In this document: piece by piece, positions 1-64,000 of the stretch
How positions within the stretch are numbered: position 1 is the stretch's first letter
Layout: the number at the start of each line of letters is the position of its first letter
Position numbers and translations under genes: made by a program
Notes under the pieces: generated by a model
Seen by the model: the letters and a program-made list of their open reading frames with translations, nothing else
Told to the model about the DNA's origin: nothing
The model's database searches: none
From: Paenibacillus lemnae
GTDB taxonomy: Bacteria > Bacillota > Bacilli > Paenibacillales > Paenibacillaceae
NCBI RefSeq assembly: GCF_012933385.1
Contig: NZ_JABBPN010000003.1
Coordinates: 62,001 to 126,000 of the forward strand
Length of the DNA: 64,000 nucleotides
Direction of reading: 5' to 3'

Positions 1-879
1 AGGGGAATCCGGGAATCGCGGAGTGACCGTATATTTCTCGGTTTGACGTATTTGATACTCACGGTTGTCTTGATTATTGCATTGTATCCGCTGGTGTATA
101 TCCTAAGCTCATCCATCAGCAGCCCTGCTGCTGTAGCGTCAGGGAGAGTATGGCTGTGGCCGGTGGAAATTTCATTCGATGGGTACAGGGCTGTGTTCCA
201 AAACGACCAGGTCCTTATGGGCTATGCCAATTCTTTATTCTACGCTGTATTCGGTACCTTGATCAGTGTCAGTCTCACCATCATGATTGCTTATCCGCTC
301 TCCAAGAAGACATTCTTCGGGCGGGGTCCTCTAATGATTTTCATCACGTTCACCATGCTCTTCTCAGGAGGGCTGATCCCCACTTATCTCGTTGTCAAAG
401 AACTCGGTATGATCGATACCCGCTGGGCGCTGCTGATTCCGAACGCCATTTGGGTATGGCAGGTAATCATTGCCCGTACCTTTTTTCAATCGTCGATCCC
501 CGACGAGCTGTCCGAAGCGGCAGAGATTGATGGCTGCAGTGACATGCGGTTTATCACCAGTGTCATCATCCCGCTCTCGAAGCCAATCATTGCGGTGCTG
601 TCCCTCATGTATGCCGTAGGTCAGTGGAATGCCTATTTCGATGCCTTGATCTATTTGAAAACGCAGTCGCTTTACCCTCTGCAGCTGATCTTACGCAGTG
701 TTCTGATTCTGGGTAACGGCTCCAGTGTAGATGCAGCCGATATGATCAAGCAGCAGCAGCTGGCAGAGCTGATGAAATACTCACTTATTGTGGTGGCCAG
801 TCTGCCGGTGCTGATCATCTATCCGTTCGTGCAGCGGTATTTTGTTCAAGGCATGCTGATCGGTTCAGTTAAAGGGTGA
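1..879 (+). CDS. Sugar ABC transporter permease, LplC/YtcP type (5' end outside window)
   Basis: Integral membrane subunit of a carbohydrate ABC importer (MalG-like half). The frame is open from base 1, with charged residues before the first membrane helix, so the true start lies left of the window. At least five hydrophobic segments are visible. The inner-membrane permease EAA-type loop reads ELSEAAEIDGCSDMRF, which normally docks the ATPase. The C-terminus VQGMLIGSVKG is typical of the LplC/YtcP subfamily. The gene ends 33 bases before the solute-binding lipoprotein at 912, so they form one operon. The partner LplB-type permease is probably just outside the window. As is usual for this subfamily, no ATPase is encoded nearby; a shared MsmX-like ATPase would be expected elsewhere (inference). 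Confidence 0.93.
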   Translation, partial: RGIRESRSDRIFLGLTYLILTVVLIIALYPLVYILSSSISSPAAVASGRVWLWPVEISFDGYRAVFQNDQVLMGYANSLFYAVFGTLISVSLTIMIAYPLSKKTFFGRGPLMIFITFTMLFSGGLIPTYLVVKELGMIDTRWALLIPNAIWVWQVIIARTFFQSSIPDELSEAAEIDGCSDMRFITSVIIPLSKPIIAVLSLMYAVGQWNAYFDALIYLKTQSLYPLQLILRSVLILGNGSSVDAADMIKQQQLAELMKYSLIVVASLPVLIIYPFVQRYFVQGMLIGSVKG

Positions 880-911
880 GAAAGCAAAACTATCTAAGGG
901 GGATGTGTGAA

Positions 912-2570
912 ATGAGAAGATCCATGAATCGATTTGTAATTTGTGTTCTTATCTTCACTCTGGTGCTGGCTGGATGTACTTCGGGTAACAAAGGTAAAGA
1001 TAACGCGGGTAGTCCGGGCAGTGAAGCCGGCGGAGACGGCAAAGTGTCCATCAGTGTGTTCTCCCATCAGGACTCGGATGTGGATCTGAAGACCAACAAG
1101 TTCACGAAGTTGATTGAGGAACAATTCAATATTCAGTTCAAATGGACCACGGTGCCATTTGACGGCGCAGCGGAGAAGAGACAAATCTCCATGGCTTCCG
1201 GGGATTATCCGGAATTGTTCCTGCTCATTCCCTGGGTCGACCGTTTCTCCCAAACCGACCTCCTCCGGTTCGGCAAGCAGGGTGTCATTCTCCCACTCAA
1301 TGATCTGATTGACCAGCATGCTCCGAACATCAAGGCGGCACTGGATGGAAATGAATACTACAAGGCTATGAACACGGCGCCAGATGGGAAAATCTACGGA
1401 TTAACCGGCTTGAACGAGTGCTATCACTGTTCCTACCCGAACAAAATGTGGATCAATACCACATGGCTCGATAAACTGGGACTTTCCGAACCAAAGACGA
1501 CCGAAGATTTTAAAAATGTGCTGAAAGCATTCAAAACTCAGGATCCTAACGGCAATGGCAAAGCGGATGAAGTGCCGCTCAGCGGGTCGGTTGAGGAATT
1601 CGGCGTTCACATCATTCCATTTCTGATGAACGGTTTTATCTATGATGATGACCGCACGTACCTGTATATGAATGACGGCAAGGTTGATATTGCGGCCAAC
1701 AAGGCGGAATGGAAAGAAGGTCTGACCTATGTTAAATCCTTGTATGATGAGGGGCTGATCGATCCGGGCGCATTTACCCAGAATGCGGAAGCTTTCAAGA
1801 AAATCGGCGACAATGCTGATGCCCCGCTGCTTGGCGCCGGAGCTGGAATGCATCCTGCTATTTTCATTAACACGGGAGAAGACGGCCAGTACAATAAAGA
1901 CTACAATCCGATAGCTCCTCTGGAGGGTCCTAACAGCAGCTATGCGACCTTTAATTATCCGGTAGAGGCGGGAGCGACCTTCGTGCTGACGAACAAGGCC
2001 AGTGAGGAAGCCCAGGTTGCAGCCGTCAAGATGATGGATTATATCTATACCCAAGAAGGAGCACTGAAGGGAATCTTCGGTGAGGAAGACTCCGCTTGGC
2101 GTAAACCGAAAGAGGGCGAAGTGGCGCTGAACGATGAGGCAAAACCGCTGTACTCCCAGATTATTCTGCCTCGCGGAAGTGATCCTCTGAATGACAGCTG
2201 GGGAGCGCTGGCTCAATACAACCAGAATAAAGAACTGCGGGATGCACAGGTCCAAGGCACTGACATTTACGCAGCGGACGGTTTTGAGCGCCGCCTGTAT
2301 AATGCCACGCTGCTCTATGACGGCAAACAGCCAGAGAGTGTATTCCCTCATTGGGCGCTGTGGGTAGATCCGGAGATTGTGGACGAAGCCAGCATGATGC
2401 GGACGAATATCAAGGATTACATCGACCAGAATGCGCTGCAGTTCGTAACCGGAGCCAAGAGCCTGGATAAAGACTGGGATGCATACATCAAAGGTCTGGA
2501 ATCGCTGAATCTGGCGCGTTACCTGGAAATTATGCAGAGCTCCTATGACAACTCTACGATCAATAAATAA
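912..2570 (+). CDS. Extracellular sugar-binding lipoprotein of ABC transporter
   Basis: Surface-attached substrate receptor for the permease encoded just upstream; 552 residues. The start at 912 is preceded by AAGGGGG with about 9 bases of spacing and gives a compact signal peptide ending in the lipobox LVLAGC. An earlier in-frame GTG at 876 would overlap the permease and has no good ribosome site. A Ser/Gly-rich linker follows the lipid-anchored Cys, then a long bacterial solute-binding fold typical of LplA/YtcQ-type receptors for large oligosaccharides. The ligand cannot be deduced, but the neighbours are uronic-polysaccharide enzymes. Confidence 0.92.
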   Translation: MRRSMNRFVICVLIFTLVLAGCTSGNKGKDNAGSPGSEAGGDGKVSISVFSHQDSDVDLKTNKFTKLIEEQFNIQFKWTTVPFDGAAEKRQISMASGDYPELFLLIPWVDRFSQTDLLRFGKQGVILPLNDLIDQHAPNIKAALDGNEYYKAMNTAPDGKIYGLTGLNECYHCSYPNKMWINTTWLDKLGLSEPKTTEDFKNVLKAFKTQDPNGNGKADEVPLSGSVEEFGVHIIPFLMNGFIYDDDRTYLYMNDGKVDIAANKAEWKEGLTYVKSLYDEGLIDPGAFTQNAEAFKKIGDNADAPLLGAGAGMHPAIFINTGEDGQYNKDYNPIAPLEGPNSSYATFNYPVEAGATFVLTNKASEEAQVAAVKMMDYIYTQEGALKGIFGEEDSAWRKPKEGEVALNDEAKPLYSQIILPRGSDPLNDSWGALAQYNQNKELRDAQVQGTDIYAADGFERRLYNATLLYDGKQPESVFPHWALWVDPEIVDEASMMRTNIKDYIDQNALQFVTGAKSLDKDWDAYIKGLESLNLARYLEIMQSSYDNSTINK

Positions 2571-2609
2571 TAGCAGCGGGAAATGACAGAGCATGAAAGG
2601 ACCTAAGCT

Positions 2610-4850
2610 ATGGACATCACCAAGTATAATGTACGCTGGGACTCCCAGAGCAGAAATTCCGGTGAGAGCATGCCGTGCGGTGGTTTTGATACCGGAGCGA
2701 ATGTGTGGGTGGAGAACAATGAAGTGCTCCTCTATATCGACCGGAGCGGCAGTTTTGACGAGAACAATCAGATGCTGAAAATGGGGCGGTTTCGGATCCG
2801 TTTTGACGACAACCCCTTTGAAGAGCTGTTTGTGCAGGAGCTGATGCTGCAAGAGGGCCGAATCCGAATTGAAGGCAAAAGGTTCGAGCTGAACATCTGG
2901 TTCGATACATCAAGACCCGTGTGTCATGTGGAGATGGAGTCGGAATCCCGGCTTGGGATAACCGTACAGTACGAGAACTGGCGGTTTAAGGAAAGGGCGC
3001 TGCCTCCTAATGAACGTATGGCTGCGGCAAGTTATGTCGCTTACCCTGGTGAAGTCATTACCTACCCCGATCAGGTTGCATTTGAAGAGCAGAGCTTGAC
3101 CTTTTATCACCAAAACCGAAACGACAAACTGCTCTTCGATTTTCTGGTAAACCTGCAGCATTTGAACGGGATTAAGGATCAGCTGATGAACCCGCAGCAG
3201 AACCTCATCTTTGGCGGGAGACTGTTCGGGGATACACTGAAATACAAAGAGCGTACCTTGGGTTCTTATGCCGGAGTGGATTATGAGGGCTATGCCTATA
3301 CCTCTGTGCCGGACGAGAAGCATCACTTTATGATCGCGTTCCACACAGAGCAGACCCCTTCAGTTGAAGAGTGGAAGAGCCGGTTGGAAGATCTGAGCCG
3401 GGAAGCGGAGCAGGACATTTCGGCTTCCGAACGCTCAAGGGCATGGTGGGATGCTTTCTGGAACCGAAGTTTTATCGATATTGAGCCCTATGCAGATGAA
3501 CAGAACACGGGATTTCAGCTCGCGAGAAACTATGCGCTGTTCCGGTATATGCTGGGATGTAATGCATATGGAGCGTACCCTACCAAATTCAACGGCGGCT
3601 TGTTTATTGCTGATCCTGCGTACAGCGTAGGTCCGGAGCACGAAGGGAAAACTCCGGATTTCCGCGCATGGGGAGGCGGCAGCTTCACAGCACAGAATCA
3701 GCGCCTTGTGTACTGGCCGATGCTGAAGAGCGGTGACTTTGACATGATGGCTCCGCAGTTTGAATTTTACCGCAGGCTGCTCCATAATGCCGAACTTAGG
3801 ACCTTGGAGTATTGGGGCCACCGGGGCTGCTCCTTTACCGAACAGGTAGAGAATATGGGCCTGCCGATCGGCTGGAACTGGGGGTTTCAGGAGACGGAGG
3901 ATCTGCAGCATCTGAGGCCGAAGAACTTCGACCGTACCGAAATGCGAAGTGCATGGATCCGGTATGAGTACATCACACAAGTAGAATTCGCGTTCATGAT
4001 TATCCAGTATTATCGGTACACGGGAAATGACATTGGCAAGTACATCCCGTTTATTGAGAGCTGCGTCACCTTTTTCTTCGAGCATTATGAGCAGATCCAC
4101 CGCCTGAATGCGGAGAGTCCTTATGATGCAGACGGCAAGCTGGTCATTTTTCCGTCGACGGCACTCGAGACCTATAAGGATGCACTGAATCCAACCGATG
4201 TGATCTCCGGCCTGAAGGCGATTTTGACGGAATTATCCCGATTGGATGAATATGTGGACAGCAAGCACTATCAAGAGCTGTACAGCCGGGTTCCCGATTA
4301 TAAGACTGAAATTCACGACGGGAAGGAGCGCATTGCACCAGCCTATGCCTGGACACATATTATCAATTGCGAGCTTCCGCAGCTGTACCCGGTTTTCCCT
4401 TATGCATTAGAGGGGATCGGCAGAGGAAGCCTGGACCGTGCTATTCACACCTGGCGAACAGCTCCGGAAGAGCAGAAACACCATATCAGCTGGCATCAGG
4501 ACGGCATATTCACCGCCCGGCTGGGTCTGGTGGAAGAAGCGGTGGAGATTAACAGCAGGAAACTGAGTGACAGCGGCCGAAGATTTCCGGCTTTCTGGGG
4601 GCCTGGACATGATTGGGTTCCTGACCACAATTGGGGCGGAAGCGGTATGATCGGCCTGCAGGATATGCTGGTTCAGCAGAAGGATCACGTTATATACGTG
4701 TTTCCCGCATGGCCAAAAACGTGGAATGTTTCGTTCAAACTTCATTTGAGCGGAAAGACCATCATTGAGGCTTCCCTTGTGGATGGCAAGGCGGATTGGA
4801 AGGTGCATTCGGAACAATACGCTGACCCGGTTGTAATCTGCTGCTTGTAA
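2610..4850 (+). CDS. DUF5703-type putative glycoside hydrolase, (alpha/alpha)6 fold
   Basis: 746 residues with no signal peptide, so cytoplasmic. The N-terminus (roughly residues 1-275) has the pattern I associate with DUF5703: an ITKYNVRWDSQS start, then a GANVWVENN stretch in a beta-sandwich. A helical toroid-like region rich in Trp and aromatic residues follows (about 280-680, e.g. LPIGWNWGFQETED), then a short beta-sandwich tail. Such proteins resemble GH95/GH65-like clan enzymes. The reaction is unproven, but acting on an imported oligosaccharide is the reasonable inference. It lies 39 bases after the binding protein and is followed by a terminator, so it closes the first operon. Confidence 0.75.
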   Translation: MDITKYNVRWDSQSRNSGESMPCGGFDTGANVWVENNEVLLYIDRSGSFDENNQMLKMGRFRIRFDDNPFEELFVQELMLQEGRIRIEGKRFELNIWFDTSRPVCHVEMESESRLGITVQYENWRFKERALPPNERMAAASYVAYPGEVITYPDQVAFEEQSLTFYHQNRNDKLLFDFLVNLQHLNGIKDQLMNPQQNLIFGGRLFGDTLKYKERTLGSYAGVDYEGYAYTSVPDEKHHFMIAFHTEQTPSVEEWKSRLEDLSREAEQDISASERSRAWWDAFWNRSFIDIEPYADEQNTGFQLARNYALFRYMLGCNAYGAYPTKFNGGLFIADPAYSVGPEHEGKTPDFRAWGGGSFTAQNQRLVYWPMLKSGDFDMMAPQFEFYRRLLHNAELRTLEYWGHRGCSFTEQVENMGLPIGWNWGFQETEDLQHLRPKNFDRTEMRSAWIRYEYITQVEFAFMIIQYYRYTGNDIGKYIPFIESCVTFFFEHYEQIHRLNAESPYDADGKLVIFPSTALETYKDALNPTDVISGLKAILTELSRLDEYVDSKHYQELYSRVPDYKTEIHDGKERIAPAYAWTHIINCELPQLYPVFPYALEGIGRGSLDRAIHTWRTAPEEQKHHISWHQDGIFTARLGLVEEAVEINSRKLSDSGRRFPAFWGPGHDWVPDHNWGGSGMIGLQDMLVQQKDHVIYVFPAWPKTWNVSFKLHLSGKTIIEASLVDGKADWKVHSEQYADPVVICCL

Positions 4851-4899
4851 AATGGCTCGTGAGTGTTAACGATAGAATCATCATCGCACCATGATCAGA

Positions 4900-4937
4900 C
4901 CCTTGTTCCTTTAGCCGTGGCTAAGGAGCAAGGGTTT
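4900..4937 (+). terminator. Rho-independent terminator
   Basis: A near-perfect stem (CCTTG...TTAGCC pairing with GGCTAA...CAAGG, small bulges) is followed by a T-rich run. It ends the permease/lipoprotein/DUF5703 operon. Confidence 0.8.
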
Positions 4938-5082
4938 TTACGTGATACGTTATCAGCGAAAGGAAAAGGGTCCTGAGGAAGGATTATGTAAAGACATGTG
5001 GAATTAGGTTTGGATTGATAGAGAAATGGTCTGGGAGTCGCCAGGCTGTGAAGCAACAAGATATCACCACGGAGGTCAATCC

Positions 5083-6849
5083 ATGAATCTAAAGAACCGC
5101 TGGAAGAATATGAGAATTCGCTGGAAGTTTGTGTGGCTGTGTTCCCTGGTCCTGCTCGTTCAGTTTATTGTTTCCAATATGTATCTGTACACTCATTCTG
5201 CCGATCTGGTCCGCAAGCAGGGGGCCGAGCTGGTGGGCAAATACGTGTCGCAGAGCAGCGGCAGCGTGCAGAACGAGCTGGCCAACGTGGTTTCTTCAGC
5301 CAATACGCTGGTATTTAACGAGACATTTCAGCAGTATTTACGCAAATACGCGGTCGGCTATTTCGAACATGAGAATGCCAATATTGATTTTCAGTTTGAC
5401 TGTGTTCAAATCTTCCGCAGCCTGCTGTCCCAGACCGGAAATATTGAACAAGTCCATGTGTATCTGGAAAAGAATATATTTACGGTTTCCCCGGAAACGT
5501 ATTTCAATCAACCCAAGGTCGACCTGGAGACATTCAACCGGATCACAGCCTCCCCCCGGGCCAATTATGGCTGGCATATGGAGCAGCAGGACAATGGATC
5601 AGGAAACATCTTCTACAGAATTCCGCTCAGTGTGTCTGGTAAAACTTCAGGACTAAGAGGCTGGCTGGACGTGGTCATCAGGCCCGAAGCGGTATTTCGC
5701 TCCGTGCAGGATATGGCGAGCGAACAGGTGGAACTCTTTGTCGTGAACGAGCAAGGCGGAGCTATTTATTCCAACCGGGAGATGGCGGAGAAATCGGTCA
5801 TCTCAAGCGGGATTCTTCATACTCTGCCTGAGCCGGATGTGGCGGAGATCCAGAAAGTACAGGGAGAACCGCTGATGGTCAAGATGAACTGGATTCCGAA
5901 CGCACCCTGGCTGGTGCTCGCTAGCATTCCGAAAGAAAACTTCCAGCTCGACTTTGGCGGTTATATACGGACAAGCCTTTTTATTCTCTTTATTCCCCTC
6001 ATCGTGCTGGCTGCGGTGATTCTGTTCATGACAGACTATATTCTCCGTCCGTTGAAGCAGCTGGTCGCGGTCATGAGCAGTGTCAATCAGAGCAATGTCA
6101 CGCCGCAGATCGTAACCGACAGTCAGGATGAATTCGGCCTGCTGGCGAACCGGTTTAACAAAATGATGGGCCGGATTGACGATCAGATTGAGATTATCAA
6201 AGAGACGGAGCAGGATAAACGCGAGGCGGAAATGGGGGCGTTCCAGTCGCAAATGCGCCAGCATTTCCTCTATAATACCCTGGCCCTGATATCCTGGACC
6301 GCACGCAGAGAGAAAGCCCGTGATACAGAACGGATTTCAGGCCTGTTTGCCCGCTATTACCGTCTGGCTTTGGGAAAAGGCGAGACCTACATCGCCTTGG
6401 AGAGGGAACTGGAGCTGCTTCGTCATTATTTGGAGATTCAGCGCTGCCGCTTTGTTGATCAGCTGGATTATGAAATTGTGGTGGATGCGGAGACGGACGG
6501 GTATCAGATCATCCGCAATCTGCTGCAGCCTCTGGTTGAGAATGCTGTAGAGCATGGCGTGCTGTCCAATGAACGGGGAAAGGTGAAGGTGACCGTCCGC
6601 GAGGACCCGGATTACCTTATTATTCGTATCGCTGACGACGGAATGGGAGCTGATCCCGAGACGGTTCGGCGCATTAACGAGGGACAGGCATTTGACGGAG
6701 AAGACGGCTTCTCGCTGAGATCCATAAAGAAAACACTGCATTCTTACTACGGGCTTGATGCCGATTTCGATTTTTTCAGTGAGACAGGAGCGGGGACCAT
6801 GGTAACGGTCAAGTTCCTTAAATCCAGAATCAGCAGGAGTGTTGGATGA
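5083..6849 (+). CDS. YesM-type sensor histidine kinase
   Basis: Membrane sensor kinase, 588 residues. I chose ATG 5083 because GGAGG lies 7 bases upstream; an in-frame start at 5026 has no such site. Order: N-terminal membrane helix (about 15-37), a roughly 260-residue extracellular sensor domain, a second membrane helix (about 295-320), HAMP, a His_kinase domain with FLYN signature and phospho-acceptor His394 in MRQHFLYNTL, then an ATPase domain with N box LVENAVEHG. YesM kinases usually signal to AraC-type receivers. The nearest unpaired one is at 10779, beyond the intervening ABC transporter, so these two probably form a split pair. A terminator follows. Confidence 0.93.
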   Translation: MNLKNRWKNMRIRWKFVWLCSLVLLVQFIVSNMYLYTHSADLVRKQGAELVGKYVSQSSGSVQNELANVVSSANTLVFNETFQQYLRKYAVGYFEHENANIDFQFDCVQIFRSLLSQTGNIEQVHVYLEKNIFTVSPETYFNQPKVDLETFNRITASPRANYGWHMEQQDNGSGNIFYRIPLSVSGKTSGLRGWLDVVIRPEAVFRSVQDMASEQVELFVVNEQGGAIYSNREMAEKSVISSGILHTLPEPDVAEIQKVQGEPLMVKMNWIPNAPWLVLASIPKENFQLDFGGYIRTSLFILFIPLIVLAAVILFMTDYILRPLKQLVAVMSSVNQSNVTPQIVTDSQDEFGLLANRFNKMMGRIDDQIEIIKETEQDKREAEMGAFQSQMRQHFLYNTLALISWTARREKARDTERISGLFARYYRLALGKGETYIALERELELLRHYLEIQRCRFVDQLDYEIVVDAETDGYQIIRNLLQPLVENAVEHGVLSNERGKVKVTVREDPDYLIIRIADDGMGADPETVRRINEGQAFDGEDGFSLRSIKKTLHSYYGLDADFDFFSETGAGTMVTVKFLKSRISRSVG

Positions 6850-6881
6850 CGACAAGGCCTGATCAACCTATATCGACAGAT

Positions 6882-6916
6882 AAAGCTCTTCCTTTCCACG
6901 ACGGAGGGGCTTTCTT
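6882..6916 (+). terminator. Rho-independent terminator
   Basis: An 11-bp stem (6882-6892 with 6903-6913, including two G-T pairs) with a 10-base loop is followed by TTTCTTT. It separates the kinase from the next transporter operon. Confidence 0.75.
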
Positions 6917-7025
6917 TGCATTTGGCGTAAACCACTTCTGCCCACCAACCCCAATGAAGAAGCCATTGAAATAGAAATCTGTGTTGCTTACCTAACAAAG
7001 TGTTGATTTTTGAAAATAATAAAAA

Positions 7026-7071
7026 TGAAAGCGGATGCTAGAATAAAACCAGATAAAAGAAAGCGATTACA
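7026..7071 (+). promoter_or_regulatory. Two cre-like (CcpA operator-like) sites
   Basis: TGAAAGCGGATGCT (7026-7039) fits the TGNAANCGNWNNCW catabolite-response consensus. AGAAAGCGATTACA (7058-7071) differs at the first base only. Both sit 70-115 bases upstream of the sugar transporter operon, where carbon catabolite repression would be expected. No convincing -35/-10 pair could be fixed here. The assignment rests on motif match alone. Confidence 0.4.
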
Positions 7072-7140
7072 TAAAGAGGGGTGATTATTTCATAACGTAA
7101 AGCGGACCTTGGTTCCAGACAGAAAGGAGTGGGGCATCTT

Positions 7141-8043
7141 TTGATCCAGACTAAATATAAATTGTTTCTGCTAGTAGTTCCGTTCATGGTATTCACCTTT
7201 ATCTTCGCTTATTTGCCGCTCTGGGGCTGGCTCTATGCCTTTGTCGATTACCGGGCGGGAAGATCCATTTTTGAAATGGATTATGTTGGTTTTAAATGGT
7301 TCAGCATGCTCGTTTATTCAGAGCAGCAGATCTATGAGATACTCAGGGTACTCAAGAACACCCTCGGGATCAGCTTCCTCAGTTTGTTATTCTCATTTCT
7401 GCCGATGGCATTTGCCATTCTGCTGTATGAGATTCGGAGCATTCGGATGCGTAAAATTGTCCAAACGCTGACGACCATTCCGCATTTTATCAGCTGGGTG
7501 CTGGTTTACTCCGTCGTCTTCTCCCTGCTTGCAGTGGACAGCGGCGTGGTCAACAACCTGCTGATCGATCTCGGCTTGATTCAGAAACCTATCAATTTCC
7601 TGGCGAGCTCGGATCATATCTGGCTCAAGATGGTCGGTCTGGAAATATGGAAGGGACTCGGATGGGGCGCAATTTTGTACCTGGCGGCGATTAACGGGAT
7701 TTCGCAAGATCTGTATGAAGCTGCCAGAATTGACGGAGCGGGCCGATTCAGGTGTGTGTGGCACATTACCATACCAGGTCTGCTGCCAACCTTCTTCGTA
7801 CTGCTGCTGCTGGCCGTTGCCAATATGATCAACACAGGCATGGATCAGTTCTTTGTATTCTCGAATGCGATGAACAAAAGCTCCATCGAGGTGCTGGATC
7901 TGTATACGTACAACATCGGATTGTTGAAAGGCAACTTCTCACTGGCTACCGTCATTAGTATTTTGAAAACCATTGTCAGCCTGACCCTCCTGTTCAGCGT
8001 AAACCGTCTGTCCAAGACGTTGAGAGGGGAGTCGATATTCTAA
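7141..8043 (+). CDS. Sugar ABC transporter permease, LplB type
   Basis: First membrane subunit of the second importer, about 300 residues with six hydrophobic segments. AAGGAG at 7124-7129 favours TTG 7141 as the start; an in-frame GTG at 7129 would overlap that site. The ATPase-docking loop reads LYEAARIDGAGRFRC. The gene overlaps the next permease by one base (TAATG), so the two are translationally coupled. It lies inside the kinase/regulator pair 5083/10779 and is therefore likely their target operon. Confidence 0.93.
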   Translation: MIQTKYKLFLLVVPFMVFTFIFAYLPLWGWLYAFVDYRAGRSIFEMDYVGFKWFSMLVYSEQQIYEILRVLKNTLGISFLSLLFSFLPMAFAILLYEIRSIRMRKIVQTLTTIPHFISWVLVYSVVFSLLAVDSGVVNNLLIDLGLIQKPINFLASSDHIWLKMVGLEIWKGLGWGAILYLAAINGISQDLYEAARIDGAGRFRCVWHITIPGLLPTFFVLLLLAVANMINTGMDQFFVFSNAMNKSSIEVLDLYTYNIGLLKGNFSLATVISILKTIVSLTLLFSVNRLSKTLRGESIF

Positions 8044-8999
8044 TGTCTGACACGAAAATGAATATTAAGCTTAACAAGGGCAGCAAGCTTCAGGGTGACA
8101 AAAAAGAAAACCTCAGCCCCAGCGAAAAAGTATTTAATGTGTTTAACTATTTATTCTTTATATCATTTATGCTGCTGTGTGTGTATCCGTTTTATTATAT
8201 CTTCATCAATACCATCAGTGACAATGTGCTGAGCGCGCGGGGGATGATCCGGTTTATCCCGCAGGGGATCCATTTCGGAAACTATATTCAGGTCCTTCAA
8301 ATTCCGAATATTTATCATGCGCTTATGATCAGTGTGCTTAGAACCGTCATCGGCACGCTGCTTACCGTATTGGTATCAGGCTTCCTAGGATTTATGATGA
8401 CCCAGCGAAAAATGTGGATGCGCACCTTTGTGTACCGCTACTTTATTACCACAATGTATGTCGGAGGCGGGATTATCCCGGTATATCTCCTGTTTAATCA
8501 ACTCGGACTGCTGGACAATTTCCTGGTTTATATTATTCCAGGTATGGTATCGGCTTTTAATATGATTCTTGTTAAAACGTATGTCGAGAACAGCATTCCG
8601 CATGAGCTGCAGGAATCTGCCGAGATGGATGGGGCAGGAATCGGGACGGTATTTTTCAAGATCGCCTTTCCGCTGATGATGCCGATTCTGGCCACGTTAG
8701 CCATATTCTCTGCTGTGGGACAATGGAACAGCTTTATGGACACGGTCATCTATGTGACGAAGGAAGACCTTCACACCCTGCAGTATGTGCTGTACCGTTA
8801 TCTCAGCCAGGCAACCGCGCTCGCCAATATCGTAAATTCCGGCACGGTATCCGGAGAAGAAGTGAGTGCAAACATGCAGACGGCACAGTCGATCAAGCTT
8901 ACTGTGACGATGATCGTAGTTATTCCTATCTTTCTCGTATACCCGTTCTTCCAGCGTTTCTTCGTTAAAGGCATTATGATCGGTGCTGTTAAAGGATAA
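8043..8999 (+). CDS. Sugar ABC transporter permease, LplC/YtcP type
   Basis: Second membrane subunit of the importer, 318 residues. Its first ~40 residues are a polar, lysine-rich cytoplasmic extension before the first helix. The EAA loop reads ELQESAEMDGAGIGTV, and the C-terminus VKGIMIGAVKG matches that of the permease at 1-879. The start overlaps the stop of the preceding permease. The solute-binding lipoprotein starts 34 bases downstream. Confidence 0.93.
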   Translation: MSDTKMNIKLNKGSKLQGDKKENLSPSEKVFNVFNYLFFISFMLLCVYPFYYIFINTISDNVLSARGMIRFIPQGIHFGNYIQVLQIPNIYHALMISVLRTVIGTLLTVLVSGFLGFMMTQRKMWMRTFVYRYFITTMYVGGGIIPVYLLFNQLGLLDNFLVYIIPGMVSAFNMILVKTYVENSIPHELQESAEMDGAGIGTVFFKIAFPLMMPILATLAIFSAVGQWNSFMDTVIYVTKEDLHTLQYVLYRYLSQATALANIVNSGTVSGEEVSANMQTAQSIKLTVTMIVVIPIFLVYPFFQRFFVKGIMIGAVKG

Positions 9000-9033
9000 T
9001 ATCTATCATTCTAAATATATCTGGGAGGTCATT

Positions 9034-10734
9034 ATGAACATGAGCATGTTTAAGAAAGCGGGACTTTGGGGAGCGTCGGCATTGCTGCTGATCGCTTCAG
9101 TTGGCTGCAATTCAGGGAAATCAGGAGAGAGCGGTGAGGGCACGCCAGAGCTGAGCATTTATACGCAATCCGCCACCTATGAAGGTCCTGTGGATGGATA
9201 TATGGGCAAATTCATCAAGGATAAAGTGAATGTGAAGCTGAACGTGGTTCCGAACAGTGTCGGCGGCTCTTCAAGGTTCGAAACCAAGCTGGCTACCGGT
9301 GATCTGGGTGATCTGATCTTGTTCACCTCGGCAGACGATTTCAAGAAAGCGATCGATGCCGAAGCTGTTGTGGATCTGAACGAGGAGTTGGGAAGTATGC
9401 CGAATGTGGCCCGGTTTGAAGAAGCTGTGGAACGGATGATGAACAATTTCGATGGCGTGTATGGCATTCCTACAGGAGTTGCCACCTCGAATGAAGTGCA
9501 TAAGCTGGATCCGGTCGTAATCCCATCGCTGCGATACGACTACTATGAGGAGCTGGGTACACCTGAAATCAAGGAGTACTGGGACTTCTACGATGTGATT
9601 AAACAGATGGTCAAAGACCATCCAACCACAGAGAGCGGGGACCGCTTCTATGGATTATCCCTGTTCAGTGAATGGGATGGTAACTCGGTCGGTATGGCAA
9701 CCAAAGTTGCTGAAGCCTACGGATATTCGAACACTGATGGTGTGAACCGATATAACTTCATTATGCCGCATGCCACTGAAGATAAAATCGAGAATTTGCT
9801 GGCAGAAGACAGCTATTATCTGAAATCACTGGATTGGTTTAATCAGTTTTATCAAGATGGCATGCTGGACGAAGATTCCGTATCCCAGACCTGGGCGGAC
9901 TTTTTGAAGAAAGCGGAGAAGGGACAATCGGCCATCTGGTTATTCGGCTATATGGGCAACCTGAATTTCAACCCGATGAATCAGGAGCTGGTAGAACAGG
10001 GGAAAGGCTACAAGCGGATTCCGTTTGCCGAGCTTAAAGCTGCTGAAGCGAAGACTGCTACGATAGGCAGCAACTGGTTCTGGGCGTTGTCATCCAGCAC
10101 CAAGAACAAGGAAGCAGCACTCAAGCTTCTGGACTTCTTCTATTCAGATGAGGGTGCACTGGGTTATCATTTGGGACCTCAAGGCTTGTTCTGGGATGTG
10201 AATGAGAGCGGCGAGCCGGTTGTAACGGATCTTGGCAATGCACCTTACGAAACGGCAGTTCCAGAAGAATGGGGCGGAGGAAAAGTAGACGATACGCTGA
10301 AAATGATGTTCAATGGAGCGGCTCTGGATCAGAACGTGATTAGTCCGGTGTTCAATGCGCCAATGAACAAAACAGCTTGGAAATCCTATTTGGAGGATAA
10401 CGCCAAGCTGCTGGATAAAAATTGGACGGAGCATTATGACGGTGCGCTGTCCGCGAAGGAATATATGGTGAAGAATGATATGGTTGCTCCTTATACGGTC
10501 GTAGCTGTACCGAACTTTCAGTTCGACGATCAATTGGCTGTAAAACGCGATCAGGTCGGATCGATCATCAAGGAACTGTCCTGGAAGATGATTTACGCCA
10601 AGAACGATGCGGAGTTTGAAGCGCTCAAAAAAGAAATGATCCAAAAAGCCAAGAGCCTGGGGTACGATGATGTCGTAGCCTTTGAGGAAGAAGCCGCGAA
10701 AGTCTGGTTCGAAGCACGCAAAGCGGTCAATTAA
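9034..10734 (+). CDS. Extracellular sugar-binding lipoprotein of ABC transporter
   Basis: 566 residues. ATG 9034 is preceded by GGGAGG with correct spacing; an in-frame start at 8983 would lie inside the permease gene. A signal peptide ends in IASVGC, and the Cys is the expected lipid anchor. The mature part is a long LplA/YtcQ-type substrate receptor rich in acidic and aromatic residues. It follows its permeases directly and precedes the AraC-type regulator at 10779, completing a binding-protein/permease/regulator arrangement. Ligand unknown; probably an oligosaccharide released by the enzymes encoded downstream. Confidence 0.92.
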   Translation: MNMSMFKKAGLWGASALLLIASVGCNSGKSGESGEGTPELSIYTQSATYEGPVDGYMGKFIKDKVNVKLNVVPNSVGGSSRFETKLATGDLGDLILFTSADDFKKAIDAEAVVDLNEELGSMPNVARFEEAVERMMNNFDGVYGIPTGVATSNEVHKLDPVVIPSLRYDYYEELGTPEIKEYWDFYDVIKQMVKDHPTTESGDRFYGLSLFSEWDGNSVGMATKVAEAYGYSNTDGVNRYNFIMPHATEDKIENLLAEDSYYLKSLDWFNQFYQDGMLDEDSVSQTWADFLKKAEKGQSAIWLFGYMGNLNFNPMNQELVEQGKGYKRIPFAELKAAEAKTATIGSNWFWALSSSTKNKEAALKLLDFFYSDEGALGYHLGPQGLFWDVNESGEPVVTDLGNAPYETAVPEEWGGGKVDDTLKMMFNGAALDQNVISPVFNAPMNKTAWKSYLEDNAKLLDKNWTEHYDGALSAKEYMVKNDMVAPYTVVAVPNFQFDDQLAVKRDQVGSIIKELSWKMIYAKNDAEFEALKKEMIQKAKSLGYDDVVAFEEEAAKVWFEARKAVN

Positions 10735-10778
10735 AATGTTCAAGGGCTGCGCTCTACAGGCTTAAGGAGGCATGCGCA

Positions 10779-12218
10779 GTGATGAAGATGATTATAGTTG
10801 ACGATGAACGGGCCGGCCGGGAAGGGCTGATGGATTTTATCGACTGGCGCACGGATTACGGTATTGAAATCACCGGAACCGCAGCGAACGGTCAGGAGGG
10901 ATATGAGCTCTACCGGTCCGTTCAACCGGATATTGTGCTGACAGATATTAAAATGCCGATCATGAATGGAATCACAATGGCTGAGAAAATAAGGGCATCC
11001 GACAAGACCGTCAAGATTGCCCTGTTGTCCGCGTACAGCGAATTTAAGTATGCACAGCAGGCGGTAAAGATGGGGGTCGACGATTATCTGCTCAAGCCGA
11101 TTGAAGAATCGGAGCTGCGTAAGATGATGGACCGGATGACATCCGAGATGCTGGATCATAGAGAGCGTCAGCACTCCAGACAGTATTTTCTCGATATTCT
11201 GGGCGGGAAGAAGGAGGATTACGCTGCGTTAAGCGGATATTCCTATCAGGTTTTTGTTCTAGGGAAGGAACCTGAACTGAAATTCAACGCCAGCGGAATG
11301 TGGTTGATGGAATTCTATGAAGGGGTGAACGTTGGCATTGCAAGGTATGAGTCCGTCGATCCAGCCGCAGGTTTTCACAATTCAGCCCGTGAAGGCTTTG
11401 AAGTAAGGTACGCCGGAAGCCGGGTTCAGGGCCCGGAAGAGATCCGGCGCAGTTATAAAGAAGCGGTTCTAACGCAGTATATTGGTTTTTATTGGGAGCT
11501 TAAAGAACTGGAATATGCTCAAGTCGTCAGACGGCGGGATCAATGGAGCACGCATGAAGCAGAGATCCAGCAAGAGCTGATGAAGCTGTCTGACGACATC
11601 CGGGCTGCGGTAAATGGCCTGGACCGATCCAAGGTCCAGGCCGCCGTTCACCGGACTCTTCATTACTTGTCGCACAACCAAGGCCTTGATCCGGCATATG
11701 TAGAGGATTTTATCATGCGGCTTGCCTCCAGGATGGCCGAGGAATTTGCCGGTCTGAACGATATCAAGGATTCATTGTGGGAACTCCGTATATCTCTGCA
11801 CGAATTGGAGCATTTCCGCCAGGTCAAAGGCATACTGAGCGGATGGCTGATGATGTTGACGGACAAGGCAGAAGAGAAACAGCGAAAATCCGATACCACG
11901 ATTGTACAGACGGTCATCGGAATAATCGACCAGGAATATGACCGGGATATCGGTCTGCGAACGATCGCAGAACGGGTATATCTCACCCCCAATTACCTCG
12001 GGAATATCTTCCGGCAGGAGACCGGTATGTATTTCAATGATTATCTGGCCAGCCTGCGTATGAAAAAAGCTGCAGAGCTTCTGGTGGCGGGAGCGGATAA
12101 AGTCGCAGACATCGGGGAGGCGGTCGGGATGACCAGCACCTCATATTTTAGTTCTTTATTCAAGAAGACTTTTGGCGTTACGCCGAAGGAGTACCGGAGG
12201 TATTACCGGAAGCAGTGA
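10779..12218 (+). CDS. YesN-type response regulator, receiver plus AraC-family DNA-binding domain
   Basis: 479 residues; AAGGAGG lies 8 bases before GTG 10779 (ATG 10782 is an equally possible start). The receiver domain (1-125) has the acidic pair DDER near the N-terminus, phospho-acceptor Asp56 in VLTDIKMP, and Lys in DDYLLKP. A variable linker follows, then two AraC helix-turn-helix motifs at the C-terminus (NYLGNIFRQETGMYF and STSYFSSLFKKTFGV). It is presumably phosphorylated by the YesM kinase at 5083 and activates the transporter and lyase genes around it (inference from position). Confidence 0.94.
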   Translation: MMKMIIVDDERAGREGLMDFIDWRTDYGIEITGTAANGQEGYELYRSVQPDIVLTDIKMPIMNGITMAEKIRASDKTVKIALLSAYSEFKYAQQAVKMGVDDYLLKPIEESELRKMMDRMTSEMLDHRERQHSRQYFLDILGGKKEDYAALSGYSYQVFVLGKEPELKFNASGMWLMEFYEGVNVGIARYESVDPAAGFHNSAREGFEVRYAGSRVQGPEEIRRSYKEAVLTQYIGFYWELKELEYAQVVRRRDQWSTHEAEIQQELMKLSDDIRAAVNGLDRSKVQAAVHRTLHYLSHNQGLDPAYVEDFIMRLASRMAEEFAGLNDIKDSLWELRISLHELEHFRQVKGILSGWLMMLTDKAEEKQRKSDTTIVQTVIGIIDQEYDRDIGLRTIAERVYLTPNYLGNIFRQETGMYFNDYLASLRMKKAAELLVAGADKVADIGEAVGMTSTSYFSSLFKKTFGVTPKEYRRYYRKQ

Positions 12219-12272
12219 TCAGCTTATCCGGTGTATGACCGGCTGTAATTTCGTGATGTGAGGAGTGTCACC

Positions 12273-15200
12273 GTGAATGAAACTTCGACTGTATTAACGA
12301 TGATCGATGTCATGAAATGGGATTGCTTGGAGCCGCAGGCAGCGGAAGGTTCGCTGCCTGCACCTCTGTTGAAGCTTGAATCAGAAAGCGCTGTCATTCT
12401 GCGATATCCAGGCATTCATCTGGATAATCACTGGGTGCAGCACGGTTTCGTCAGCCGTAACGAATGTAGTGTGGATCTACGGGGTTGGTATGCGCTGGAG
12501 ATCACGGCTGAGCTGCCGCAGAACCAAGTGGTAGAGCTGCAGGCCGAAGTAGGTCTGCTGCGAGATGTAAGTCCGCTGCCGGAAAAAACAGAATACATTT
12601 CTTCCAGATGCCTGGCTGCCGGAAACGGAAGCGGTGTCAGCGTGATCACATTTCCTTTGAGTCATTTTGACGATGACAAGGCGCTGTCCGGGAAATGGAA
12701 GTTTGTCCGTTCGGTCCGGCTGTCCCTCAAGGACCAGGATGCGAAGGAACGCGGCACGGTCTCCATTCGGCAAATCCGGTTTGTACGGAGACCTGCGTTA
12801 TATGTAGAGACCCCGGTCTATTCACAGGCAGTTTCTGCGGGAGAAACAGCCAGCTATCCGGTTATATTACATAACTGTACAGGTGAAGTACTGCCGGTAG
12901 TGATCTCCCGGGAAAAATACGGCTGGGAATGTATGCAGGTGAATGTTGAACCTGCATCGTGTGTGCTTGAACCTTGGGGGACGCAGGAGATTTCAATACA
13001 GGTTGAAGTTTCAGAACGTGTGGCCCCGGGCGGTCATGAGGTACAGAAACTCACACTGGCTCCGGGAGGCCGGGGAGAACATGCAGAACAGCTGACCCTG
13101 ATTACGCTGCGCAAGCTTCCTCATCCTTATATCAAGCATACGCCGGATGGATGGGATGAGGTCAGACGCAATATCGAGGAGTATGACTGGATCAAGGAGC
13201 TGTTTCAACAATATGAACAGCGTGCGGACCGCTGGATTGTGCCTGATCTTGAAACCGGTCCTTTCCTGTTCCGCAGCCATCATGCCAACGAGGCGGAGAA
13301 TGCAGTGATTGTCTGGAAGCTGTCTGGCCGCAGAGAACTCGCGGAAAAAGCGGCAGCTTTCCTCAGGAAGCTGGTGGACCCGGAAAGGGGATACCCGCGG
13401 ACTCTGCAGGCCTGTCACCAGGAGCTGGTTCATGAAGGCGAGTTCTTCAAGCATGCAGCGGTGGTGTACGACCTGCTGGCGGATACGGATCTGCTGACAG
13501 TCGAAGATCATCATCATGTCCAGCATTCCTTCCGTCTGTTTATGAACCTGATCGACTATGCGCTGTCCCTGGGAGATATTTCGAACTGGACGATTGGCGA
13601 AATGATCGGTGCCCTGTACTGCAGCCAGGCGCTGCAGGATCTGGAGAGAATGAACCGGTTCCTGTTCGGTACCGGCGGCTTCACGGATCATCTGTCGACA
13701 GGCACGCTGGATGACGGCTGGTGGTTTGAATGCTCCGTGGGCTATAACCTGATGTCGGCCGGCTTGTTTACCGAGGTTGTGCAGAGCTGCATACCATGGG
13801 GCATGAACCTTGCCGATCAGTGGGTGCCAGCCCAATACTCTGATCAGATCACACCTGGACGCAAGTCGGAAATCGACGGGCTGTGCCAGGAGGTTTGGGG
13901 TCCAAGACATCAGAATTACCGCTCTATCACCCAGCTGTGGGACAGTCTGCTTCCCTTTGCCGATTACCGCGGAATTCTGTTCGGTATTAATGATTCGGCG
14001 GAATCGAAGCTGCCCGGCATCTCCGAAAGAGGGTATCTTGACGGCCGCTATGATCTGGCCTATTACCTCTACCGCAAACCGGAGTATGCGGATGTTCTTC
14101 TGAGCTGTAATCTGGAAGACCGGGATCTCCTGTATGCTGTTCCGAACCCTGCTTCCAGCGATTCCAAGATGTATCTTACATCCTCCTGCGCGGACAATGC
14201 GGGCGTGGCGGTACTGCGGTCGAAGACGGAAGAGCGGGAACCTCGGGAACAGATTCAGGCTGTAGTCAAGTACGGCACACATGGAGGTGCGCATGGCCAT
14301 TATGACCGTTTAAGCCTGCTGTCCATTATGCGTTACGGCCGAAGCTTCTATAATCCCCAAAACATATGGTACAGCTATCATACCTTTATGTATAAATTTT
14401 ACGTCCAGACTTCCATCACTCATAACATGGTGGTGGTGGACCGGAAACAGCAGGATCCCGTCGAAGGAAGCCGGCTCTTGTTTCACACAGGCAGTTTGTT
14501 TCAAGCCTGCGCGGTGGAGAACAAGGCCAGATGGTCTTATCCGCCGTACGGGGGATGGCGGGTTGAAGACGAGAGTACCTTCGCGGAACGGGCCTGGAAT
14601 GAAGGGCGCTGGATGCCGGTTCCACAGAACGAACCGGAGTATTCGAAGCGAACAGGCTTTACAGAGACGGTTCTGGGACGGAGATTAACCGTCGTTACCG
14701 ATGATTATGTTGTCCTGTTCGATTATGTGTCCGGTGAGCAGGAGCATGAATACGATTGTCTGTTCCACTGTAAAGGGCTGGTTGGCCTGGAGGGGGAAGA
14801 GCTGCAGCTTGCACGGCGCACCGAGCAGTTCGATACTGATCCGTTGAACAGTGCCCAGTTTATTACAGACTGCGAGTGGTATGACACGAAAGGGCCAGTG
14901 AAAGCGCGATTCAAGACGGGTTTTGGTCCGGAGTACGATCACCGTGCAAACCGTACGGTAAACAACGAGGAGGGGCCTCTGTCGATTGACCATTACACCC
15001 TGTGGCCGCCTGAGGCAGAGTTTATGGTCGGCAATGACCCTGAAATGTATAAGGTGGATAAGCGTCTGTATTATCAGATTATCGGGGACGGGAAGGTGCT
15101 GGCCGAAGGCAAATTTGGTGCCTGGATCTTCGGCCGGGATGATCTTGATCTGCCTCTTGAAGGCGTGCGCTCTCTGGAGCTGCGTGTCCGTACAGAGGAG

Positions 15201-15794
15201 GGTGTTGGAGACAACGGCCTGCCGAAAACCTCGGAGAAAACTATTTTCTGGGGAGATCCCCATCTAATTACCGAATCCGGGGATACCGTGTATCTGGCAG
15301 ATCTGCCGCTGGTGACAGAAAATACGGATCCGGGCAGCGGCGTTGGCGTTGATTATTTCGGAGGACCTGTGAAGCTCCACCTCAAGCCGTTTAACCGGGC
15401 CATCCCGGCGAATCCGGCGAATACGGAGCGCGAAGGCGTCATTCGCGTGGACCTTGGCGGTATAGGAGCTGCACGTCTGGTGACGTCCATCGGCGGCGAT
15501 TATCCGCTCGGAGACGAAACGCAAAGACGCAAAATACTGAGTGCCCGCAGTACTGGGAAAACGGCGAGATTTGTCACGGTCATTGAGCCTTATGAAGAAC
15601 AGCCGGTCATTCGTTCGGCACGGGCCAGCTCCGCGGATGAGGTTGAGGTAAGACTTGCGGATGGAAGAGTCCAGACCTTAAGTGTCACCGGCTTTGATGC
15701 CGAGCAGGCGGACACGCGTCTCGTGGTTACGGAGACGGATGGAGCAGGCCGCGTACTGCGCCGAGAAAGCAGTACAGCCAAATTAAATCTATAG
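12273..15794 (+). CDS. Heparinase II/III-family polysaccharide lyase (large, multidomain)
   Basis: 1173 residues; GTG 12273 is preceded by GTGAGGAG, which favours it over GTG 12258. No signal peptide is visible. Regions: an N-terminal beta domain (about 1-175), an Ig-like NEW3/CARDB-type domain (about 180-275), a helical toroid (about 280-600) and a C-terminal beta-sandwich carrying the heparinase II/III signature GTHGGAHGHYDRLSLL near residue 667, whose His and Tyr are the expected catalytic/metal residues. Such enzymes cleave uronic-acid polysaccharides by beta-elimination. It is much longer than typical family members (600-800 residues) owing to N- and C-terminal additions. It follows the regulator gene directly, probably co-transcribed. 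Heparin, chondroitin, hyaluronan or alginate-like substrates cannot be told apart. Confidence 0.85.
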   Translation: MNETSTVLTMIDVMKWDCLEPQAAEGSLPAPLLKLESESAVILRYPGIHLDNHWVQHGFVSRNECSVDLRGWYALEITAELPQNQVVELQAEVGLLRDVSPLPEKTEYISSRCLAAGNGSGVSVITFPLSHFDDDKALSGKWKFVRSVRLSLKDQDAKERGTVSIRQIRFVRRPALYVETPVYSQAVSAGETASYPVILHNCTGEVLPVVISREKYGWECMQVNVEPASCVLEPWGTQEISIQVEVSERVAPGGHEVQKLTLAPGGRGEHAEQLTLITLRKLPHPYIKHTPDGWDEVRRNIEEYDWIKELFQQYEQRADRWIVPDLETGPFLFRSHHANEAENAVIVWKLSGRRELAEKAAAFLRKLVDPERGYPRTLQACHQELVHEGEFFKHAAVVYDLLADTDLLTVEDHHHVQHSFRLFMNLIDYALSLGDISNWTIGEMIGALYCSQALQDLERMNRFLFGTGGFTDHLSTGTLDDGWWFECSVGYNLMSAGLFTEVVQSCIPWGMNLADQWVPAQYSDQITPGRKSEIDGLCQEVWGPRHQNYRSITQLWDSLLPFADYRGILFGINDSAESKLPGISERGYLDGRYDLAYYLYRKPEYADVLLSCNLEDRDLLYAVPNPASSDSKMYLTSSCADNAGVAVLRSKTEEREPREQIQAVVKYGTHGGAHGHYDRLSLLSIMRYGRSFYNPQNIWYSYHTFMYKFYVQTSITHNMVVVDRKQQDPVEGSRLLFHTGSLFQACAVENKARWSYPPYGGWRVEDESTFAERAWNEGRWMPVPQNEPEYSKRTGFTETVLGRRLTVVTDDYVVLFDYVSGEQEHEYDCLFHCKGLVGLEGEELQLARRTEQFDTDPLNSAQFITDCEWYDTKGPVKARFKTGFGPEYDHRANRTVNNEEGPLSIDHYTLWPPEAEFMVGNDPEMYKVDKRLYYQIIGDGKVLAEGKFGAWIFGRDDLDLPLEGVRSLELRVRTEEGVGDNGLPKTSEKTIFWGDPHLITESGDTVYLADLPLVTENTDPGSGVGVDYFGGPVKLHLKPFNRAIPANPANTEREGVIRVDLGGIGAARLVTSIGGDYPLGDETQRRKILSARSTGKTARFVTVIEPYEEQPVIRSARASSADEVEVRLADGRVQTLSVTGFDAEQADTRLVVTETDGAGRVLRRESSTAKLNL

Positions 15795-15821
15795 ACATGT
15801 AATTAAGATTTTACCCTCTAC

Positions 15822-15988
15822 AGCGGAGGTGACAAGTGATTCTGAAGAAGCGGTAGCGTCCGCCTGAAAGCTTTCCAAAGGAAAGCTAGCATCGTAAGCC
15901 TAAGCTTTGTCTCCGAAATGCCTCAATGGAACATAAATTCAAGCATTTTGGAGACAACAGCGGTCGTAAGAACACTTGCCATCACAGC
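15822..15988 (+). ncRNA. Candidate structured leader RNA between two lyase genes
   Basis: The 247-base gap between two large lyase genes folds into nested stems. A 15-bp helix pairs 15907-15921 with 15943-15957 with one G-T pair, which would be intact in RNA. A perfect 8-bp hairpin with an AAA loop lies at 15869-15887. A small GCGG/CCGC hairpin spans 15850-15863. An imperfect closing helix joins 15822-15844 to 15969-15988 (CAAGTG with CACTTG at its core). No ORF is present. I do not recognise a known riboswitch class. A DNA-level palindromic repeat element is the alternative. Confidence 0.4.
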
Positions 15989-16041
15989 TATTAGACAGGT
16001 AACTGTTAATTACATTCTATCCAGAAGGGCGGAATGAAGAT

Positions 16042-19000
16042 ATGACATCGGACATACAGCATCCGGCCAAGCTTCGGACGCTCATTCAACAAGCGGAGAC
16101 GCTGCTGGAGACCAGAGGAGATTTCTTTACAGAGGGAGCGAAGCTTGCGCTCATCGATTCACTGCAGCTGGCGAAGTCTGCACTTGAGGGAAAGGGCGGG
16201 CAGCCTTTCGTCCGGAACCGGGAGTTTCTTGTCCCGCGTGAGGATGAAGATATTCAGTTTGCATCAAAAAGATATACGATGGTGCCTCCATTTGCTGAGG
16301 ACCGGACCGTGTTTACCTATTATGGGCTGGAGCCTGCCCTGGAATGGTTCGAGAAGCAGGATGTACTGCGGAACGGCGCTGAATGTCTCCCGGCCAAGGC
16401 AGCCTTCGTGCTGGAGAAGGCCCGCAGTCTTCTGGTAGAGACAGAGACCGGGAACGTTGTCGGACAGTATGACGCTGCGCTGGCAGCGGAGCTGGAGCGA
16501 TCGATGGAGGCGCTGAGCCGGGCGATAGAAATGCTGGAACCGGTGACAAGCGGAGATGAAGCGGCCCGGAGGATTGTGGATGTCTATAATCGCCTGCGTG
16601 GTTTCCGGCAGTCCCGGCGCCTGCGTACAGATTTGGATCCGCAGTCTTCCTTATATCTGACTGTGGAGGGACTGGAGGATTTGAAGACAGCCGTAACCTC
16701 CCAGCCTTTGGTCCGCGCACAGTATGACCGGATCAAAAAGCTGACCGAAATGTATACATTAGAGGATTTGCAGCGGGCAGTTAGCGGCATGCTGAACGGC
16801 CCAGCTGATTACGAGGAGCTGAACCGGCATTTCTATCTGTGGAGCTCCACGGATAAAATCGTCAACTTCAAGGTACCATCCGGTGCCGTGAAAGGCACTT
16901 TGTCTTTTATTCTTCCGGCAGAGGAGAATCAGCAGGATGGCCTTGGGCATGTATGGATCGACGATCTGGAGATCCTCACGGCCAGCGGTGCCAGTCTAGA
17001 TATCCAGAACGGGGGCTTCGACGAAGGGGAAGAGGGGCCGGACTGCTGGAGAGCAGAGCCGATACAAGGCGAGCCGATCTTCATGTGGGAGAAGCGCTAT
17101 CCATTCTGTGGAGGCGGCAGTGGCGGTCCGGTTAATCCGTCTTCAGAGGCATCCCGAAGTACCGGTAACCATCAGAACCGTTCACTCTATATTTGTAACC
17201 CGGGTCCTAACGATGAGGGAGCGTGGACGTATACGCGGAAGTTTGATGTGCAGGGAGGAACCGGCTGTACCCTGACATTCGCCGCCAAACTGGACGGCAA
17301 GTTCAGGAAGGGATTGAAGGTGCTCATCTCGTTCTTCGATGAACAGGGCGGTTCCGCGGGTGAGTTTACGTATTTCTTCAACAGGAAGTCCTCTATTCCC
17401 GGCGGCCGTTTTCAGCTGGCCATGCAGGCTGATGCGATCCAGTATGCCGTGACCGGAAACCGAAGCTATGCCGAGAAAGTCAAACTGGCTATGCTGTATA
17501 CCCTGAACGACTTTTCTCAAGGGGCAGAGCACTGGCTCGTCACCAATCTGCGCCCGGAAGGAAGCGACGCCTATGGAGCAGTGCAGGGCGGGCGGATGAT
17601 GTCCGTCATGGCGGCCAGCTATTCGCTGATTCGTTCGGCCGATGTGTTCAGCGCAGAGGAGAAGGAGCGGCTGTATGCACTGGTGGAATTTATGCTGCGC
17701 TACTTGCTGGATTTGAGGGACCGGACCGAATGGACGCCTGAAGAGGCTCAGCGGGGCTGCAGCAATTGGCAGACCGACATGTGTGCCGGCACGGGATTGA
17801 TGATGATGGCGATGACGGATTTTCCGAACCGCATGACGTGGCTGAACAATGCGAATGCCATCTTGAAGGCTCAGCTGGAGCTGAATGTGAACCCTGACGC
17901 CTCCTGGCCGGAATCCATCCGCTACCACCACGCGTCACTCGAACGGTTCGCGGGATATGCCAAGGTGCTGAAAAATGTAACCGGTGAAGACTGGTTCCAA
18001 ACCACGCCATTAACCCGGATGTTCAGTTACGGTATCGATATGCAGACCCCGGGATACGATTTTTTTGATGGAAAGATCAGTACGCCGCCATTCGGAGATC
18101 ATGCGCTGGGCGGAGGGGAAGAGTTCGGGTACTTTGCCGTGTTCCTGTCGGATATTGCTCAAGTTGACAAGGAACTGGGAGACCGGATGTATCATACCTG
18201 GGTGAAGGCCGGCCGGCCGTTCAAGAGGACGGGGCCGGAGGGCGTGGTGCTGGAGAATCTGCTATCCAAGGTAGACACCTATCAGCCTGAACAGAAGCTT
18301 GAACTGAAATCCGAAGCCGGGTACCCGGATGCGGGCATTACGGTTTTCCGCAAGAACTTCGGCAGCCGGGATCAGAGTTATTTTGCCATCATGTCCAGTC
18401 CGAAGCCGGTCGCCCATGGACATTTGGATCAGGGATCTTTCATCCTGTATAAAAACTCCGTTCCGCTGGTTATGGATTCAGGAATTGAGGGATATTTCGA
18501 CAGCAGTACGCCATGGCACATCAGTTCGTATTCTCATGCATGTCTTCAGTTTGAGACGAAACGCGAGATCCCTGAACAGGATGCGGGCGGCTCCATCAAT
18601 TTGTCTGCAGGCACCTACAGCCGGGAACGAGGCTGGGAAGACGTGCCGAAGAGCAGCCGGGTGCTGGAAGTGAGTCTGGGGGAAGAACTGGAGAGCATTT
18701 CTATCGAAATTGTAAATCCTCACGGAAGCGGAACGCATATCCGCCGCGTAACGTATGTCCGCGAACCGGACCTGTATGTTATCTGTGATGAGATTCGGGA
18801 GTTTGAAGGAAAGGTGCTGTTTAGTCTCCCGGTAGCTGCCGCGGAGTCGAAGATACAAGACAGCCGGGTGTACTCCCGGGGTGCGTATTCTGTGGACTTG
18901 GAGACCGTATTTCTGGGGCCGGTGGATTCCATTACGCTGGAACAGGGCCGCACGACACCTTTCTATGAAAGGAAGAGCGGGGGGGTCTGTCTTATGGATT

Positions 19001-19227
19001 ACGTGCGGGCCGTGGCGGACAGCAGGAACGGATTTCTGACCGTACTCTATCCCAAAGAACAGGGCAAACGGGAGCTTGGCGTGACCCGCAAGCCGGACGG
19101 GAGCATAGAATTGCAGACAGAGGAGCATCAGGTTTGTCTGAATTTCCTCACAGAACAGTCCGCGGGGAACAGTGGAGTCCAGCGTCCGTTTGAGGTCTCT
19201 GTAAGCTCTAGTGTCGCGAAAAAATGA
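16042..19227 (+). CDS. Heparinase II/III-family polysaccharide lyase (second, large)
   Basis: 1061 residues without a signal peptide; ATG 16042 has AGAAGGGCGGA upstream. The N-terminal ~215 residues are helical and highly charged. A segment of about 285-450 contains two beta-rich modules resembling carbohydrate-binding domains (WIDDLEILTASG; a GG-rich loop at about residues 354-365). A helical toroid follows (about 460-760), then a heparinase II/III beta-sandwich with PVAHGHLDQGSF near residue 791, where the HGH motif matches the conserved site in the previous lyase. The two lyases share architecture but differ clearly in sequence, so they probably cut different linkages of one substrate. The leader upstream contains the candidate structured RNA. 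Confidence 0.83.
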   Translation: MTSDIQHPAKLRTLIQQAETLLETRGDFFTEGAKLALIDSLQLAKSALEGKGGQPFVRNREFLVPREDEDIQFASKRYTMVPPFAEDRTVFTYYGLEPALEWFEKQDVLRNGAECLPAKAAFVLEKARSLLVETETGNVVGQYDAALAAELERSMEALSRAIEMLEPVTSGDEAARRIVDVYNRLRGFRQSRRLRTDLDPQSSLYLTVEGLEDLKTAVTSQPLVRAQYDRIKKLTEMYTLEDLQRAVSGMLNGPADYEELNRHFYLWSSTDKIVNFKVPSGAVKGTLSFILPAEENQQDGLGHVWIDDLEILTASGASLDIQNGGFDEGEEGPDCWRAEPIQGEPIFMWEKRYPFCGGGSGGPVNPSSEASRSTGNHQNRSLYICNPGPNDEGAWTYTRKFDVQGGTGCTLTFAAKLDGKFRKGLKVLISFFDEQGGSAGEFTYFFNRKSSIPGGRFQLAMQADAIQYAVTGNRSYAEKVKLAMLYTLNDFSQGAEHWLVTNLRPEGSDAYGAVQGGRMMSVMAASYSLIRSADVFSAEEKERLYALVEFMLRYLLDLRDRTEWTPEEAQRGCSNWQTDMCAGTGLMMMAMTDFPNRMTWLNNANAILKAQLELNVNPDASWPESIRYHHASLERFAGYAKVLKNVTGEDWFQTTPLTRMFSYGIDMQTPGYDFFDGKISTPPFGDHALGGGEEFGYFAVFLSDIAQVDKELGDRMYHTWVKAGRPFKRTGPEGVVLENLLSKVDTYQPEQKLELKSEAGYPDAGITVFRKNFGSRDQSYFAIMSSPKPVAHGHLDQGSFILYKNSVPLVMDSGIEGYFDSSTPWHISSYSHACLQFETKREIPEQDAGGSINLSAGTYSRERGWEDVPKSSRVLEVSLGEELESISIEIVNPHGSGTHIRRVTYVREPDLYVICDEIREFEGKVLFSLPVAAAESKIQDSRVYSRGAYSVDLETVFLGPVDSITLEQGRTTPFYERKSGGVCLMDYVRAVADSRNGFLTVLYPKEQGKRELGVTRKPDGSIELQTEEHQVCLNFLTEQSAGNSGVQRPFEVSVSSSVAKK

Positions 19228-19521
19228 AATTAATTCAGATAACAACTGATTGCAGATATTTTATGGATTGAAAGAACGATAGGAATATTATGAACATCTT
19301 AAAAAACTGCTATTACAGCTGAAATAACTGCATCTATTCAGGATAAGGTGAGTGATAAAATCCGAGTGACCTGAAGGGCCAATTATCTGTAGTCATATAA
19401 GGGGGTGAATGACGTCAGTTCGAAGTAGTGTAAGCGCTATACCTTAAATGTATTCCGTAACCGGAATAACCGTGAGGTTTGATAGGCAGCATTTATATTT
19501 CTTGGAAAAGGAGAGGAAGGA
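19228..19521 (+). other. 294-base intergenic leader with a 7-bp hairpin
   Basis: No ORF with a ribosome site is present. A perfect hairpin TATTCCG-TAAC-CGGAATA lies at 19451-19468, about 50 bases upstream of the SLH-protein start, without a T-run, so it is not a terminator. It could be an operator or a leader hairpin. I see no recognisable riboswitch. Confidence 0.35.
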
Positions 19522-22500
19522 ATGAATCAGTATCAGGACATGGGAACGATGAACAAACAACGGCCACGGAGATGGATCTCCATCGTGATCATTATCGCTA
19601 TGCTTGTATCGGTTGTGCCGGTATCCGTCTCGGCAGCATCTGCAGATGAAGCAGGACTACCGGCAGCCATCGCCGCTGCAGGGAATGAAGGCACTGCACA
19701 GGAAGGAGACGTACAAGAATTGTCCAGCACCTTGAATGCAGCCGTCGATATTATCAGCGTGACCAGTGAGGAAGGGTTCGTCCATCCCGGCATAGGTGCC
19801 ACCAAGGAAGTACTCGAAAATATGAGAACGCAGATTCAGAATATGCAGGAGCCATGGTACAGCTACTATACGGCCATGCTGGAAGCCGATGAGGCGAAAA
19901 CTCAGTTCGTATCCAGCATTTCTCTGGATGGCGTAACCCTGCGGACCGACGCTTATAATGCCAGCAATGTTAAAGATATGGCGTCAAGGGATGGATCTCG
20001 GGCATACACACAGGCCCTGTTATACTACATCACCGGAAACGAAACCTATCGCTCGAATGCACTGAGAATTTTAAGGCTGTGGCAGCAGATGGATCCGGAT
20101 AAATATCAATATTTTGCCGATTCGCATATCCACACCGGTATTCCGCTCTACATGATGATTATGGCGGCGGAGATTCTCCGCTATACCAGTTCTTCAGAGG
20201 AGTTGAAGTGGACAGAGGAGGACACAGAAAAGTTCACCAATAATGTCATTGATCCAGCGGTAAGGACCTTTCTGGATTATAACGACAAGTTTATGAACCA
20301 GCACAATTATCCGCTGTACGGCACCCTTTCTGCTTACATTTTTAAGAATGACAAAGAAAATTATGAGAAGGCGGTAGAGTGGTTTACCGTCAATGACTCA
20401 GCCCCGGATAAATACATCACAGGCTCCATCTACTGGCTGTACCGGATGGTGACACAGAATGATGAAACCGGCCAGCCTGTGAACCCTTACGTGCAGGCTG
20501 TGGAGATGGGGCGCGATCTGGCGCATAGCGATGGAGATGCGTCGAACATGGTGGCTCTCGCCCGTATGCTGGAATCTCAAGGCACCAAGGTAGACCCTGT
20601 GGATGGTACGGTGACCACGGGCGGAGATGGAGTGTCTGTGTATGAGTTCCTGGACGACCGGATCTTAGCGGGAACCGATTATTTTCTCAAAAAGCAGCTG
20701 GGCTATGACATCCAGTGGACTCCGGTCAGAACTTCGGCCGCTTCGGAATATCATCAGGCGAAAATTTATTCCATCGTGTCGGATGAGTATGAAGGCAGGA
20801 TTCTGTATACGAATTTGACGGCCTGGGATCTGTACTACGTGTACCGTTACAAGCTGGGCTATTCAGAGGAGCAGCTGGAAGCGAAGGCTCCCTATTTTGT
20901 CAAAGCATTCAAGACCCGGGTCGCGCCCAACTTCTATTTCTCCGGTGCAGGCTCTGACGAGGACGTAGTCCGGAGATTTACCGGGGCAGACTGGTGGATA
21001 TTCATTCCGGAAGAAGCAGCCGCTGAATCGCTGGACTCCACCGAGAGAACAGTGAAGGACAATATTTCTCATGAGAACCGGTACATCCTGCAGTTGGATG
21101 AAACTTACAGCATTATCGACGGCTCAAACGAGATCGTGGATGAAACCGAGCTGATCCGGACGGAGACCGAAGGAGATATCAGCTATATTGGGACAACAGC
21201 GAGCGATAATGGCACGATGTTTGCGGCTTACAACATCTTCTTCATCAACCGGAATGACACGGCGAAGGTCGCGTTGAAGATCCGCACGGATGGCCCGGCC
21301 AAGCTGGAGCTGAAGAAAGAGCGGGAGTCCGAGCCTTTCCAGACCCTTGAACTGCCGGACACAAATCAGGAGTGGAAGTATGTAACCTTTGATATGGGGC
21401 AGGATGACGTCTCGTACGGAGAATTTACGACCCGTACATTCCTGGCGTACTTTAACATTGTTGGTGAAGGTACGAAGGTGGATTTCGATTACATGAACAT
21501 CAAAGCAGATGAAACGCTGACGCCGCCTGTCTTTAACAAGATTACGAACGACAGCATGGATCTGACCGTGTTTGCTGACAGTACGATCGAATATGATTTC
21601 TCTGCTGCGGACAGCAATAGTGGACATCAGATTTCATATGAGCTGCAGGGCGATGATCTGCCGGGTGCGGTGCTTGACCCTTCGACGGGAGCATTCACCT
21701 GGACTCCTTCAGCCGGGCAGGCGGGCTCCTATGTAAGTCTGGTTGCTGCATCAGACGGCGAGTCGGTTACTGCCGTGCGCCTGAACATTAATGTAGCCGC
21801 AGATCGGCAGGGTGCCATGGATCAAGTATCTTCCCACTATAACCCGGATACCGCTTATGAATCGAGTTCCCTCGAACATTATGAGGAAGTGTATGCCACG
21901 GTGTCTGGACTGGTGAACACGTCGACAGACAGCGAGTTCTATGCCGCTCTCGATGAGCTGGGCCGCGCCGTGGATGGACTGAAGCTTCTGAACCCGCTCC
22001 TGAGCGACGGCAGCCTAAATTTTCCCGGCCGGATGAGTTCATCCCTTCAGACCGGATTCGATGCCTATCTGACGGACAATAACTCCGTGACCTTCAGCGG
22101 AGATTTGTGGTCCAAATATTTCACGATGGATTTCGGATTGAATTTCCGGGTTGCACCTGAGAGTTTTGCCCTGCAGCCTCGGAATATATGGCCCGAACGC
22201 ATGGCTGGTGCAATTGTTTACGGCTCCGATGATGGAGATACGTGGATTCCGCTGACGGGTGAAGCCCAGTACAGCAACGATCTCCAGACCTTGAACGTGC
22301 TGCCGGAACGCCTGGGCGAGGCCTACCGGTATTTTAAAGTTTCGACGACAGAAACCACCAATACTTACGGGAGAAAAAGCTACCTTCTTAGCGTGGGTGA
22401 ATTTAGAATCTTCGGCGAGCGTTCCGAAATCCCGACCCGGCTCGAGAGCGTATCCATCGGTACAGATGCAACTCCATTGACACAGCATATGCAGGGGAGC

Positions 22501-25176
22501 GGTGCCAGCAGTAATGTTCAGGTTCCGGTCAAAAAAGCCGCTGAAGGCGACACGATAACGCTGGATATAACCACGAAGCAGCCTTTGACTGAGCTTACGG
22601 CAAGCATTGCCGGTATGGATGCCGAAGTGATCCAGCAGGATGATCAGCATTACACGGCTTCGGTGACCCTCAGTCCGGAAGCGGCGGCATGGAATGCAAG
22701 CCGGAATGCGGTATTTGAAATCAATTACAAATACCTGGACTCCAGGAATAACGGAACGGAAACGGCAGGTCTGCCGATGGAAGGTACGACAGACGGGTCT
22801 GTGGTGCTGGTATCGGACACCTCAAAGCGGATTGATGTCATGAGTAAAGCGGAGCTGACCTTCAACCGGCCGTCAGATCTTGGAGCGGTGGTCGGCCCGA
22901 GACTGTTTGACGGAAACACATCGACATTCGTGGATATCCGCAACGAGTCCAGCTCCGGCAACAATGTGTTCTATCAGTTTGATTTTGGCCAAGGCGGTGT
23001 CTCGCTGAGCAGTGTAGAGCTTGTACCGAGAATGACCACGAATCTGGCCAGCCGTATGATCGGCATTTACGTAGCCGGCTCGAGCGATGGAGTGACCTTC
23101 AAGAAGATCTCTCCCGAATCCAAATTTCTCTGGGATTGGCAGGGGCTGATCGTAAACGATGACACTTATTATCGCTATATCCGCATTGTGAATCAAAACT
23201 CCTGGTTCGGGAATCTGTCGGAGCTTCAGTTCTTCGGCTCGTATGTCGAAGACAGATCAAGCGTAGAGCAGCCTGGTGCGGATCGACGTCTGGATCTGGC
23301 TGACCTGCAGCTGAGTGAGGGTGAAATGACACCGGCCTTTGATCCCGAAGTGATCGCATACAGCGCCAGCGTAAGCCAGGATGTGTACCAGATCAGCGTG
23401 ACGGCATCTGTGTATGATCCATCATCTACGCTGAGCATCAACGGCAATGACGCGGAGAGTGGAATTCCAGCTGTTGTCCAGTTGGAGGCAGGGGAGAACA
23501 CGGTTACTGTCCAGGTGAGTGGAGAAGCGGGCGTGAAAGAATACGTATTGAAAGTGGTCCGCGGAGAAGATGACAGTGACGGAGATGATGAAGAAAAGTC
23601 ATCGAATGCTGATCTGTCTGCACTTAAAGTCAGCCCGGGTACACTTACCCCGGCTTTCCGTCCAGATGTTAAGGAATACAGCGCAAAGGTAGGCTATGGC
23701 GTCAGCAGCGTAAACGTCACGGCATCCGTGTATGACGATAACGCATCGCTTACGGTGAACGGGGCGGAAGCGGGCTCCGGCGCAATCCGGGTGCCCCTGC
23801 AGATTGGCATGAATGAGATCAAACTGGAAGTTAAGGCCGAGGATGGTACGGTCAAAGAGTACACCCTTCGGATCAACCGGGAGCAGCGGCCAGGAACGGT
23901 CCCGCCTCCAACTGAACCAGTTGTAACTCCTCCGGCAGGGCCGCCGCCTGTCATCACGAATCCGCCTGCGGCGGCTGGAACTGACGGAGCAGTTAACGGA
24001 GGTTCAATCCTATATGATCTCAAGCCTGACAGCAAAGGCCAACTCGAGATTGAAGTGAAATCTGAGGATCTGTTGAAGGTGCTGAAGCAGCTAAAGGACG
24101 GCAAAATCATGATTGGAGTCAAGACCACCTCGGCGGAAGCTGAGCCTTCTCTGAAGAAAGCGTCCGTTCAGCTTCCTGTCAAGACACTGCTTGCGGAACT
24201 GGAGGCCGGAAACATTGAAGAGATCTCTTTCCGCCTCGGCCTGGCTGCTGTGACGGTATCAGCGGATGAACTGATGAAGACAGCAAAAGGTGCAAATCAT
24301 TTGACGCTGCTGGTGTCCGCCGTGTCACCGGATGATCTCCCGGCTTCTGTAAAGGAGCGGATCGGCCGCGGAACTGTATATGATCTGCAGCTGCAGATTG
24401 ACGGTAAGCCTGTTACGGGTGATAACGCACCGGTAGTGGGAGCCGTAGAACTGGACTATAAGATGGAAGCCGGGCAGAACCCGGAGACCATTGTGGCGTT
24501 TTCCGTGAATGAAGATGGTGCTCTGCATGTCATCCGAAACAGCCGCTATGATCGAGACGGAGGCATATTGACCTTCTATGCTGCTCCGCTCGGTGTCTAT
24601 ACGGTTCTGGAATCGGATGTGCATTTCAATGATTTGAGCAGTGTGTCCTGGGCCGGGGATGCAATTCTGAATCTGGCAGCCAGAGGTATCATTGAGGGCA
24701 TGGCCCCTGGGCAGTATCAGCCGGAAGGGGCGGTAACCCGTGCCCAGTTCGTCAAACTGCTGGCCGAGGCACTGGACCTGAAGGCCGGAACCGGCAGATC
24801 CGGGTTTACGGATACAGTGAACGGAGCCTGGTATGAGGAGGCTGTGGCAGCAGCGAAGCAAGCTGGAATTATCCAGGGATACGAGGATGGACGGTTTGGC
24901 GTGAACGAACCGATCAGCAGACAAGATATCGCGGTGATGTTAGACCGGGCTTTATCTTATGTGAATGCTCCGATCTCATCCCAGTCGTCTTCGGAATATT
25001 CGGATGAGGGTGATATATCTGCCTATGCGGGGCCTGCGGTTGCCCGTTTATCCAGTGCGGGTGTGCTCCAAGGATTAAGCAGAGGCCAGTTTGCTCCACA
25101 GGAGCAGGCCACCCGGGCGCAGGCAGCCGTCATGCTGTACCGGATTCTTCAGAATGTAATGGAGCCTGAAATGTAA
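19522..25176 (+). CDS. Secreted, SLH-anchored alginate-lyase-family multidomain protein
   Basis: 1884 residues; AAAGGAGAGGAAGG precedes ATG 19522. A long signal peptide (1 to about 39, ending SVSAASA) directs export. Regions: alginate-lyase-family helical domain (about 85-400); beta-rich region; Ig-like He_PIG-type domain (about 673-760); short helical FIVAR-like segment (about 761-823); two discoidin-like sugar-binding domains (about 830-966 and 1113-1240); two cadherin-like beta-sandwich repeats (about 1253-1350 and 1361-1453); a Pro-rich linker; a beta domain; and three SLH repeats (about 1703-1880), which bind pyruvylated wall polymer. It is the only clearly exported enzyme of the locus, so it likely makes the first cuts at the cell surface. 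The lyase assignment comes from the pattern HPGIG...WYSYY; catalytic residues were not verified. Confidence 0.85.
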   Translation: MNQYQDMGTMNKQRPRRWISIVIIIAMLVSVVPVSVSAASADEAGLPAAIAAAGNEGTAQEGDVQELSSTLNAAVDIISVTSEEGFVHPGIGATKEVLENMRTQIQNMQEPWYSYYTAMLEADEAKTQFVSSISLDGVTLRTDAYNASNVKDMASRDGSRAYTQALLYYITGNETYRSNALRILRLWQQMDPDKYQYFADSHIHTGIPLYMMIMAAEILRYTSSSEELKWTEEDTEKFTNNVIDPAVRTFLDYNDKFMNQHNYPLYGTLSAYIFKNDKENYEKAVEWFTVNDSAPDKYITGSIYWLYRMVTQNDETGQPVNPYVQAVEMGRDLAHSDGDASNMVALARMLESQGTKVDPVDGTVTTGGDGVSVYEFLDDRILAGTDYFLKKQLGYDIQWTPVRTSAASEYHQAKIYSIVSDEYEGRILYTNLTAWDLYYVYRYKLGYSEEQLEAKAPYFVKAFKTRVAPNFYFSGAGSDEDVVRRFTGADWWIFIPEEAAAESLDSTERTVKDNISHENRYILQLDETYSIIDGSNEIVDETELIRTETEGDISYIGTTASDNGTMFAAYNIFFINRNDTAKVALKIRTDGPAKLELKKERESEPFQTLELPDTNQEWKYVTFDMGQDDVSYGEFTTRTFLAYFNIVGEGTKVDFDYMNIKADETLTPPVFNKITNDSMDLTVFADSTIEYDFSAADSNSGHQISYELQGDDLPGAVLDPSTGAFTWTPSAGQAGSYVSLVAASDGESVTAVRLNINVAADRQGAMDQVSSHYNPDTAYESSSLEHYEEVYATVSGLVNTSTDSEFYAALDELGRAVDGLKLLNPLLSDGSLNFPGRMSSSLQTGFDAYLTDNNSVTFSGDLWSKYFTMDFGLNFRVAPESFALQPRNIWPERMAGAIVYGSDDGDTWIPLTGEAQYSNDLQTLNVLPERLGEAYRYFKVSTTETTNTYGRKSYLLSVGEFRIFGERSEIPTRLESVSIGTDATPLTQHMQGSGASSNVQVPVKKAAEGDTITLDITTKQPLTELTASIAGMDAEVIQQDDQHYTASVTLSPEAAAWNASRNAVFEINYKYLDSRNNGTETAGLPMEGTTDGSVVLVSDTSKRIDVMSKAELTFNRPSDLGAVVGPRLFDGNTSTFVDIRNESSSGNNVFYQFDFGQGGVSLSSVELVPRMTTNLASRMIGIYVAGSSDGVTFKKISPESKFLWDWQGLIVNDDTYYRYIRIVNQNSWFGNLSELQFFGSYVEDRSSVEQPGADRRLDLADLQLSEGEMTPAFDPEVIAYSASVSQDVYQISVTASVYDPSSTLSINGNDAESGIPAVVQLEAGENTVTVQVSGEAGVKEYVLKVVRGEDDSDGDDEEKSSNADLSALKVSPGTLTPAFRPDVKEYSAKVGYGVSSVNVTASVYDDNASLTVNGAEAGSGAIRVPLQIGMNEIKLEVKAEDGTVKEYTLRINREQRPGTVPPPTEPVVTPPAGPPPVITNPPAAAGTDGAVNGGSILYDLKPDSKGQLEIEVKSEDLLKVLKQLKDGKIMIGVKTTSAEAEPSLKKASVQLPVKTLLAELEAGNIEEISFRLGLAAVTVSADELMKTAKGANHLTLLVSAVSPDDLPASVKERIGRGTVYDLQLQIDGKPVTGDNAPVVGAVELDYKMEAGQNPETIVAFSVNEDGALHVIRNSRYDRDGGILTFYAAPLGVYTVLESDVHFNDLSSVSWAGDAILNLAARGIIEGMAPGQYQPEGAVTRAQFVKLLAEALDLKAGTGRSGFTDTVNGAWYEEAVAAAKQAGIIQGYEDGRFGVNEPISRQDIAVMLDRALSYVNAPISSQSSSEYSDEGDISAYAGPAVARLSSAGVLQGLSRGQFAPQEQATRAQAAVMLYRILQNVMEPEM

Positions 25177-25184
25177 GAACGGGG

Positions 25185-25218
25185 ACCGGGCAAAGAGAAC
25201 AATCTTTGCCCGGTTCTA
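25185..25218 (+). terminator. Rho-independent terminator
   Basis: A perfect 12-bp stem (25185-25196 with 25203-25214) with a six-base loop is followed by TCTATT. It ends the SLH-protein transcript. The T-run is short, so read-through to the next gene is possible. Confidence 0.75.
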
Positions 25219-25258
25219 TTGTATGAGCTTTAGGAATTTTCGAAGAGGTGATGGACGG

Positions 25259-26692
25259 TTGAGTTTACTTAAGATTTACGATGCGCCTTCGGGGGCGGTG
25301 AAAAGCGATGATTTTGCTGTGTATGCCCGCATGTCGGGGGGAGATTGGCAGGAGCTGTTTGTTTATGAAGTGAAGGTAGACATGCATCAGGTCACAAGAT
25401 CATCGATGGCTTATTTCGATATGGAAGGCGAAATTGAAGTGAGAGTAGTCAGCCGAAAACAGCCCATACAAGAGGCGGTAATCCGTCCGCTATCGTACGA
25501 GTTGGCGTTCACCCATGATGAGCATAGAGTCGAGTTTACATTAAGTGAGCCTCGAAAATGTTCAATAGAAATTAACGGAGATCGGTTTTCCAATCTGCAT
25601 CTGTTCGCCAATCCGTGTGAGCAGGATGCGCCGCAGGCGAATGACAGCGGAACCGTTTATGTTAAGCCTGGAATCCATCGGACTGATGAGCTTCTTGCTC
25701 TGCTGGAAAGGCCGGACGGCGGCACAGACCGGAGAACACTGTATTTTGCCCCCGGCATGCATCATATCGAAGAGACGATTTTGCGAATTCTGTCCCGGAC
25801 TACCGTGTATATTGCCGGAGGCGCAATCGTGGCAGGATCGATGGTCTGCGACCAAGTGCAGGATGTGATCATCCGCGGCAGGGGAATATTGTATCTCTCG
25901 GAGTTCCCGCGTTTCTCGGCATTTCGGGGGATTCGAATCATGTTCTCCCGGAACATCACTGTAGAAGGGATTATCACCCTGGACCCGCCGCATTACAGCA
26001 TTTATCTTGGCAAGTCACGGGACGTGCGCATTTCCAATTTCAAATCGTTCAGTACAAGGGGATGGTCGGACGGCATTGATATGATGGCCTGCACCGATAT
26101 CGACATCGACGATGTGTTTCTGCGGACCTCGGATGATTGTATTGCCGTATACGGATCCAGGTGGGGCTACCGGGGAGACTCTGGCCGGATCCGTGTTCGC
26201 AACGCGGTGCTGTGGGCAGATGTGGCGCACCCGCTGATGATGGGAACCCATGGAGACGATGAGGGAGCCGGAGATCATATTTATGATGTGCAGTTTGAGA
26301 ACATAGACATTCTGGAGCATCACGAGCCCCAGGTCAATTATATGGGGGCTATGGCCATCAATGCAGGGGATCACAACACGATCCGGGATATTGTGTACCG
26401 GAATATCCGGGTTGAAGACTTTGAACTGGGCCGGCTGATTGATGTCCGCGTGATGTGGAACCATGATTACAACCCCGCTCCCGGCAGACGAATCTACAAT
26501 ATTTCCTTTGAAGATATCCGTTACCAGGGAACACGTCATAAACCGAGCCGGATCATGGGGTACGATGAGGAAAAAACGGTCTCGAACGTCCGGTTTAAGG
26601 GACTATATATCAATCACCAGCTTGTACTGGGTCCTGAAGAGGGCGTGCTGGAGCTAAACGAGTATACAGACGGCATTACCTTTGAAGCTTGA
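25259..26692 (+). CDS. GH28-like right-handed beta-helix glycoside hydrolase
   Basis: About 477 residues from TTG 25259, which has AGAGGTGAT 8 bases upstream; an in-frame ATG at 25223 falls just after the terminator and has no ribosome site. No signal peptide. The N-terminal ~130 residues are a small beta domain. The rest is a parallel beta-helix of short repeats with the GH28 (polygalacturonase-like) pattern DGIDMM followed by a TSDDCIAVYG turn. The Asp pair is the expected catalytic acid set, while the usual GHG motif is not evident (MMGTHGDD occupies the region). It probably removes uronic or rhamnose-type residues from imported fragments. Function inferred from fold and context. Confidence 0.75.
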   Translation: MSLLKIYDAPSGAVKSDDFAVYARMSGGDWQELFVYEVKVDMHQVTRSSMAYFDMEGEIEVRVVSRKQPIQEAVIRPLSYELAFTHDEHRVEFTLSEPRKCSIEINGDRFSNLHLFANPCEQDAPQANDSGTVYVKPGIHRTDELLALLERPDGGTDRRTLYFAPGMHHIEETILRILSRTTVYIAGGAIVAGSMVCDQVQDVIIRGRGILYLSEFPRFSAFRGIRIMFSRNITVEGIITLDPPHYSIYLGKSRDVRISNFKSFSTRGWSDGIDMMACTDIDIDDVFLRTSDDCIAVYGSRWGYRGDSGRIRVRNAVLWADVAHPLMMGTHGDDEGAGDHIYDVQFENIDILEHHEPQVNYMGAMAINAGDHNTIRDIVYRNIRVEDFELGRLIDVRVMWNHDYNPAPGRRIYNISFEDIRYQGTRHKPSRIMGYDEEKTVSNVRFKGLYINHQLVLGPEEGVLELNEYTDGITFEA

Positions 26693-26706
26693 GATCCTGC
26701 GGCTAA

Positions 26707-29931
<3,225 letters not shown>

Positions 29932-29986
29932 GAACTGTTGTTGATTGAAGCGTAACGATATTGAACAACGAAGGGCGGCATGACAC

Positions 29987-31141
29987 ATGTTAAAACAAGC
30001 AGAACAGCAATGGCTGAATAGTGTGATTGAGAAATTAACGGTGAAGATGGATCAGGTCAGCGAGCGTTCCCGGGACAAAATTCCATATACAACGCTGGAC
30101 GGGGTACATGACGACCGGGCAACTGTAAATCCTTCCGGATACGATACCGATGGGATCAACTGGTGGACCAACGGTTTCTGGGGCGGTATGTTGTGGCTGA
30201 TGTACCATGAAACCGGGAATGAGAAGTACAAGGAGATTGCGCAGATTTCCGAAGCGAAGATGGACCAGTGCTTTGATGAGTTTTACGGCCTGCATCATGA
30301 TGTTGGGTTTATGTGGCAGCCGACCAGCGTCACGAATTACAAGCTGACCGGCAATCCGGTATCCCGCAAGCGGGCTCTGCATGCGGCCAACCTGCTGGCC
30401 GGGCGCTTCAATCTTGCGGGCGGCTTCATCCGCGCGTGGAATGATTTGGAGGAAGGGGATACGCGGGGCTGGGCAATTATCGACTGCATGCTGAATCTGC
30501 CTATCCTTTATTGGGCAACGGAGGAGACGGGAGATCCACGGTTCCAGCAAATTGCGGTGAAGCATGCAGATACAGCCATGACGGCATTTGTTCGTCCTGA
30601 TGGTTCGGTCAACCACATCGTGGAATTCGATCCCTTTCAGGGCGGCGTAGTCAAAACGCACGGCGGACAGGGCTTCGGTGAAGACTCTTCCTGGACGCGG
30701 GGACAGACCTGGGCACTGTACGGATATATGATGAGCTACCGTTATACCGGCAACGACGAATATTTACAGACGGCGAAGCGGGTGGCACATTATTTTATGG
30801 CCCACATTCCGGAGGATGGCATTATTCCTGTCGATTTCAGACAGCCGGAGGAGCCCAAGCTCGCGGATGATACGGCTGCAGCGATTGCGGCCTGCGGACT
30901 TATCGAGATATCAAAGGCAGTTGGCGGTCACGAAAGCCGGTTCTATCTGTCGGCGGCGCTGAAGCTGCTTCGCACGCTGGATGCCTCACGCATCGACTGG
31001 TCGCCAGATACAGACCATATCCTGCTGCACGGCTCGGCAGCCTACCATGCGGCGCGGCATCATGAGTCGATTATTTACGGTGATTTTTATTTCATGGAAG
31101 CCATCTTTAAGTTGAAAGGAAACGACCTGTATTTGTGGTAA
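29987..31141 (+). CDS. GH88 unsaturated glucuronyl hydrolase
   Basis: 384 residues, cytoplasmic (alpha/alpha)6 barrel. It hydrolyses the unsaturated uronic acid left at the non-reducing end by polysaccharide lyases. Asp105 (LHHDVGFMW) and Asp166 (WAIIDCMLN) are 61 residues apart, as I recall for the catalytic pair of characterised Bacillus unsaturated glucuronyl hydrolase. The barrel motifs WWTNGFWGGMLW and SWTRGQTWALYGY are also typical. It starts 55 bases after the beta-galactosidase and ends in a terminator. With the two heparinase-type lyases it gives a coherent pathway for a uronic-acid polysaccharide. Confidence 0.92.
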   Translation: MLKQAEQQWLNSVIEKLTVKMDQVSERSRDKIPYTTLDGVHDDRATVNPSGYDTDGINWWTNGFWGGMLWLMYHETGNEKYKEIAQISEAKMDQCFDEFYGLHHDVGFMWQPTSVTNYKLTGNPVSRKRALHAANLLAGRFNLAGGFIRAWNDLEEGDTRGWAIIDCMLNLPILYWATEETGDPRFQQIAVKHADTAMTAFVRPDGSVNHIVEFDPFQGGVVKTHGGQGFGEDSSWTRGQTWALYGYMMSYRYTGNDEYLQTAKRVAHYFMAHIPEDGIIPVDFRQPEEPKLADDTAAAIAACGLIEISKAVGGHESRFYLSAALKLLRTLDASRIDWSPDTDHILLHGSAAYHAARHHESIIYGDFYFMEAIFKLKGNDLYLW

Positions 31142-31163
31142 CTATTAGTGTATATCTCAAAAA

Positions 31164-31201
31164 AAAAGCTTCTGCGCATAAAGATGCCGGAGGCTTTTTT
31201 T
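31164..31201 (+). terminator. Rho-independent terminator
   Basis: An 11-bp stem (31164-31174 with 31188-31198, two G-T pairs) runs into six or seven Ts. It ends the beta-galactosidase/GH88 transcript. Confidence 0.8.
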
Positions 31202-31287
31202 GATAGGCCTTACTGTTCTATAATAGAGAAGTTGGAATTCAACTACATATCATATACATCATTACCTGATGGAACAGGAGAACACAA

Positions 31288-32298
31288 ATGACAAAAAAGA
31301 AATTAGCTGTGATCGGCTTAGGCAACATGGGCCGCCATATGATCCACCGCCTCGTGCCCCAATACACAGACCATATCGAACTAATCGCCATCTGCGACAG
31401 GGATGAATCCAGCCTGCAAAAAGAAGCAGCAGAAGCAGGCGGAAGCCCGCAGCTGTATACCGATTACCGTCAGCTGCTGGAGGAAGTGGCACTGGATATC
31501 GTATATATCGCTGTTCCGCCGTCCCTGCATTATGATGTGGCGCGGATTGCTTTTGAGAAGGGCATCCATGTCTTCTGTGAGAAGCCGCTCGCCAACAGCC
31601 TGGAAGAAGCCAGAAGTCTGGTAGAGCTGGCGGAGCAAGCTGACAGAATCCACGCGGTTCATTTCTCGCTTCCGCTGGAGGAACCCGTTCTGAAGATGAA
31701 GTCCCTGCTTGAGAGTAAAGCGATCGGGGAGATTCGCATGATGAATCTATACCTGGAGTTTCCGCAGTGGCCAAGAGCCTGGCAGCAGAACCCGTGGATC
31801 GCTTCCAGACAGCAGGGCGGTTATCTGCTCGAAGTAGGCATTCACTGGATTCAGATGATCCAGCAGGTATTTGGCCCGATTACGCATGTGAAGAGTGAGA
31901 TAGAGTTTCCGGAGGATGCAAGCAAGTGCGAGAGCCGTGTCCAGGCAGTCCTGCGGCTTCATGATGGCACGGAGATTCATCTGTCGGGAACGGACCAGCG
32001 GGAAGGTGAGGAGCGGATGTCCCTGGTGATTCAGGGTAAGCAAGGAACGCTGGCGCTGGAGAACTGGAGCCAGCTGCAGTTGGGCGATAAGGATGCAGCA
32101 GACATGCAGCCTGTATCTGTGAACGATGTCGTCAGCCCGCTGCCGATTCTAAAGCAGTTCATTCAGCTCATGAATGGAGAACCTGGGGTCACATTCAACT
32201 TCCATGACGGCTATAACGCACAGGTTGTGCTGGAAGCTCTGCGTAATCCGGCTGAGGGATTTACGGATCTAGTGCCGTCTCTTCGATTTCATTCATAA
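31288..32298 (+). CDS. Gfo/Idh/MocA-family NAD(P)-dependent oxidoreductase
   Basis: 336 residues. The N-terminal Rossmann fold starts with KLAVIGLGNMGRHM (GxGxxG variant), and the family motif EKPLA follows at about residue 98. The C-terminal half is the alpha/beta substrate-binding domain of the family. Members oxidise or reduce sugars, inositols and sugar acids, and are common in catabolic loci. Substrate unknown. GGAACAGGAG precedes the start. It is flanked by terminators (31164 and 32466), so it is probably its own transcript. A TATAAT lies at 31219-31224, but no good -35 stands at the usual distance. Confidence 0.88.
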   Translation: MTKKKLAVIGLGNMGRHMIHRLVPQYTDHIELIAICDRDESSLQKEAAEAGGSPQLYTDYRQLLEEVALDIVYIAVPPSLHYDVARIAFEKGIHVFCEKPLANSLEEARSLVELAEQADRIHAVHFSLPLEEPVLKMKSLLESKAIGEIRMMNLYLEFPQWPRAWQQNPWIASRQQGGYLLEVGIHWIQMIQQVFGPITHVKSEIEFPEDASKCESRVQAVLRLHDGTEIHLSGTDQREGEERMSLVIQGKQGTLALENWSQLQLGDKDAADMQPVSVNDVVSPLPILKQFIQLMNGEPGVTFNFHDGYNAQVVLEALRNPAEGFTDLVPSLRFHS

Positions 32299-32333
32299 CC
32301 CCCACCATGTTTTTAACAGCGAATCAAAATTAC

Positions 32334-32368
32334 CATGTTACGTGAAACGTGTCATGTGTTAATATAAT
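32334..32368 (+). promoter_or_regulatory. 23-bp palindrome overlapping a putative promoter
   Basis: 32334-32356 has the symmetric form CATG-N2-ACGT-N3-ACGT-N2-CATG, an operator-like dyad. A perfect -10 hexamer TATAAT follows at 32363-32368, and the -35 position would fall inside the palindrome. This suggests a repressor or activator site. The next gene starts only at 32631, beyond a terminator, so the transcript may be a short RNA or a leader. Confidence 0.4.
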
Positions 32369-32465
32369 GTCCACAAGTTCTTTCTGCCGTGTCTAATTGT
32401 CGCCTTTATCGCACTTATTGGATATGTGAGGTCTAAGGATTGAAATACGGAATCTGGAAAAGTAG

Positions 32466-32504
32466 AAGCTGACGTTGGTTAGATGACAACATCAGCTTTT
32501 TTTG
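32466..32504 (+). terminator. Rho-independent terminator
   Basis: A 12-bp stem (AAGCTGACGTTG with CAACATCAGCTT, one mismatch or wobble) is followed by seven Ts. It lies about 100 bases downstream of the putative promoter at 32334-32368 with no ORF between them. Confidence 0.8.
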
Positions 32505-32630
32505 TTGTTGCGTTTCACAGCCCTGCGGGCTCAACTGATTGCTTGCAGACACTTCTCTTGACAACGCGATAAGTGTTGGCTATATCTATTAAATATCTTA
32601 ATTCGCTATAAGAAATGAAGGTGCTTAAGA

Positions 32631-34157
32631 ATGAGGATCAGCGTGATGCTTGTCGACGATGAGCCCCTTGCTTTGGAAAATTTGTATGAAACCGTGCCTT
32701 GGCAGGATTACAGGTTCGAAGTCGTCGCCCGGGCGACAAATGGAAAAATGGCATTGAGAATGTTCGAGCAGCTCCGGCCCCATATTGTCATCACGGACAT
32801 ATCTATGTCTCCCATGGACGGGCTGGAGCTCGGAAGCCGCGTCCGTGAAATCCGGCCGGAGACCCACCTGATTTTTCTTACCGCTTACCGGGACTTCGAC
32901 TATGTCAGGCATGCGCTTGATTTAAAGGCGGCTCATTATTTGCTGAAACATGAGATCAGCCGCAACAGGCTTCTGGAGCAGCTGATCAAGCTCCGTGAAC
33001 ATATAGAAGCCGAGCAGACCGCAGAACGTCAGGAAAACCGCCGTTGGTTTAGAGAGCTGCTCTGCGGCAATTTAGATGAGCAGTCCGAGAAGCGGGAAGC
33101 AGGACGGCTTCTTCCTTGCGCGGCGTCCCTGCTTTATTTTGAATTAAATCCCTGCTTAAGGCTGGACGGCCGCAGAGAGACCGATCGTTTTGATGATCCT
33201 TCTGTATGGGATGCTGTGGCAGATGAAATGATGCAGGAGGAAGGTACAGGAATCAAGGAGATTCTTTTATTGGAGACAGGGGATGGCGGCTGCGCGGCAG
33301 TTATTCAGTTCTCCATTCCGAACAGCCTGCTGATCAAACAGTATACACTCCAAAAGATCTCGCTTACCCTCCAGCGCTGTATGCTGGATCGTGCAGGAGA
33401 GGCACCTAAAATATTGATGTCAGCTGTGCTGGAACGGGAGAATGTCCACCGGCAGTATGAGCGGATCAAGCATTTGTATACCTATGCTTTCTTTCTCCCC
33501 GATCGATCTATCTTTTTGCTGGAACAGGCTCTGGGCTCGACTGAAACGTCGGCAGAGCTGGAGAGTGAATGGATGGATCCAGCAGAGAATGAGAGAGAGA
33601 AGACGGATACGGAGATGCTGGATGGCTGGAGAAAAAATCTGGATGGGATTCTGGCGAACAAGTCGATAGATGGCCTGCTCTTCACTGTTAAACGGACGGG
33701 AGAGAGATGGACTCAAGCTGGCATTGGAAAACCGGATATGCCGCTGGGCTGTGATGCTCACCATATTGTGGACACTCTATACCGCATGGCTGAAGACAGA
33801 GCGAAAAATAATCGTCAACAGTCGCAGTACTCTCGCTGGGTGCTGAAAGCGATGGAATATGTGCATGAGCATTACGGTGACACCGAGTTGTCGCTGGAGA
33901 CTGCAGCGGAACATCTGCAGATCAGCGCGGTTCACTTGCGGATGACATTCAAGAAAGAGACAGGCAGATCGCTGCTGGACTACACGACAGAGTATCGGAT
34001 AGAAGCTGCGAAGCGGCTGCTGCTTACTGAAAAGTTGAAAATTTACGAAGTGTCCGAGAAAGTTGGTTACCGGACGAGCCAGTACTTCAGTCAAGTGTTC
34101 AAGAAAGCCACAGGCCTCCATCCCAAAGATTTTGTCCGAACGGAAACCGGTCGATGA
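32631..34157 (+). CDS. YesN-type response regulator, receiver plus AraC-family domain
   Basis: 508 residues. The receiver domain (1-125) has the acidic pair at DDEP, phospho-acceptor Asp56 in VITDISMSP, and a KHE turn in place of the usual KP (AHYLLKHEI). The linker is long and weakly conserved. Two AraC helix-turn-helix motifs lie at the C-terminus (AVHLRMTFKKETGRS and SQYFSQVFKKATGL). It overlaps the following kinase gene by four bases (ATGA), a clear translationally coupled pair. It probably controls the ABC transporter at 36059-39146. Confidence 0.94.
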   Translation: MRISVMLVDDEPLALENLYETVPWQDYRFEVVARATNGKMALRMFEQLRPHIVITDISMSPMDGLELGSRVREIRPETHLIFLTAYRDFDYVRHALDLKAAHYLLKHEISRNRLLEQLIKLREHIEAEQTAERQENRRWFRELLCGNLDEQSEKREAGRLLPCAASLLYFELNPCLRLDGRRETDRFDDPSVWDAVADEMMQEEGTGIKEILLLETGDGGCAAVIQFSIPNSLLIKQYTLQKISLTLQRCMLDRAGEAPKILMSAVLERENVHRQYERIKHLYTYAFFLPDRSIFLLEQALGSTETSAELESEWMDPAENEREKTDTEMLDGWRKNLDGILANKSIDGLLFTVKRTGERWTQAGIGKPDMPLGCDAHHIVDTLYRMAEDRAKNNRQQSQYSRWVLKAMEYVHEHYGDTELSLETAAEHLQISAVHLRMTFKKETGRSLLDYTTEYRIEAAKRLLLTEKLKIYEVSEKVGYRTSQYFSQVFKKATGLHPKDFVRTETGR

Positions 34158-35905
34158 GAGTACGCCGCATCCGAAACAAAATTCTGGGGAGTGTCATTCT
34201 GATTGTTGTCGTATCGATCACGCTGATCAGTGTGCTGGCACTGGAGCGTTTCTCTTCGATTTTAGAAAACCAGGCCCTGAAAGAGGATCTGATCCATGTC
34301 GATCAGACAGCCGACCAGATCGAGCAGTTCATCGAGGATGTAACGCTGTATGCAGGCAACATGGTTAATGACGAGCTGCTGCAGTCCTTTGCCAAGCGGA
34401 ATTCCTATCCTTCTGTGTACGAGGAGATCAAGGCCTATCAGCAGGTGGTCGTTCAGTTGACCAAGTTCAATGTGCTCCGCAACTACTTGGAGAGCTCGGC
34501 CATTGTTCGAAATGATGGCAAAGTGTTCTGGTCTTCTCTCTATCTTGACCCCTACTTTGAGCGGGAATTGGGCAAGAGCTGGTATCGCGACGCGATTGGA
34601 ACCGGACGGAAAAGCGGTTTTACTGCCCCTCACACCATCAGTGTCAGCAGCGGAGACCAGAAGGTGGTCAGCTTTTACATCCGTTTTGCGCCCGAATATG
34701 GAGGTGTCCTGCTGCTGAACATCAGATATGATGCGATTGCCAAGCTGTTCGATTCGCTCGCACCCTCCTTCGAACGCTATGCCTGGATGAATGATGGCGG
34801 TTCAACCTATCTGCTGAATCGAAACATGACGCACAGTATTTCAGCATCAACCCAGGAACTTACGGACGGGGAAGTTACCGTGCATCATCAGAGATCGGGA
34901 TACTATCTGACCCGTTCATTCAAGGAGACAGGCTGGTCCGTTATCACGTATACTTCCAAAGGGAGATTTTATAGACTCCTGGGCTACGTCGTCCAGTATT
35001 GGGCGATCTTCCTGACGCTGTGCCTCGGTCTTTGCGTGCTGCTGTTTCTGCCGATCATCTCCAACATTACCCGTCCAATCTCCCAAATGTCCAAAGCGAT
35101 GAAGATGGTGTCCATGGGCAATTACAATGTAGGTTTGCAGTTCCGAAGCAATGACGAGCTGGATATTTTACGTACCGGGTTTCAATCCATGCTGCGCGAC
35201 ATTGAGCTGCAGATCGAAGAGAAAGTCCAGCAGGAAAAGTGGAAAAAGAGAGTTTCGACAGAACTGCTTCTTGCCCAAATGAACCCTCATTTTATTTATA
35301 ACACACTGAATACCGTCATCTACTTGTCACGTAAAGGAAACAACAAAGCTGTCGAGGAGATGGTTGAAGCCTTTATTGGCATTTTGCATGATGCCGTGAA
35401 GCTCGGCGAGAGCGGGCTGTTCATTCAGGCGGCGAAAGAGAAGGAACTCATTGATCATTACGTGCTTATACAAAAGTACCGGTATATTGATAAATTCGAT
35501 CTGGTCTGGAATATGAAAGAGGAGATGGAGTCTGTCCTGATTCCCAAGAGCGTGCTGCAGCCGCTTGTGGAGAATGCGATTTTTCATGGATTTGCCGAAC
35601 TGGAATCACCCGGTTTGATTGAAATCACATTGGAGCGGACGGAGGATTACATCATTCTGAAAGTAAGAGACAACGGAACAGGCATGGACCCCGAGACGGC
35701 CGCAAGACTATTAGCGGGAGAGCTTCCTACAACCGTTCGGCATACCGGCCCTATGAAGCATATCGGAATCACCAACATTCGCGAGCGATTAACTTATTTG
35801 TATGGCGATGCAGCAGTGTTCAAGCTGGATACCAACGAAGGCGACGGAACGACCATTGTGATTACTCTGCCGCTGAAGTCAGACGTCATTATTGAAAGCG
35901 GTTAA
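34154..35905 (+). CDS. YesM-type sensor histidine kinase
   Basis: 583 residues with an N-terminal membrane helix (about 12-33), an extracellular Cache-like sensor region, a second helix (about 280-302), HAMP, a His_kinase domain with His379 in QMNPHFIYNTLN, and an ATPase domain (LVENAIFHG; DNGTGMDPET). Partner of the regulator at 32631, whose gene it overlaps. It is followed 153 bases later by the binding-protein gene of the third transporter, the usual order for a sensor/receptor module. Confidence 0.94.
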   Translation: MRVRRIRNKILGSVILIVVVSITLISVLALERFSSILENQALKEDLIHVDQTADQIEQFIEDVTLYAGNMVNDELLQSFAKRNSYPSVYEEIKAYQQVVVQLTKFNVLRNYLESSAIVRNDGKVFWSSLYLDPYFERELGKSWYRDAIGTGRKSGFTAPHTISVSSGDQKVVSFYIRFAPEYGGVLLLNIRYDAIAKLFDSLAPSFERYAWMNDGGSTYLLNRNMTHSISASTQELTDGEVTVHHQRSGYYLTRSFKETGWSVITYTSKGRFYRLLGYVVQYWAIFLTLCLGLCVLLFLPIISNITRPISQMSKAMKMVSMGNYNVGLQFRSNDELDILRTGFQSMLRDIELQIEEKVQQEKWKKRVSTELLLAQMNPHFIYNTLNTVIYLSRKGNNKAVEEMVEAFIGILHDAVKLGESGLFIQAAKEKELIDHYVLIQKYRYIDKFDLVWNMKEEMESVLIPKSVLQPLVENAIFHGFAELESPGLIEITLERTEDYIILKVRDNGTGMDPETAARLLAGELPTTVRHTGPMKHIGITNIRERLTYLYGDAAVFKLDTNEGDGTTIVITLPLKSDVIIESG

Positions 35906-36058
35906 AATTCGGTATCGCTTTTTATACAGAATCATCAGATTGTATCATTGTGGCTCCTTCACATCGACGGTATATTACGTGGTGAACAGACAGCACGGAT
36001 GCATAGTCTTTATCGCTCGGTGCTGTCCAAAGCTAGTTTACAAAGGGGGTTGCAAGAA

Positions 36059-37411
36059 ATGCAGAAAGATTTTCGGAAAAAGTTATCTTGGAGCACACTC
36101 ATGGGACTGATGCTCTGCGTCTCACTCGTTCTGTCGGCATGCGGAGGCTCTAATGAAGGTGGCAATTCCAACAGTTCCAGCTCGCCGGAGGCATCATCGG
36201 AAAACGGCTCGGACGCAGCTGAGAACGGCAAACTGATCGTCTGGGGATGGGACAAAGGCAGTCACGACAAGCTGATGACCGAATTCTCGAAAAATCATCC
36301 GAATATTCAAGTGGAATACGTGGAGGTTTCAGCAAAGGATTATTTGAAGAAAATTCAGACCTCGATCGCGTCCGGCTCCGAGCTGCCTGACATCATCTGG
36401 GCAGAAGCAGCACAGCGTGGAGCGATCTATGAGCTGAATGTACTGGAAGATCTCGGTGCCGCACCGTACAACTTCGATAAGAGTACACTTCTGGACTTTG
36501 AAGTTCCGCTCCTGACCAACAGCAAGGGACAGCTGGTCGCTCTGGATCAGCAAGTAGCGCCGGGCGCTGTTGCCTATAAGCGGGAACTGGCAAAGCAGTA
36601 TCTGGGTACAGATGATCCGGATCAGCTTGCTTCGATGTTCCAGAGCTGGGACGATTTCGCACAGAAGGGCAAGGACGTATATGATCAAAGCCAAGGCAAA
36701 GTTACGATGTTCGCAAGCTTGATGGACGCCTACACCATTCTGAGCAATCAGATGACAGAGCCATTTGTTGACGGAAATAAGGTCAATAAGGCGGAGATGC
36801 TTGACTTGTTCAATAAGCTCCAGATGCTGCGGGACACGAACAATGAAGCAAAGCTCAGTATGTGGTCACCTTCGTGGAGCGCTTCCTACTCCCAGGACAA
36901 CGTGATTTTCTATCCAGCGGCGAATTGGTCGCCTGAGTTTGTCATCAAGCCGAATGACAAGAACAGCAGTGGCGCTTGGGGTCTGACGGTCCCGCCTGGA
37001 GGAGGCTTCACCTATGGGGGTACTTCGGTTGGAATCTGGAAGGACAGCAAGCAGAAGGAAGCCGCGTGGACATACCTGAAAGGAACATACGGTTCTGAGG
37101 AAGGCGCAGAGGTCAGCTTCAAGGGGATGCAGGCCATTCTTCCTCTGAAATCGGTCTTTGACGATACCTCCAAGCTGGCTTCCGGTCCAGATGAGTTTTT
37201 CGGCGGCCAGGACCTGAACAAGTTCTGGGTCGAAAAGGTATTCCCGAGCATTAAAGCCAAACCGGTCACAAAATACGATCAGGATGTGTATGCCGCTTCG
37301 GAAATCGTGCTCCAGACGATGGCGCAGGACAACAATTTCGATGCCAATCAAGCGCTTGAGAAATGGTCCGAGGAGATGAAGAAGAACCATCCGGAATTGA
37401 CGATTGAATAA
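36059..37411 (+). CDS. Extracellular sugar-binding lipoprotein, MalE/UgpB type
   Basis: 450 residues; ATG 36059 follows AAAGGGGG at correct spacing, and an upstream in-frame start (35948) gives an implausible leader. A signal peptide with lipobox LVLSAC is followed by a Ser/Asn/Gly linker, then a classic family-1 solute-binding fold (IVWGWDKGSHDKLMTEF; SELPDIIWAEA). It is shorter than the two receptors encoded earlier in the window, so it belongs to another transporter subfamily, probably for shorter saccharides. The stop overlaps the next start. Confidence 0.93.
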   Translation: MQKDFRKKLSWSTLMGLMLCVSLVLSACGGSNEGGNSNSSSSPEASSENGSDAAENGKLIVWGWDKGSHDKLMTEFSKNHPNIQVEYVEVSAKDYLKKIQTSIASGSELPDIIWAEAAQRGAIYELNVLEDLGAAPYNFDKSTLLDFEVPLLTNSKGQLVALDQQVAPGAVAYKRELAKQYLGTDDPDQLASMFQSWDDFAQKGKDVYDQSQGKVTMFASLMDAYTILSNQMTEPFVDGNKVNKAEMLDLFNKLQMLRDTNNEAKLSMWSPSWSASYSQDNVIFYPAANWSPEFVIKPNDKNSSGAWGLTVPPGGGFTYGGTSVGIWKDSKQKEAAWTYLKGTYGSEEGAEVSFKGMQAILPLKSVFDDTSKLASGPDEFFGGQDLNKFWVEKVFPSIKAKPVTKYDQDVYAASEIVLQTMAQDNNFDANQALEKWSEEMKKNHPELTIE

Positions 37412-38337
37412 TGAAGACAAGTCGCATGAATCGAACCAATAAGTGGCCTTATCTGTTCATTACACCTTATTTTTTGTTCTATGCTGTATTCAGTTTATTT
37501 CCCATCTTCTTCACCTTGTATTTGAGCTTTACCGATTGGGATTTGTTCGGCAATAAAAACTTCGTCGGCTTCGATAACTATGTGCAGCTGTTCATGCATG
37601 ACAAGTTTTTCTGGACCTCTTTATGGAATGTTCTCGTGTTTATTGCCTGCTATCTGCCTGCACTGGTACTGATCGGCATGCTGATTGCCAGCCTGATTGA
37701 GAGCAAGCTGATTCGCCGAAAAACCTTTTTCCGCCTGAGCTTTTTCAGTGCCTATATGACGACACCGGTGGCCATTGGTATTATTTTTGCGCTGCTTTTT
37801 GACTGGCAGGGAGGGTTTGTCAATAATCTGTTTATTGAGCTGGGCTGGATCCAGGATAAGGTGAATTGGCTTGGCTCGCCTGCTTGGGCACGCTGGATTG
37901 TGATCATGATGATTTTCTGGAAGAATCTTGGATACTTTATTATGTTCTATGCAGCAGGAATGGCGAGCATCGATACATCAATCTACGAAGCAGCCGAGAT
38001 TGACGGCGCTTCTGCCAAAAGTGTCTTTTTTCGCATTACCATCCCGCTGCTTAAGCCGATCAACCTGTTTCTTATTATTACGTCCATTATCGGCGGACTG
38101 CAGCTCGTAGAAGAGCCGATGCTCTTGTACAGCGGCTGGGCTTCCGGTACATCGATGACAGGAGGACCGGACGGCTCTGTATTTACTCCGATTTGGTATA
38201 TGTTCGACGCTTCATTTAGCGGCTCTTCGTTCAAATACGGCAAAGGGGCGGCCATAGCTTATTCAACGTTCCTTTTTATCGCATTGTTCTCACTAATGGG
38301 CATCAAATGGCTGAACCGGGACGGTGATTCGACATGA
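37411..38337 (+). CDS. Sugar ABC transporter permease, MalF/UgpA type
   Basis: 308 residues with six membrane segments and the ATPase-docking loop IYEAAEIDGASAKSV. Its ATG overlaps the stop of the binding-protein gene by one base, and its own end overlaps the next permease by four bases. It forms the membrane channel of the third importer with that permease. No ATPase gene is present. Confidence 0.94.
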   Translation: MKTSRMNRTNKWPYLFITPYFLFYAVFSLFPIFFTLYLSFTDWDLFGNKNFVGFDNYVQLFMHDKFFWTSLWNVLVFIACYLPALVLIGMLIASLIESKLIRRKTFFRLSFFSAYMTTPVAIGIIFALLFDWQGGFVNNLFIELGWIQDKVNWLGSPAWARWIVIMMIFWKNLGYFIMFYAAGMASIDTSIYEAAEIDGASAKSVFFRITIPLLKPINLFLIITSIIGGLQLVEEPMLLYSGWASGTSMTGGPDGSVFTPIWYMFDASFSGSSFKYGKGAAIAYSTFLFIALFSLMGIKWLNRDGDST

Positions 38338-39146
38338 AGACTCAAAAATGGCTGCTGATCATCGTGCTGACCGTGGTGTCGCTGCTGTTTCTGTTTCCCT
38401 TTTACATGATGTTTGCAATGGGAACCTATTATTCCGAGGCTCTGTTTAAAAAGCTTCCAATCCTGCCTAGTGGATATCTGCTTGATAATTTGAAGACGAT
38501 TCTATCGGCGGACTTTCTTCGCACCTATTGGAACAGCTTCTATGTAGCCGTACTATTTACCTTCGTATCGGTGCTGATGAGTGCGCTGACCGGCTTTGCC
38601 TTCGGCAAGTATGAATTTAAAGGTAAGAAGTGGCTGTACGGATTTATTCTCCTTACCATGATGATTCCAGGGCAGCTTGGATTGATTGCTTTTGTCATGG
38701 AGATGAAATGGTTTCATCTGAATAATTCCCATGCGCCGCTCATTATTGCGGGTCTGAATAATGCTTTCTGTGTCTTCTTTATGACCCAATTCGTGCAGTC
38801 CTCTGTACCGATGGAGGTCGTGGAAAGCGCACGTATTGACGGGTGTACGGAACCGGGCATATTCTCGCGAATCGTCATTCCTTTTCTGCTGCCAGCGATC
38901 AGTACACTCGGCTTGATCTGCTTTCTCGGTTCGTGGAATAACTATCTGCTGCCTCTTGTTACGATCAACAAGCCAGAGCTGTACACGCTGCCGCTCGGTA
39001 TTGCCAACCTGTCGACCCGCTACCGGACCGATTATTCGGCCAGTATTCTCGGGCTAACGCTGGGGACGCTTCCGCTTATCGTGCTGTTCCTGTTCGGATC
39101 AAAGACCCTGGTTCGCGGATTAACAGGCGGCGCGGTTAAAGGATGA
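38334..39146 (+). CDS. Sugar ABC transporter permease, MalG/UgpE type
   Basis: 270 residues, six membrane segments, with the EAA loop reading VVESARIDGCTEPGI and C-terminus RGLTGGAVKG. Start and preceding stop overlap (ATGA). It is the last gene of the transporter operon and is followed by a strong, nearly symmetric terminator. This gene marks the right edge of the carbohydrate locus; what follows is a different functional region. Confidence 0.94.
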   Translation: MKTQKWLLIIVLTVVSLLFLFPFYMMFAMGTYYSEALFKKLPILPSGYLLDNLKTILSADFLRTYWNSFYVAVLFTFVSVLMSALTGFAFGKYEFKGKKWLYGFILLTMMIPGQLGLIAFVMEMKWFHLNNSHAPLIIAGLNNAFCVFFMTQFVQSSVPMEVVESARIDGCTEPGIFSRIVIPFLLPAISTLGLICFLGSWNNYLLPLVTINKPELYTLPLGIANLSTRYRTDYSASILGLTLGTLPLIVLFLFGSKTLVRGLTGGAVKG

Positions 39147-39189
39147 CAGGTTAAGGTATCAAGGGTGTTTATAAGGGTATCAATAAATG

Positions 39190-39236
39190 AAAGCAGCTGA
39201 CGCCGGGATTAAATTCGACGTCAGCTGCTTTTTAGT
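39190..39236. terminator. Strong terminator, probably bidirectional
   Basis: A perfect 13-bp stem (39190-39202 with 39219-39231) runs into a T-rich tract on the plus strand. It lies between convergent genes, so it may serve the minus-strand helicase ending at 39240 as well, although the tract after the stem on that strand is weaker (TTTCATTTATT). Confidence 0.85.
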
Positions 39237-39239
39237 TTT

Positions 39240-42128
39240 TTATTGGGTCAAATACCTATAAAGCTTGCTCTCCACAGATTGCTCCAGTACTAGATTCATA
39301 TGCACAACGGAAATCGATTTGCTGTTACGATCGAGCATAGACCCTTGGACGGCGCTTTGAGGATCGGGATGAGCTTTGCCTAAATAATAGAATTCCGTTC
39401 CTTCCGCATCGTCTTTTTTGATGAATACATGCAGGTCGATTCCCCGCTCATCTGCCTCAAGGATTGTTCTGACTTCTTCCGATTCCAGAGTTCGTCTGCT
39501 TCTTGTCGACCATTTCAAAACCTCTGGAGAAATAAATTCCTCCTGATAGTTCGTGCTTGCTTCAACCCCTTCATGCTTGTGATAGGTGACAAAGATCGGG
39601 CAGGTCTGATACTTTGTCTTGTACCCATACATGGTGGAGCTTTCATCACTCAGCCAATTGAGCAGCTTACAGGAATCCTTCCGGGAATATTTTTTATAGA
39701 GCGTAAGGTGTTCATGGCAATCATACTGCTCCGTGAGATGTGAAGCGGTTTGGATGATGTCGGCAAGCATTTCCCTAAAGTATGAATTGTTCTGCATGGA
39801 CTGCAACAACATCGGATGAAATAGAAACCGCTGCGCTTCCGTGAATACGACGACAGGAGTGTCACCATATTTCTTCCTTGTCGGCTCCGTGAAAAAGGAC
39901 ATGTCCAGCACACGTTTCACGGAATCCAGTGTTTGCGAATCCACAGAGCATCCATGCTCAGCAAGAGCGTGGACCCATTCCTGGGCTGTAACACTACACT
40001 CTGTTAGTAACTTGCTCAGCAGAACAATCTCATGCCTGCGTTTGCCACTCAGCACTTCCGCCGACAGCATTACCAAATACTTTTTCTCTTGCTCGGATAG
40101 TGGCGGGACAGGCTCTTTAATCTTCTGCAAAAAATGATAATAGCTCCCGTGCTCATCTGAGAAAATCAGCGGATCGATCGAGCCGTGCTCCAAGAAATCC
40201 AGATGCGTAGGGATGCGGTTTAAACGGTTTTTGAGCTGAATATATTCTTCTCTCAGGATCTTCAGCGCGGTTAAGTTACTATTGCTGATCGATTGAAAGA
40301 TCTGTTTCTTGGCAACTTCCTCGAAATTAATCGTCGAAACCCCATTGATAAAGCTGGTGTCCTTCATATGACGGCGGATATTATCCTTGTTCTGCGACTT
40401 ATCTCCAGAAAGCGCGATCGGGATCAGGTAGTTATTCTTATAATTCCCAATAAAATCGATGATGGTCACGAATTCCTTGCCACCGTGTTTACGTAGTCCG
40501 CGCCCAAGCTGCTGTACAAATACGATGCTAGATTGAGTCTGGCGCAGCATGACCACCTGATTAATGCACGGAATATCGATACCTTCATTAAAAATATCCA
40601 CGGTCAGGATGTAGTCCAGCTGCCCATTTTCCAAATCTGTCACACAGCGAGCACGTTCCTCCTGGCGGTTATCCCCCGTTAAAGCTATCGTGCGGTAACC
40701 CCTCAAATTCAGCAGCTTAGATAGCTCGAGCGCTTCTTCTTTCCGGCTGCAAAAGATAAGACCTTTTACCGTCTCTCCGGAATAACCGTAATACTCAATC
40801 TTTTCTATTAGATAGGCTACTCGTTCATCTGAAACGAGCTGAGAGAGCATCACGGTATCGTCGGTCACTTGGCCATTATACTCGAAATCCGTCACTCCAA
40901 AATAATGAAATGGACACAGCATATCCTCTTCCAGCGCCTCTTGCAGACGAATTTCATAAGCAACGTTGTAGTCAAACAACTCATAGATGTTAAAGTCATC
41001 CGTCCGCTCCGGCGTAGCAGTCATCCCGAGCAGAAATTTAGGTTGAAAATAATGAAGGATGTTAAGATACGAGCTGGCCCCGGCCTTGTGCACTTCGTCT
41101 ATTAAAATGTAATCAAACGCTTCAGGATCGAAGCTGTTTAGATTGGAGGCTTTTGATATCGTCTGGACAGTAGCAAACAAATATTTGGCATCCGTCTCTC
41201 TACTGCTCCCAGATAAAATGCCATAGTCTCGATCTTCACCACCCAGGATCCGCTGGTAATCGAGCATGGCTTTTTGCAAAATTTGCTCCCGGTGAACGAC
41301 AAACAGCATTCGTTTAGGGGCAAAGTTTCTGACGTCAAATGCTGACAAGTACGTCTTGCCTGTACCTGTTGCCGAAATCACGAGCCCTTTGTGTGCTCCG
41401 GTGGCACGCAGATCCTGAAGGTTCCTCAGGGCGTTCATCTGCATGGCGTTCGGCACAATAGGGCTGAACACCGTCTGCGGAATGCCTTCTGGAGCGAGTG
41501 GAAACACCTGGCTCACATCTTGAGTGGCTTTTGTAACCTCTTCATATAAAATCTGATATGCATCAATCCACTGGCTGGACAAAGGGACGGATTCATCCCA
41601 GACCTTATTGAATTCACTTTGAAACTGCCCCAGGAGACCGCCATGCTTAAAAGAGGTTAGCTTCACGTTCCATTCATAATTGGCTTTTAAGGCAGAGGCT
41701 GTCAGATTGGAGCTTCCTGTAATAATGGTGGAATAACCTTCATGGTGAAAAAGGTAGCCCTTCGCATGAAATCCACTTAGATCTGATAATCGAACCTCTA
41801 CGTTGGTGATCTTCAGCAGCTCTTTATAGATTTTTGGCTGGTTAAAGTTAAGATAGTTGGAGGTCAGGATTTTACCTGTAACACCGCGCATTTTCAGGTC
41901 GAGTAAATGAGACTTCAGTGTGGCTAGTCCACTTTCTGTGATAAAGGCAACAGAGAACACGAAGGACTGACAGTGATCCAGCTCTTCTAGTAGTGGAGTC
42001 AGGACATAATCCTTGCTCTCTTTGTTGTTCACCAGCAGCTTTGGTTTATATTTGTCTACCGACTCCTGTTGATGATTAATGAACGCCCAGCTTAGAGAAT
42101 GATTGAACTGTTGGGTGGAGGTATCCAT
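39240..42128 (-). CDS. PLD-like nuclease/SF2 helicase fusion with DUF3427-type C-terminus
   Basis: 962 residues. N-terminal phospholipase-D-like domain with one HxK motif (His121-Lys123 in FHAKGYLF, then GSSNLT). An SF2 helicase core follows: Walker A ATGTGKT (Lys258), motif II DEVH (Asp344), LGMTATPER, and motif VI QQLGRGLRKH. The last ~300 residues match my memory of DUF3427, ending FYYLGKAHPD...LVLEQSVESKLYRYL. It begins immediately after the Nudix stop, so the pair is one operon. Proteins of this layout occur in phage-defence islands and act on DNA or RNA. A single HxK implies dimerisation to form the PLD site. A defence role is inferred. Confidence 0.88.
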   Translation of the reverse strand: MDTSTQQFNHSLSWAFINHQQESVDKYKPKLLVNNKESKDYVLTPLLEELDHCQSFVFSVAFITESGLATLKSHLLDLKMRGVTGKILTSNYLNFNQPKIYKELLKITNVEVRLSDLSGFHAKGYLFHHEGYSTIITGSSNLTASALKANYEWNVKLTSFKHGGLLGQFQSEFNKVWDESVPLSSQWIDAYQILYEEVTKATQDVSQVFPLAPEGIPQTVFSPIVPNAMQMNALRNLQDLRATGAHKGLVISATGTGKTYLSAFDVRNFAPKRMLFVVHREQILQKAMLDYQRILGGEDRDYGILSGSSRETDAKYLFATVQTISKASNLNSFDPEAFDYILIDEVHKAGASSYLNILHYFQPKFLLGMTATPERTDDFNIYELFDYNVAYEIRLQEALEEDMLCPFHYFGVTDFEYNGQVTDDTVMLSQLVSDERVAYLIEKIEYYGYSGETVKGLIFCSRKEEALELSKLLNLRGYRTIALTGDNRQEERARCVTDLENGQLDYILTVDIFNEGIDIPCINQVVMLRQTQSSIVFVQQLGRGLRKHGGKEFVTIIDFIGNYKNNYLIPIALSGDKSQNKDNIRRHMKDTSFINGVSTINFEEVAKKQIFQSISNSNLTALKILREEYIQLKNRLNRIPTHLDFLEHGSIDPLIFSDEHGSYYHFLQKIKEPVPPLSEQEKKYLVMLSAEVLSGKRRHEIVLLSKLLTECSVTAQEWVHALAEHGCSVDSQTLDSVKRVLDMSFFTEPTRKKYGDTPVVVFTEAQRFLFHPMLLQSMQNNSYFREMLADIIQTASHLTEQYDCHEHLTLYKKYSRKDSCKLLNWLSDESSTMYGYKTKYQTCPIFVTYHKHEGVEASTNYQEEFISPEVLKWSTRSRRTLESEEVRTILEADERGIDLHVFIKKDDAEGTEFYYLGKAHPDPQSAVQGSMLDRNSKSISVVHMNLVLEQSVESKLYRYLTQ

Positions 42129-42527
42129 TTATTTGATCAAGTCCTTTTGAATGCTGTGTACGGCAGGGATATCTGCAGGTGCCCAATCCAGGGACATGAG
42201 TTCATCGGGGGATAGCCAGGCAATTTCTACGTGTTCTGTGAGCACAGGCTTTCCGCTTAGAAGGTGGCAATAAAAAGTAGACAAATGCACAATACCAAAA
42301 TCATATTCATACACGGTCGTTTCGATATGCTCACCGATCTCGATGCTGCAGTGCATCTCTTCGTCAATCTCGCGCTTCAATGCACCCTGAGGCGTTTCGC
42401 CTTCCTCAATCTTGCCGCCGGGAAATTCCCATTTGTATGCTAAAGCTTTTGTAGCCCCGCGCTGGGCACAGAGAATCTTTCCGTTTTCGATGATGACAGC
42501 TCCGACGACGTGGATATTCTTTTTCAA
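42129..42527 (-). CDS. Nudix (MutT-like) nucleoside triphosphate pyrophosphohydrolase
   Basis: 132 residues. A full Nudix box GKIEEGETPQGALKREIDEEM is visible at about residues 37-57 (metal-binding REIDEE), with the usual Gly after EE replaced by His. MutT-like proteins of this size hydrolyse (deoxy)NTPs, often oxidised or modified ones. GGAGGG lies upstream of the start. It is translationally contiguous with the helicase downstream, so it may clear or supply a nucleotide for that system rather than act as general housekeeping MutT (inference). Confidence 0.92.
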   Translation of the reverse strand: MKKNIHVVGAVIIENGKILCAQRGATKALAYKWEFPGGKIEEGETPQGALKREIDEEMHCSIEIGEHIETTVYEYDFGIVHLSTFYCHLLSGKPVLTEHVEIAWLSPDELMSLDWAPADIPAVHSIQKDLIK

Positions 42528-42701
42528 TTCATTTCCCTCCGGTCTTGCATTCTGGTAAATGTATGTAGCTTTTAGTCTATTCTATTATATTTATCGGTAT
42601 TGGGGCCATCTCTCGTGATTGAATATATTGGAATATATGAGGGTGGTATACCTATTCCCGGTTAATAGTAGATATGGTAAACGCTTAAGGAGTAGGTGAA
42701 A

Positions 42702-42953
42702 ATGAATAAACAATTAAAAGATTTCCTTAGTGACTTAATTATACTCATTCAGGAGAAGTATAATGATACGTTGGATGTACCTGCAGATGAAAGTGATAAA
42801 GATAAATCTTACAGATTGGGTTTGAACTTTGCTTATTACGATGTGTTAGATCTAGTAGAGTCTCAATTATTATTACAAGGCCTTGCTTCTAACTCTCTCA
42901 AGAAAATTTCGCCAACACTAGGTGAAAAAATTCAAGCAGAGTCTGGACTCTGA
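42702..42953 (+). CDS. Small hypothetical protein
   Basis: About 83 residues; AAGGAG precedes ATG 42702 (GTG 42696 is a possible alternative). Mainly helical with an acidic centre; no family recognised. It is transcribed divergently from the Nudix/helicase pair, and a small membrane protein gene starts 21 bases after it. Codon use is AT-richer than the carbohydrate locus. Confidence 0.6.
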   Translation: MNKQLKDFLSDLIILIQEKYNDTLDVPADESDKDKSYRLGLNFAYYDVLDLVESQLLLQGLASNSLKKISPTLGEKIQAESGL

Positions 42954-42973
42954 TCGTTAAAAAGGAGGAGCCT

Positions 42974-43201
42974 ATGATCAAAATATTGTTAGGTATCACG
43001 TCCATAATCTCATCCGTTATCGTCCTATGTACAGGATTTATTGTTTCAGCATTGAGATCTGTTCATTATTCGTCAGGTACAAACCTTGGAGCCTTTGAGT
43101 ACAGTCTGTTTAATCTTAGTTTTATGTGGATTTTAATACCCATTTTGCTATTTATCCTGGGAGTATTTCTGCTCTACTCAAGCGCCAAAGATGCCGGTTA
43201 A
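42974..43201 (+). CDS. Small membrane protein, two predicted helices
   Basis: 75 residues with a strong AAAGGAGG ribosome site. Hydrophobic helices at about residues 4-28 and 48-68 are separated by a polar loop. No family recognised. It lies between the small hypothetical gene and the MazG-like gene, on the same strand as both. Confidence 0.6.
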   Translation: MIKILLGITSIISSVIVLCTGFIVSALRSVHYSSGTNLGAFEYSLFNLSFMWILIPILLFILGVFLLYSSAKDAG

Positions 43202-43249
43202 CATGCTACAATACAATTACACAACCAACCAGCAAAGGATGAATAACCC

Positions 43250-43579
43250 ATGCCAGTATACAATAAGCTTGTCCGGGATCTGATCCCGGAGATTATACAT
43301 AAGAGCGGCAAGGAATGCCGGACACGGATTTTGGATGAAGAAGAGTACCAGAAAGAGCTGAACGTGAAGCTGAAGGAAGAATCGGAGGAGTATTTTGCCG
43401 CATCGAAGTCGGAGGAAGCTTTAGAAGAGCTGGCAGATATGCTTGAGGTGATACGGTCACTGGCTGCTGTACATGGTTCAAGCTGGGAGCAGCTTGAAGC
43501 GTTGAGAGACCAAAAGGCGCAGGCACGCGGCGGGTTTAAGGATAAGGTGTATCTCATCGATGTCGACGACAACGCTTAA
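43250..43579 (+). CDS. MazG-like/PRA-PH nucleotide pyrophosphohydrolase
   Basis: 109 residues. The start MPVYNKLVRDLIPEII and the following EELADMLEVIRSL helix carry the acidic residues expected for the all-alpha NTP pyrophosphatase (MazG/phosphoribosyl-ATP pyrophosphohydrolase-like) fold. Such stand-alone proteins remove pyrophosphate from nucleotides. No histidine-biosynthesis gene is nearby, so a HisE role is unlikely. Its last 20 bases overlap the helicase gene that follows, so the two are translationally coupled. This mirrors the Nudix/helicase pair on the other strand. Confidence 0.85.
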   Translation: MPVYNKLVRDLIPEIIHKSGKECRTRILDEEEYQKELNVKLKEESEEYFAASKSEEALEELADMLEVIRSLAAVHGSSWEQLEALRDQKAQARGGFKDKVYLIDVDDNA

Positions 43580-46001
43580 TGTTAAGCTGATTACAGAGAA
43601 CCTAGCGGACGAGCTGATTATTGGCATGCAGCATGCTTCTGGCATTTATATTATGACTTCGTTTGTAATGCAGTCGGGTGTGCGTTTACTGGCTCCTCAT
43701 TTGAAAAAAGCCATCGATCGCGGTGCCGAGGTCAAAATGCTGGCGGGTGACTACTTGTATGTGACACAGCCTGAAGGCCTGCAGGCCCTGCGCGACATCG
43801 ACAGCCAGCTGGAGGCCAGGCTGTGGCGGAGTATGGGAACCTCGTTCCATCCCAAAGCCTATCTTTTTGATTATGACAAAGGAGAAGGTCTGCTCATCGT
43901 GGGCTCTTCGAACTTCTCGATGTCGGCCATGCGGATGGGGATGGAGTGGAACCTGGCGATGAATGCAAAGGCCGAGCCGTACACTTTTCAGGTCGCTTTG
44001 GATAAGTTCATGCAGAACTTTTATCACGACTCCACCCTGCCGCTGAACGACCATACAATCTCTCTATATGAGGAAGAGTACCGGGCTTACCACCGGGAGA
44101 ATCCGGAACTTATCCGCAGAATTACCGAGATGGAAGAAGAGGAGTATCGTTCGGAGAGTGTTGGCAGCTCTGATGCTGCGATTATTCCGGATGTCGAGCA
44201 GGTACTGATTCAGCCCCGATTTGCCCAGCTGGATGCTTTAGATGCATTGGAGCGTACTCTGGAAGAGGAATACGATAAAGCGATGGTGGTCATGGCGACA
44301 GGCTTGGGCAAAACCTACCTCGCTGGCTTTTTCGCTCAGCGGTTTCAGCGTGTACTGTTCGTAGCGCATCGGGAGGAGATTTTGCTCCAGGCGAAGCGGT
44401 CTTTTCATCAGATTATGCCGGACAAAACCTTAGGTATCTATAACGGGCAGCTGAAAGAAGGAGACGCGGATTGTGTATTTGCTTCTATTTATACACTGGG
44501 CATGAAGAAGCATCGCGAGGGATTTGCTCAGAAGCATTTTGACCTGATTGTGGTGGATGAATTTCATCATGCGGCTGCCAGCTCGTATCAATCGGTGATT
44601 CAATATTTTGAACCGAGGTTTCTGCTTGGCATTACAGCAACGCCGGACCGTATGGACGGCAAGGATGTGTATGCTCTTTGTGATGGAAACGTGGCGTACC
44701 AGATCCATTTTATTGAAGCGATTCGGCGCGGCTGGCTGTCTCCTTTTCAATATTACGGCATCTATGATGATACCGATTATTCCTCCATCCGCTGGATGGG
44801 ATCGCACTATGATGACGAACAGCTGACGGCTGCCCAGTTAAGAGGGAGTCTAGCGGACAAAATTTACGAGTCCTGGATCGGTCATAAGCAGACAAGAACG
44901 ATTGGTTTTTGTTCATCGATCCGGCAGGCGGATTATTTAGCAGGGTATTTTCAGGACAAGGGCATACCCGCCGTCAGTCTGCATTCCGGAACGGTCGGCA
45001 TGACCAGAGGGGAAGCAATCCAGCGTCTTGCCGGTGGAGAGCTTGAAATTATTTTTACAGTGGATTTGTTCAATGAAGGCGTGGATATTCCGAGTGTGGA
45101 TACGCTGCTGTTCGTGCGTCCGACTGAATCGTTAACGGTGTTTACCCAGCAGGTGGGCCGGGGCCTCAGGTTGTATGAGCAGAAGACACACTGCACCATT
45201 ATCGACCTGATCGGCAACTACAGGAATGCAGATGTGAAGCTGCGGCTGTTCGCAAATGACGAGGAGTTGAAAGGAACGGCCAAGGACAAGGTGATTCCTT
45301 CTGTGCCTGCCGGATGCGAGATCCAGCTGGAGACCGGGGTCATCAACCTGCTGGATGAATTAAGCCGCAAAAAGCTGCCTCACCGCGAACGTCTACACCG
45401 CTCTTTTCTGGATCTTCAAGCGGAGCTTGGGCGGATCCCGACCTATCTGGAGCTTCACCTCTACGGCCGCGCCAACAGCTGGGAGTATCGGAATGAATTC
45501 GGTTCCTATGCGGGCTTTCTTCTATGGGCGGAGTGCCTGAGTGAGCAGGAAGAAGAAGTTTATTGGCGGCATGAGAACTGGCTGCGTGATGTAGAGAAGA
45601 CGGCCATGAACAAAAGCTACAAGATGATCGTTCTTCTGTACATGCTGGAGCGCGGACCGAAGCAGTGGGCAGAGCCTGTGACTTCTCTGGAAGTCGCGCC
45701 ATTCTTCCATAAGTACCTGACCGAGAAAGAGTACCGCAAACGGATTGATTTCTCGGATAACGATGCGAAGAAGCTGTGGAATTACGATGAGGTTAAGGTC
45801 AGCAAGCTGATTGAGAGAATGCCCATGACCAAGTGGAGCTCAGCTAAAGGCAGCATGACTGGCTTTGAGGATGGCGTGTTTAGCCTGGATGTTGAACCTG
45901 CTGCGGAGGATCTAGAAGTGCTGCACAGCTGGACGCAGGAGGTATGCCTGTACCGGCTGCACTATCATTTTGAGCGTAAGGAACAGAGAGTGGTGCAGTA
46001 G
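43560..46001 (+). CDS. PLD-like nuclease/SF2 helicase fusion (shorter paralogue)
   Basis: 813 residues. N-terminal PLD-like domain with His97-Lys99 in FHPKAYLF and downstream GSSNFS. SF2 helicase core: ATGLGKT, DEFHH as motif II, LGITATPDR, NEGVDIPS, and QQVGRGLR. The C-terminal ~230 residues are helical and charged and do not end like the minus-strand protein. Its start lies inside the MazG-like gene. Likely acts on nucleic acid with the pyrophosphohydrolase, probably against invading DNA (inference). The overall similarity to the minus-strand fusion suggests an old duplication or two related systems gathered in one island. Confidence 0.88.
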   Translation: MSTTTLNVKLITENLADELIIGMQHASGIYIMTSFVMQSGVRLLAPHLKKAIDRGAEVKMLAGDYLYVTQPEGLQALRDIDSQLEARLWRSMGTSFHPKAYLFDYDKGEGLLIVGSSNFSMSAMRMGMEWNLAMNAKAEPYTFQVALDKFMQNFYHDSTLPLNDHTISLYEEEYRAYHRENPELIRRITEMEEEEYRSESVGSSDAAIIPDVEQVLIQPRFAQLDALDALERTLEEEYDKAMVVMATGLGKTYLAGFFAQRFQRVLFVAHREEILLQAKRSFHQIMPDKTLGIYNGQLKEGDADCVFASIYTLGMKKHREGFAQKHFDLIVVDEFHHAAASSYQSVIQYFEPRFLLGITATPDRMDGKDVYALCDGNVAYQIHFIEAIRRGWLSPFQYYGIYDDTDYSSIRWMGSHYDDEQLTAAQLRGSLADKIYESWIGHKQTRTIGFCSSIRQADYLAGYFQDKGIPAVSLHSGTVGMTRGEAIQRLAGGELEIIFTVDLFNEGVDIPSVDTLLFVRPTESLTVFTQQVGRGLRLYEQKTHCTIIDLIGNYRNADVKLRLFANDEELKGTAKDKVIPSVPAGCEIQLETGVINLLDELSRKKLPHRERLHRSFLDLQAELGRIPTYLELHLYGRANSWEYRNEFGSYAGFLLWAECLSEQEEEVYWRHENWLRDVEKTAMNKSYKMIVLLYMLERGPKQWAEPVTSLEVAPFFHKYLTEKEYRKRIDFSDNDAKKLWNYDEVKVSKLIERMPMTKWSSAKGSMTGFEDGVFSLDVEPAAEDLEVLHSWTQEVCLYRLHYHFERKEQRVVQ

Positions 46002-46010
46002 GATTGAGTG

Positions 46011-46060
46011 AAAGAGCCGATCGGATATCAGGAATGTTCTGATGTTCGGGCGGCTCTTTT
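46011..46060 (+). terminator. Rho-independent terminator
   Basis: A long stem with a perfect 9-bp base (AAAGAGCCG with CGGCTCTTT) and inner pairing GGATATCAG/CTGATGTTC is followed by TTTTTATTTT. It ends the MazG-like/helicase operon. Confidence 0.85.
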
Positions 46061-46174
46061 TATTTTGTGGAAGCAATATGTGATGACGTATCTCGTTTGA
46101 TTAGCTATACTTTTCACTATAGGGTACATTTACCTAGTCCCTCTTTATAGAAATCATGTTAAGGAGAAAAGATT

Positions 46175-47377
46175 ATGAGTGATATGGACGAGCTTTACCA
46201 TAAAATCAATCGTTTTGTTACAAATAATGATTTATTGGAGCTTTTGAATTCTCGGATCAATGAGTTCAATCCTTTTAAAGTGATGAAGGTGGATCAATTT
46301 GAGATTCGACATTCAAACATACTGGCATGGCTGTTAAATCCAAGAGAGAATCACTTCTTAAGCGATTTGGTACTAAAGAAAGTAACTGCTGAAGTAATAT
46401 GCAGAGACATTGATATTAAAAACCACGACTTGAAGGTATCGGATATATTATTAGGCAGCTTCCATATTCTTGTCTTTTCAAGGAGCAATGATTTTATCCT
46501 TCTTATTGAAAATAAAGTGCACGCCGGTTTAGAAAGCCATCAGCTAGAGAAGTACATCCAATTAGTTAAGGATCATTATCCAGGGGTCCAGCACATTATT
46601 CCTGTATTCCTAACTTTAAACGGAGAAGAAGCCCCGCACTCGGAATATTTTAGCCTTGCACACTTGGATATTCTTAGCATTTTAAAATCCATTCTGACCT
46701 TAAATAAAGAAAATATGAATAGTAAAATCCATAATTTTATTAGTTACTATACCAAGACTCTGGAGGTACTCACTTTGCAGGATGAACAGCTAATAAAGCT
46801 ATGCCGCGATATTTATAAACATCATAGAGAAGCGATAGAAACAATCATTAAATATGGGGTTACTTCCACTTCGACCCTCAACCAGGCAGCCGAGGTCTTG
46901 AAATCGGAGTTGAATGACATTGGGCATGGGGAAAATCCTGATTTCTTTTTAAGCGATAAAGAATACTGGTTTATGCCTAATATGATCGATCAACAGCTGC
47001 CTCGTTTACTTAAGAAATGGAAATCACCAAGACCCATAAGCTATTTCTTTGCTGCTGAAGAGAAAAAGCTGCGACTTATCCTTGAAGTAGGACCCATCAC
47101 GGATGGTCATACCAGATTGAAATTATTAAATTATATCAATGATAATGACCCGGATCATTTATTATCCATAAAGTCAAATGCTCTGAAAAAGCTGAATGGA
47201 AGTTTTACTAGAATTCGTGCTAAAAGTGTCGACATTAGTGATTGGACGGATGCGGACCTTGTGGTTGAACGCATGAATTATTTATTAGAAAAAGGATTTA
47301 AGTATAACGAAGTAAACCATTATCTAGGTACTCTTCTACAGCAATTCAGCCTTGGTAACTCCAGCGACACGATCTGA
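46175..47377 (+). CDS. PD-(D/E)XK nuclease-family protein
   Basis: 400 residues; AAGGAG lies before ATG 46175. The N-terminal region carries FEIRHSNILAWLLNP, typical of the PDDEXK_4 family I recall, then FILLIENKVHAG with Glu112-Asn113-Lys114 as the E-x-K half of the active site. The preceding Asp could not be fixed with certainty. The C-terminal 200 residues are of unknown fold. Members are annotated as restriction-like nucleases, often solitary in defence islands. It has its own terminator-bounded unit between the helicase and dynamin operons. Base composition is AT-rich. Confidence 0.8.
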   Translation: MSDMDELYHKINRFVTNNDLLELLNSRINEFNPFKVMKVDQFEIRHSNILAWLLNPRENHFLSDLVLKKVTAEVICRDIDIKNHDLKVSDILLGSFHILVFSRSNDFILLIENKVHAGLESHQLEKYIQLVKDHYPGVQHIIPVFLTLNGEEAPHSEYFSLAHLDILSILKSILTLNKENMNSKIHNFISYYTKTLEVLTLQDEQLIKLCRDIYKHHREAIETIIKYGVTSTSTLNQAAEVLKSELNDIGHGENPDFFLSDKEYWFMPNMIDQQLPRLLKKWKSPRPISYFFAAEEKKLRLILEVGPITDGHTRLKLLNYINDNDPDHLLSIKSNALKKLNGSFTRIRAKSVDISDWTDADLVVERMNYLLEKGFKYNEVNHYLGTLLQQFSLGNSSDTI

Positions 47378-47851
47378 TAGCTCTATATACTCAGGCCTCC
47401 TCCTAAAGAATGGTGGGCTTTTTTGTTGTTCTGAACAGATGCTGCTCTTGAGTTATTCCCTTAAATGGTGTTGTCTTCGGGGTTAGTGTATACTGTCTTG
47501 CTGGCTTTACATAGGAATGACGCGGTAAAGACTGATGAGCTATTTGACCGATAAATAGGAAATAGGAGACATGTTAATGAAAAATATAGATCCAGTTGGT
47601 TCTTGAGGAGGAGTTCGGAAGTCATTGTTGAATGGATATATATATTGAAAGCGGTTGTCGATTAACAGATGTCTTTATCTTATTCGAACGAATAGGATCT
47701 TTCTAAGAAGAGACATCTTGATCGGAACGTACATTCGATGACAAGGTTTGCTACATAGACAGTCTATAATGATTAAGTAATCATGCATTTCATTGAGGCT
47801 GATTACCGCTTTGCTCTTAACTTACTTTAAATGGATGCAGGAGGTTTTTTC
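47378..47851 (+). promoter_or_regulatory. 474-base upstream region of the dynamin operon with a nested inverted repeat
   Basis: No ORF with a ribosome site. A weak G+C stem and T-run after the nuclease gene (47390-47425) may terminate it. At 47667-47718 an outer AGATGTCT/AGACATCT 8-bp repeat encloses CTTA/TAAG and a central TATTCG-AA-CGAATA palindrome, giving a cruciform-like dyad about 130 bases before the dynamin start. This could be a binding site for a regulator. A cre-like TGAAAGCGGTTGTC at 47646-47659 has several mismatches and was not accepted. Confidence 0.35.
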
Positions 47852-50254
47852 ATGTTTAAAGATACGGTCAGCGCGGTCAGGGATGAAGTCATCAGGCTTT
47901 TATCTCAGCAGCGCAATATAATAAGTGATCTTCTGGAATCGGAAGACATGGTTATGGAGAGAGACGAGCAGCAAGAACGTTCTCTTGACCGGCCCTTGGC
48001 TGAAATGTGGAATGCAGCGTTAGCAGAAGAGCTGACGAAGGTTCATGATTTGGAGATGACGCTTGCCGTTGTAGGAACAATGAAGGCAGGAAAGTCGACG
48101 ACAATTAATGCGATCGTTGGCCGGGAGGTGCTGCCGAACCGGAATAGACCGATGACCACGTTACCCACAATGATCAGGCATCAGCCGGGACAGGAAACAC
48201 CGGTTTTACGTTTTCCCAAGCCGCAACCATTCAATCAGGCTATACGGGAAATCAGATCAGCGCTGCGTGACATGGATGAGGAAGCATTGTCGAGCCTCCC
48301 GGTCAATGCTTCGGATGATGGCAGAACATTAGTTCAGGATATCTTGAGCGGTCATATCCATGAGCTGGATTCAGCCTATCATGGGACCGAGGGTATTTAT
48401 GATTTCCTGAAGACGCTTAATGATATTTCAAGATTGTGCGACTCCAAGAATCTGGATCTTCCTTCTCCTCTTACCGAATATACATCCTTACTGGAGCTGC
48501 CCGTCATTGATGTAGAGTTCTTTCATTTAAAGCATAGAAAGCAGCAAACCAACGGGAGACTGACCCTTATTGATACACCGGGCCCCAATGAGGCAGGACA
48601 GGTGCATTTAAGAGGAATTCTGCAAGAACAGTTACATAAAGCATCAGCCATCCTGGCTGTCCTTGACTATACTCAGCTTAATTCAGAGGCAGACTTTGAG
48701 GTGCGTATGGCGATCGAGGAGGTAGCGAAGTATTCCCGGGAGCGGCTGTTTGTGTTGATCAACAAATTTGATCAAAAAGACCGGAATTCCATGGGGGCGG
48801 ATGAAGTTCGCCGTTATGTAAGTAAGGAACTTTTTGAAGACCGGCTGCCTCAAGAGCATATCTTTCCTGTTTCCAGCCAGTTGGGGTATCTGGCGAATTA
48901 TGCACTTCGTGAGATCGCAGAGAGAGGGTGCTTGCCATCTCCTGATCAAGCGGAGTGGATTGAGGATTTTGGAGATCGAGCTCTGGGTTCCTTCTGGCAA
49001 GAAGATATCGATGATATCCCCCGGGTAAACAAGAGTGCAGAGCGATTGTGGCAGAAAAGTGATTTTGAAGAGCCGTTGGACCGTGTAATTGGCAAAGCCT
49101 ATGAAGAAGCTGCTCTCATTGTCATTCAATCGGCACTTGAGAAAATGAACATGTACGATGAAGAAATCCTTCAATATCTGAAGATGAGAAGAGGAAGCAT
49201 CCATATCGACATCGACTCTTTAAAGCAAATCATCACAGAGTTGGAGCATAATATTCAATTAATCCAGGATGTTCAGGAGAAAGCCGAGGCATTATCGGAT
49301 TCTGCTCAGAAAGAACTATCTGGAACATTTGATCTGGTGTTTAATCAGGGAAATGAGACTCTAAAGAGATTGATTGACAGTCTGTTTAGACATGGAAAAA
49401 GATTGGAAAGTGAACGGGCTAAACTGGAGAGGAAGAATAATAAAAAGAATAAAGGTTACATGTCGGATATTATATCCTTGTTTAAACCTGCCCAAAAAGC
49501 CTCCATCCCTATAAACGAAAGCGGATTAAACGTATTCTCGAACAAACAAGATGCGCTTGAGTTTCTTAATAAGATTCAATCGGCACTTGTCCAGGACTCC
49601 TCCCAGATTTTCAAGCAAATTCAATCTGAAGTAAATCGGTTCGTTGAATCGATGGAGTATAAGCTCCAAAGTGAGATTAGGGACAAAATGGAACCGGTGC
49701 TGGAGCGAGCGGCCAGTAAGTTGAATGACACCTTTCATCTCAAAATCTCTTTCAAGCAGCATGCCATTAAACCGATTCAAATCAACTTCGAATCTCTTCG
49801 TGAAGACTCTATCAATGTGAAGAATGTTGAGAAGAAAAAAACGAGATATGTTAGAAAGTGGTACACTCTCTGGTTAAGAGAGCATACCGAATCCTACACA
49901 GTTCACGAGGATGAGTACCACATCGATACGAAGCGAATGGGTGCTGCAGTGCTTGAAAATTTAAAAGCTTCGCAGAAGAAGCTTCAACAAGATTTGGATA
50001 TTTATATGAATCAGGAACTCTCCAACAATCTGGCTGATTACTTCAATCATCTTACATCCTATCTGGACAAGTTCCTCGGCAATCTTATGGATGGTATCCA
50101 TGATAAGCAGAAAAGCGAGGAGTCTTTGGGAAAGCTTCTGTCGGCTATGGAGAGCCTCATCTCGGTAGTCGAATTGCACCAACAGGATATTGAGCCGATA
50201 ATGAACGAGATCTTGTCGGGCAATCCTGTAGGAAAGGAAGTCAGTTTAGTCTAA
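47852..50254 (+). CDS. Dynamin-like GTPase (RdcA/CrfC-like)
   Basis: 800 residues; AGGAGG precedes ATG 47852 by about 8 bases (an earlier ATG at 47831 has no such site). G domain: P-loop GTMKAGKST at Gly75-Thr83, G2 Thr region at TTLPT, DTPG in LTLIDTPGPNEAG, and NKFD as G4. The remainder is a long helical stalk rich in Lys/Glu with a Lys-rich patch (ERKNNKKNK) that could contact membrane or nucleic acid. Bacterial dynamins remodel or protect membranes; E. coli RdcA/CrfC is encoded beside RdcB. It overlaps the next gene by one base and is first of a three-gene operon. Confidence 0.9.
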   Translation: MFKDTVSAVRDEVIRLLSQQRNIISDLLESEDMVMERDEQQERSLDRPLAEMWNAALAEELTKVHDLEMTLAVVGTMKAGKSTTINAIVGREVLPNRNRPMTTLPTMIRHQPGQETPVLRFPKPQPFNQAIREIRSALRDMDEEALSSLPVNASDDGRTLVQDILSGHIHELDSAYHGTEGIYDFLKTLNDISRLCDSKNLDLPSPLTEYTSLLELPVIDVEFFHLKHRKQQTNGRLTLIDTPGPNEAGQVHLRGILQEQLHKASAILAVLDYTQLNSEADFEVRMAIEEVAKYSRERLFVLINKFDQKDRNSMGADEVRRYVSKELFEDRLPQEHIFPVSSQLGYLANYALREIAERGCLPSPDQAEWIEDFGDRALGSFWQEDIDDIPRVNKSAERLWQKSDFEEPLDRVIGKAYEEAALIVIQSALEKMNMYDEEILQYLKMRRGSIHIDIDSLKQIITELEHNIQLIQDVQEKAEALSDSAQKELSGTFDLVFNQGNETLKRLIDSLFRHGKRLESERAKLERKNNKKNKGYMSDIISLFKPAQKASIPINESGLNVFSNKQDALEFLNKIQSALVQDSSQIFKQIQSEVNRFVESMEYKLQSEIRDKMEPVLERAASKLNDTFHLKISFKQHAIKPIQINFESLREDSINVKNVEKKKTRYVRKWYTLWLREHTESYTVHEDEYHIDTKRMGAAVLENLKASQKKLQQDLDIYMNQELSNNLADYFNHLTSYLDKFLGNLMDGIHDKQKSEESLGKLLSAMESLISVVELHQQDIEPIMNEILSGNPVGKEVSLV

Positions 50255-51234
50255 TGAGCATACATGAACGTGAGTACAACGCTGAAGAACAAGAGATACG
50301 CCGCCTGGTGCAGTCCATTCCCATTTTGCAGGATAAAATGATAGTAGATCTGGTCAATGGAATCCAGGTTACACAAGATCATATTCGCGTCAGCCAAGAT
50401 CGCATTACAGGGCTCGGATCAAGAATTGTCGATGCCGTAACCGGTAAATCGGCGCTGCGGCAGCAGCGAATTGATCAGAACTTGAACGAAGGGCTGCGAA
50501 GCACCATGATCTGGCTGGAGAATCTGCAGGCCAGTCAAATTCAGACCGATCGGGCTTTAGCTTATGTGACAGAGAAATTATCAGAAACCCGGCAGGGAAT
50601 CATGAAGCTGGTGGACAAGCATGTTGCTTTAAAAAACGAGGTGCGGCAGTTAACTGAACAAATGCATGGATTAGAGGAACAATTTACTCAGCAGTCGGAA
50701 CAAATTCGTAACCAGCTCACCTCTATAGATATGAGACAAAGTGCGTTAATTCAAATGAATCAGGAGTTTGATAAATGGGCGGGCGGAGGATACGCTTCAT
50801 TTTCACCACTGCTTCAAATGTTTCTGGTATTAGAAGCTTTGAGCTGGGGACCTTTTGGTGTGTATGATGCGGTTAACCCGGAATTCAGGGAACAGTTAAA
50901 TTATAAGTGTGCCGTTCTTTTGAAAGACGTAAGAGGAATTCCCATGCGCAACTTACCTACGGACAAGTGGATGCTGTCGCTGGTGAAAGAGAGGGCAGCG
51001 CATAAGGAAATGCTCAGATTTCTACTTCAAGATGATGCTGAACTTTTGGCTAGCTTGCCATTGCAGAGTACGATGCTGAAAGTAGTAGACTTGGAAGAGC
51101 ATAGTGCTGAGTCTATGAGATCTATACTGACCCAGGTCAACGTCCCACTCGTGTTTGAATCCAAAAGGCTGAGCCAAAGATTACTTATGGAATCACGCAT
51201 TCGGCTGCATAGGAGGGGACTCCATGCATCTTGA
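50254..51234 (+). CDS. Coiled-coil protein, RdcB-like partner of the dynamin GTPase
   Basis: 326 residues. The first ~170 are largely helical with heptad-like spacing (QTDRALAYVTEKLSETRQGI onward), followed by a globular segment rich in aromatic residues (FSPLLQMFLVLEALSWGPFG). The N-terminal pattern and the position behind a dynamin-like gene fit the RdcB family (diguanylate cyclase regulator in E. coli), but this is from memory and is tentative. Its ATG overlaps the GTPase stop, and its end overlaps the patatin gene by 11 bases. It probably bridges the GTPase and the lipase (inference). Confidence 0.65.
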   Translation: MSIHEREYNAEEQEIRRLVQSIPILQDKMIVDLVNGIQVTQDHIRVSQDRITGLGSRIVDAVTGKSALRQQRIDQNLNEGLRSTMIWLENLQASQIQTDRALAYVTEKLSETRQGIMKLVDKHVALKNEVRQLTEQMHGLEEQFTQQSEQIRNQLTSIDMRQSALIQMNQEFDKWAGGGYASFSPLLQMFLVLEALSWGPFGVYDAVNPEFREQLNYKCAVLLKDVRGIPMRNLPTDKWMLSLVKERAAHKEMLRFLLQDDAELLASLPLQSTMLKVVDLEEHSAESMRSILTQVNVPLVFESKRLSQRLLMESRIRLHRRGLHAS

Positions 51235-52324
51235 TTTTCCGGTATTCGGCCTGGTGTTCTCCGGCGGCGGCGCCCGGGGAGCATATGAGATCGGAGTCGC
51301 TCAATACCTGGCCTCCCAGAACTGGGTGCCATCCGCTTATGCTGGAGCCAGCATCGGGGCGTTAAATGCGGTGTTTCTAGCTGGGGCTCCGTCATTTCAG
51401 GAAGGTGTCCATCGGCTTGAAGAAGTTTGGAGAACACTGAAAATTCAAGACATTGTGAAGATGAATCATCAAATGGTAGTTTTGGGTTTGGTCCATGCTG
51501 CAGTCAAAAGAGGCATCGTACTTCATCCGGGATTAGCTGTATATGACGAAGCCTTCAACCTGCTGGCTTCAAAAATCAAGGTGATGAAGGATGTCAAAAA
51601 TATAAGCCAGCTCATCACGGAGCATCCCCTTCTTTCTAAACTGCAGCAAGGGCTGTTAGATAACCAGTTCTTACGAAGATTATTAGAGGAGCAGCTGGGT
51701 ATCCATGATATGGAGAATGCATCACCTATTTGGGTATCGGCATATCCGAGTAAGGGAATGACAAGAGATATTGTAGATTACTTACTCGCAGGATCCGGTA
51801 TTCGGGATACAAATGAATCGCACTATCTGCAATTGAATGAGATTCGTAAAGAAGAACGACTGTCAGCTATTCTGGCTAGTGCAGCCATTCCGGGAGTGTA
51901 CAGCCGGCAAACTGTGAATGGGCAGCCTTATGTTGACGGGGGAGTAGGAGGAGCTGTGCATTCGAGAGGTAATACACCTTTAACTCCATTAGTATTAGCC
52001 GGATATACCCATTGTGTGGTCGTGAACTTATCAGATGGATCCATGTTTAACAGGCATGAGTTTAAGAATACGACGATTATTGAAGTTCGGCCTGAGCAAA
52101 CATTACATCGGAATGGTCTTCTCCCAAGTCTGTTTGACTTTAGGCCGGAACGAATTCAGTCTTTAATAAGTCAGGGTTACGCGGATGCAAAGAGATGTAT
52201 TGGAGAGTCATTGACAGCTTTGTCATTAGTGCGTGGGGGGAGGGCGGCTGCGCAGTTAAAAGAAGACCGTCTCCTCGAACTAAAGAATGACGGTTTTGAT
52301 GATGCAATGAAATTATTGGACTAG
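51224..52324 (+). CDS. Patatin-like phospholipase
   Basis: 366 residues. Oxyanion-hole motif SGGGARGAYEIG near the N-terminus, catalytic Ser43 in GASIG, and Asp238 in YVDGG complete the Ser-Asp dyad of patatin/RssA-like lipases. Length and arrangement are standard. No signal peptide or membrane helix. Patatin lipases are effectors in several abortive-infection systems, where they degrade membrane phospholipid. It overlaps the RdcB-like gene, so production is coupled to the dynamin. A defence or membrane-stress role is inferred. Confidence 0.92.
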   Translation: MHLDFPVFGLVFSGGGARGAYEIGVAQYLASQNWVPSAYAGASIGALNAVFLAGAPSFQEGVHRLEEVWRTLKIQDIVKMNHQMVVLGLVHAAVKRGIVLHPGLAVYDEAFNLLASKIKVMKDVKNISQLITEHPLLSKLQQGLLDNQFLRRLLEEQLGIHDMENASPIWVSAYPSKGMTRDIVDYLLAGSGIRDTNESHYLQLNEIRKEERLSAILASAAIPGVYSRQTVNGQPYVDGGVGGAVHSRGNTPLTPLVLAGYTHCVVVNLSDGSMFNRHEFKNTTIIEVRPEQTLHRNGLLPSLFDFRPERIQSLISQGYADAKRCIGESLTALSLVRGGRAAAQLKEDRLLELKNDGFDDAMKLLD

Positions 52325-52490
52325 AAAATTTGAAGCGCCCTGGCTAATGCAGTAATGGTTAGCAGAGAGGGCGCTTTTTCTCCGTTCTCCAGCCCACTGA
52401 TAAAAGACCGGTCGAGACGGGAATATAGGCTTAAGTCATCCTTTCGTAGTTTGCGCAGTGCTCTGCCGAAGGCAATATACGATGCTGGAT
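52321..52490 (-). pseudogene. XRE-type helix-turn-helix remnant
   Basis: On the minus strand an open frame reads FGRALRKLRK, then LDRSFISGLENGEKAPS and LLTITALARALQ. This is the XRE pattern with about ten residues missing between the first and second helices and no start codon. Its TAG overlaps the patatin stop region. Probably a decayed regulator. Confidence 0.6.
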
Positions 52491-52616
52491 GTATGTTATA
52501 TGGCTCGGATAAACAGTCAGTCTGCTGCAGGAGAATGGATGAACAATATATTTAAATCGGATCTTAAAGATTCGATAGCAAGACTTGAGCCATGGCTATT
52601 CAGTCAGTCTATAAAC

Positions 52617-52720
52617 GAACGGACGAGCACTTACTCCAGTTGTCCATGAAACTTTAGCTGCCTTTTGAACCATACCATTCTGTATATAAACATGAAGTGA
52701 ATCTTCAATTGTTGTGAATC
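52617..52720 (+). repeat. Repeated block upstream of toxin copy 1 (partner at 55944)
   Basis: About 100 bases beginning GAACGGACGAGCACTTACTC are closely repeated at 55944-56053, each time ahead of a toxin copy. The match stops at the IS5 insertion and resumes after it. Confidence 0.8.
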
Positions 52721-52722
52721 TA

Positions 52723-53548
52723 GGGCGTGTCTTCAAACTACAGGGTTGATTTGATCTGGTAAAATAAAGGTATGAGACAACGATACGAATTAGGTGACGA
52801 CCAGTGGGATAAGATGAAAGACTTGCTGCCTGCGGAGCGGAAAGCTCAGGGTGGCCGGCCGGCCAAAGACAATCGAACCATGATCAATGCCATGCTGTGG
52901 ATTGCTCGAAGCGGAGCGCCATGGCGTGATTTACCGGAATATTACGGACCTTGGAAGTCAGTCTATACTCGATTCCGACGCTGGGAGAAAGCAGGTGTAT
53001 TTCATCAAGTCTTAGAGTGCCTAGCATCGGAACCCGATTTGGAAAGCTTAATGATTGATGCCTCGATCGTCCGTGTACATCAGCATGGTGCTGGCGCAAA
53101 AGGGGGCCAGACAAGCAAGTAATCGGGCGATCCCGAGGAGGCATAACTACGAAAATTCATACGGTAGTGGATGCGTTAGGGTGCCCTCTGCGCATCGTTC
53201 TTTCTCCTGGAAACACACACGACAGTGTGATCGGGTATGAGATGCTGCGGGATCTGGATTTAACCGATAAGCAAGTCATCGCAGATCGAGGATATGATTC
53301 TAATCGCATTCTCGATCTACTGAAGGAACAGCAAGCTACATCGGTTATTCCACCCAAGAAGAACCGTGTAAAGCAGCGAAAATGCGACTGGTGGCTGTAC
53401 AAAGAACCTCACTTAGTCGAATGCTTTGTTAATAAACTGAAGTACCGTCGCTTGGCCACTCGCTATGAGAAGCTGGCCTGTACGTTTGCGGCATTTTTAT
53501 CCTTGGCATCTAGCTTAGTTTGGCTTGCTTAGGTTTGAAGACACGCCC
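52723..53548 (+). mobile_element. Complete IS5-family (IS427-like) insertion sequence
   Basis: An 826-bp element with matching ends GGGCGTGTCTTCAAAC (left) and its reverse complement (right), flanked by TA duplications (52721-52722 and 53549-53550). The sequence across the site without the element is GAATC-TA-GGATG, and the paralogous block at 56047-56058 still shows this empty site (TTCATC-TA-GGACG). The insertion therefore happened after the toxin block had been duplicated. Confidence 0.93.
52772..53532 (+). CDS. IS5-family transposase, two overlapping frames joined by -1 frameshift
   Basis: DDE transposase in two parts. The first frame (52772-53122) holds the helix-turn-helix region and first catalytic Asp in LMIDASIVRVHQ. 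The second (about 53098-53532, -1 frame) holds the second Asp in VIADRGYDS and the Glu in HLVECFVNKLKYRR. The slip site is AAAAGGGGG at 53098-53106, typical of IS427-like elements, so the enzyme is likely made by programmed frameshifting and the element may be active. The joined length of about 253 residues is normal. Confidence 0.88.
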
Positions 53549-53550
53549 TA

Positions 53551-53675
53551 GGATGTTTTACCCAAAAGTCAGATAACAACTACATTCCAAGCACTGCATG
53601 AAGGACTCTGGAACCTTTTCCATATATTTGAATCCTTGTACAATAGGGTAAGCGAAGAAAACGGAGAGGTAGCAT
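53551..53675 (+). repeat. Conserved promoter/leader block, copy 1
   Basis: About 125 bases found before all four toxin copies (others at 56054, 58968, 61122). It contains a -10-like TACAAT (53639-53644), the conserved TATTTGAATCCTTG segment before it, and the ribosome site CGGAGAGG. It shares transcription and translation signals among the toxins. Confidence 0.8.
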
Positions 53676-54779
53676 ATGACCAAAATACTTGTGCCGCCAG
53701 AAGTGCTGATCCAGGTGTCCCAGCAGTTTCACCAGGCTTCTCTGCAATTTGAGTGGACTGTGAACCAGCTTAATTACCAAATGGACACGATGCTGTTATG
53801 GGAAGGAACGACACGGCAGCGATTTTATGCGGACTATGATAGAGCTCGACTGGATCTAAAACGGGTTATTGAACTTATGGAGTCAGTGAGTGTAGAGTTA
53901 AAGGGGATATCGATCAAGTTCCGTCTTCTGGATGAGGAAGTGTCTTCAAAAATTGCCTCAAGTGGTAGATCTGAAGCGCCCCCCGAGCCCAAAACCTGGC
54001 AGGATCATGCAGAGGGTCTGTGGGAAGGCGTAAAAACAGGCGGGAAAATCATAGCAGATTCCCTTGTGAGTACGGGGGAAGCTCTAGTGGAAGATCCTGT
54101 TGGAACCATAGGAGACATGGCGTATAATGCCACGATCGGCACGGTTGAGGAAGTCATTGACACTTCGGTCTGGGGAGCTAAGATGGCTTTTGATGTGGGG
54201 GATACCCGGGAGAAGTTTGAAGAGAGCGTTAATGCTGCAGGCGGAACCAGTCAATTTATCGGACAGCAGAGCGCGATGATTGCTGGAGGCCTTGCTTTAC
54301 GTCGAGTGGGTGTGAAGAATCGCAGCGATTCAGTAAGTGTTAGAGGCAGCTCTAAAGGGGTTAAAGGGACAAGTGAAGTTAATCCACTTTTCCGTACTGG
54401 CAGTAACTCTGAAAGAGTAGCAATTGACTCTGTAAAATTTGATCGCATGAAAGCACAGTTTGAGTGGCAAGGTGGAATTATCATGCAAGGTCCTGAGGTT
54501 ACTGCTCGACTCGACAAGTATCAAGCAGAAGCCTCTAATATCGGGCCTGACATTATCATGCATAGGGAGAATCCAACGACATCTGCTGTGTTTGAGGAAT
54601 TCATTCACTCAACTCAAAATCGAACTGGTAGAGCTACCGGTGACAATTGGTTGCAGATGGAAATTGAAGCGCAGGAAAAACTTATTCGGTATAGGAAAGC
54701 ATATGGTATTCCAAATAATGAAACGAGACAGACAATTCAAGCACTTAGGGATTATAGAATATTACTTAGTGAAGAGTGA
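53676..54779 (+). CDS. WXG-motif polymorphic toxin, copy 1 (zincin-like C-terminus)
   Basis: 367 residues. The constant part (about 1-210) has Trp42-Glu43-Gly44 in LLWEGTTRQRF and a helical hairpin like WXG100/LXG proteins exported by type VII secretion, then a TGEALVEDPVGTIGDMAYNA region shared by all copies. The variable C-terminus (about 255-367) has EEFIH (Glu307-His311), STQ, and a later EIEAQEKL helix, resembling zincin-like metallopeptidase toxins; this is a moderate call. The downstream gene overlaps by four bases and should encode the immunity protein. AT-richness rises at the constant/variable border. Confidence 0.8.
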   Translation: MTKILVPPEVLIQVSQQFHQASLQFEWTVNQLNYQMDTMLLWEGTTRQRFYADYDRARLDLKRVIELMESVSVELKGISIKFRLLDEEVSSKIASSGRSEAPPEPKTWQDHAEGLWEGVKTGGKIIADSLVSTGEALVEDPVGTIGDMAYNATIGTVEEVIDTSVWGAKMAFDVGDTREKFEESVNAAGGTSQFIGQQSAMIAGGLALRRVGVKNRSDSVSVRGSSKGVKGTSEVNPLFRTGSNSERVAIDSVKFDRMKAQFEWQGGIIMQGPEVTARLDKYQAEASNIGPDIIMHRENPTTSAVFEEFIHSTQNRTGRATGDNWLQMEIEAQEKLIRYRKAYGIPNNETRQTIQALRDYRILLSEE

Positions 54780-55066
54780 GGCGAATTCAATTGTTTGAGT
54801 TAGAAATTATTAAGGCTGATTCATTAAAAGAAGTGAATCTCATAACAGTCGAAGCTAGACTGTTAGGTAGCATCGACAGTCCGTTGATAAAGACAGTTTT
54901 TGTTGATAAGGAACACAAAGATAAATGCTTTTTCCTCAAAGGACCAATGTTTGTGGATGGTCCTAATGTAAAGCGTGCGAAGGATTATCTCTACCTTGCA
55001 TTCGACGGTACGAACTATACACCTGAGGATATGATAGGAAGAGTATTAGTTCCTTTGCAAGAGTGA
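54776..55066 (+). CDS. Putative immunity protein for toxin copy 1
   Basis: About 92-96 residues. Start either GTG 54776 (overlapping the toxin stop) or TTG 54791, which has GTGAGG nine bases upstream. A small alpha/beta protein with no family recognised. Immediate position after the toxin and lack of a signal peptide are the basis for the immunity call. Confidence 0.6.
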   Translation: MRRIQLFELEIIKADSLKEVNLITVEARLLGSIDSPLIKTVFVDKEHKDKCFFLKGPMFVDGPNVKRAKDYLYLAFDGTNYTPEDMIGRVLVPLQE

Positions 55067-55079
55067 AATTTTTTTAACT

Positions 55080-55298
55080 TTGAAGCCTCATGAAGACCAC
55101 TCTAGTATCACTGCAGACGCCGAGAACGAAAAGACTGGTGAGCAAGTCGAAGGTATAACGATTATGATAGATGGCAAATTAAAAGATATGTTAGACATAA
55201 TCATTGAAAAAGAAGAGGGATACAACAATTACACGGAGTTAGTGAAAGAGTTGATTTTTTCTGGTATAAATCAATTTGTAGTGAAGCATAAGAAGTAA
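55080..55298 (+). CDS. Ribbon-helix-helix (CopG-like) protein, copy A
   Basis: 72 residues. The core GITIMIDGKLKDMLDIII followed by NNYTELVKELIFSGINQF fits a ribbon-helix-helix DNA-binding fold (beta strand then two helices), like CopG/Arc regulators. The last ~54 codons are almost identical to the copy at 63032 and to the fragment at 58332, but the first ~18 residues are unrelated, so the gene has been spliced onto a new 5' end. Ribosome site weak. A terminator follows. Possible regulator of the toxin/immunity genes or an antitoxin-type protein (inference). Confidence 0.65.
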   Translation: MKPHEDHSSITADAENEKTGEQVEGITIMIDGKLKDMLDIIIEKEEGYNNYTELVKELIFSGINQFVVKHKK

Positions 55299-55306
55299 TA
55301 AACAAT

Positions 55307-55348
55307 AGGTCGATTATGGTCAGATAGCACTATGATTGGCCTTTTTTT
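55307..55348 (+). terminator. Terminator of the RHH gene, copy A
   Basis: Stem AGGTCGATTATGG/CTATGATTGGCCT with G-T pairs, then seven Ts. The same structure follows the other two RHH copies (58451-58490, 63256-63297). Confidence 0.75.
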
Positions 55349-55451
55349 GTTGGATATTGAACAGAGAAGAATTTGTGAAGATTTAGGGGAACGGCAATAT
55401 CCAATAGATAACTTTGGCCCTGTAGAATGAACAATGGAGAGGTGATAGGAA

Positions 55452-55802
55452 GTGAAGCCTTTAAGTTTATCGAAGGAAATAAAAGAGGGCAAATTAAACG
55501 ATCTTGAAATTATCCAGTGTCTAGATATTCATCATAATCAGGTTTTAGTTAGTGCGATAAGTCAAATTGTCAGCAAAAAACTCTGTAATGAAGAGATTAT
55601 TTCTAAACTTTCTTGTATCAGCACATTTAGAGACCCGAATGTTAATAAACTCTTCGGGATTGACACTATAGGACACTACAGTATAGCGGCTCTTTTGGTT
55701 ATTGGTAATCCTGAATCGATAAACAAGTATGAAGAATTAATGGCTGATCTTGATGATTGGGACAAAGAAATTGTAGAAAGAATTGCAGAGGGCATGGGTT
55801 AA
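55452..55802 (+). CDS. Hypothetical, immunity-like protein, copy A
   Basis: 116 residues from GTG 55452, with AGGTGATAG upstream. Helical, with HEAT-like spacing in the middle (VNKLFGIDTIGHYSIAALLV). No family recognised. An almost identical frame lies at 58594-58944 behind the second RHH copy. It probably belongs to the immunity/accessory pool of the array. Confidence 0.6.
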   Translation: MKPLSLSKEIKEGKLNDLEIIQCLDIHHNQVLVSAISQIVSKKLCNEEIISKLSCISTFRDPNVNKLFGIDTIGHYSIAALLVIGNPESINKYEELMADLDDWDKEIVERIAEGMG

Positions 55803-55873
55803 TTATAACCTGTGGTGGTGCTGCTAAGAGTCGTTGACCGCCATTCGCGCACCGCACATTGAGCGGTCAGGAG

Positions 55874-55945
55874 ATGCTTGTTTGTGAATATGGGGAACTC
55901 ATGGATCAGCAAAATGCACTCAACTCATCTACTAAATCTGATTAA
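55874..55945 (+). repeat. Repeated 23-codon fragment (partner at 61046-61117)
   Basis: A short frame MLVCEYGELMDQQNALN ending in TAA. Compared with 61046-61117, three of four base differences are synonymous, so it looks like the end of a once-coding gene. No ribosome site of note. Confidence 0.5.
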
Positions 55946-56053
55946 AAGAACGGACGAGCACTTACTCCAGTTGTCCATAGAACTCCAACTGCCTTTTAAA
56001 CCATACCATTCTGTTTTTAAAACTTAAAGCAAAGCATCTATTTGTGTTCATCT
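55944..56053 (+). repeat. Repeated block upstream of toxin copy 2 (partner at 52617)
   Basis: Same ~100-base segment as at 52617-52720, here uninterrupted and continuing directly into the shared toxin leader through TCTAGGACG, the unoccupied IS5 target. Confidence 0.8.
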
Positions 56054-56179
56054 AGGACGTTTTACCCAAAAGTCAGATAACAACTACATTCCAAGCACTG
56101 CATGGAGGACTCTGGAACCTTTTCCATATATTTGAATCCCTGTACAATAGGGTAAGCGAAGAAAACGGAGAGGTTGCAT
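56054..56179 (+). repeat. Conserved promoter/leader block, copy 2
   Basis: Second copy of the toxin leader, with the TACAAT -10-like hexamer and CGGAGAGG ribosome site. Confidence 0.8.
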
Positions 56180-57307
56180 ATGACCAAAATACTTGTGCCG
56201 CCGGAAGTGCTGATCCAGGTGTCCCAGCAGTTTCACCAGGCTTCTCTGCAATTTGAGTGGACTGTGAACCAGCTGAATTACCAAATGGACACGATGCTGC
56301 TATGGGAAGGAACGACACGGCAGCGATTTTATGCGGATTATGACAGAGCTCGACTGGATCTGAAGCGGGTTATTGAACTTATGGAGTCTGTAAGTGTAGA
56401 GTTAAAAGGAATCTCGATTAAGTTCCGTCTCCTGGATGAGGAAGTGTCTTCAAAAATTGCCTCAAGTGGTAGGTCTGAACCGCCCCCCGAGCCCAAAACC
56501 TGGCAGGATCACGCAGAAGATGTGTGGGAAGGTGTAAAAACAGGCGGTAAAAACATAGCAGATTCCATCGTGGATACGGGAGAAGCTCTCATTGAAGATC
56601 CCCTTGGAACCATAGGAGACATGGCGTACAATGCCACGATCGGCACGGTTGAGGAAGTCATTGACACTTCGGTCTGGGGAGCTAAGATGGCTCTGGATTT
56701 AGGGGATACCCGCGATAAGTTTGAAGAGAGCGTTAATGCTGCAGGAGGAACCAGCCAATTTATTGGACAGCAGGGCGCGATGATTGCAAGCAATTTAATT
56801 TTTGGCAGAGCCGGCCTTAAGAATCGCCGCCACGATTCAGGTGCGGAGGACGGTGATGACTCCAAGGTGGCTGAGGGGTCGGGGAAAGTTCTTAATACTG
56901 TCCCGTCAGTAAGAAATGGAGAGTTCAATAAATGGTTTAATTCTTTGACTCCTGATGAATTTGATAAAGTATGGTCAGACCCTAACTTAAGAGATAACAT
57001 AAAAGACCGACTCAGACATCCTGGTGGACTACATGAGTGGCATTTGGTATCAAGAGCAGATGTTTTCAAAAGATGGGGAGTAACTAGTGAACAAATTGCC
57101 GATATGCGGACACTTATAAGCGAGACCAAGTTTGTAAATCCCACTGGAAAACATGGTGGGAAAGGTTCAACAAAAGCACATAATGAACTTTTAGAAATTA
57201 TTGATTCGTCAACTGATTATGATATGTTTAAGAGAAGATTACAGAGCTGGGCGAATTATAGATTTGAAGGCGGGGTAGACGCTCTGCCAGATGGATTAAA
57301 ACCTTAG
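56180..57307 (+). CDS. WXG-motif polymorphic toxin, copy 2 (nuclease-like C-terminus)
   Basis: 375 residues. ATG 56180 aligns with the other copies (an upstream TTG in frame is not used by them). Constant part as in copy 1. The variable tail has LHEWHLVSRA (His285, His288), a GKHGGKGSTKAHNELLEI stretch (His325, His334-Asn335) and a WANYRFEGG end. I recall this His-rich tail from other Firmicute polymorphic toxins and it looks like an HNH-type nuclease, but it is not assigned with certainty. It is followed by an Imm22-type gene. Confidence 0.8.
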   Translation: MTKILVPPEVLIQVSQQFHQASLQFEWTVNQLNYQMDTMLLWEGTTRQRFYADYDRARLDLKRVIELMESVSVELKGISIKFRLLDEEVSSKIASSGRSEPPPEPKTWQDHAEDVWEGVKTGGKNIADSIVDTGEALIEDPLGTIGDMAYNATIGTVEEVIDTSVWGAKMALDLGDTRDKFEESVNAAGGTSQFIGQQGAMIASNLIFGRAGLKNRRHDSGAEDGDDSKVAEGSGKVLNTVPSVRNGEFNKWFNSLTPDEFDKVWSDPNLRDNIKDRLRHPGGLHEWHLVSRADVFKRWGVTSEQIADMRTLISETKFVNPTGKHGGKGSTKAHNELLEIIDSSTDYDMFKRRLQSWANYRFEGGVDALPDGLKP

Positions 57308-57319
57308 AGGAGGCTTAAC

Positions 57320-57706
57320 ATGGAAAAGGAAGGATTCGTATCTCTGTGGGTAGGTGATGTTCAATCTTCCGAGGAACTGGATAGAATACTTGTTGTTTCT
57401 TATTCAGATGAAGGAGATTTTATTCCATCTATATTTGCTAAACATTTTGAGATTCATAGATATGATGATGCTGTAAGAGAAGCAGAGTACTATGAAGAAG
57501 CAAGTAATGACCTGAATCAATTACTGGAAGGATTTTCTTATGATGATAAAATTGTACCAAGCTATAATAAGCTAGTGCAGGAAGAGCTGCCAGATGATAT
57601 TAATACAGTAGTGTTGCTTTATAACTTTAAGTATACTGGGGAAATTGTAGAAGCTACAATTCAATCCAATTATCTGAGATTCTTAGGTACAGTAGAATAT
57701 AAATAA
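57320..57706 (+). CDS. Imm22-family immunity protein
   Basis: 128 residues, strongly acidic; AGGAGG upstream of ATG 57320. The start EGFVSLWVGDVQSSEELD, the GDFIPSIFAKHF stretch and VVLLYNFKYTGEI match my memory of immunity protein 22. The acidic surface suits binding of a basic nuclease toxin. It starts 12 bases after the toxin stop. A remnant of an IS3-type element begins right after its stop codon. Confidence 0.75.
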   Translation: MEKEGFVSLWVGDVQSSEELDRILVVSYSDEGDFIPSIFAKHFEIHRYDDAVREAEYYEEASNDLNQLLEGFSYDDKIVPSYNKLVQEELPDDINTVVLLYNFKYTGEIVEATIQSNYLRFLGTVEYK

Positions 57707-57709
57707 TGA

Positions 57710-58273
57710 GGCTACCCAGGATCGACCAAACTGGAGTGCTACGATAAAAATGCAGTCGAAAAACACCCTCCACCCAACCAAAAGTGGCTATCGGATATCA
57801 CCGAAGTCCCTTGTTCAGACGGGAAGCTATATCTGTCCGCGGTACTGGATTGCTTTAACGGAGAGATCGTTGGGGTTGCGATGGACGACAATATGCGCAA
57901 GGAGCCCTGCATCCAAGCTTTTGAGAATGCCTGTAAAGCAAAGAAAGCTCGCGGAATGATATATCACAGCGACAGGGGTAGCCAGTTCACAAGCCATGCT
58001 TTCCGGGAGAGCCTAGCTAAACGTGATGCCATTCAAAGCATGAGTGGTACGGGACGTTGTTATGACAATGCAAGGATGGAGAGCTTTTTTGCTACGCTCA
58101 AGAAAGAAAAGCTGTACAAGATCAAAACGGAGCGCTATCCGATGGTCTATATTAAATCGATCATCTTCAGATACATCTTGGTCTACTACAACAGGCGGCG
58201 GATCTACACCTCCAATCCAGGAGGGTGGTCGCCAGCTATTTATCGTGAAAGAATGCTGTCACAAGCAGCTTAA
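57710..58273 (+). pseudogene. Truncated IS3-family transposase (orfB)
   Basis: About 187 codons of the rve/integrase core with the DDE triad present: Asp in WLSDITEV, Asp in YHSDRGSQF, Glu in RMESFFATLKKE. The N-terminal helix-turn-helix region and a proper start are missing (an internal ATG lies at 57881), so it should not transpose. Confidence 0.85.
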
Positions 58274-58329
58274 TCACGGGATTTCTGTATGAGGGGTGTT
58301 TTCAAACTGCACTTTTGTTGACAACTCCA
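57710..58329 (+). mobile_element. IS3-family insertion sequence remnant (right part only)
   Basis: Contains the C-terminal part of an IS3-type transposase and a right end reading TGTTTTCAAACTGCACTTTTG then TTGACAACTCC. The left end, orfA and the start of orfB are missing; the remnant joins directly to the Imm22 stop. On the right it interrupts an RHH gene copy. Confidence 0.8.
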
Positions 58330-58331
58330 AT

Positions 58332-58442
58332 ATGTTAGACATAATCATTGAAAAAGAAGAGGGATACAACAATTACACGGAGTTAATGAAAGACTTGATT
58401 TTTTCTGGTATAAATCAATTTGTAGTGAAGCATAAGAAGTAA
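58332..58442 (+). pseudogene. Ribbon-helix-helix gene fragment, copy B
   Basis: The last 36 codons of the RHH gene, beginning exactly where the IS3 remnant ends. The DNA-contacting strand is lost, so it is non-functional. The shared terminator follows at 58451-58490. Confidence 0.8.
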
Positions 58443-58450
58443 TAAACAAT

Positions 58451-58490
58451 AGGTCGATTATGGTCAGATAGCACCATGATTGGCTTTTTT
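58451..58490 (+). terminator. Terminator of the RHH module, copy B
   Basis: The same stem and T-run as at 55307-55348, with a few base changes that keep pairing. Confidence 0.7.
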
Positions 58491-58593
58491 TGTTGGATAT
58501 GAACAGAGAAGAACTTATGAAGATTTATGGGAACGGCAATATCCAATAGATAACTTTGGCCCTGTAGAATGAATAATGGAGAGGTGATAGGAA

Positions 58594-58944
58594 GTAAAGG
58601 CTTTAAGTTTATCGAAGGAAATAAGAGAGGGCAAATTAAACGATCTTGAAATTATCCAGTGTCTAGATATTCATCATAATCAGGTTTTAGTTAGTGCGAT
58701 AAGTCAAATTGTCAGCAAAAAACTCTGTAATGAAGAGATTATTTCTAAACTTTCTTGTATCAGCAAATTCAGAGATCCGAATGTTAATAAACTCTTCGGG
58801 ATTGACACTATAGGACACTACAGTATAGCGACTCTTTTGGTTATTGGTACTCCTGAATCGATAAACAAGTATGAAGAATTAATGGCTGATCTTGATGATT
58901 GGGATAAAGAAATTGTAGAAAGAATTGCGGAGGGCATGAGTTAA
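58594..58944 (+). pseudogene. Immunity-like protein, copy B, start codon lost
   Basis: The frame aligns over 116 codons with 55452-55802 and has no internal stop, but the first codon is GTA instead of GTG, and no alternative start with a ribosome site is nearby. Probably silenced by a single base change. Confidence 0.7.
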
Positions 58945-58967
58945 TCATGACCAGTAGTGGTGACGCA

Positions 58968-59085
58968 GTACCCAAAAATCAGATAACAACTATATTTCAA
59001 GCGCTGCATGAAGGACCCTGGAACCTTTTCCATATATTTGAATCCCTGTACAATAGGGTAAGCGAAAAAAACGGAGAGGTTGCAT
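58968..59085 (+). repeat. Conserved promoter/leader block, copy 3
   Basis: Third copy of the toxin leader, slightly more diverged at its left end, with TACAAT and CGGAGAGG retained. Confidence 0.8.
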
Positions 59086-60213
59086 ATGACCAAAATACTT
59101 GTGCCGCCAGAAGTGCTGATCCAGGTGTCCCAGCAGTTTCACCAAGCTTCTCTGCAATTTGAGTGGACCGTGAACAATCTGAATCACCAAATGGACACGA
59201 TGCTGTTATGGGAAGGGACGACACGGCAGCGATTTTATGCGGATTATGATAGAGCTCGATTGGATCTAAAACGGGTTATTGAACTTATGGAGTCTGTAAG
59301 TGTAGAGTTAAAAGGAATCTCGATTAAGTTCCGTCTTCTCGATGAAGAAGTATCCTCACAAATTGCCTCAAGTGGTAGATCTGAAACGCCACCTGAGCCC
59401 AAAACCTGGCAGGATCACGCAGAGGGTCTATGGGAAGGTGTAAAGACAGGCGGTAAAAACATAGCAGATTCCATTGTGAGTACGGGAGAAGCTCTAGTGG
59501 AAGATCCAATTGGAACCATAGGAGATATGGCGTACAATGCGACGATCGGAACGGTAGAGGAAGTCATTGACACTACGGTCTGGGGAGCCAAGATGGCGCT
59601 GGATGTAGGAGATACCCGTGAGAAGTTTGAAGAGAGTGTAGAAGAGGCGGGAGGAAGAGACCAATATATTGGGCAGCAGGGAGTCAGGATTGCAAGTGAT
59701 TTGTTCCTTCGCCGTCTTGGGCTCAAGGACCACGAAGGTTCAAGCGGTGGTGGTAGTTCCAAGGGGACTGAGGGGACGCCAAAAGCTCATGCAGGTTACA
59801 CTGGGGGAAGAACTCAAAAGGAACTGGATGATTTAGCAGGTGATCCTTCACATAGCGGTAAAATTAGGAATCAAGGTTTGAAAGAAAGAGAGGTCGGGCT
59901 GGATTTGGAACAACAAGGAAAACTAGGGAAGATAGTACGCGACCCCCAAGGAAACGGAGGAGCTGAATTTATTGATACAACAAATAACGTTAAATGGGAC
60001 GTTAAAAGTTTTGTGTCTTATCCAAATGGTCATACTTCACCCAGAAAAGGCGCTTTCACAGTAAACAACGGGATGAAGGCAATTAATAAAGAACTAGATA
60101 AAAATTACAATGTAATTGTGGATAAAAGAGACATGGTTCCTGAACATGTTGAACAGTTAAAAGAGGCAATTAAAAAAGCTGGGTTATTAGATAGGATTAT
60201 TTGGTATCCATAG
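59086..60213 (+). CDS. WXG-motif polymorphic toxin, copy 3 (PD-(D/E)XK-like C-terminus)
   Basis: 375 residues; start by alignment with the other copies. Constant part about 1-210, with Trp42-Glu43-Gly44. The variable tail has an N-terminal IRNQGLKEREVGLDLEQQ helix and then AEFIDTT (Asp297) with WDVKSF (Asp305, Lys307), the spacing of a PD-(D/E)XK nuclease core, as in several contact-dependent toxins, ending DRIIWYP. Substrate (DNA or tRNA) not determined. A pentapeptide-repeat gene follows as the presumed immunity partner. Confidence 0.82.
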   Translation: MTKILVPPEVLIQVSQQFHQASLQFEWTVNNLNHQMDTMLLWEGTTRQRFYADYDRARLDLKRVIELMESVSVELKGISIKFRLLDEEVSSQIASSGRSETPPEPKTWQDHAEGLWEGVKTGGKNIADSIVSTGEALVEDPIGTIGDMAYNATIGTVEEVIDTTVWGAKMALDVGDTREKFEESVEEAGGRDQYIGQQGVRIASDLFLRRLGLKDHEGSSGGGSSKGTEGTPKAHAGYTGGRTQKELDDLAGDPSHSGKIRNQGLKEREVGLDLEQQGKLGKIVRDPQGNGGAEFIDTTNNVKWDVKSFVSYPNGHTSPRKGAFTVNNGMKAINKELDKNYNVIVDKRDMVPEHVEQLKEAIKKAGLLDRIIWYP

Positions 60214-60224
60214 GAGGGTTAGGT

Positions 60225-60824
60225 ATGACAACAGATATCAAAGAAATTATAACTCGATTAGAATCACACCGTCTTTGGATTGATACTATCGGAGAACAAG
60301 GCGAAAAACTAAGTATAGATGAAATTGATTTGCGAAATGTGGATTTGTCACAATATCCATTAGACCAAGCATATATAACAGCTTGTATCTTTGATGGCAT
60401 GAACTTAAATAACAAAGACTTCTCTTCATCCTTATTAAGTTCATCGACGTTTATATCTACAAATTTAGAAGGTACAGACTTTTGTAAATCTAATATATCG
60501 TATGTGGACTTCACAAATGCCAATGTAAAAGCCGCTAGACTTGCTGATAGTGAATGTATTGAGACGGTGTTTGTTCAAGCTGATTTATCAGATGCTAATT
60601 TAGTGGCTGGTCTTTTTGATGAAACTGATTTTCGCAATGCAATATTGTTCAATGCTGATGTACGGTTAGCTACATTTGAAAGAGTATTGATAAAAGGTGC
60701 TAAGTTAACTGGGGTTCGGGGGCTAGAAGAGGCCTTTATAAAAAGCATCAATGTTGGGACGTCAGAGCAACCAAATATTCTAGTAGGTGAAGAAGCTAGA
60801 AAATGGTTAAAAGATAATAAGTAG
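60225..60824 (+). CDS. Pentapeptide-repeat protein, presumed immunity to toxin 3
   Basis: 199 residues from ATG 60225, with GGAGGG upstream; an in-frame start at 60201 would overlap the toxin. Residues about 30-170 are successive five-residue repeats of A(D/N)LXX type (VDLSQ, MNLNN, TNLEG, ADLSD, ANLVA, TDFRN), which form a right-handed quadrilateral helix. Such proteins can mimic DNA. Placed directly after a nuclease-like toxin, it is a plausible inhibitor (inference). Confidence 0.85.
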   Translation: MTTDIKEIITRLESHRLWIDTIGEQGEKLSIDEIDLRNVDLSQYPLDQAYITACIFDGMNLNNKDFSSSLLSSSTFISTNLEGTDFCKSNISYVDFTNANVKAARLADSECIETVFVQADLSDANLVAGLFDETDFRNAILFNADVRLATFERVLIKGAKLTGVRGLEEAFIKSINVGTSEQPNILVGEEARKWLKDNK

Positions 60825-61121
60825 TCCCTTTACATCAGTAGAGACATTTGAATCAACTTCATAATGCATAGCCGCCCATGTTTCTCTAACCGAAAACCTA
60901 TAATCAAATTTTCATTTCTAGGCAGAATATTCATTCAAGTATGCATTCACGCGCTCGCCCGCAGATCGCTTCTTGGCTACTTCTTTCCATTCGTTGAGCG
61001 GTCAGGAGAAACAAAGTCAAGCATATTCAAGATTTAAATAAATCTATGCTTGTTTGTGAATACGGAGAACTCATGGATCAGCAAAATGCACTGAACTCAT
61101 CTACTGAATCTGATTAAACGC
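60825..61121 (+). other. 297-base intergenic stretch with a repeated gene fragment
   Basis: No complete gene. The frame 60998-61117 ends in the 23-codon fragment also found at 55874-55945 and begins near the shared string TTGAGCGGTCAGGAGA. The rest is AT-rich, without recognisable signals. Confidence 0.5.
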
Positions 61122-61234
61122 AAAAAGTCAGATAACAACTACATTTCAAGCAATCGATGAAGGACTCTGGAACCTTTTCCATATATTTGAATCCCTGTAC
61201 AATAGGGTAAGCGAAGAAAACGGAGAGGTAGCAT
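61122..61234 (+). repeat. Conserved promoter/leader block, copy 4
   Basis: Fourth copy, with TACAAT and CGGAGAGG intact ahead of the frameshifted toxin gene. Confidence 0.8.
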
Positions 61235-62288
61235 ATGACCAAAATACTTGTGCCGCCGGAAGTGCTGATCCAGGTATCCCAGCAGTTTCACCAGGCTTCC
61301 CTGCAATTTGAGTGGACTGTGAACCAGCTGGAATTACCAAATGGACACGATGCTGTTATGGGAAGGGACGACGCGGCAGCGTTTTTATGCGGATTATGAC
61401 AGAGCACGACTGGATCTAAAACGGGTTATTGAACTTATGGAGTCTGTAAGTGTAGAGTTAAAAGGAATCTCGATTAAGTTCCGTCTCCTTGATGAGGAAG
61501 TATCTTCAAAAATTGCTTCAAGTGGTAGATCTGAAGCGCCCCCCGAGCCTAAAACCTGGCAGGATCACGCAGAGGATGTTTGGGAAGGTGTAAAAACAGG
61601 CGGCAAACTCATAGCAGATTCCCTTGTGAGTACGGGGGAAGCTCTAGTGAAAGATCCTGTTGGAACCATAGGAGATATGGCGTACAATGCCACGATCGGA
61701 ACGGTAGAGGAAGTCATTGACACTACGGTCTGGGGAACTAAGATGGCTCTGGATTTAGGGGATACCCGTGATCAGTTTGAAGAGGGTGTTAATGAAGCGG
61801 GAGGAACCAGCCAATTTATCGGACAACAGGGTGCGATGATTGCCAGTAATTTAATTTTTGGCAGGGTCGGCCTTAAGAATCGCCGCCACGATTCAGGTGC
61901 GGAGGGCGGTGATGACTTACAGGGTGCTGAGAGAACAGGTAAAGCTGAACCAAGCGATGTAGTAAACGCTCTCGATAATTTTCAGAGCCGAAATTTTACA
62001 TTTGGAGATCAAAGCTTCTTGATCGACAAACGAGGTATGAAGCATATTCTTGAAAGACATCATCCCGATTATTGGGATGGCTCAATAAAAGCAAAACAGA
62101 CCTTTTTGAATAAAGATATGACAATAAATGAGGTGGCAGATGCGATAGAATCTATTATGAAGCAAAATCGGGATACCTTATTGGAAAATGGTACGAATTT
62201 CAGTTATCAAATAAAGGGAACGTATCATGGAGTGGAATATGTAGTTGGTTTTAACAAAGGCAGAGTTGGTCAATTTTATCCTGAATAG
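61235..62288 (+). pseudogene. WXG-motif polymorphic toxin, copy 4, frameshifted (Ntox35-like C-terminus)
   Basis: The ATG at 61235 matches the other copies, but an extra G near 61330 (CAGCTGGAATTACC against CAGCTGAATTACC in copy 2) puts the frame out after about 33 codons. The remaining frame is open from ATG 61341, which keeps Trp-Glu-Gly but loses the first ~35 residues. The tail, with GMKHILERHHPDYWDGS, GTNFSYQIKGTYHGVEYV and GRVGQFYP, resembles the Ntox35-type RNase toxin as I recall it. Either a sequencing error, a silenced toxin, or a shortened product. The immunity gene downstream is intact. Confidence 0.75.
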
Positions 62289-62291
62289 TAG

Positions 62292-62816
62292 GTGAGTAAA
62301 TTGTTTTATGTAAATACCTTTATTAGTAGACCAGACAGAAAAATTAACGACCTATCACTATTGGAATCTAATATTGAAGAATATTTTGTTCAGATTAAAG
62401 ACGTACGTGAAATTTTGAATCTCAAAGATTCATTAGATTTTGATTATTTGAATGGAGCAATTACTTTAAAGTATTTCGAACAATCTTTACTTGATGTTTC
62501 CTTATGGGATTTAGTTGACCAATTATGGTCGTACATTTTGAATGCTATAGAGGAGCTCTTAAATACAGGAGAAGCAGAGACTTACTTTCCTGATCAACCT
62601 GTCAAGATACGTTTAAAATCAGTATCTAAGGATACAGTGCTATATGAGATAGAGGCTAATGACCATTTTAAGATCTCGATTCCAAAAAATGAACTAATTG
62701 AAACACTATTGGACGGAGCGAACGAATTTTTCAAAAGTATGGAGGGTTATTTTGGAGAAAAGTGTAATTACCAATATGAAATTGATAAGATTGTTTCATT
62801 GAGAAAATTGTTTTGA
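62292..62816 (+). CDS. Putative immunity protein for toxin copy 4
   Basis: About 171-174 residues from GTG 62292 or TTG 62301; the latter has AGGTGAG just upstream. Acidic, mainly helical, no family recognised. It starts within 15 bases of the toxin stop, the constant arrangement in this array. Confidence 0.6.
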   Translation: MSKLFYVNTFISRPDRKINDLSLLESNIEEYFVQIKDVREILNLKDSLDFDYLNGAITLKYFEQSLLDVSLWDLVDQLWSYILNAIEELLNTGEAETYFPDQPVKIRLKSVSKDTVLYEIEANDHFKISIPKNELIETLLDGANEFFKSMEGYFGEKCNYQYEIDKIVSLRKLF

Positions 62817-62855
62817 GCAACCGTCGTTATGGGGGCTACACAATGCCGTAAATGA

Positions 62856-62972
62856 AAAGTTAGCGGAGTGCAAAAAAAAGTTAAATCAACATTCCTCCCC
62901 AAAAAATACTGGTCACCGCAACAGGTAGTAGATGCTGTAGTTGAAGCTTTTAGTATCAAAGAAGTTAATTGA
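62856..62972 (+). pseudogene. Orphan toxin C-terminal fragment (EndoU/CdiA_C-like tip)
   Basis: A 38-codon open stretch ending in TGA reads VKSTFLPKKYWSPQQVVDAV then VEAF. This matches the end of several Firmicute toxin domains (STFFPKSW-type). No start, constant region or immunity partner is attached. It looks like a displaced toxin cassette. Confidence 0.5.
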
Positions 62973-63031
62973 AGAAGTTAAGGGTATAGAAAATAAGATA
63001 TATTGAATTTTGAGAGCAATGGGGGAGAACA

Positions 63032-63247
63032 ATGAGTGAAAATAAAGTAAGCATATTATCTGAAAAGTTTGAGAACGAAAAGACTGGTGAGCAAGTCGAA
63101 GGTATAACGATCATGATAGATGGCAAATTAAAAGATATGTTAGACATAATCATTGAAAAAGAAGAGGGATACAACAATTACACGGAGTTAATGAAAGACT
63201 TGATTTTTTCTGGTATAAATCAATTTGTAGTGAAGCAGAAAAAGTAA
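63032..63247 (+). CDS. Ribbon-helix-helix (CopG-like) protein, copy C
   Basis: 71 residues; GGGGGAG precedes ATG 63032, the best ribosome site of the three copies. The core is identical to copy A apart from two or three residues, with a different N-terminal leader (MSENKVSILSEKF). Probably the functional parent form. Confidence 0.7.
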   Translation: MSENKVSILSEKFENEKTGEQVEGITIMIDGKLKDMLDIIIEKEEGYNNYTELMKDLIFSGINQFVVKQKK

Positions 63248-63255
63248 TAAACAAT

Positions 63256-63297
63256 AGGTCGATTATGGTCAGGTAGCACCATGATTGGCTTTTTTTG
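63256..63297 (+). terminator. Terminator of the RHH gene, copy C
   Basis: The same hairpin and T-run as after copies A and B. Confidence 0.75.
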
Positions 63298-63321
63298 TTG
63301 GATATGAACAGAGGAGAACTT

Positions 63322-63519
63322 ATGAAGATTATGGGAACGCTAGAGACCTTCGTCATTCACATGTTCCAGAAGGGTGTGACGATGTCGGAGATTGATGGCC
63401 TTATTGAGATAATGTATCGACATCAATACACGCCGCAAACGGTATTGAATATGACGCTTCGATTCACGGCATTTTCGGTATGCGATAAACAGCTGTCGAT
63501 TAAAGGGGGAATTGAATAA
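63322..63519 (+). CDS. Small hypothetical protein downstream of RHH copy C
   Basis: 65 residues; AGAGGAG precedes ATG 63322. Helical; no family recognised. The similarity to module copies A and B ends exactly at this start, so the ORF replaces the immunity-like gene found there. It overlaps the next gene by one base. Confidence 0.55.
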   Translation: MKIMGTLETFVIHMFQKGVTMSEIDGLIEIMYRHQYTPQTVLNMTLRFTAFSVCDKQLSIKGGIE

Positions 63520-63770
63520 TGAAGCTAACTAGAGAAAAGGCCCAGCAAATAGCTATCGATTTTGTAAATAAAGATAGAAGCAACCACTTCTACTTAGCAC
63601 TGACTAATGTAGAAGTGTCTAGAATCTCACATAAATATTGGTCCGCTACATTTGAGGTTATAACATCAGAAGGGCACGTTATGGAAGGTCCTTTGCTTAT
63701 ACTGGTTGATGATGATCTGGAAAAAGCAATGACTCTAGATGAGGCTATTGAAGCTCATCTATTAGAATAG
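63519..63770 (+). CDS. Small hypothetical protein, immunity-like
   Basis: 83 residues; GGGGGA precedes ATG 63519. The start LTREKAQQIAIDFVNKD and the acidic end VDDDLEKAMTLDEAI have an Imm35/YrhB-like feel, but the match is weak. The coupled start suggests a pair with the preceding ORF. Confidence 0.55.
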   Translation: MKLTREKAQQIAIDFVNKDRSNHFYLALTNVEVSRISHKYWSATFEVITSEGHVMEGPLLILVDDDLEKAMTLDEAIEAHLLE

Positions 63771-63798
63771 TAGCAAGAAAATAGGCAGGTGTGGATCA

Positions 63799-64000
63799 TT
63801 GGAAGAGATAATAATCGAAGATATTATAGATACGCCAAATCGAGGATTAGTACTTGTCATAACTGTAAATGAAACAGATGATCTTACTTTATTCAGCAAA
63901 ATGAGGGGCTCGAAAATAACGATCATGGAAGAAGATGGTGCGAGTTCTCAATTTGAAATTAATGATATTAGTGTTTCGTTCTCGATATCTAATCGTCCTC
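63799..64000 (+). CDS. Partial hypothetical protein, cut by the right edge
   Basis: From TTG 63799, with GGCAGGTG upstream, 67 codons stay open to the window end (LEEIIIEDIIDTPNRG onward). Acidic, immunity-like composition; no family recognised. Confidence 0.45.
   Translation, partial: MEEIIIEDIIDTPNRGLVLVITVNETDDLTLFSKMRGSKITIMEEDGASSQFEINDISVSFSISNRP

What the first reader, a model, noticed from the sequence alone, without database searches (positions are those of the whole stretch)
39240..46001. Two back-to-back loci each coupling a nucleotide pyrophosphohydrolase to a PLD/SF2-helicase fusion
Nudix plus a 962-residue fusion on the minus strand, MazG-like plus an 813-residue fusion on the plus strand. 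Two unrelated pyrophosphohydrolase folds are paired with the same kind of effector, both translationally coupled. This suggests nucleotide hydrolysis is a functional part of the system, for example removing a modified or signalling nucleotide.
Basis: partly seen in the sequence, partly recalled or inferred. Interest (0 to 1): 0.65.

Follow-up and report, generated by a model that had tools for sequence, protein, structure and literature searches.

The report
Restriction enzymes with nucleotide-enzyme partners
Two neighbouring DNA-shredding defence enzymes each sit next to a small enzyme predicted to break down nucleotides, and the same kind of pairing recurs across many bacteria, which suggests that these defences act on DNA building blocks as well as on finished DNA.

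Summary
A Nudix protein (candidate family PDC-S07) abuts a homologue of SauUSI, the Type IV enzyme that cuts 5mC/5hmC DNA; a MazG-like protein overlaps a second PLD/SF2 enzyme that lacks SauUSI's reader domain. Both pairings are enriched. A Nudix adjoins 72 of 84 SauUSI-type loci (57 of 69 without 15 borderline ones), in three arrangements that changed about seven times. MazG lies directly upstream of 52 of 54 close relatives of the second enzyme; distant ones have MazG, HIT or small methyltransferase genes. Within 700 bp of 60 control restriction genes none of these four families was found. Post hoc, enzymes with Asn at the proposed cytosine-contacting position lack the Nudix in 8 of 9 loci, against 4 of 75 otherwise (few evolutionary events). 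Best reading: the partner hydrolyses modified dNTPs of the kind its enzyme reads in DNA; Orf135 (Nudix) and DCTPP1 (MazG fold) are known 5-methyl-dCTP hydrolases. The activity is inferred, not shown.

The parts
39240..42128 (-). SauUSI-type PLD-SF2-DUF3427 restriction enzyme, 962 aa
   Evidence: Pfam; PADLOC mREase_IV PDLC03658 E 8.3e-303; PDB 7clg E 9.5e-290; 49% identical to the SauUSI of S. aureus contig L369
42129..42527 (-). Nudix partner (PDC-S07 family), 132 aa, TTG start, abuts the restriction gene
   Evidence: Pfam NUDIX E 1e-17; PADLOC PDC-S07 E 9.9e-57; best NCBIfam model PRK10546 (NudG) 105 bits, under its cut-off of 156; PDB 5x1x E 2.2e-42; Nudix box present
42696..42953 (+). 85-aa ORF between the two pairs, no family match; link to the system unknown
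   Evidence: a counterpart in the closest relative L075
42975..43202 (+). small ORF, about 75 aa, hydrophobic by eye, between the pairs; link unknown
   Evidence: read from the sequence; counterpart in L075
43250..43579 (+). MazG-like NTP pyrophosphohydrolase partner, 109 aa
   Evidence: EExxE...ExxD-type motif; AlphaFold model mean pLDDT 88.7; top Foldseek hits PRA-PH/MazG, weak E-values
43560..46001 (+). second PLD-SF2 fusion, 813 aa, without DUF3427; C-terminus predicted mostly helical, perhaps two HTH-type modules
   Evidence: Pfam; alignment A1; AlphaFold C-terminal model and fold searches

Best explanation
These are two PLD-nuclease/SF2-translocase restriction loci, each with a small enzyme that works on nucleotides. 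The minus-strand enzyme most likely reads a modified cytosine in DNA through its C-terminal SRA domain, translocates and shreds the DNA, as SauUSI does. Its Nudix partner most likely hydrolyses 5-substituted dCTP (5-methyl- or 5-hydroxymethyl-dCTP) to the monophosphate. One locus would then act at two levels: modified DNA is cut, and the precursor that would put that modification into DNA is removed. The gain could be starving a phage of its modified precursor, or keeping the mark out of the host's own DNA so that the host is not cut; the data do not separate these. MazG would do the same for the second enzyme and whatever it reads. Shown: gene architecture, enrichment, repeated rearrangement, more than one recruitment of partners, conserved catalytic motifs, and a post hoc tie between a reader residue and Nudix presence. 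Inferred: the substrate, the direction of benefit, and modification-dependence of both window enzymes.
For: Nudix next to 72 of 84 SauUSI-type loci in three arrangements, with about 7 changes of arrangement on the tree; 57 of 69 if 15 loci intermediate between SauUSI-type and the third class are left out. MazG directly upstream of 52 of 54 close relatives of the second enzyme. A partner within 700 bp of 55 of 82 PLD-SF2 genes in a survey of 398 Bacillota genomes, against 0 of 60 HsdR/GmrSD/McrB-like genes (54 of which have 700 bp on both sides); 65 proximal hits in 115 kb against 6 distal in 390 kb. The only families found beside six or more of these loci were MazG/HIT, Nudix and a small methyltransferase. 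More than one Nudix recruitment by the third class. Reader link: residue 858 Asp 60 with/4 without Nudix, Glu 11/0, Asn 1/8; 2 of 3 Asn origins coincide with 2 of 4 Nudix losses. Asp-858 is proposed to contact the flipped cytosine (PMC7913695 section 25). Known chemistry: Orf135/NudG (Nudix) and RS21-C6/DCTPP1 are described as highly specific 5-methyl-dCTP hydrolases (PMC10742078 passage), DCTPP1 being MazG-like (PMC4491611 abstract in the listing); NudG values in PMC5158307 (passage). A L. plantarum plasmid flanks its SauUSI homologue with a Nudix and a DCTPP1-like MazG. The window's genome (91.9% complete) has no C5-cytosine methyltransferase hit.
Against: No activity was measured. The residue link is post hoc and rests on few events; one Asn enzyme (L414) keeps its Nudix, and four Asp loci in two lineages (L404, L415-417) lack one. 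Most third-class enzymes keep Asp-858 and Trp-868, yet 20 of 29 have no detected partner. HIT and methyltransferase partners are not dNTP pyrophosphohydrolases. Nudix-MazG pairs without any restriction gene in reach exist in the genus. The Nudix reaches neither the NudG (105 of 156 bits) nor the MutT (82 of 97.9 bits) cut-off and is relatively nearer to the latter; MutT itself has weak 5-methyl-dCTP activity (PMC3744803 passages), so family alone does not settle the substrate. The second enzyme shows no SRA domain, so nothing shows that it reads a modified base.
Confidence: 0.5

Rival explanations
1. General dNTP-pool house-cleaning hitchhikers: the small enzymes remove oxidised or otherwise damaged nucleotides (for example 8-oxo-dGTP) and merely travel with defence genes.
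For: Nudix-MazG pairs without restriction genes in the same genus; MazG matches in 52 of 100 genus genomes, far more than have the fusion; MazG reading frames persist where the fusion is decayed; the Nudix is relatively near the MutT cut-off (82 of 97.9 bits).
Against: 0 of 60 other restriction genes have such a neighbour within 700 bp; adjacency survives about 7 changes of arrangement; by PDB bit score the Nudix is nearer to NudG than to E. coli MutT (79 against 53 bits); more than one recruitment.
Confidence: 0.17
2. Abortive dNTP depletion: the partner destroys canonical dNTPs on infection, stopping phage replication, with the restriction enzyme acting as a trigger or second effector.
For: Both folds can hydrolyse canonical nucleotides; dNTP-depleting defences are known (both recalled).
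Against: The window's partners are single-domain proteins of 132 and 109 aa with no sensor domain found; relatives stand alone in the same genus; the partner's presence follows the DNA reader pocket, which plain depletion would not predict.
Confidence: 0.12
3. The partners process products or ends made by the PLD nuclease (for example nucleotidylated or adenylated ends), as HIT-fold aprataxin does (recalled).
For: HIT genes directly downstream of 12 of 29 distant second-type genes and a HIT-MazG fusion.
Against: Nudix and MazG act on free nucleotides in the families cited here; no HIT within 700 bp of 16 SauUSI-type genes, though one lies about 1.5 kb away in L372.
Confidence: 0.1
4. The partner degrades a nucleotide second messenger or an ADP-ribose-type signal that controls the nuclease.
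For: Nudix and HIT proteins occur in some signalling defences (recalled; Nudix passage in PMC7159879); the HIT partner has a weak hit to ThsC2 (E 1.6e-11).
Against: No further family, so no candidate synthetase, recurs beside more than 3 of these loci; SauUSI is reported to cut target DNA given ATP (PMC7913695 abstract).
Confidence: 0.06

Closest known systems
SauUSI (Staphylococcus aureus Type IV restriction enzyme, PDB 7clg)
   Same: Same domain order and length; 49% identity; PLD His/Lys present; Tyr-831, Phe-841 and Trp-868 of the proposed SRA pocket identical; directly preceded by a Nudix in an S. aureus contig too.
   Different: Glu-126 of the PLD motif is His, Asp-858 is Glu, Met-829 is Tyr, Ile-842 is Val in the window protein; specificity untested.
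PADLOC candidate PDC-S07 (Nudix) and the Nudix-SauUSI adjacency
   Same: The window Nudix matches PDC-S07 (E 9.9e-57). Adjacency of MutT homologues to SauUSI homologues is noted in a Streptococcus figure legend (PMC7641849 passage); [quoted passage not shown] suis (PMC12813430 passage).
E. coli NudG/Orf135 and human DCTPP1 (5-methyl-dCTP hydrolases of the Nudix and MazG folds)
   Same: Same two folds as the two partners; NudG is among the closest solved structures (2rrk, E 3e-21); a DCTPP1-like gene adjoins a plasmid SauUSI homologue.
   Different: NCBIfam's NudG model scores 105 bits, under its cut-off of 156; the window's MazG has no PDB sequence match below E 0.6, so it is another MazG subfamily.
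NgoAVII / CglI (PLD nuclease + SF2 ATPase, two subunits)
   Same: Same two catalytic domains (PMC7913695 section 24).
   Different: Separate subunits with a B3 reader; here one polypeptide.

Membership tests
SauUSI-type Type IV enzyme (minus-strand fusion) | PLD nuclease HxK active site | tested here: met
   His-119 and Lys-121 of SauUSI conserved in the window protein
SauUSI-type Type IV enzyme (minus-strand fusion) | Glu at the HxKx4E position | tested here: not met
   His in the window; only 5 of 18 other type A rows have Glu, so it is not a constant feature of the group
SauUSI-type Type IV enzyme (minus-strand fusion) | SF2 ATPase plus DUF3427 (which covers the SRA reader) | tested here: met
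   ResIII, Helicase_C, DUF3427 E 1.3e-84 over profile 1-280 of 280
SauUSI-type Type IV enzyme (minus-strand fusion) | cuts only DNA with 5mC/5hmC | not testable with these tools
   needs purified protein
SauUSI-type Type IV enzyme (plus-strand fusion) | DUF3427/SRA reader | tested here: not met
   no DUF3427 match at E <= 0.01
SauUSI-type Type IV enzyme (plus-strand fusion) | SRA fold in the C-terminus | tested here: inconclusive
   model mostly helical, mean pLDDT 81; best Z 5.1 (Cdc6), then MukE and HTH regulators
PDC-S07 | match to the PADLOC model | tested here: met
   E 9.9e-57 over residues 1-128
Nudix hydrolase | Nudix box GX5EX7REUXEE | tested here: met
   36 of 36 partner entries, 35 different sequences, window included; the pattern is recalled
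NudG equivalog | NCBIfam PRK10546 cut-off | tested here: not met
   105.3 bits against a cut-off of 156
MutT (8-oxo-dGTP) equivalog | NCBIfam TIGR00586 cut-off | tested here: not met
   82.1 bits against a cut-off of 97.9
5-methyl-dCTP hydrolase | activity on 5-methyl-dCTP | not testable with these tools
   enzymology needed
MazG-type NTP pyrophosphohydrolase superfamily | EExxE...ExxD metal site | tested here: met
   79 of 79 entries (76 different sequences) with relaxed spacing; 68 of 79 with the stricter first pattern
MazG-type NTP pyrophosphohydrolase superfamily | MazG/PRA-PH fold | tested here: inconclusive
   the 8 top Foldseek hits are PRA-PH, MazG or HISN2, but at E 0.2-0.6; VIA Z 6.8 to PRA-PH 1yvw and 6.5 to iMazG 2q73, with unrelated helical proteins at similar Z

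The most novel reading that the evidence does not exclude
PLD-SF2 restriction enzymes are one half of a two-level defence. The Nudix next to S. aureus SauUSI, already solved as 5X1X and named MutT, would be its 5-modified-dCTP hydrolase.
Probability: 0.35. Interest if true: 0.8.

Novelty: new variant of a known kind. Interest (0 to 1): 0.62.

Why it matters
SauUSI is described as a major barrier to gene transfer in S. aureus (title of PMC7913695). If its neighbour is a modified-dNTP hydrolase, this kind of Type IV restriction acts on the nucleotide pool as well as on DNA. That would explain how a cell carrying a modification-dependent nuclease keeps the mark out of its own DNA, or how it attacks phages that make modified precursors. 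It gives a directly testable substrate prediction for a family so far labelled PDC-S07 or MutT, and the partner could serve as a clue to what uncharacterised PLD-SF2 enzymes read.

Tried and rejected
General link between MazG and Type IV restriction: in single genomes of the genus MazG lies beside GmrSD (L067), a McrB/McrC-like pair (L071) and a C5 methylase (L072), but 0 of 20 GmrSD and 0 of 13 McrB-like loci at phylum level have any of the four partner families within 700 bp, so I dropped the idea.

Antitoxin-like asymmetry (partner lost less often than nuclease): 11 of 54 loci scored as partner present/nuclease frame not intact, against 2 partner-less. Some of the 11 (L106, L107) have full-length frames and failed only my motif filter, and the nuclease gene is about 7 times longer, so I draw no conclusion.

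SRA reader in the second enzyme: not listed in the fold searches of the AlphaFold model; that is no proof of absence.

Pocket residue 831 (Tyr in 15 of 18 SauUSI-type, Val in 26 of 27 third-class proteins) does not predict the Nudix: many enzymes with Val, Ile or Leu there have one.

HIT fusion in Paracoccaceae plasmids (L373, L375, L376): suggestive by eye; Pfam HIT did not match at E <= 1; not claimed.

Limits: the detection HMMs were seeded from the loci studied, so other MazG or Nudix subfamilies may be missed in cases and controls alike (the DCTPP1-like MazG of L371 was missed that way). The 700-bp rule missed one overlapping MazG (L220, seen), so the close second-type group is really 8 of 8 rather than 7 of 8. 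Controls taken: 20 of 26 GmrSD matches, 13 genes covering the 14 McrB-like matches, 27 of the 31 best-scoring HsdR matches; 6 of the 60 have under 700 bp on one side or both. The split of the second type into close and distant (560 bits to the window protein) is mine. In the 84-locus set, 15 loci (L175 and L431-L444) score nearly alike to the SauUSI and third-class references, three of them slightly higher to the third class; all 15 have a Nudix. Without them the counts are 57 of 69, and by residue 858 Asp 45/4, Glu 11/0, Asn 1/8. The count of changes on the tree was made with them.
Full report
What is there. The four genes are confirmed. On the minus strand a 132-aa Nudix protein (42129-42527) ends in TAA directly against the ATG of a 962-aa protein (39240-42128). 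The latter has PLD, SF2 and full DUF3427 domains, matches PADLOC mREase_IV at E 8.3e-303 and the SauUSI crystal structure 7clg at E 9.5e-290, and is 49% identical to the SauUSI of an S. aureus contig. On the plus strand a 109-aa MazG-like protein (43250-43579) overlaps by 20 bp an 813-aa PLD-SF2 protein (43560-46001) that lacks DUF3427. Two small ORFs lie between the pairs. The Nudix matches PADLOC's PDC-S07 (E 9.9e-57). Among solved structures it is closer to NudG than to E. coli MutT (79 against 53 bits), but it reaches neither family's NCBIfam cut-off.

Same genus (Paenibacillus, inferred from contigs shared with named records). In 100 genomes, 18 have PLD-SF2 fusions at E <= 1e-60. A SauUSI-type enzyme occurs in 10 and the Nudix is directly upstream in all 10, two of which have broken restriction genes. 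The second type occurs in 7; MazG is directly upstream in 6 and the seventh is at a contig end. A third class of about 1050 aa, also with DUF3427, occurs full-length in 4 genomes, each time followed by a roughly 40% identical Nudix, once fused to a methyltransferase.

Named genomes. A pattern scan of the species-genome collection for the second enzyme gave 55 loci, 54 of them this enzyme (Paenibacillus, Cohnella, Saccharibacillus, Aquibacillus, one Bacillus). MazG is directly upstream in 52 of 54; L100 and L116 lack it.

Phylum. Of 398 Bacillota genomes, 72 have a PLD-SF2 fusion at E <= 1e-60. I took regions round these hits (78 regions) and found 82 PLD-SF2 genes. A partner within 700 bp is present at 13 of 16 SauUSI-type genes (Nudix), 7 of 8 close second-type genes (MazG; the eighth, L220, has an overlapping MazG that the rule missed), 26 of 29 distant second-type genes (MazG 15, HIT 12, methyltransferase 6, some with two; the three exceptions are truncated genes), and 9 of 29 third-class genes (Nudix 7). 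Of 230 neighbours clustered by similarity, the only families found beside six or more loci were MazG/HIT (joined by a HIT-MazG fusion, L191), Nudix and the methyltransferase; the remaining clusters cover 2 or 3 loci each. Density is 65 hits in about 115 kb next to these genes against 6 in 390 kb further away. The same search round 27 HsdR, 20 GmrSD and 13 McrB-like genes found none within 700 bp; 54 of these 60 have 700 bp on both sides.

Other phyla and mobile DNA. Plasmid hits (18 records; 14 of them opened) include Nudix-SauUSI in Latilactobacillus, Lactiplantibacillus and Hymenobacter (Bacteroidota), and a methyltransferase next to the fusion in Pseudoalteromonas and Aeromonas. In the other nine opened records the HMMs found none of the four partner families in the stretch taken. 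In the L. plantarum plasmid the SauUSI homologue is flanked by a Nudix and by a MazG whose PDB relatives include RS21-C6 and DCTPP1. In an S. aureus contig, SauUSI (953 aa) is directly preceded by a Nudix identical at 123 of 127 positions to PDB 5x1x, named 'Mutator mutT protein'. So the partner of the model enzyme already has a solved structure.

Partners keep their catalytic motifs and were recruited more than once. The Nudix box is present in 36 of 36 partner entries (35 different sequences) and the MazG metal motif in 79 of 79 entries (76 different sequences) with relaxed spacing, 68 of 79 with my first, stricter pattern. In a Nudix tree (midpoint root, weak deep support) most SauUSI partners group together, while third-class partners fall in several places, two of them inside a well-supported group with stand-alone Nudix proteins of the genus. 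Among SauUSI-type loci the Nudix is upstream in the same direction (32), downstream same (15) or downstream opposite (24), with about 7 changes on the tree.

Reader and partner. SauUSI's SRA pocket is described in PMC7913695 section 25: Tyr-831 for the methyl group, Asp-858 for the cytosine, Trp-868 for stacking. I noticed that the only two complete SauUSI-type loci of the phylum survey without a Nudix had Asn at 858, then widened the set. In 84 distinct loci: Asp 60 with and 4 without Nudix, Glu (the window's state) 11 and 0, Asn 1 and 8. Fifteen of these loci are borderline to the third class; without them the counts are Asp 45/4, Glu 11/0, Asn 1/8, and 57 of 69 have a Nudix in all. The tree shows 4 Nudix losses and 3 Asn origins, two of which coincide. 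This is post hoc, counts few events (seven of the nine Asn loci are one clade), and used a quick tree. It is what one expects if the partner's substrate carries the base the enzyme reads.

Mechanism. The best-supported reading is a nucleotide-level arm matched to the DNA-level arm. Orf135/NudG (Nudix) and RS21-C6/DCTPP1 (MazG-like) are described as highly specific 5-methyl-dCTP hydrolases (PMC10742078 passage; PMC4491611 abstract in a listing), and 5-methyl-dCTP heads the NudG entry in PMC5158307 (passage). Two unrelated folds that converged on that chemistry elsewhere are the folds found here. The window's genome shows no C5-cytosine methyltransferase, fitting a cell that must keep its DNA free of the mark. 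I cannot tell starving the phage from protecting the host. For the second enzyme the target is unknown: its C-terminus is predicted mostly helical with HTH-like matches of low Z, so modification-dependence is not shown.

Against. Third-class enzymes mostly lack a detected partner. HIT and methyltransferase partners do not fit simple dNTP pyrophosphohydrolysis. Stand-alone Nudix-MazG pairs exist. MutT itself has weak 5-methyl-dCTP activity (PMC3744803 passages). No activity was measured.

What was known. Passages seen: a Streptococcus figure legend noting MutT homologues adjacent to SauUSI homologues (PMC7641849); PDC-S07 and RM type IV co-localised within 20 genes in 23/23 cases in S. suis (PMC12813430). 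Subscription papers, and the original SauUSI paper, were not readable.

Noticed in passing
window 46175-47377 (+): PDDEXK_4 nuclease, PADLOC candidate PDC-S26 (E 2.1e-60), directly after the second pair: the island seems to continue.
   Followed up: no
window 47831-52324 (+): Dynamin-family GTPase resembling CrfC (E 1e-145 to the NCBIfam model, but 487 of 1146 cut-off bits), YjcZ-like protein and patatin phospholipase, the genes overlapping: possibly another defence operon.
   Followed up: no
L191 6791-7534: HIT and MazG fused in one 247-aa protein next to a PLD-SF2 gene (HIT by Pfam; MazG part by similarity).
   Followed up: partly
L063 5354-6406: Nudix fused to a SAM methyltransferase after a third-class PLD-SF2 gene; the methyltransferase hits the same PADLOC model (mad2) as the stand-alone partner elsewhere.
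   Followed up: partly
L067, L071, L072: MazG beside GmrSD, a McrB/McrC-like pair and a C5 DNA methylase with PDC-M33A/B in single genomes of the genus; no such neighbour in the phylum-level controls.
   Followed up: partly
L373, L375, L376 (Paracoccaceae plasmids): PLD-SF2-DUF3427 proteins with an extra N-terminal stretch holding CPxC-like and His-rich motifs reminiscent of HIT by eye; Pfam did not confirm.
   Followed up: partly
L374 3935-6886: PLD-SF2 protein with a Peptidase_S24-like C-terminal domain and an adjacent methyltransferase.
   Followed up: no
L122, L130, L173, L174: SauUSI-type and second-type enzymes lie in the same island in other genera too, each with its own partner, as in the window.
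   Followed up: no
L175, L431-L444: A group of about 1030-1115 aa enzymes between SauUSI-type and third class, with a third-class-like pocket (Glu-829, Val/Ile-831), all 15 with a Nudix (one of them one gene away), unlike the third class proper.
   Followed up: partly
L068, L069, L070: MazG genes followed by short remnants of the second PLD-SF2 gene, as if the nuclease was lost and MazG kept.
   Followed up: no
window 52772-53532: IS5-like transposase split over two frames near the end of the island (by eye; no family search).
   Followed up: no
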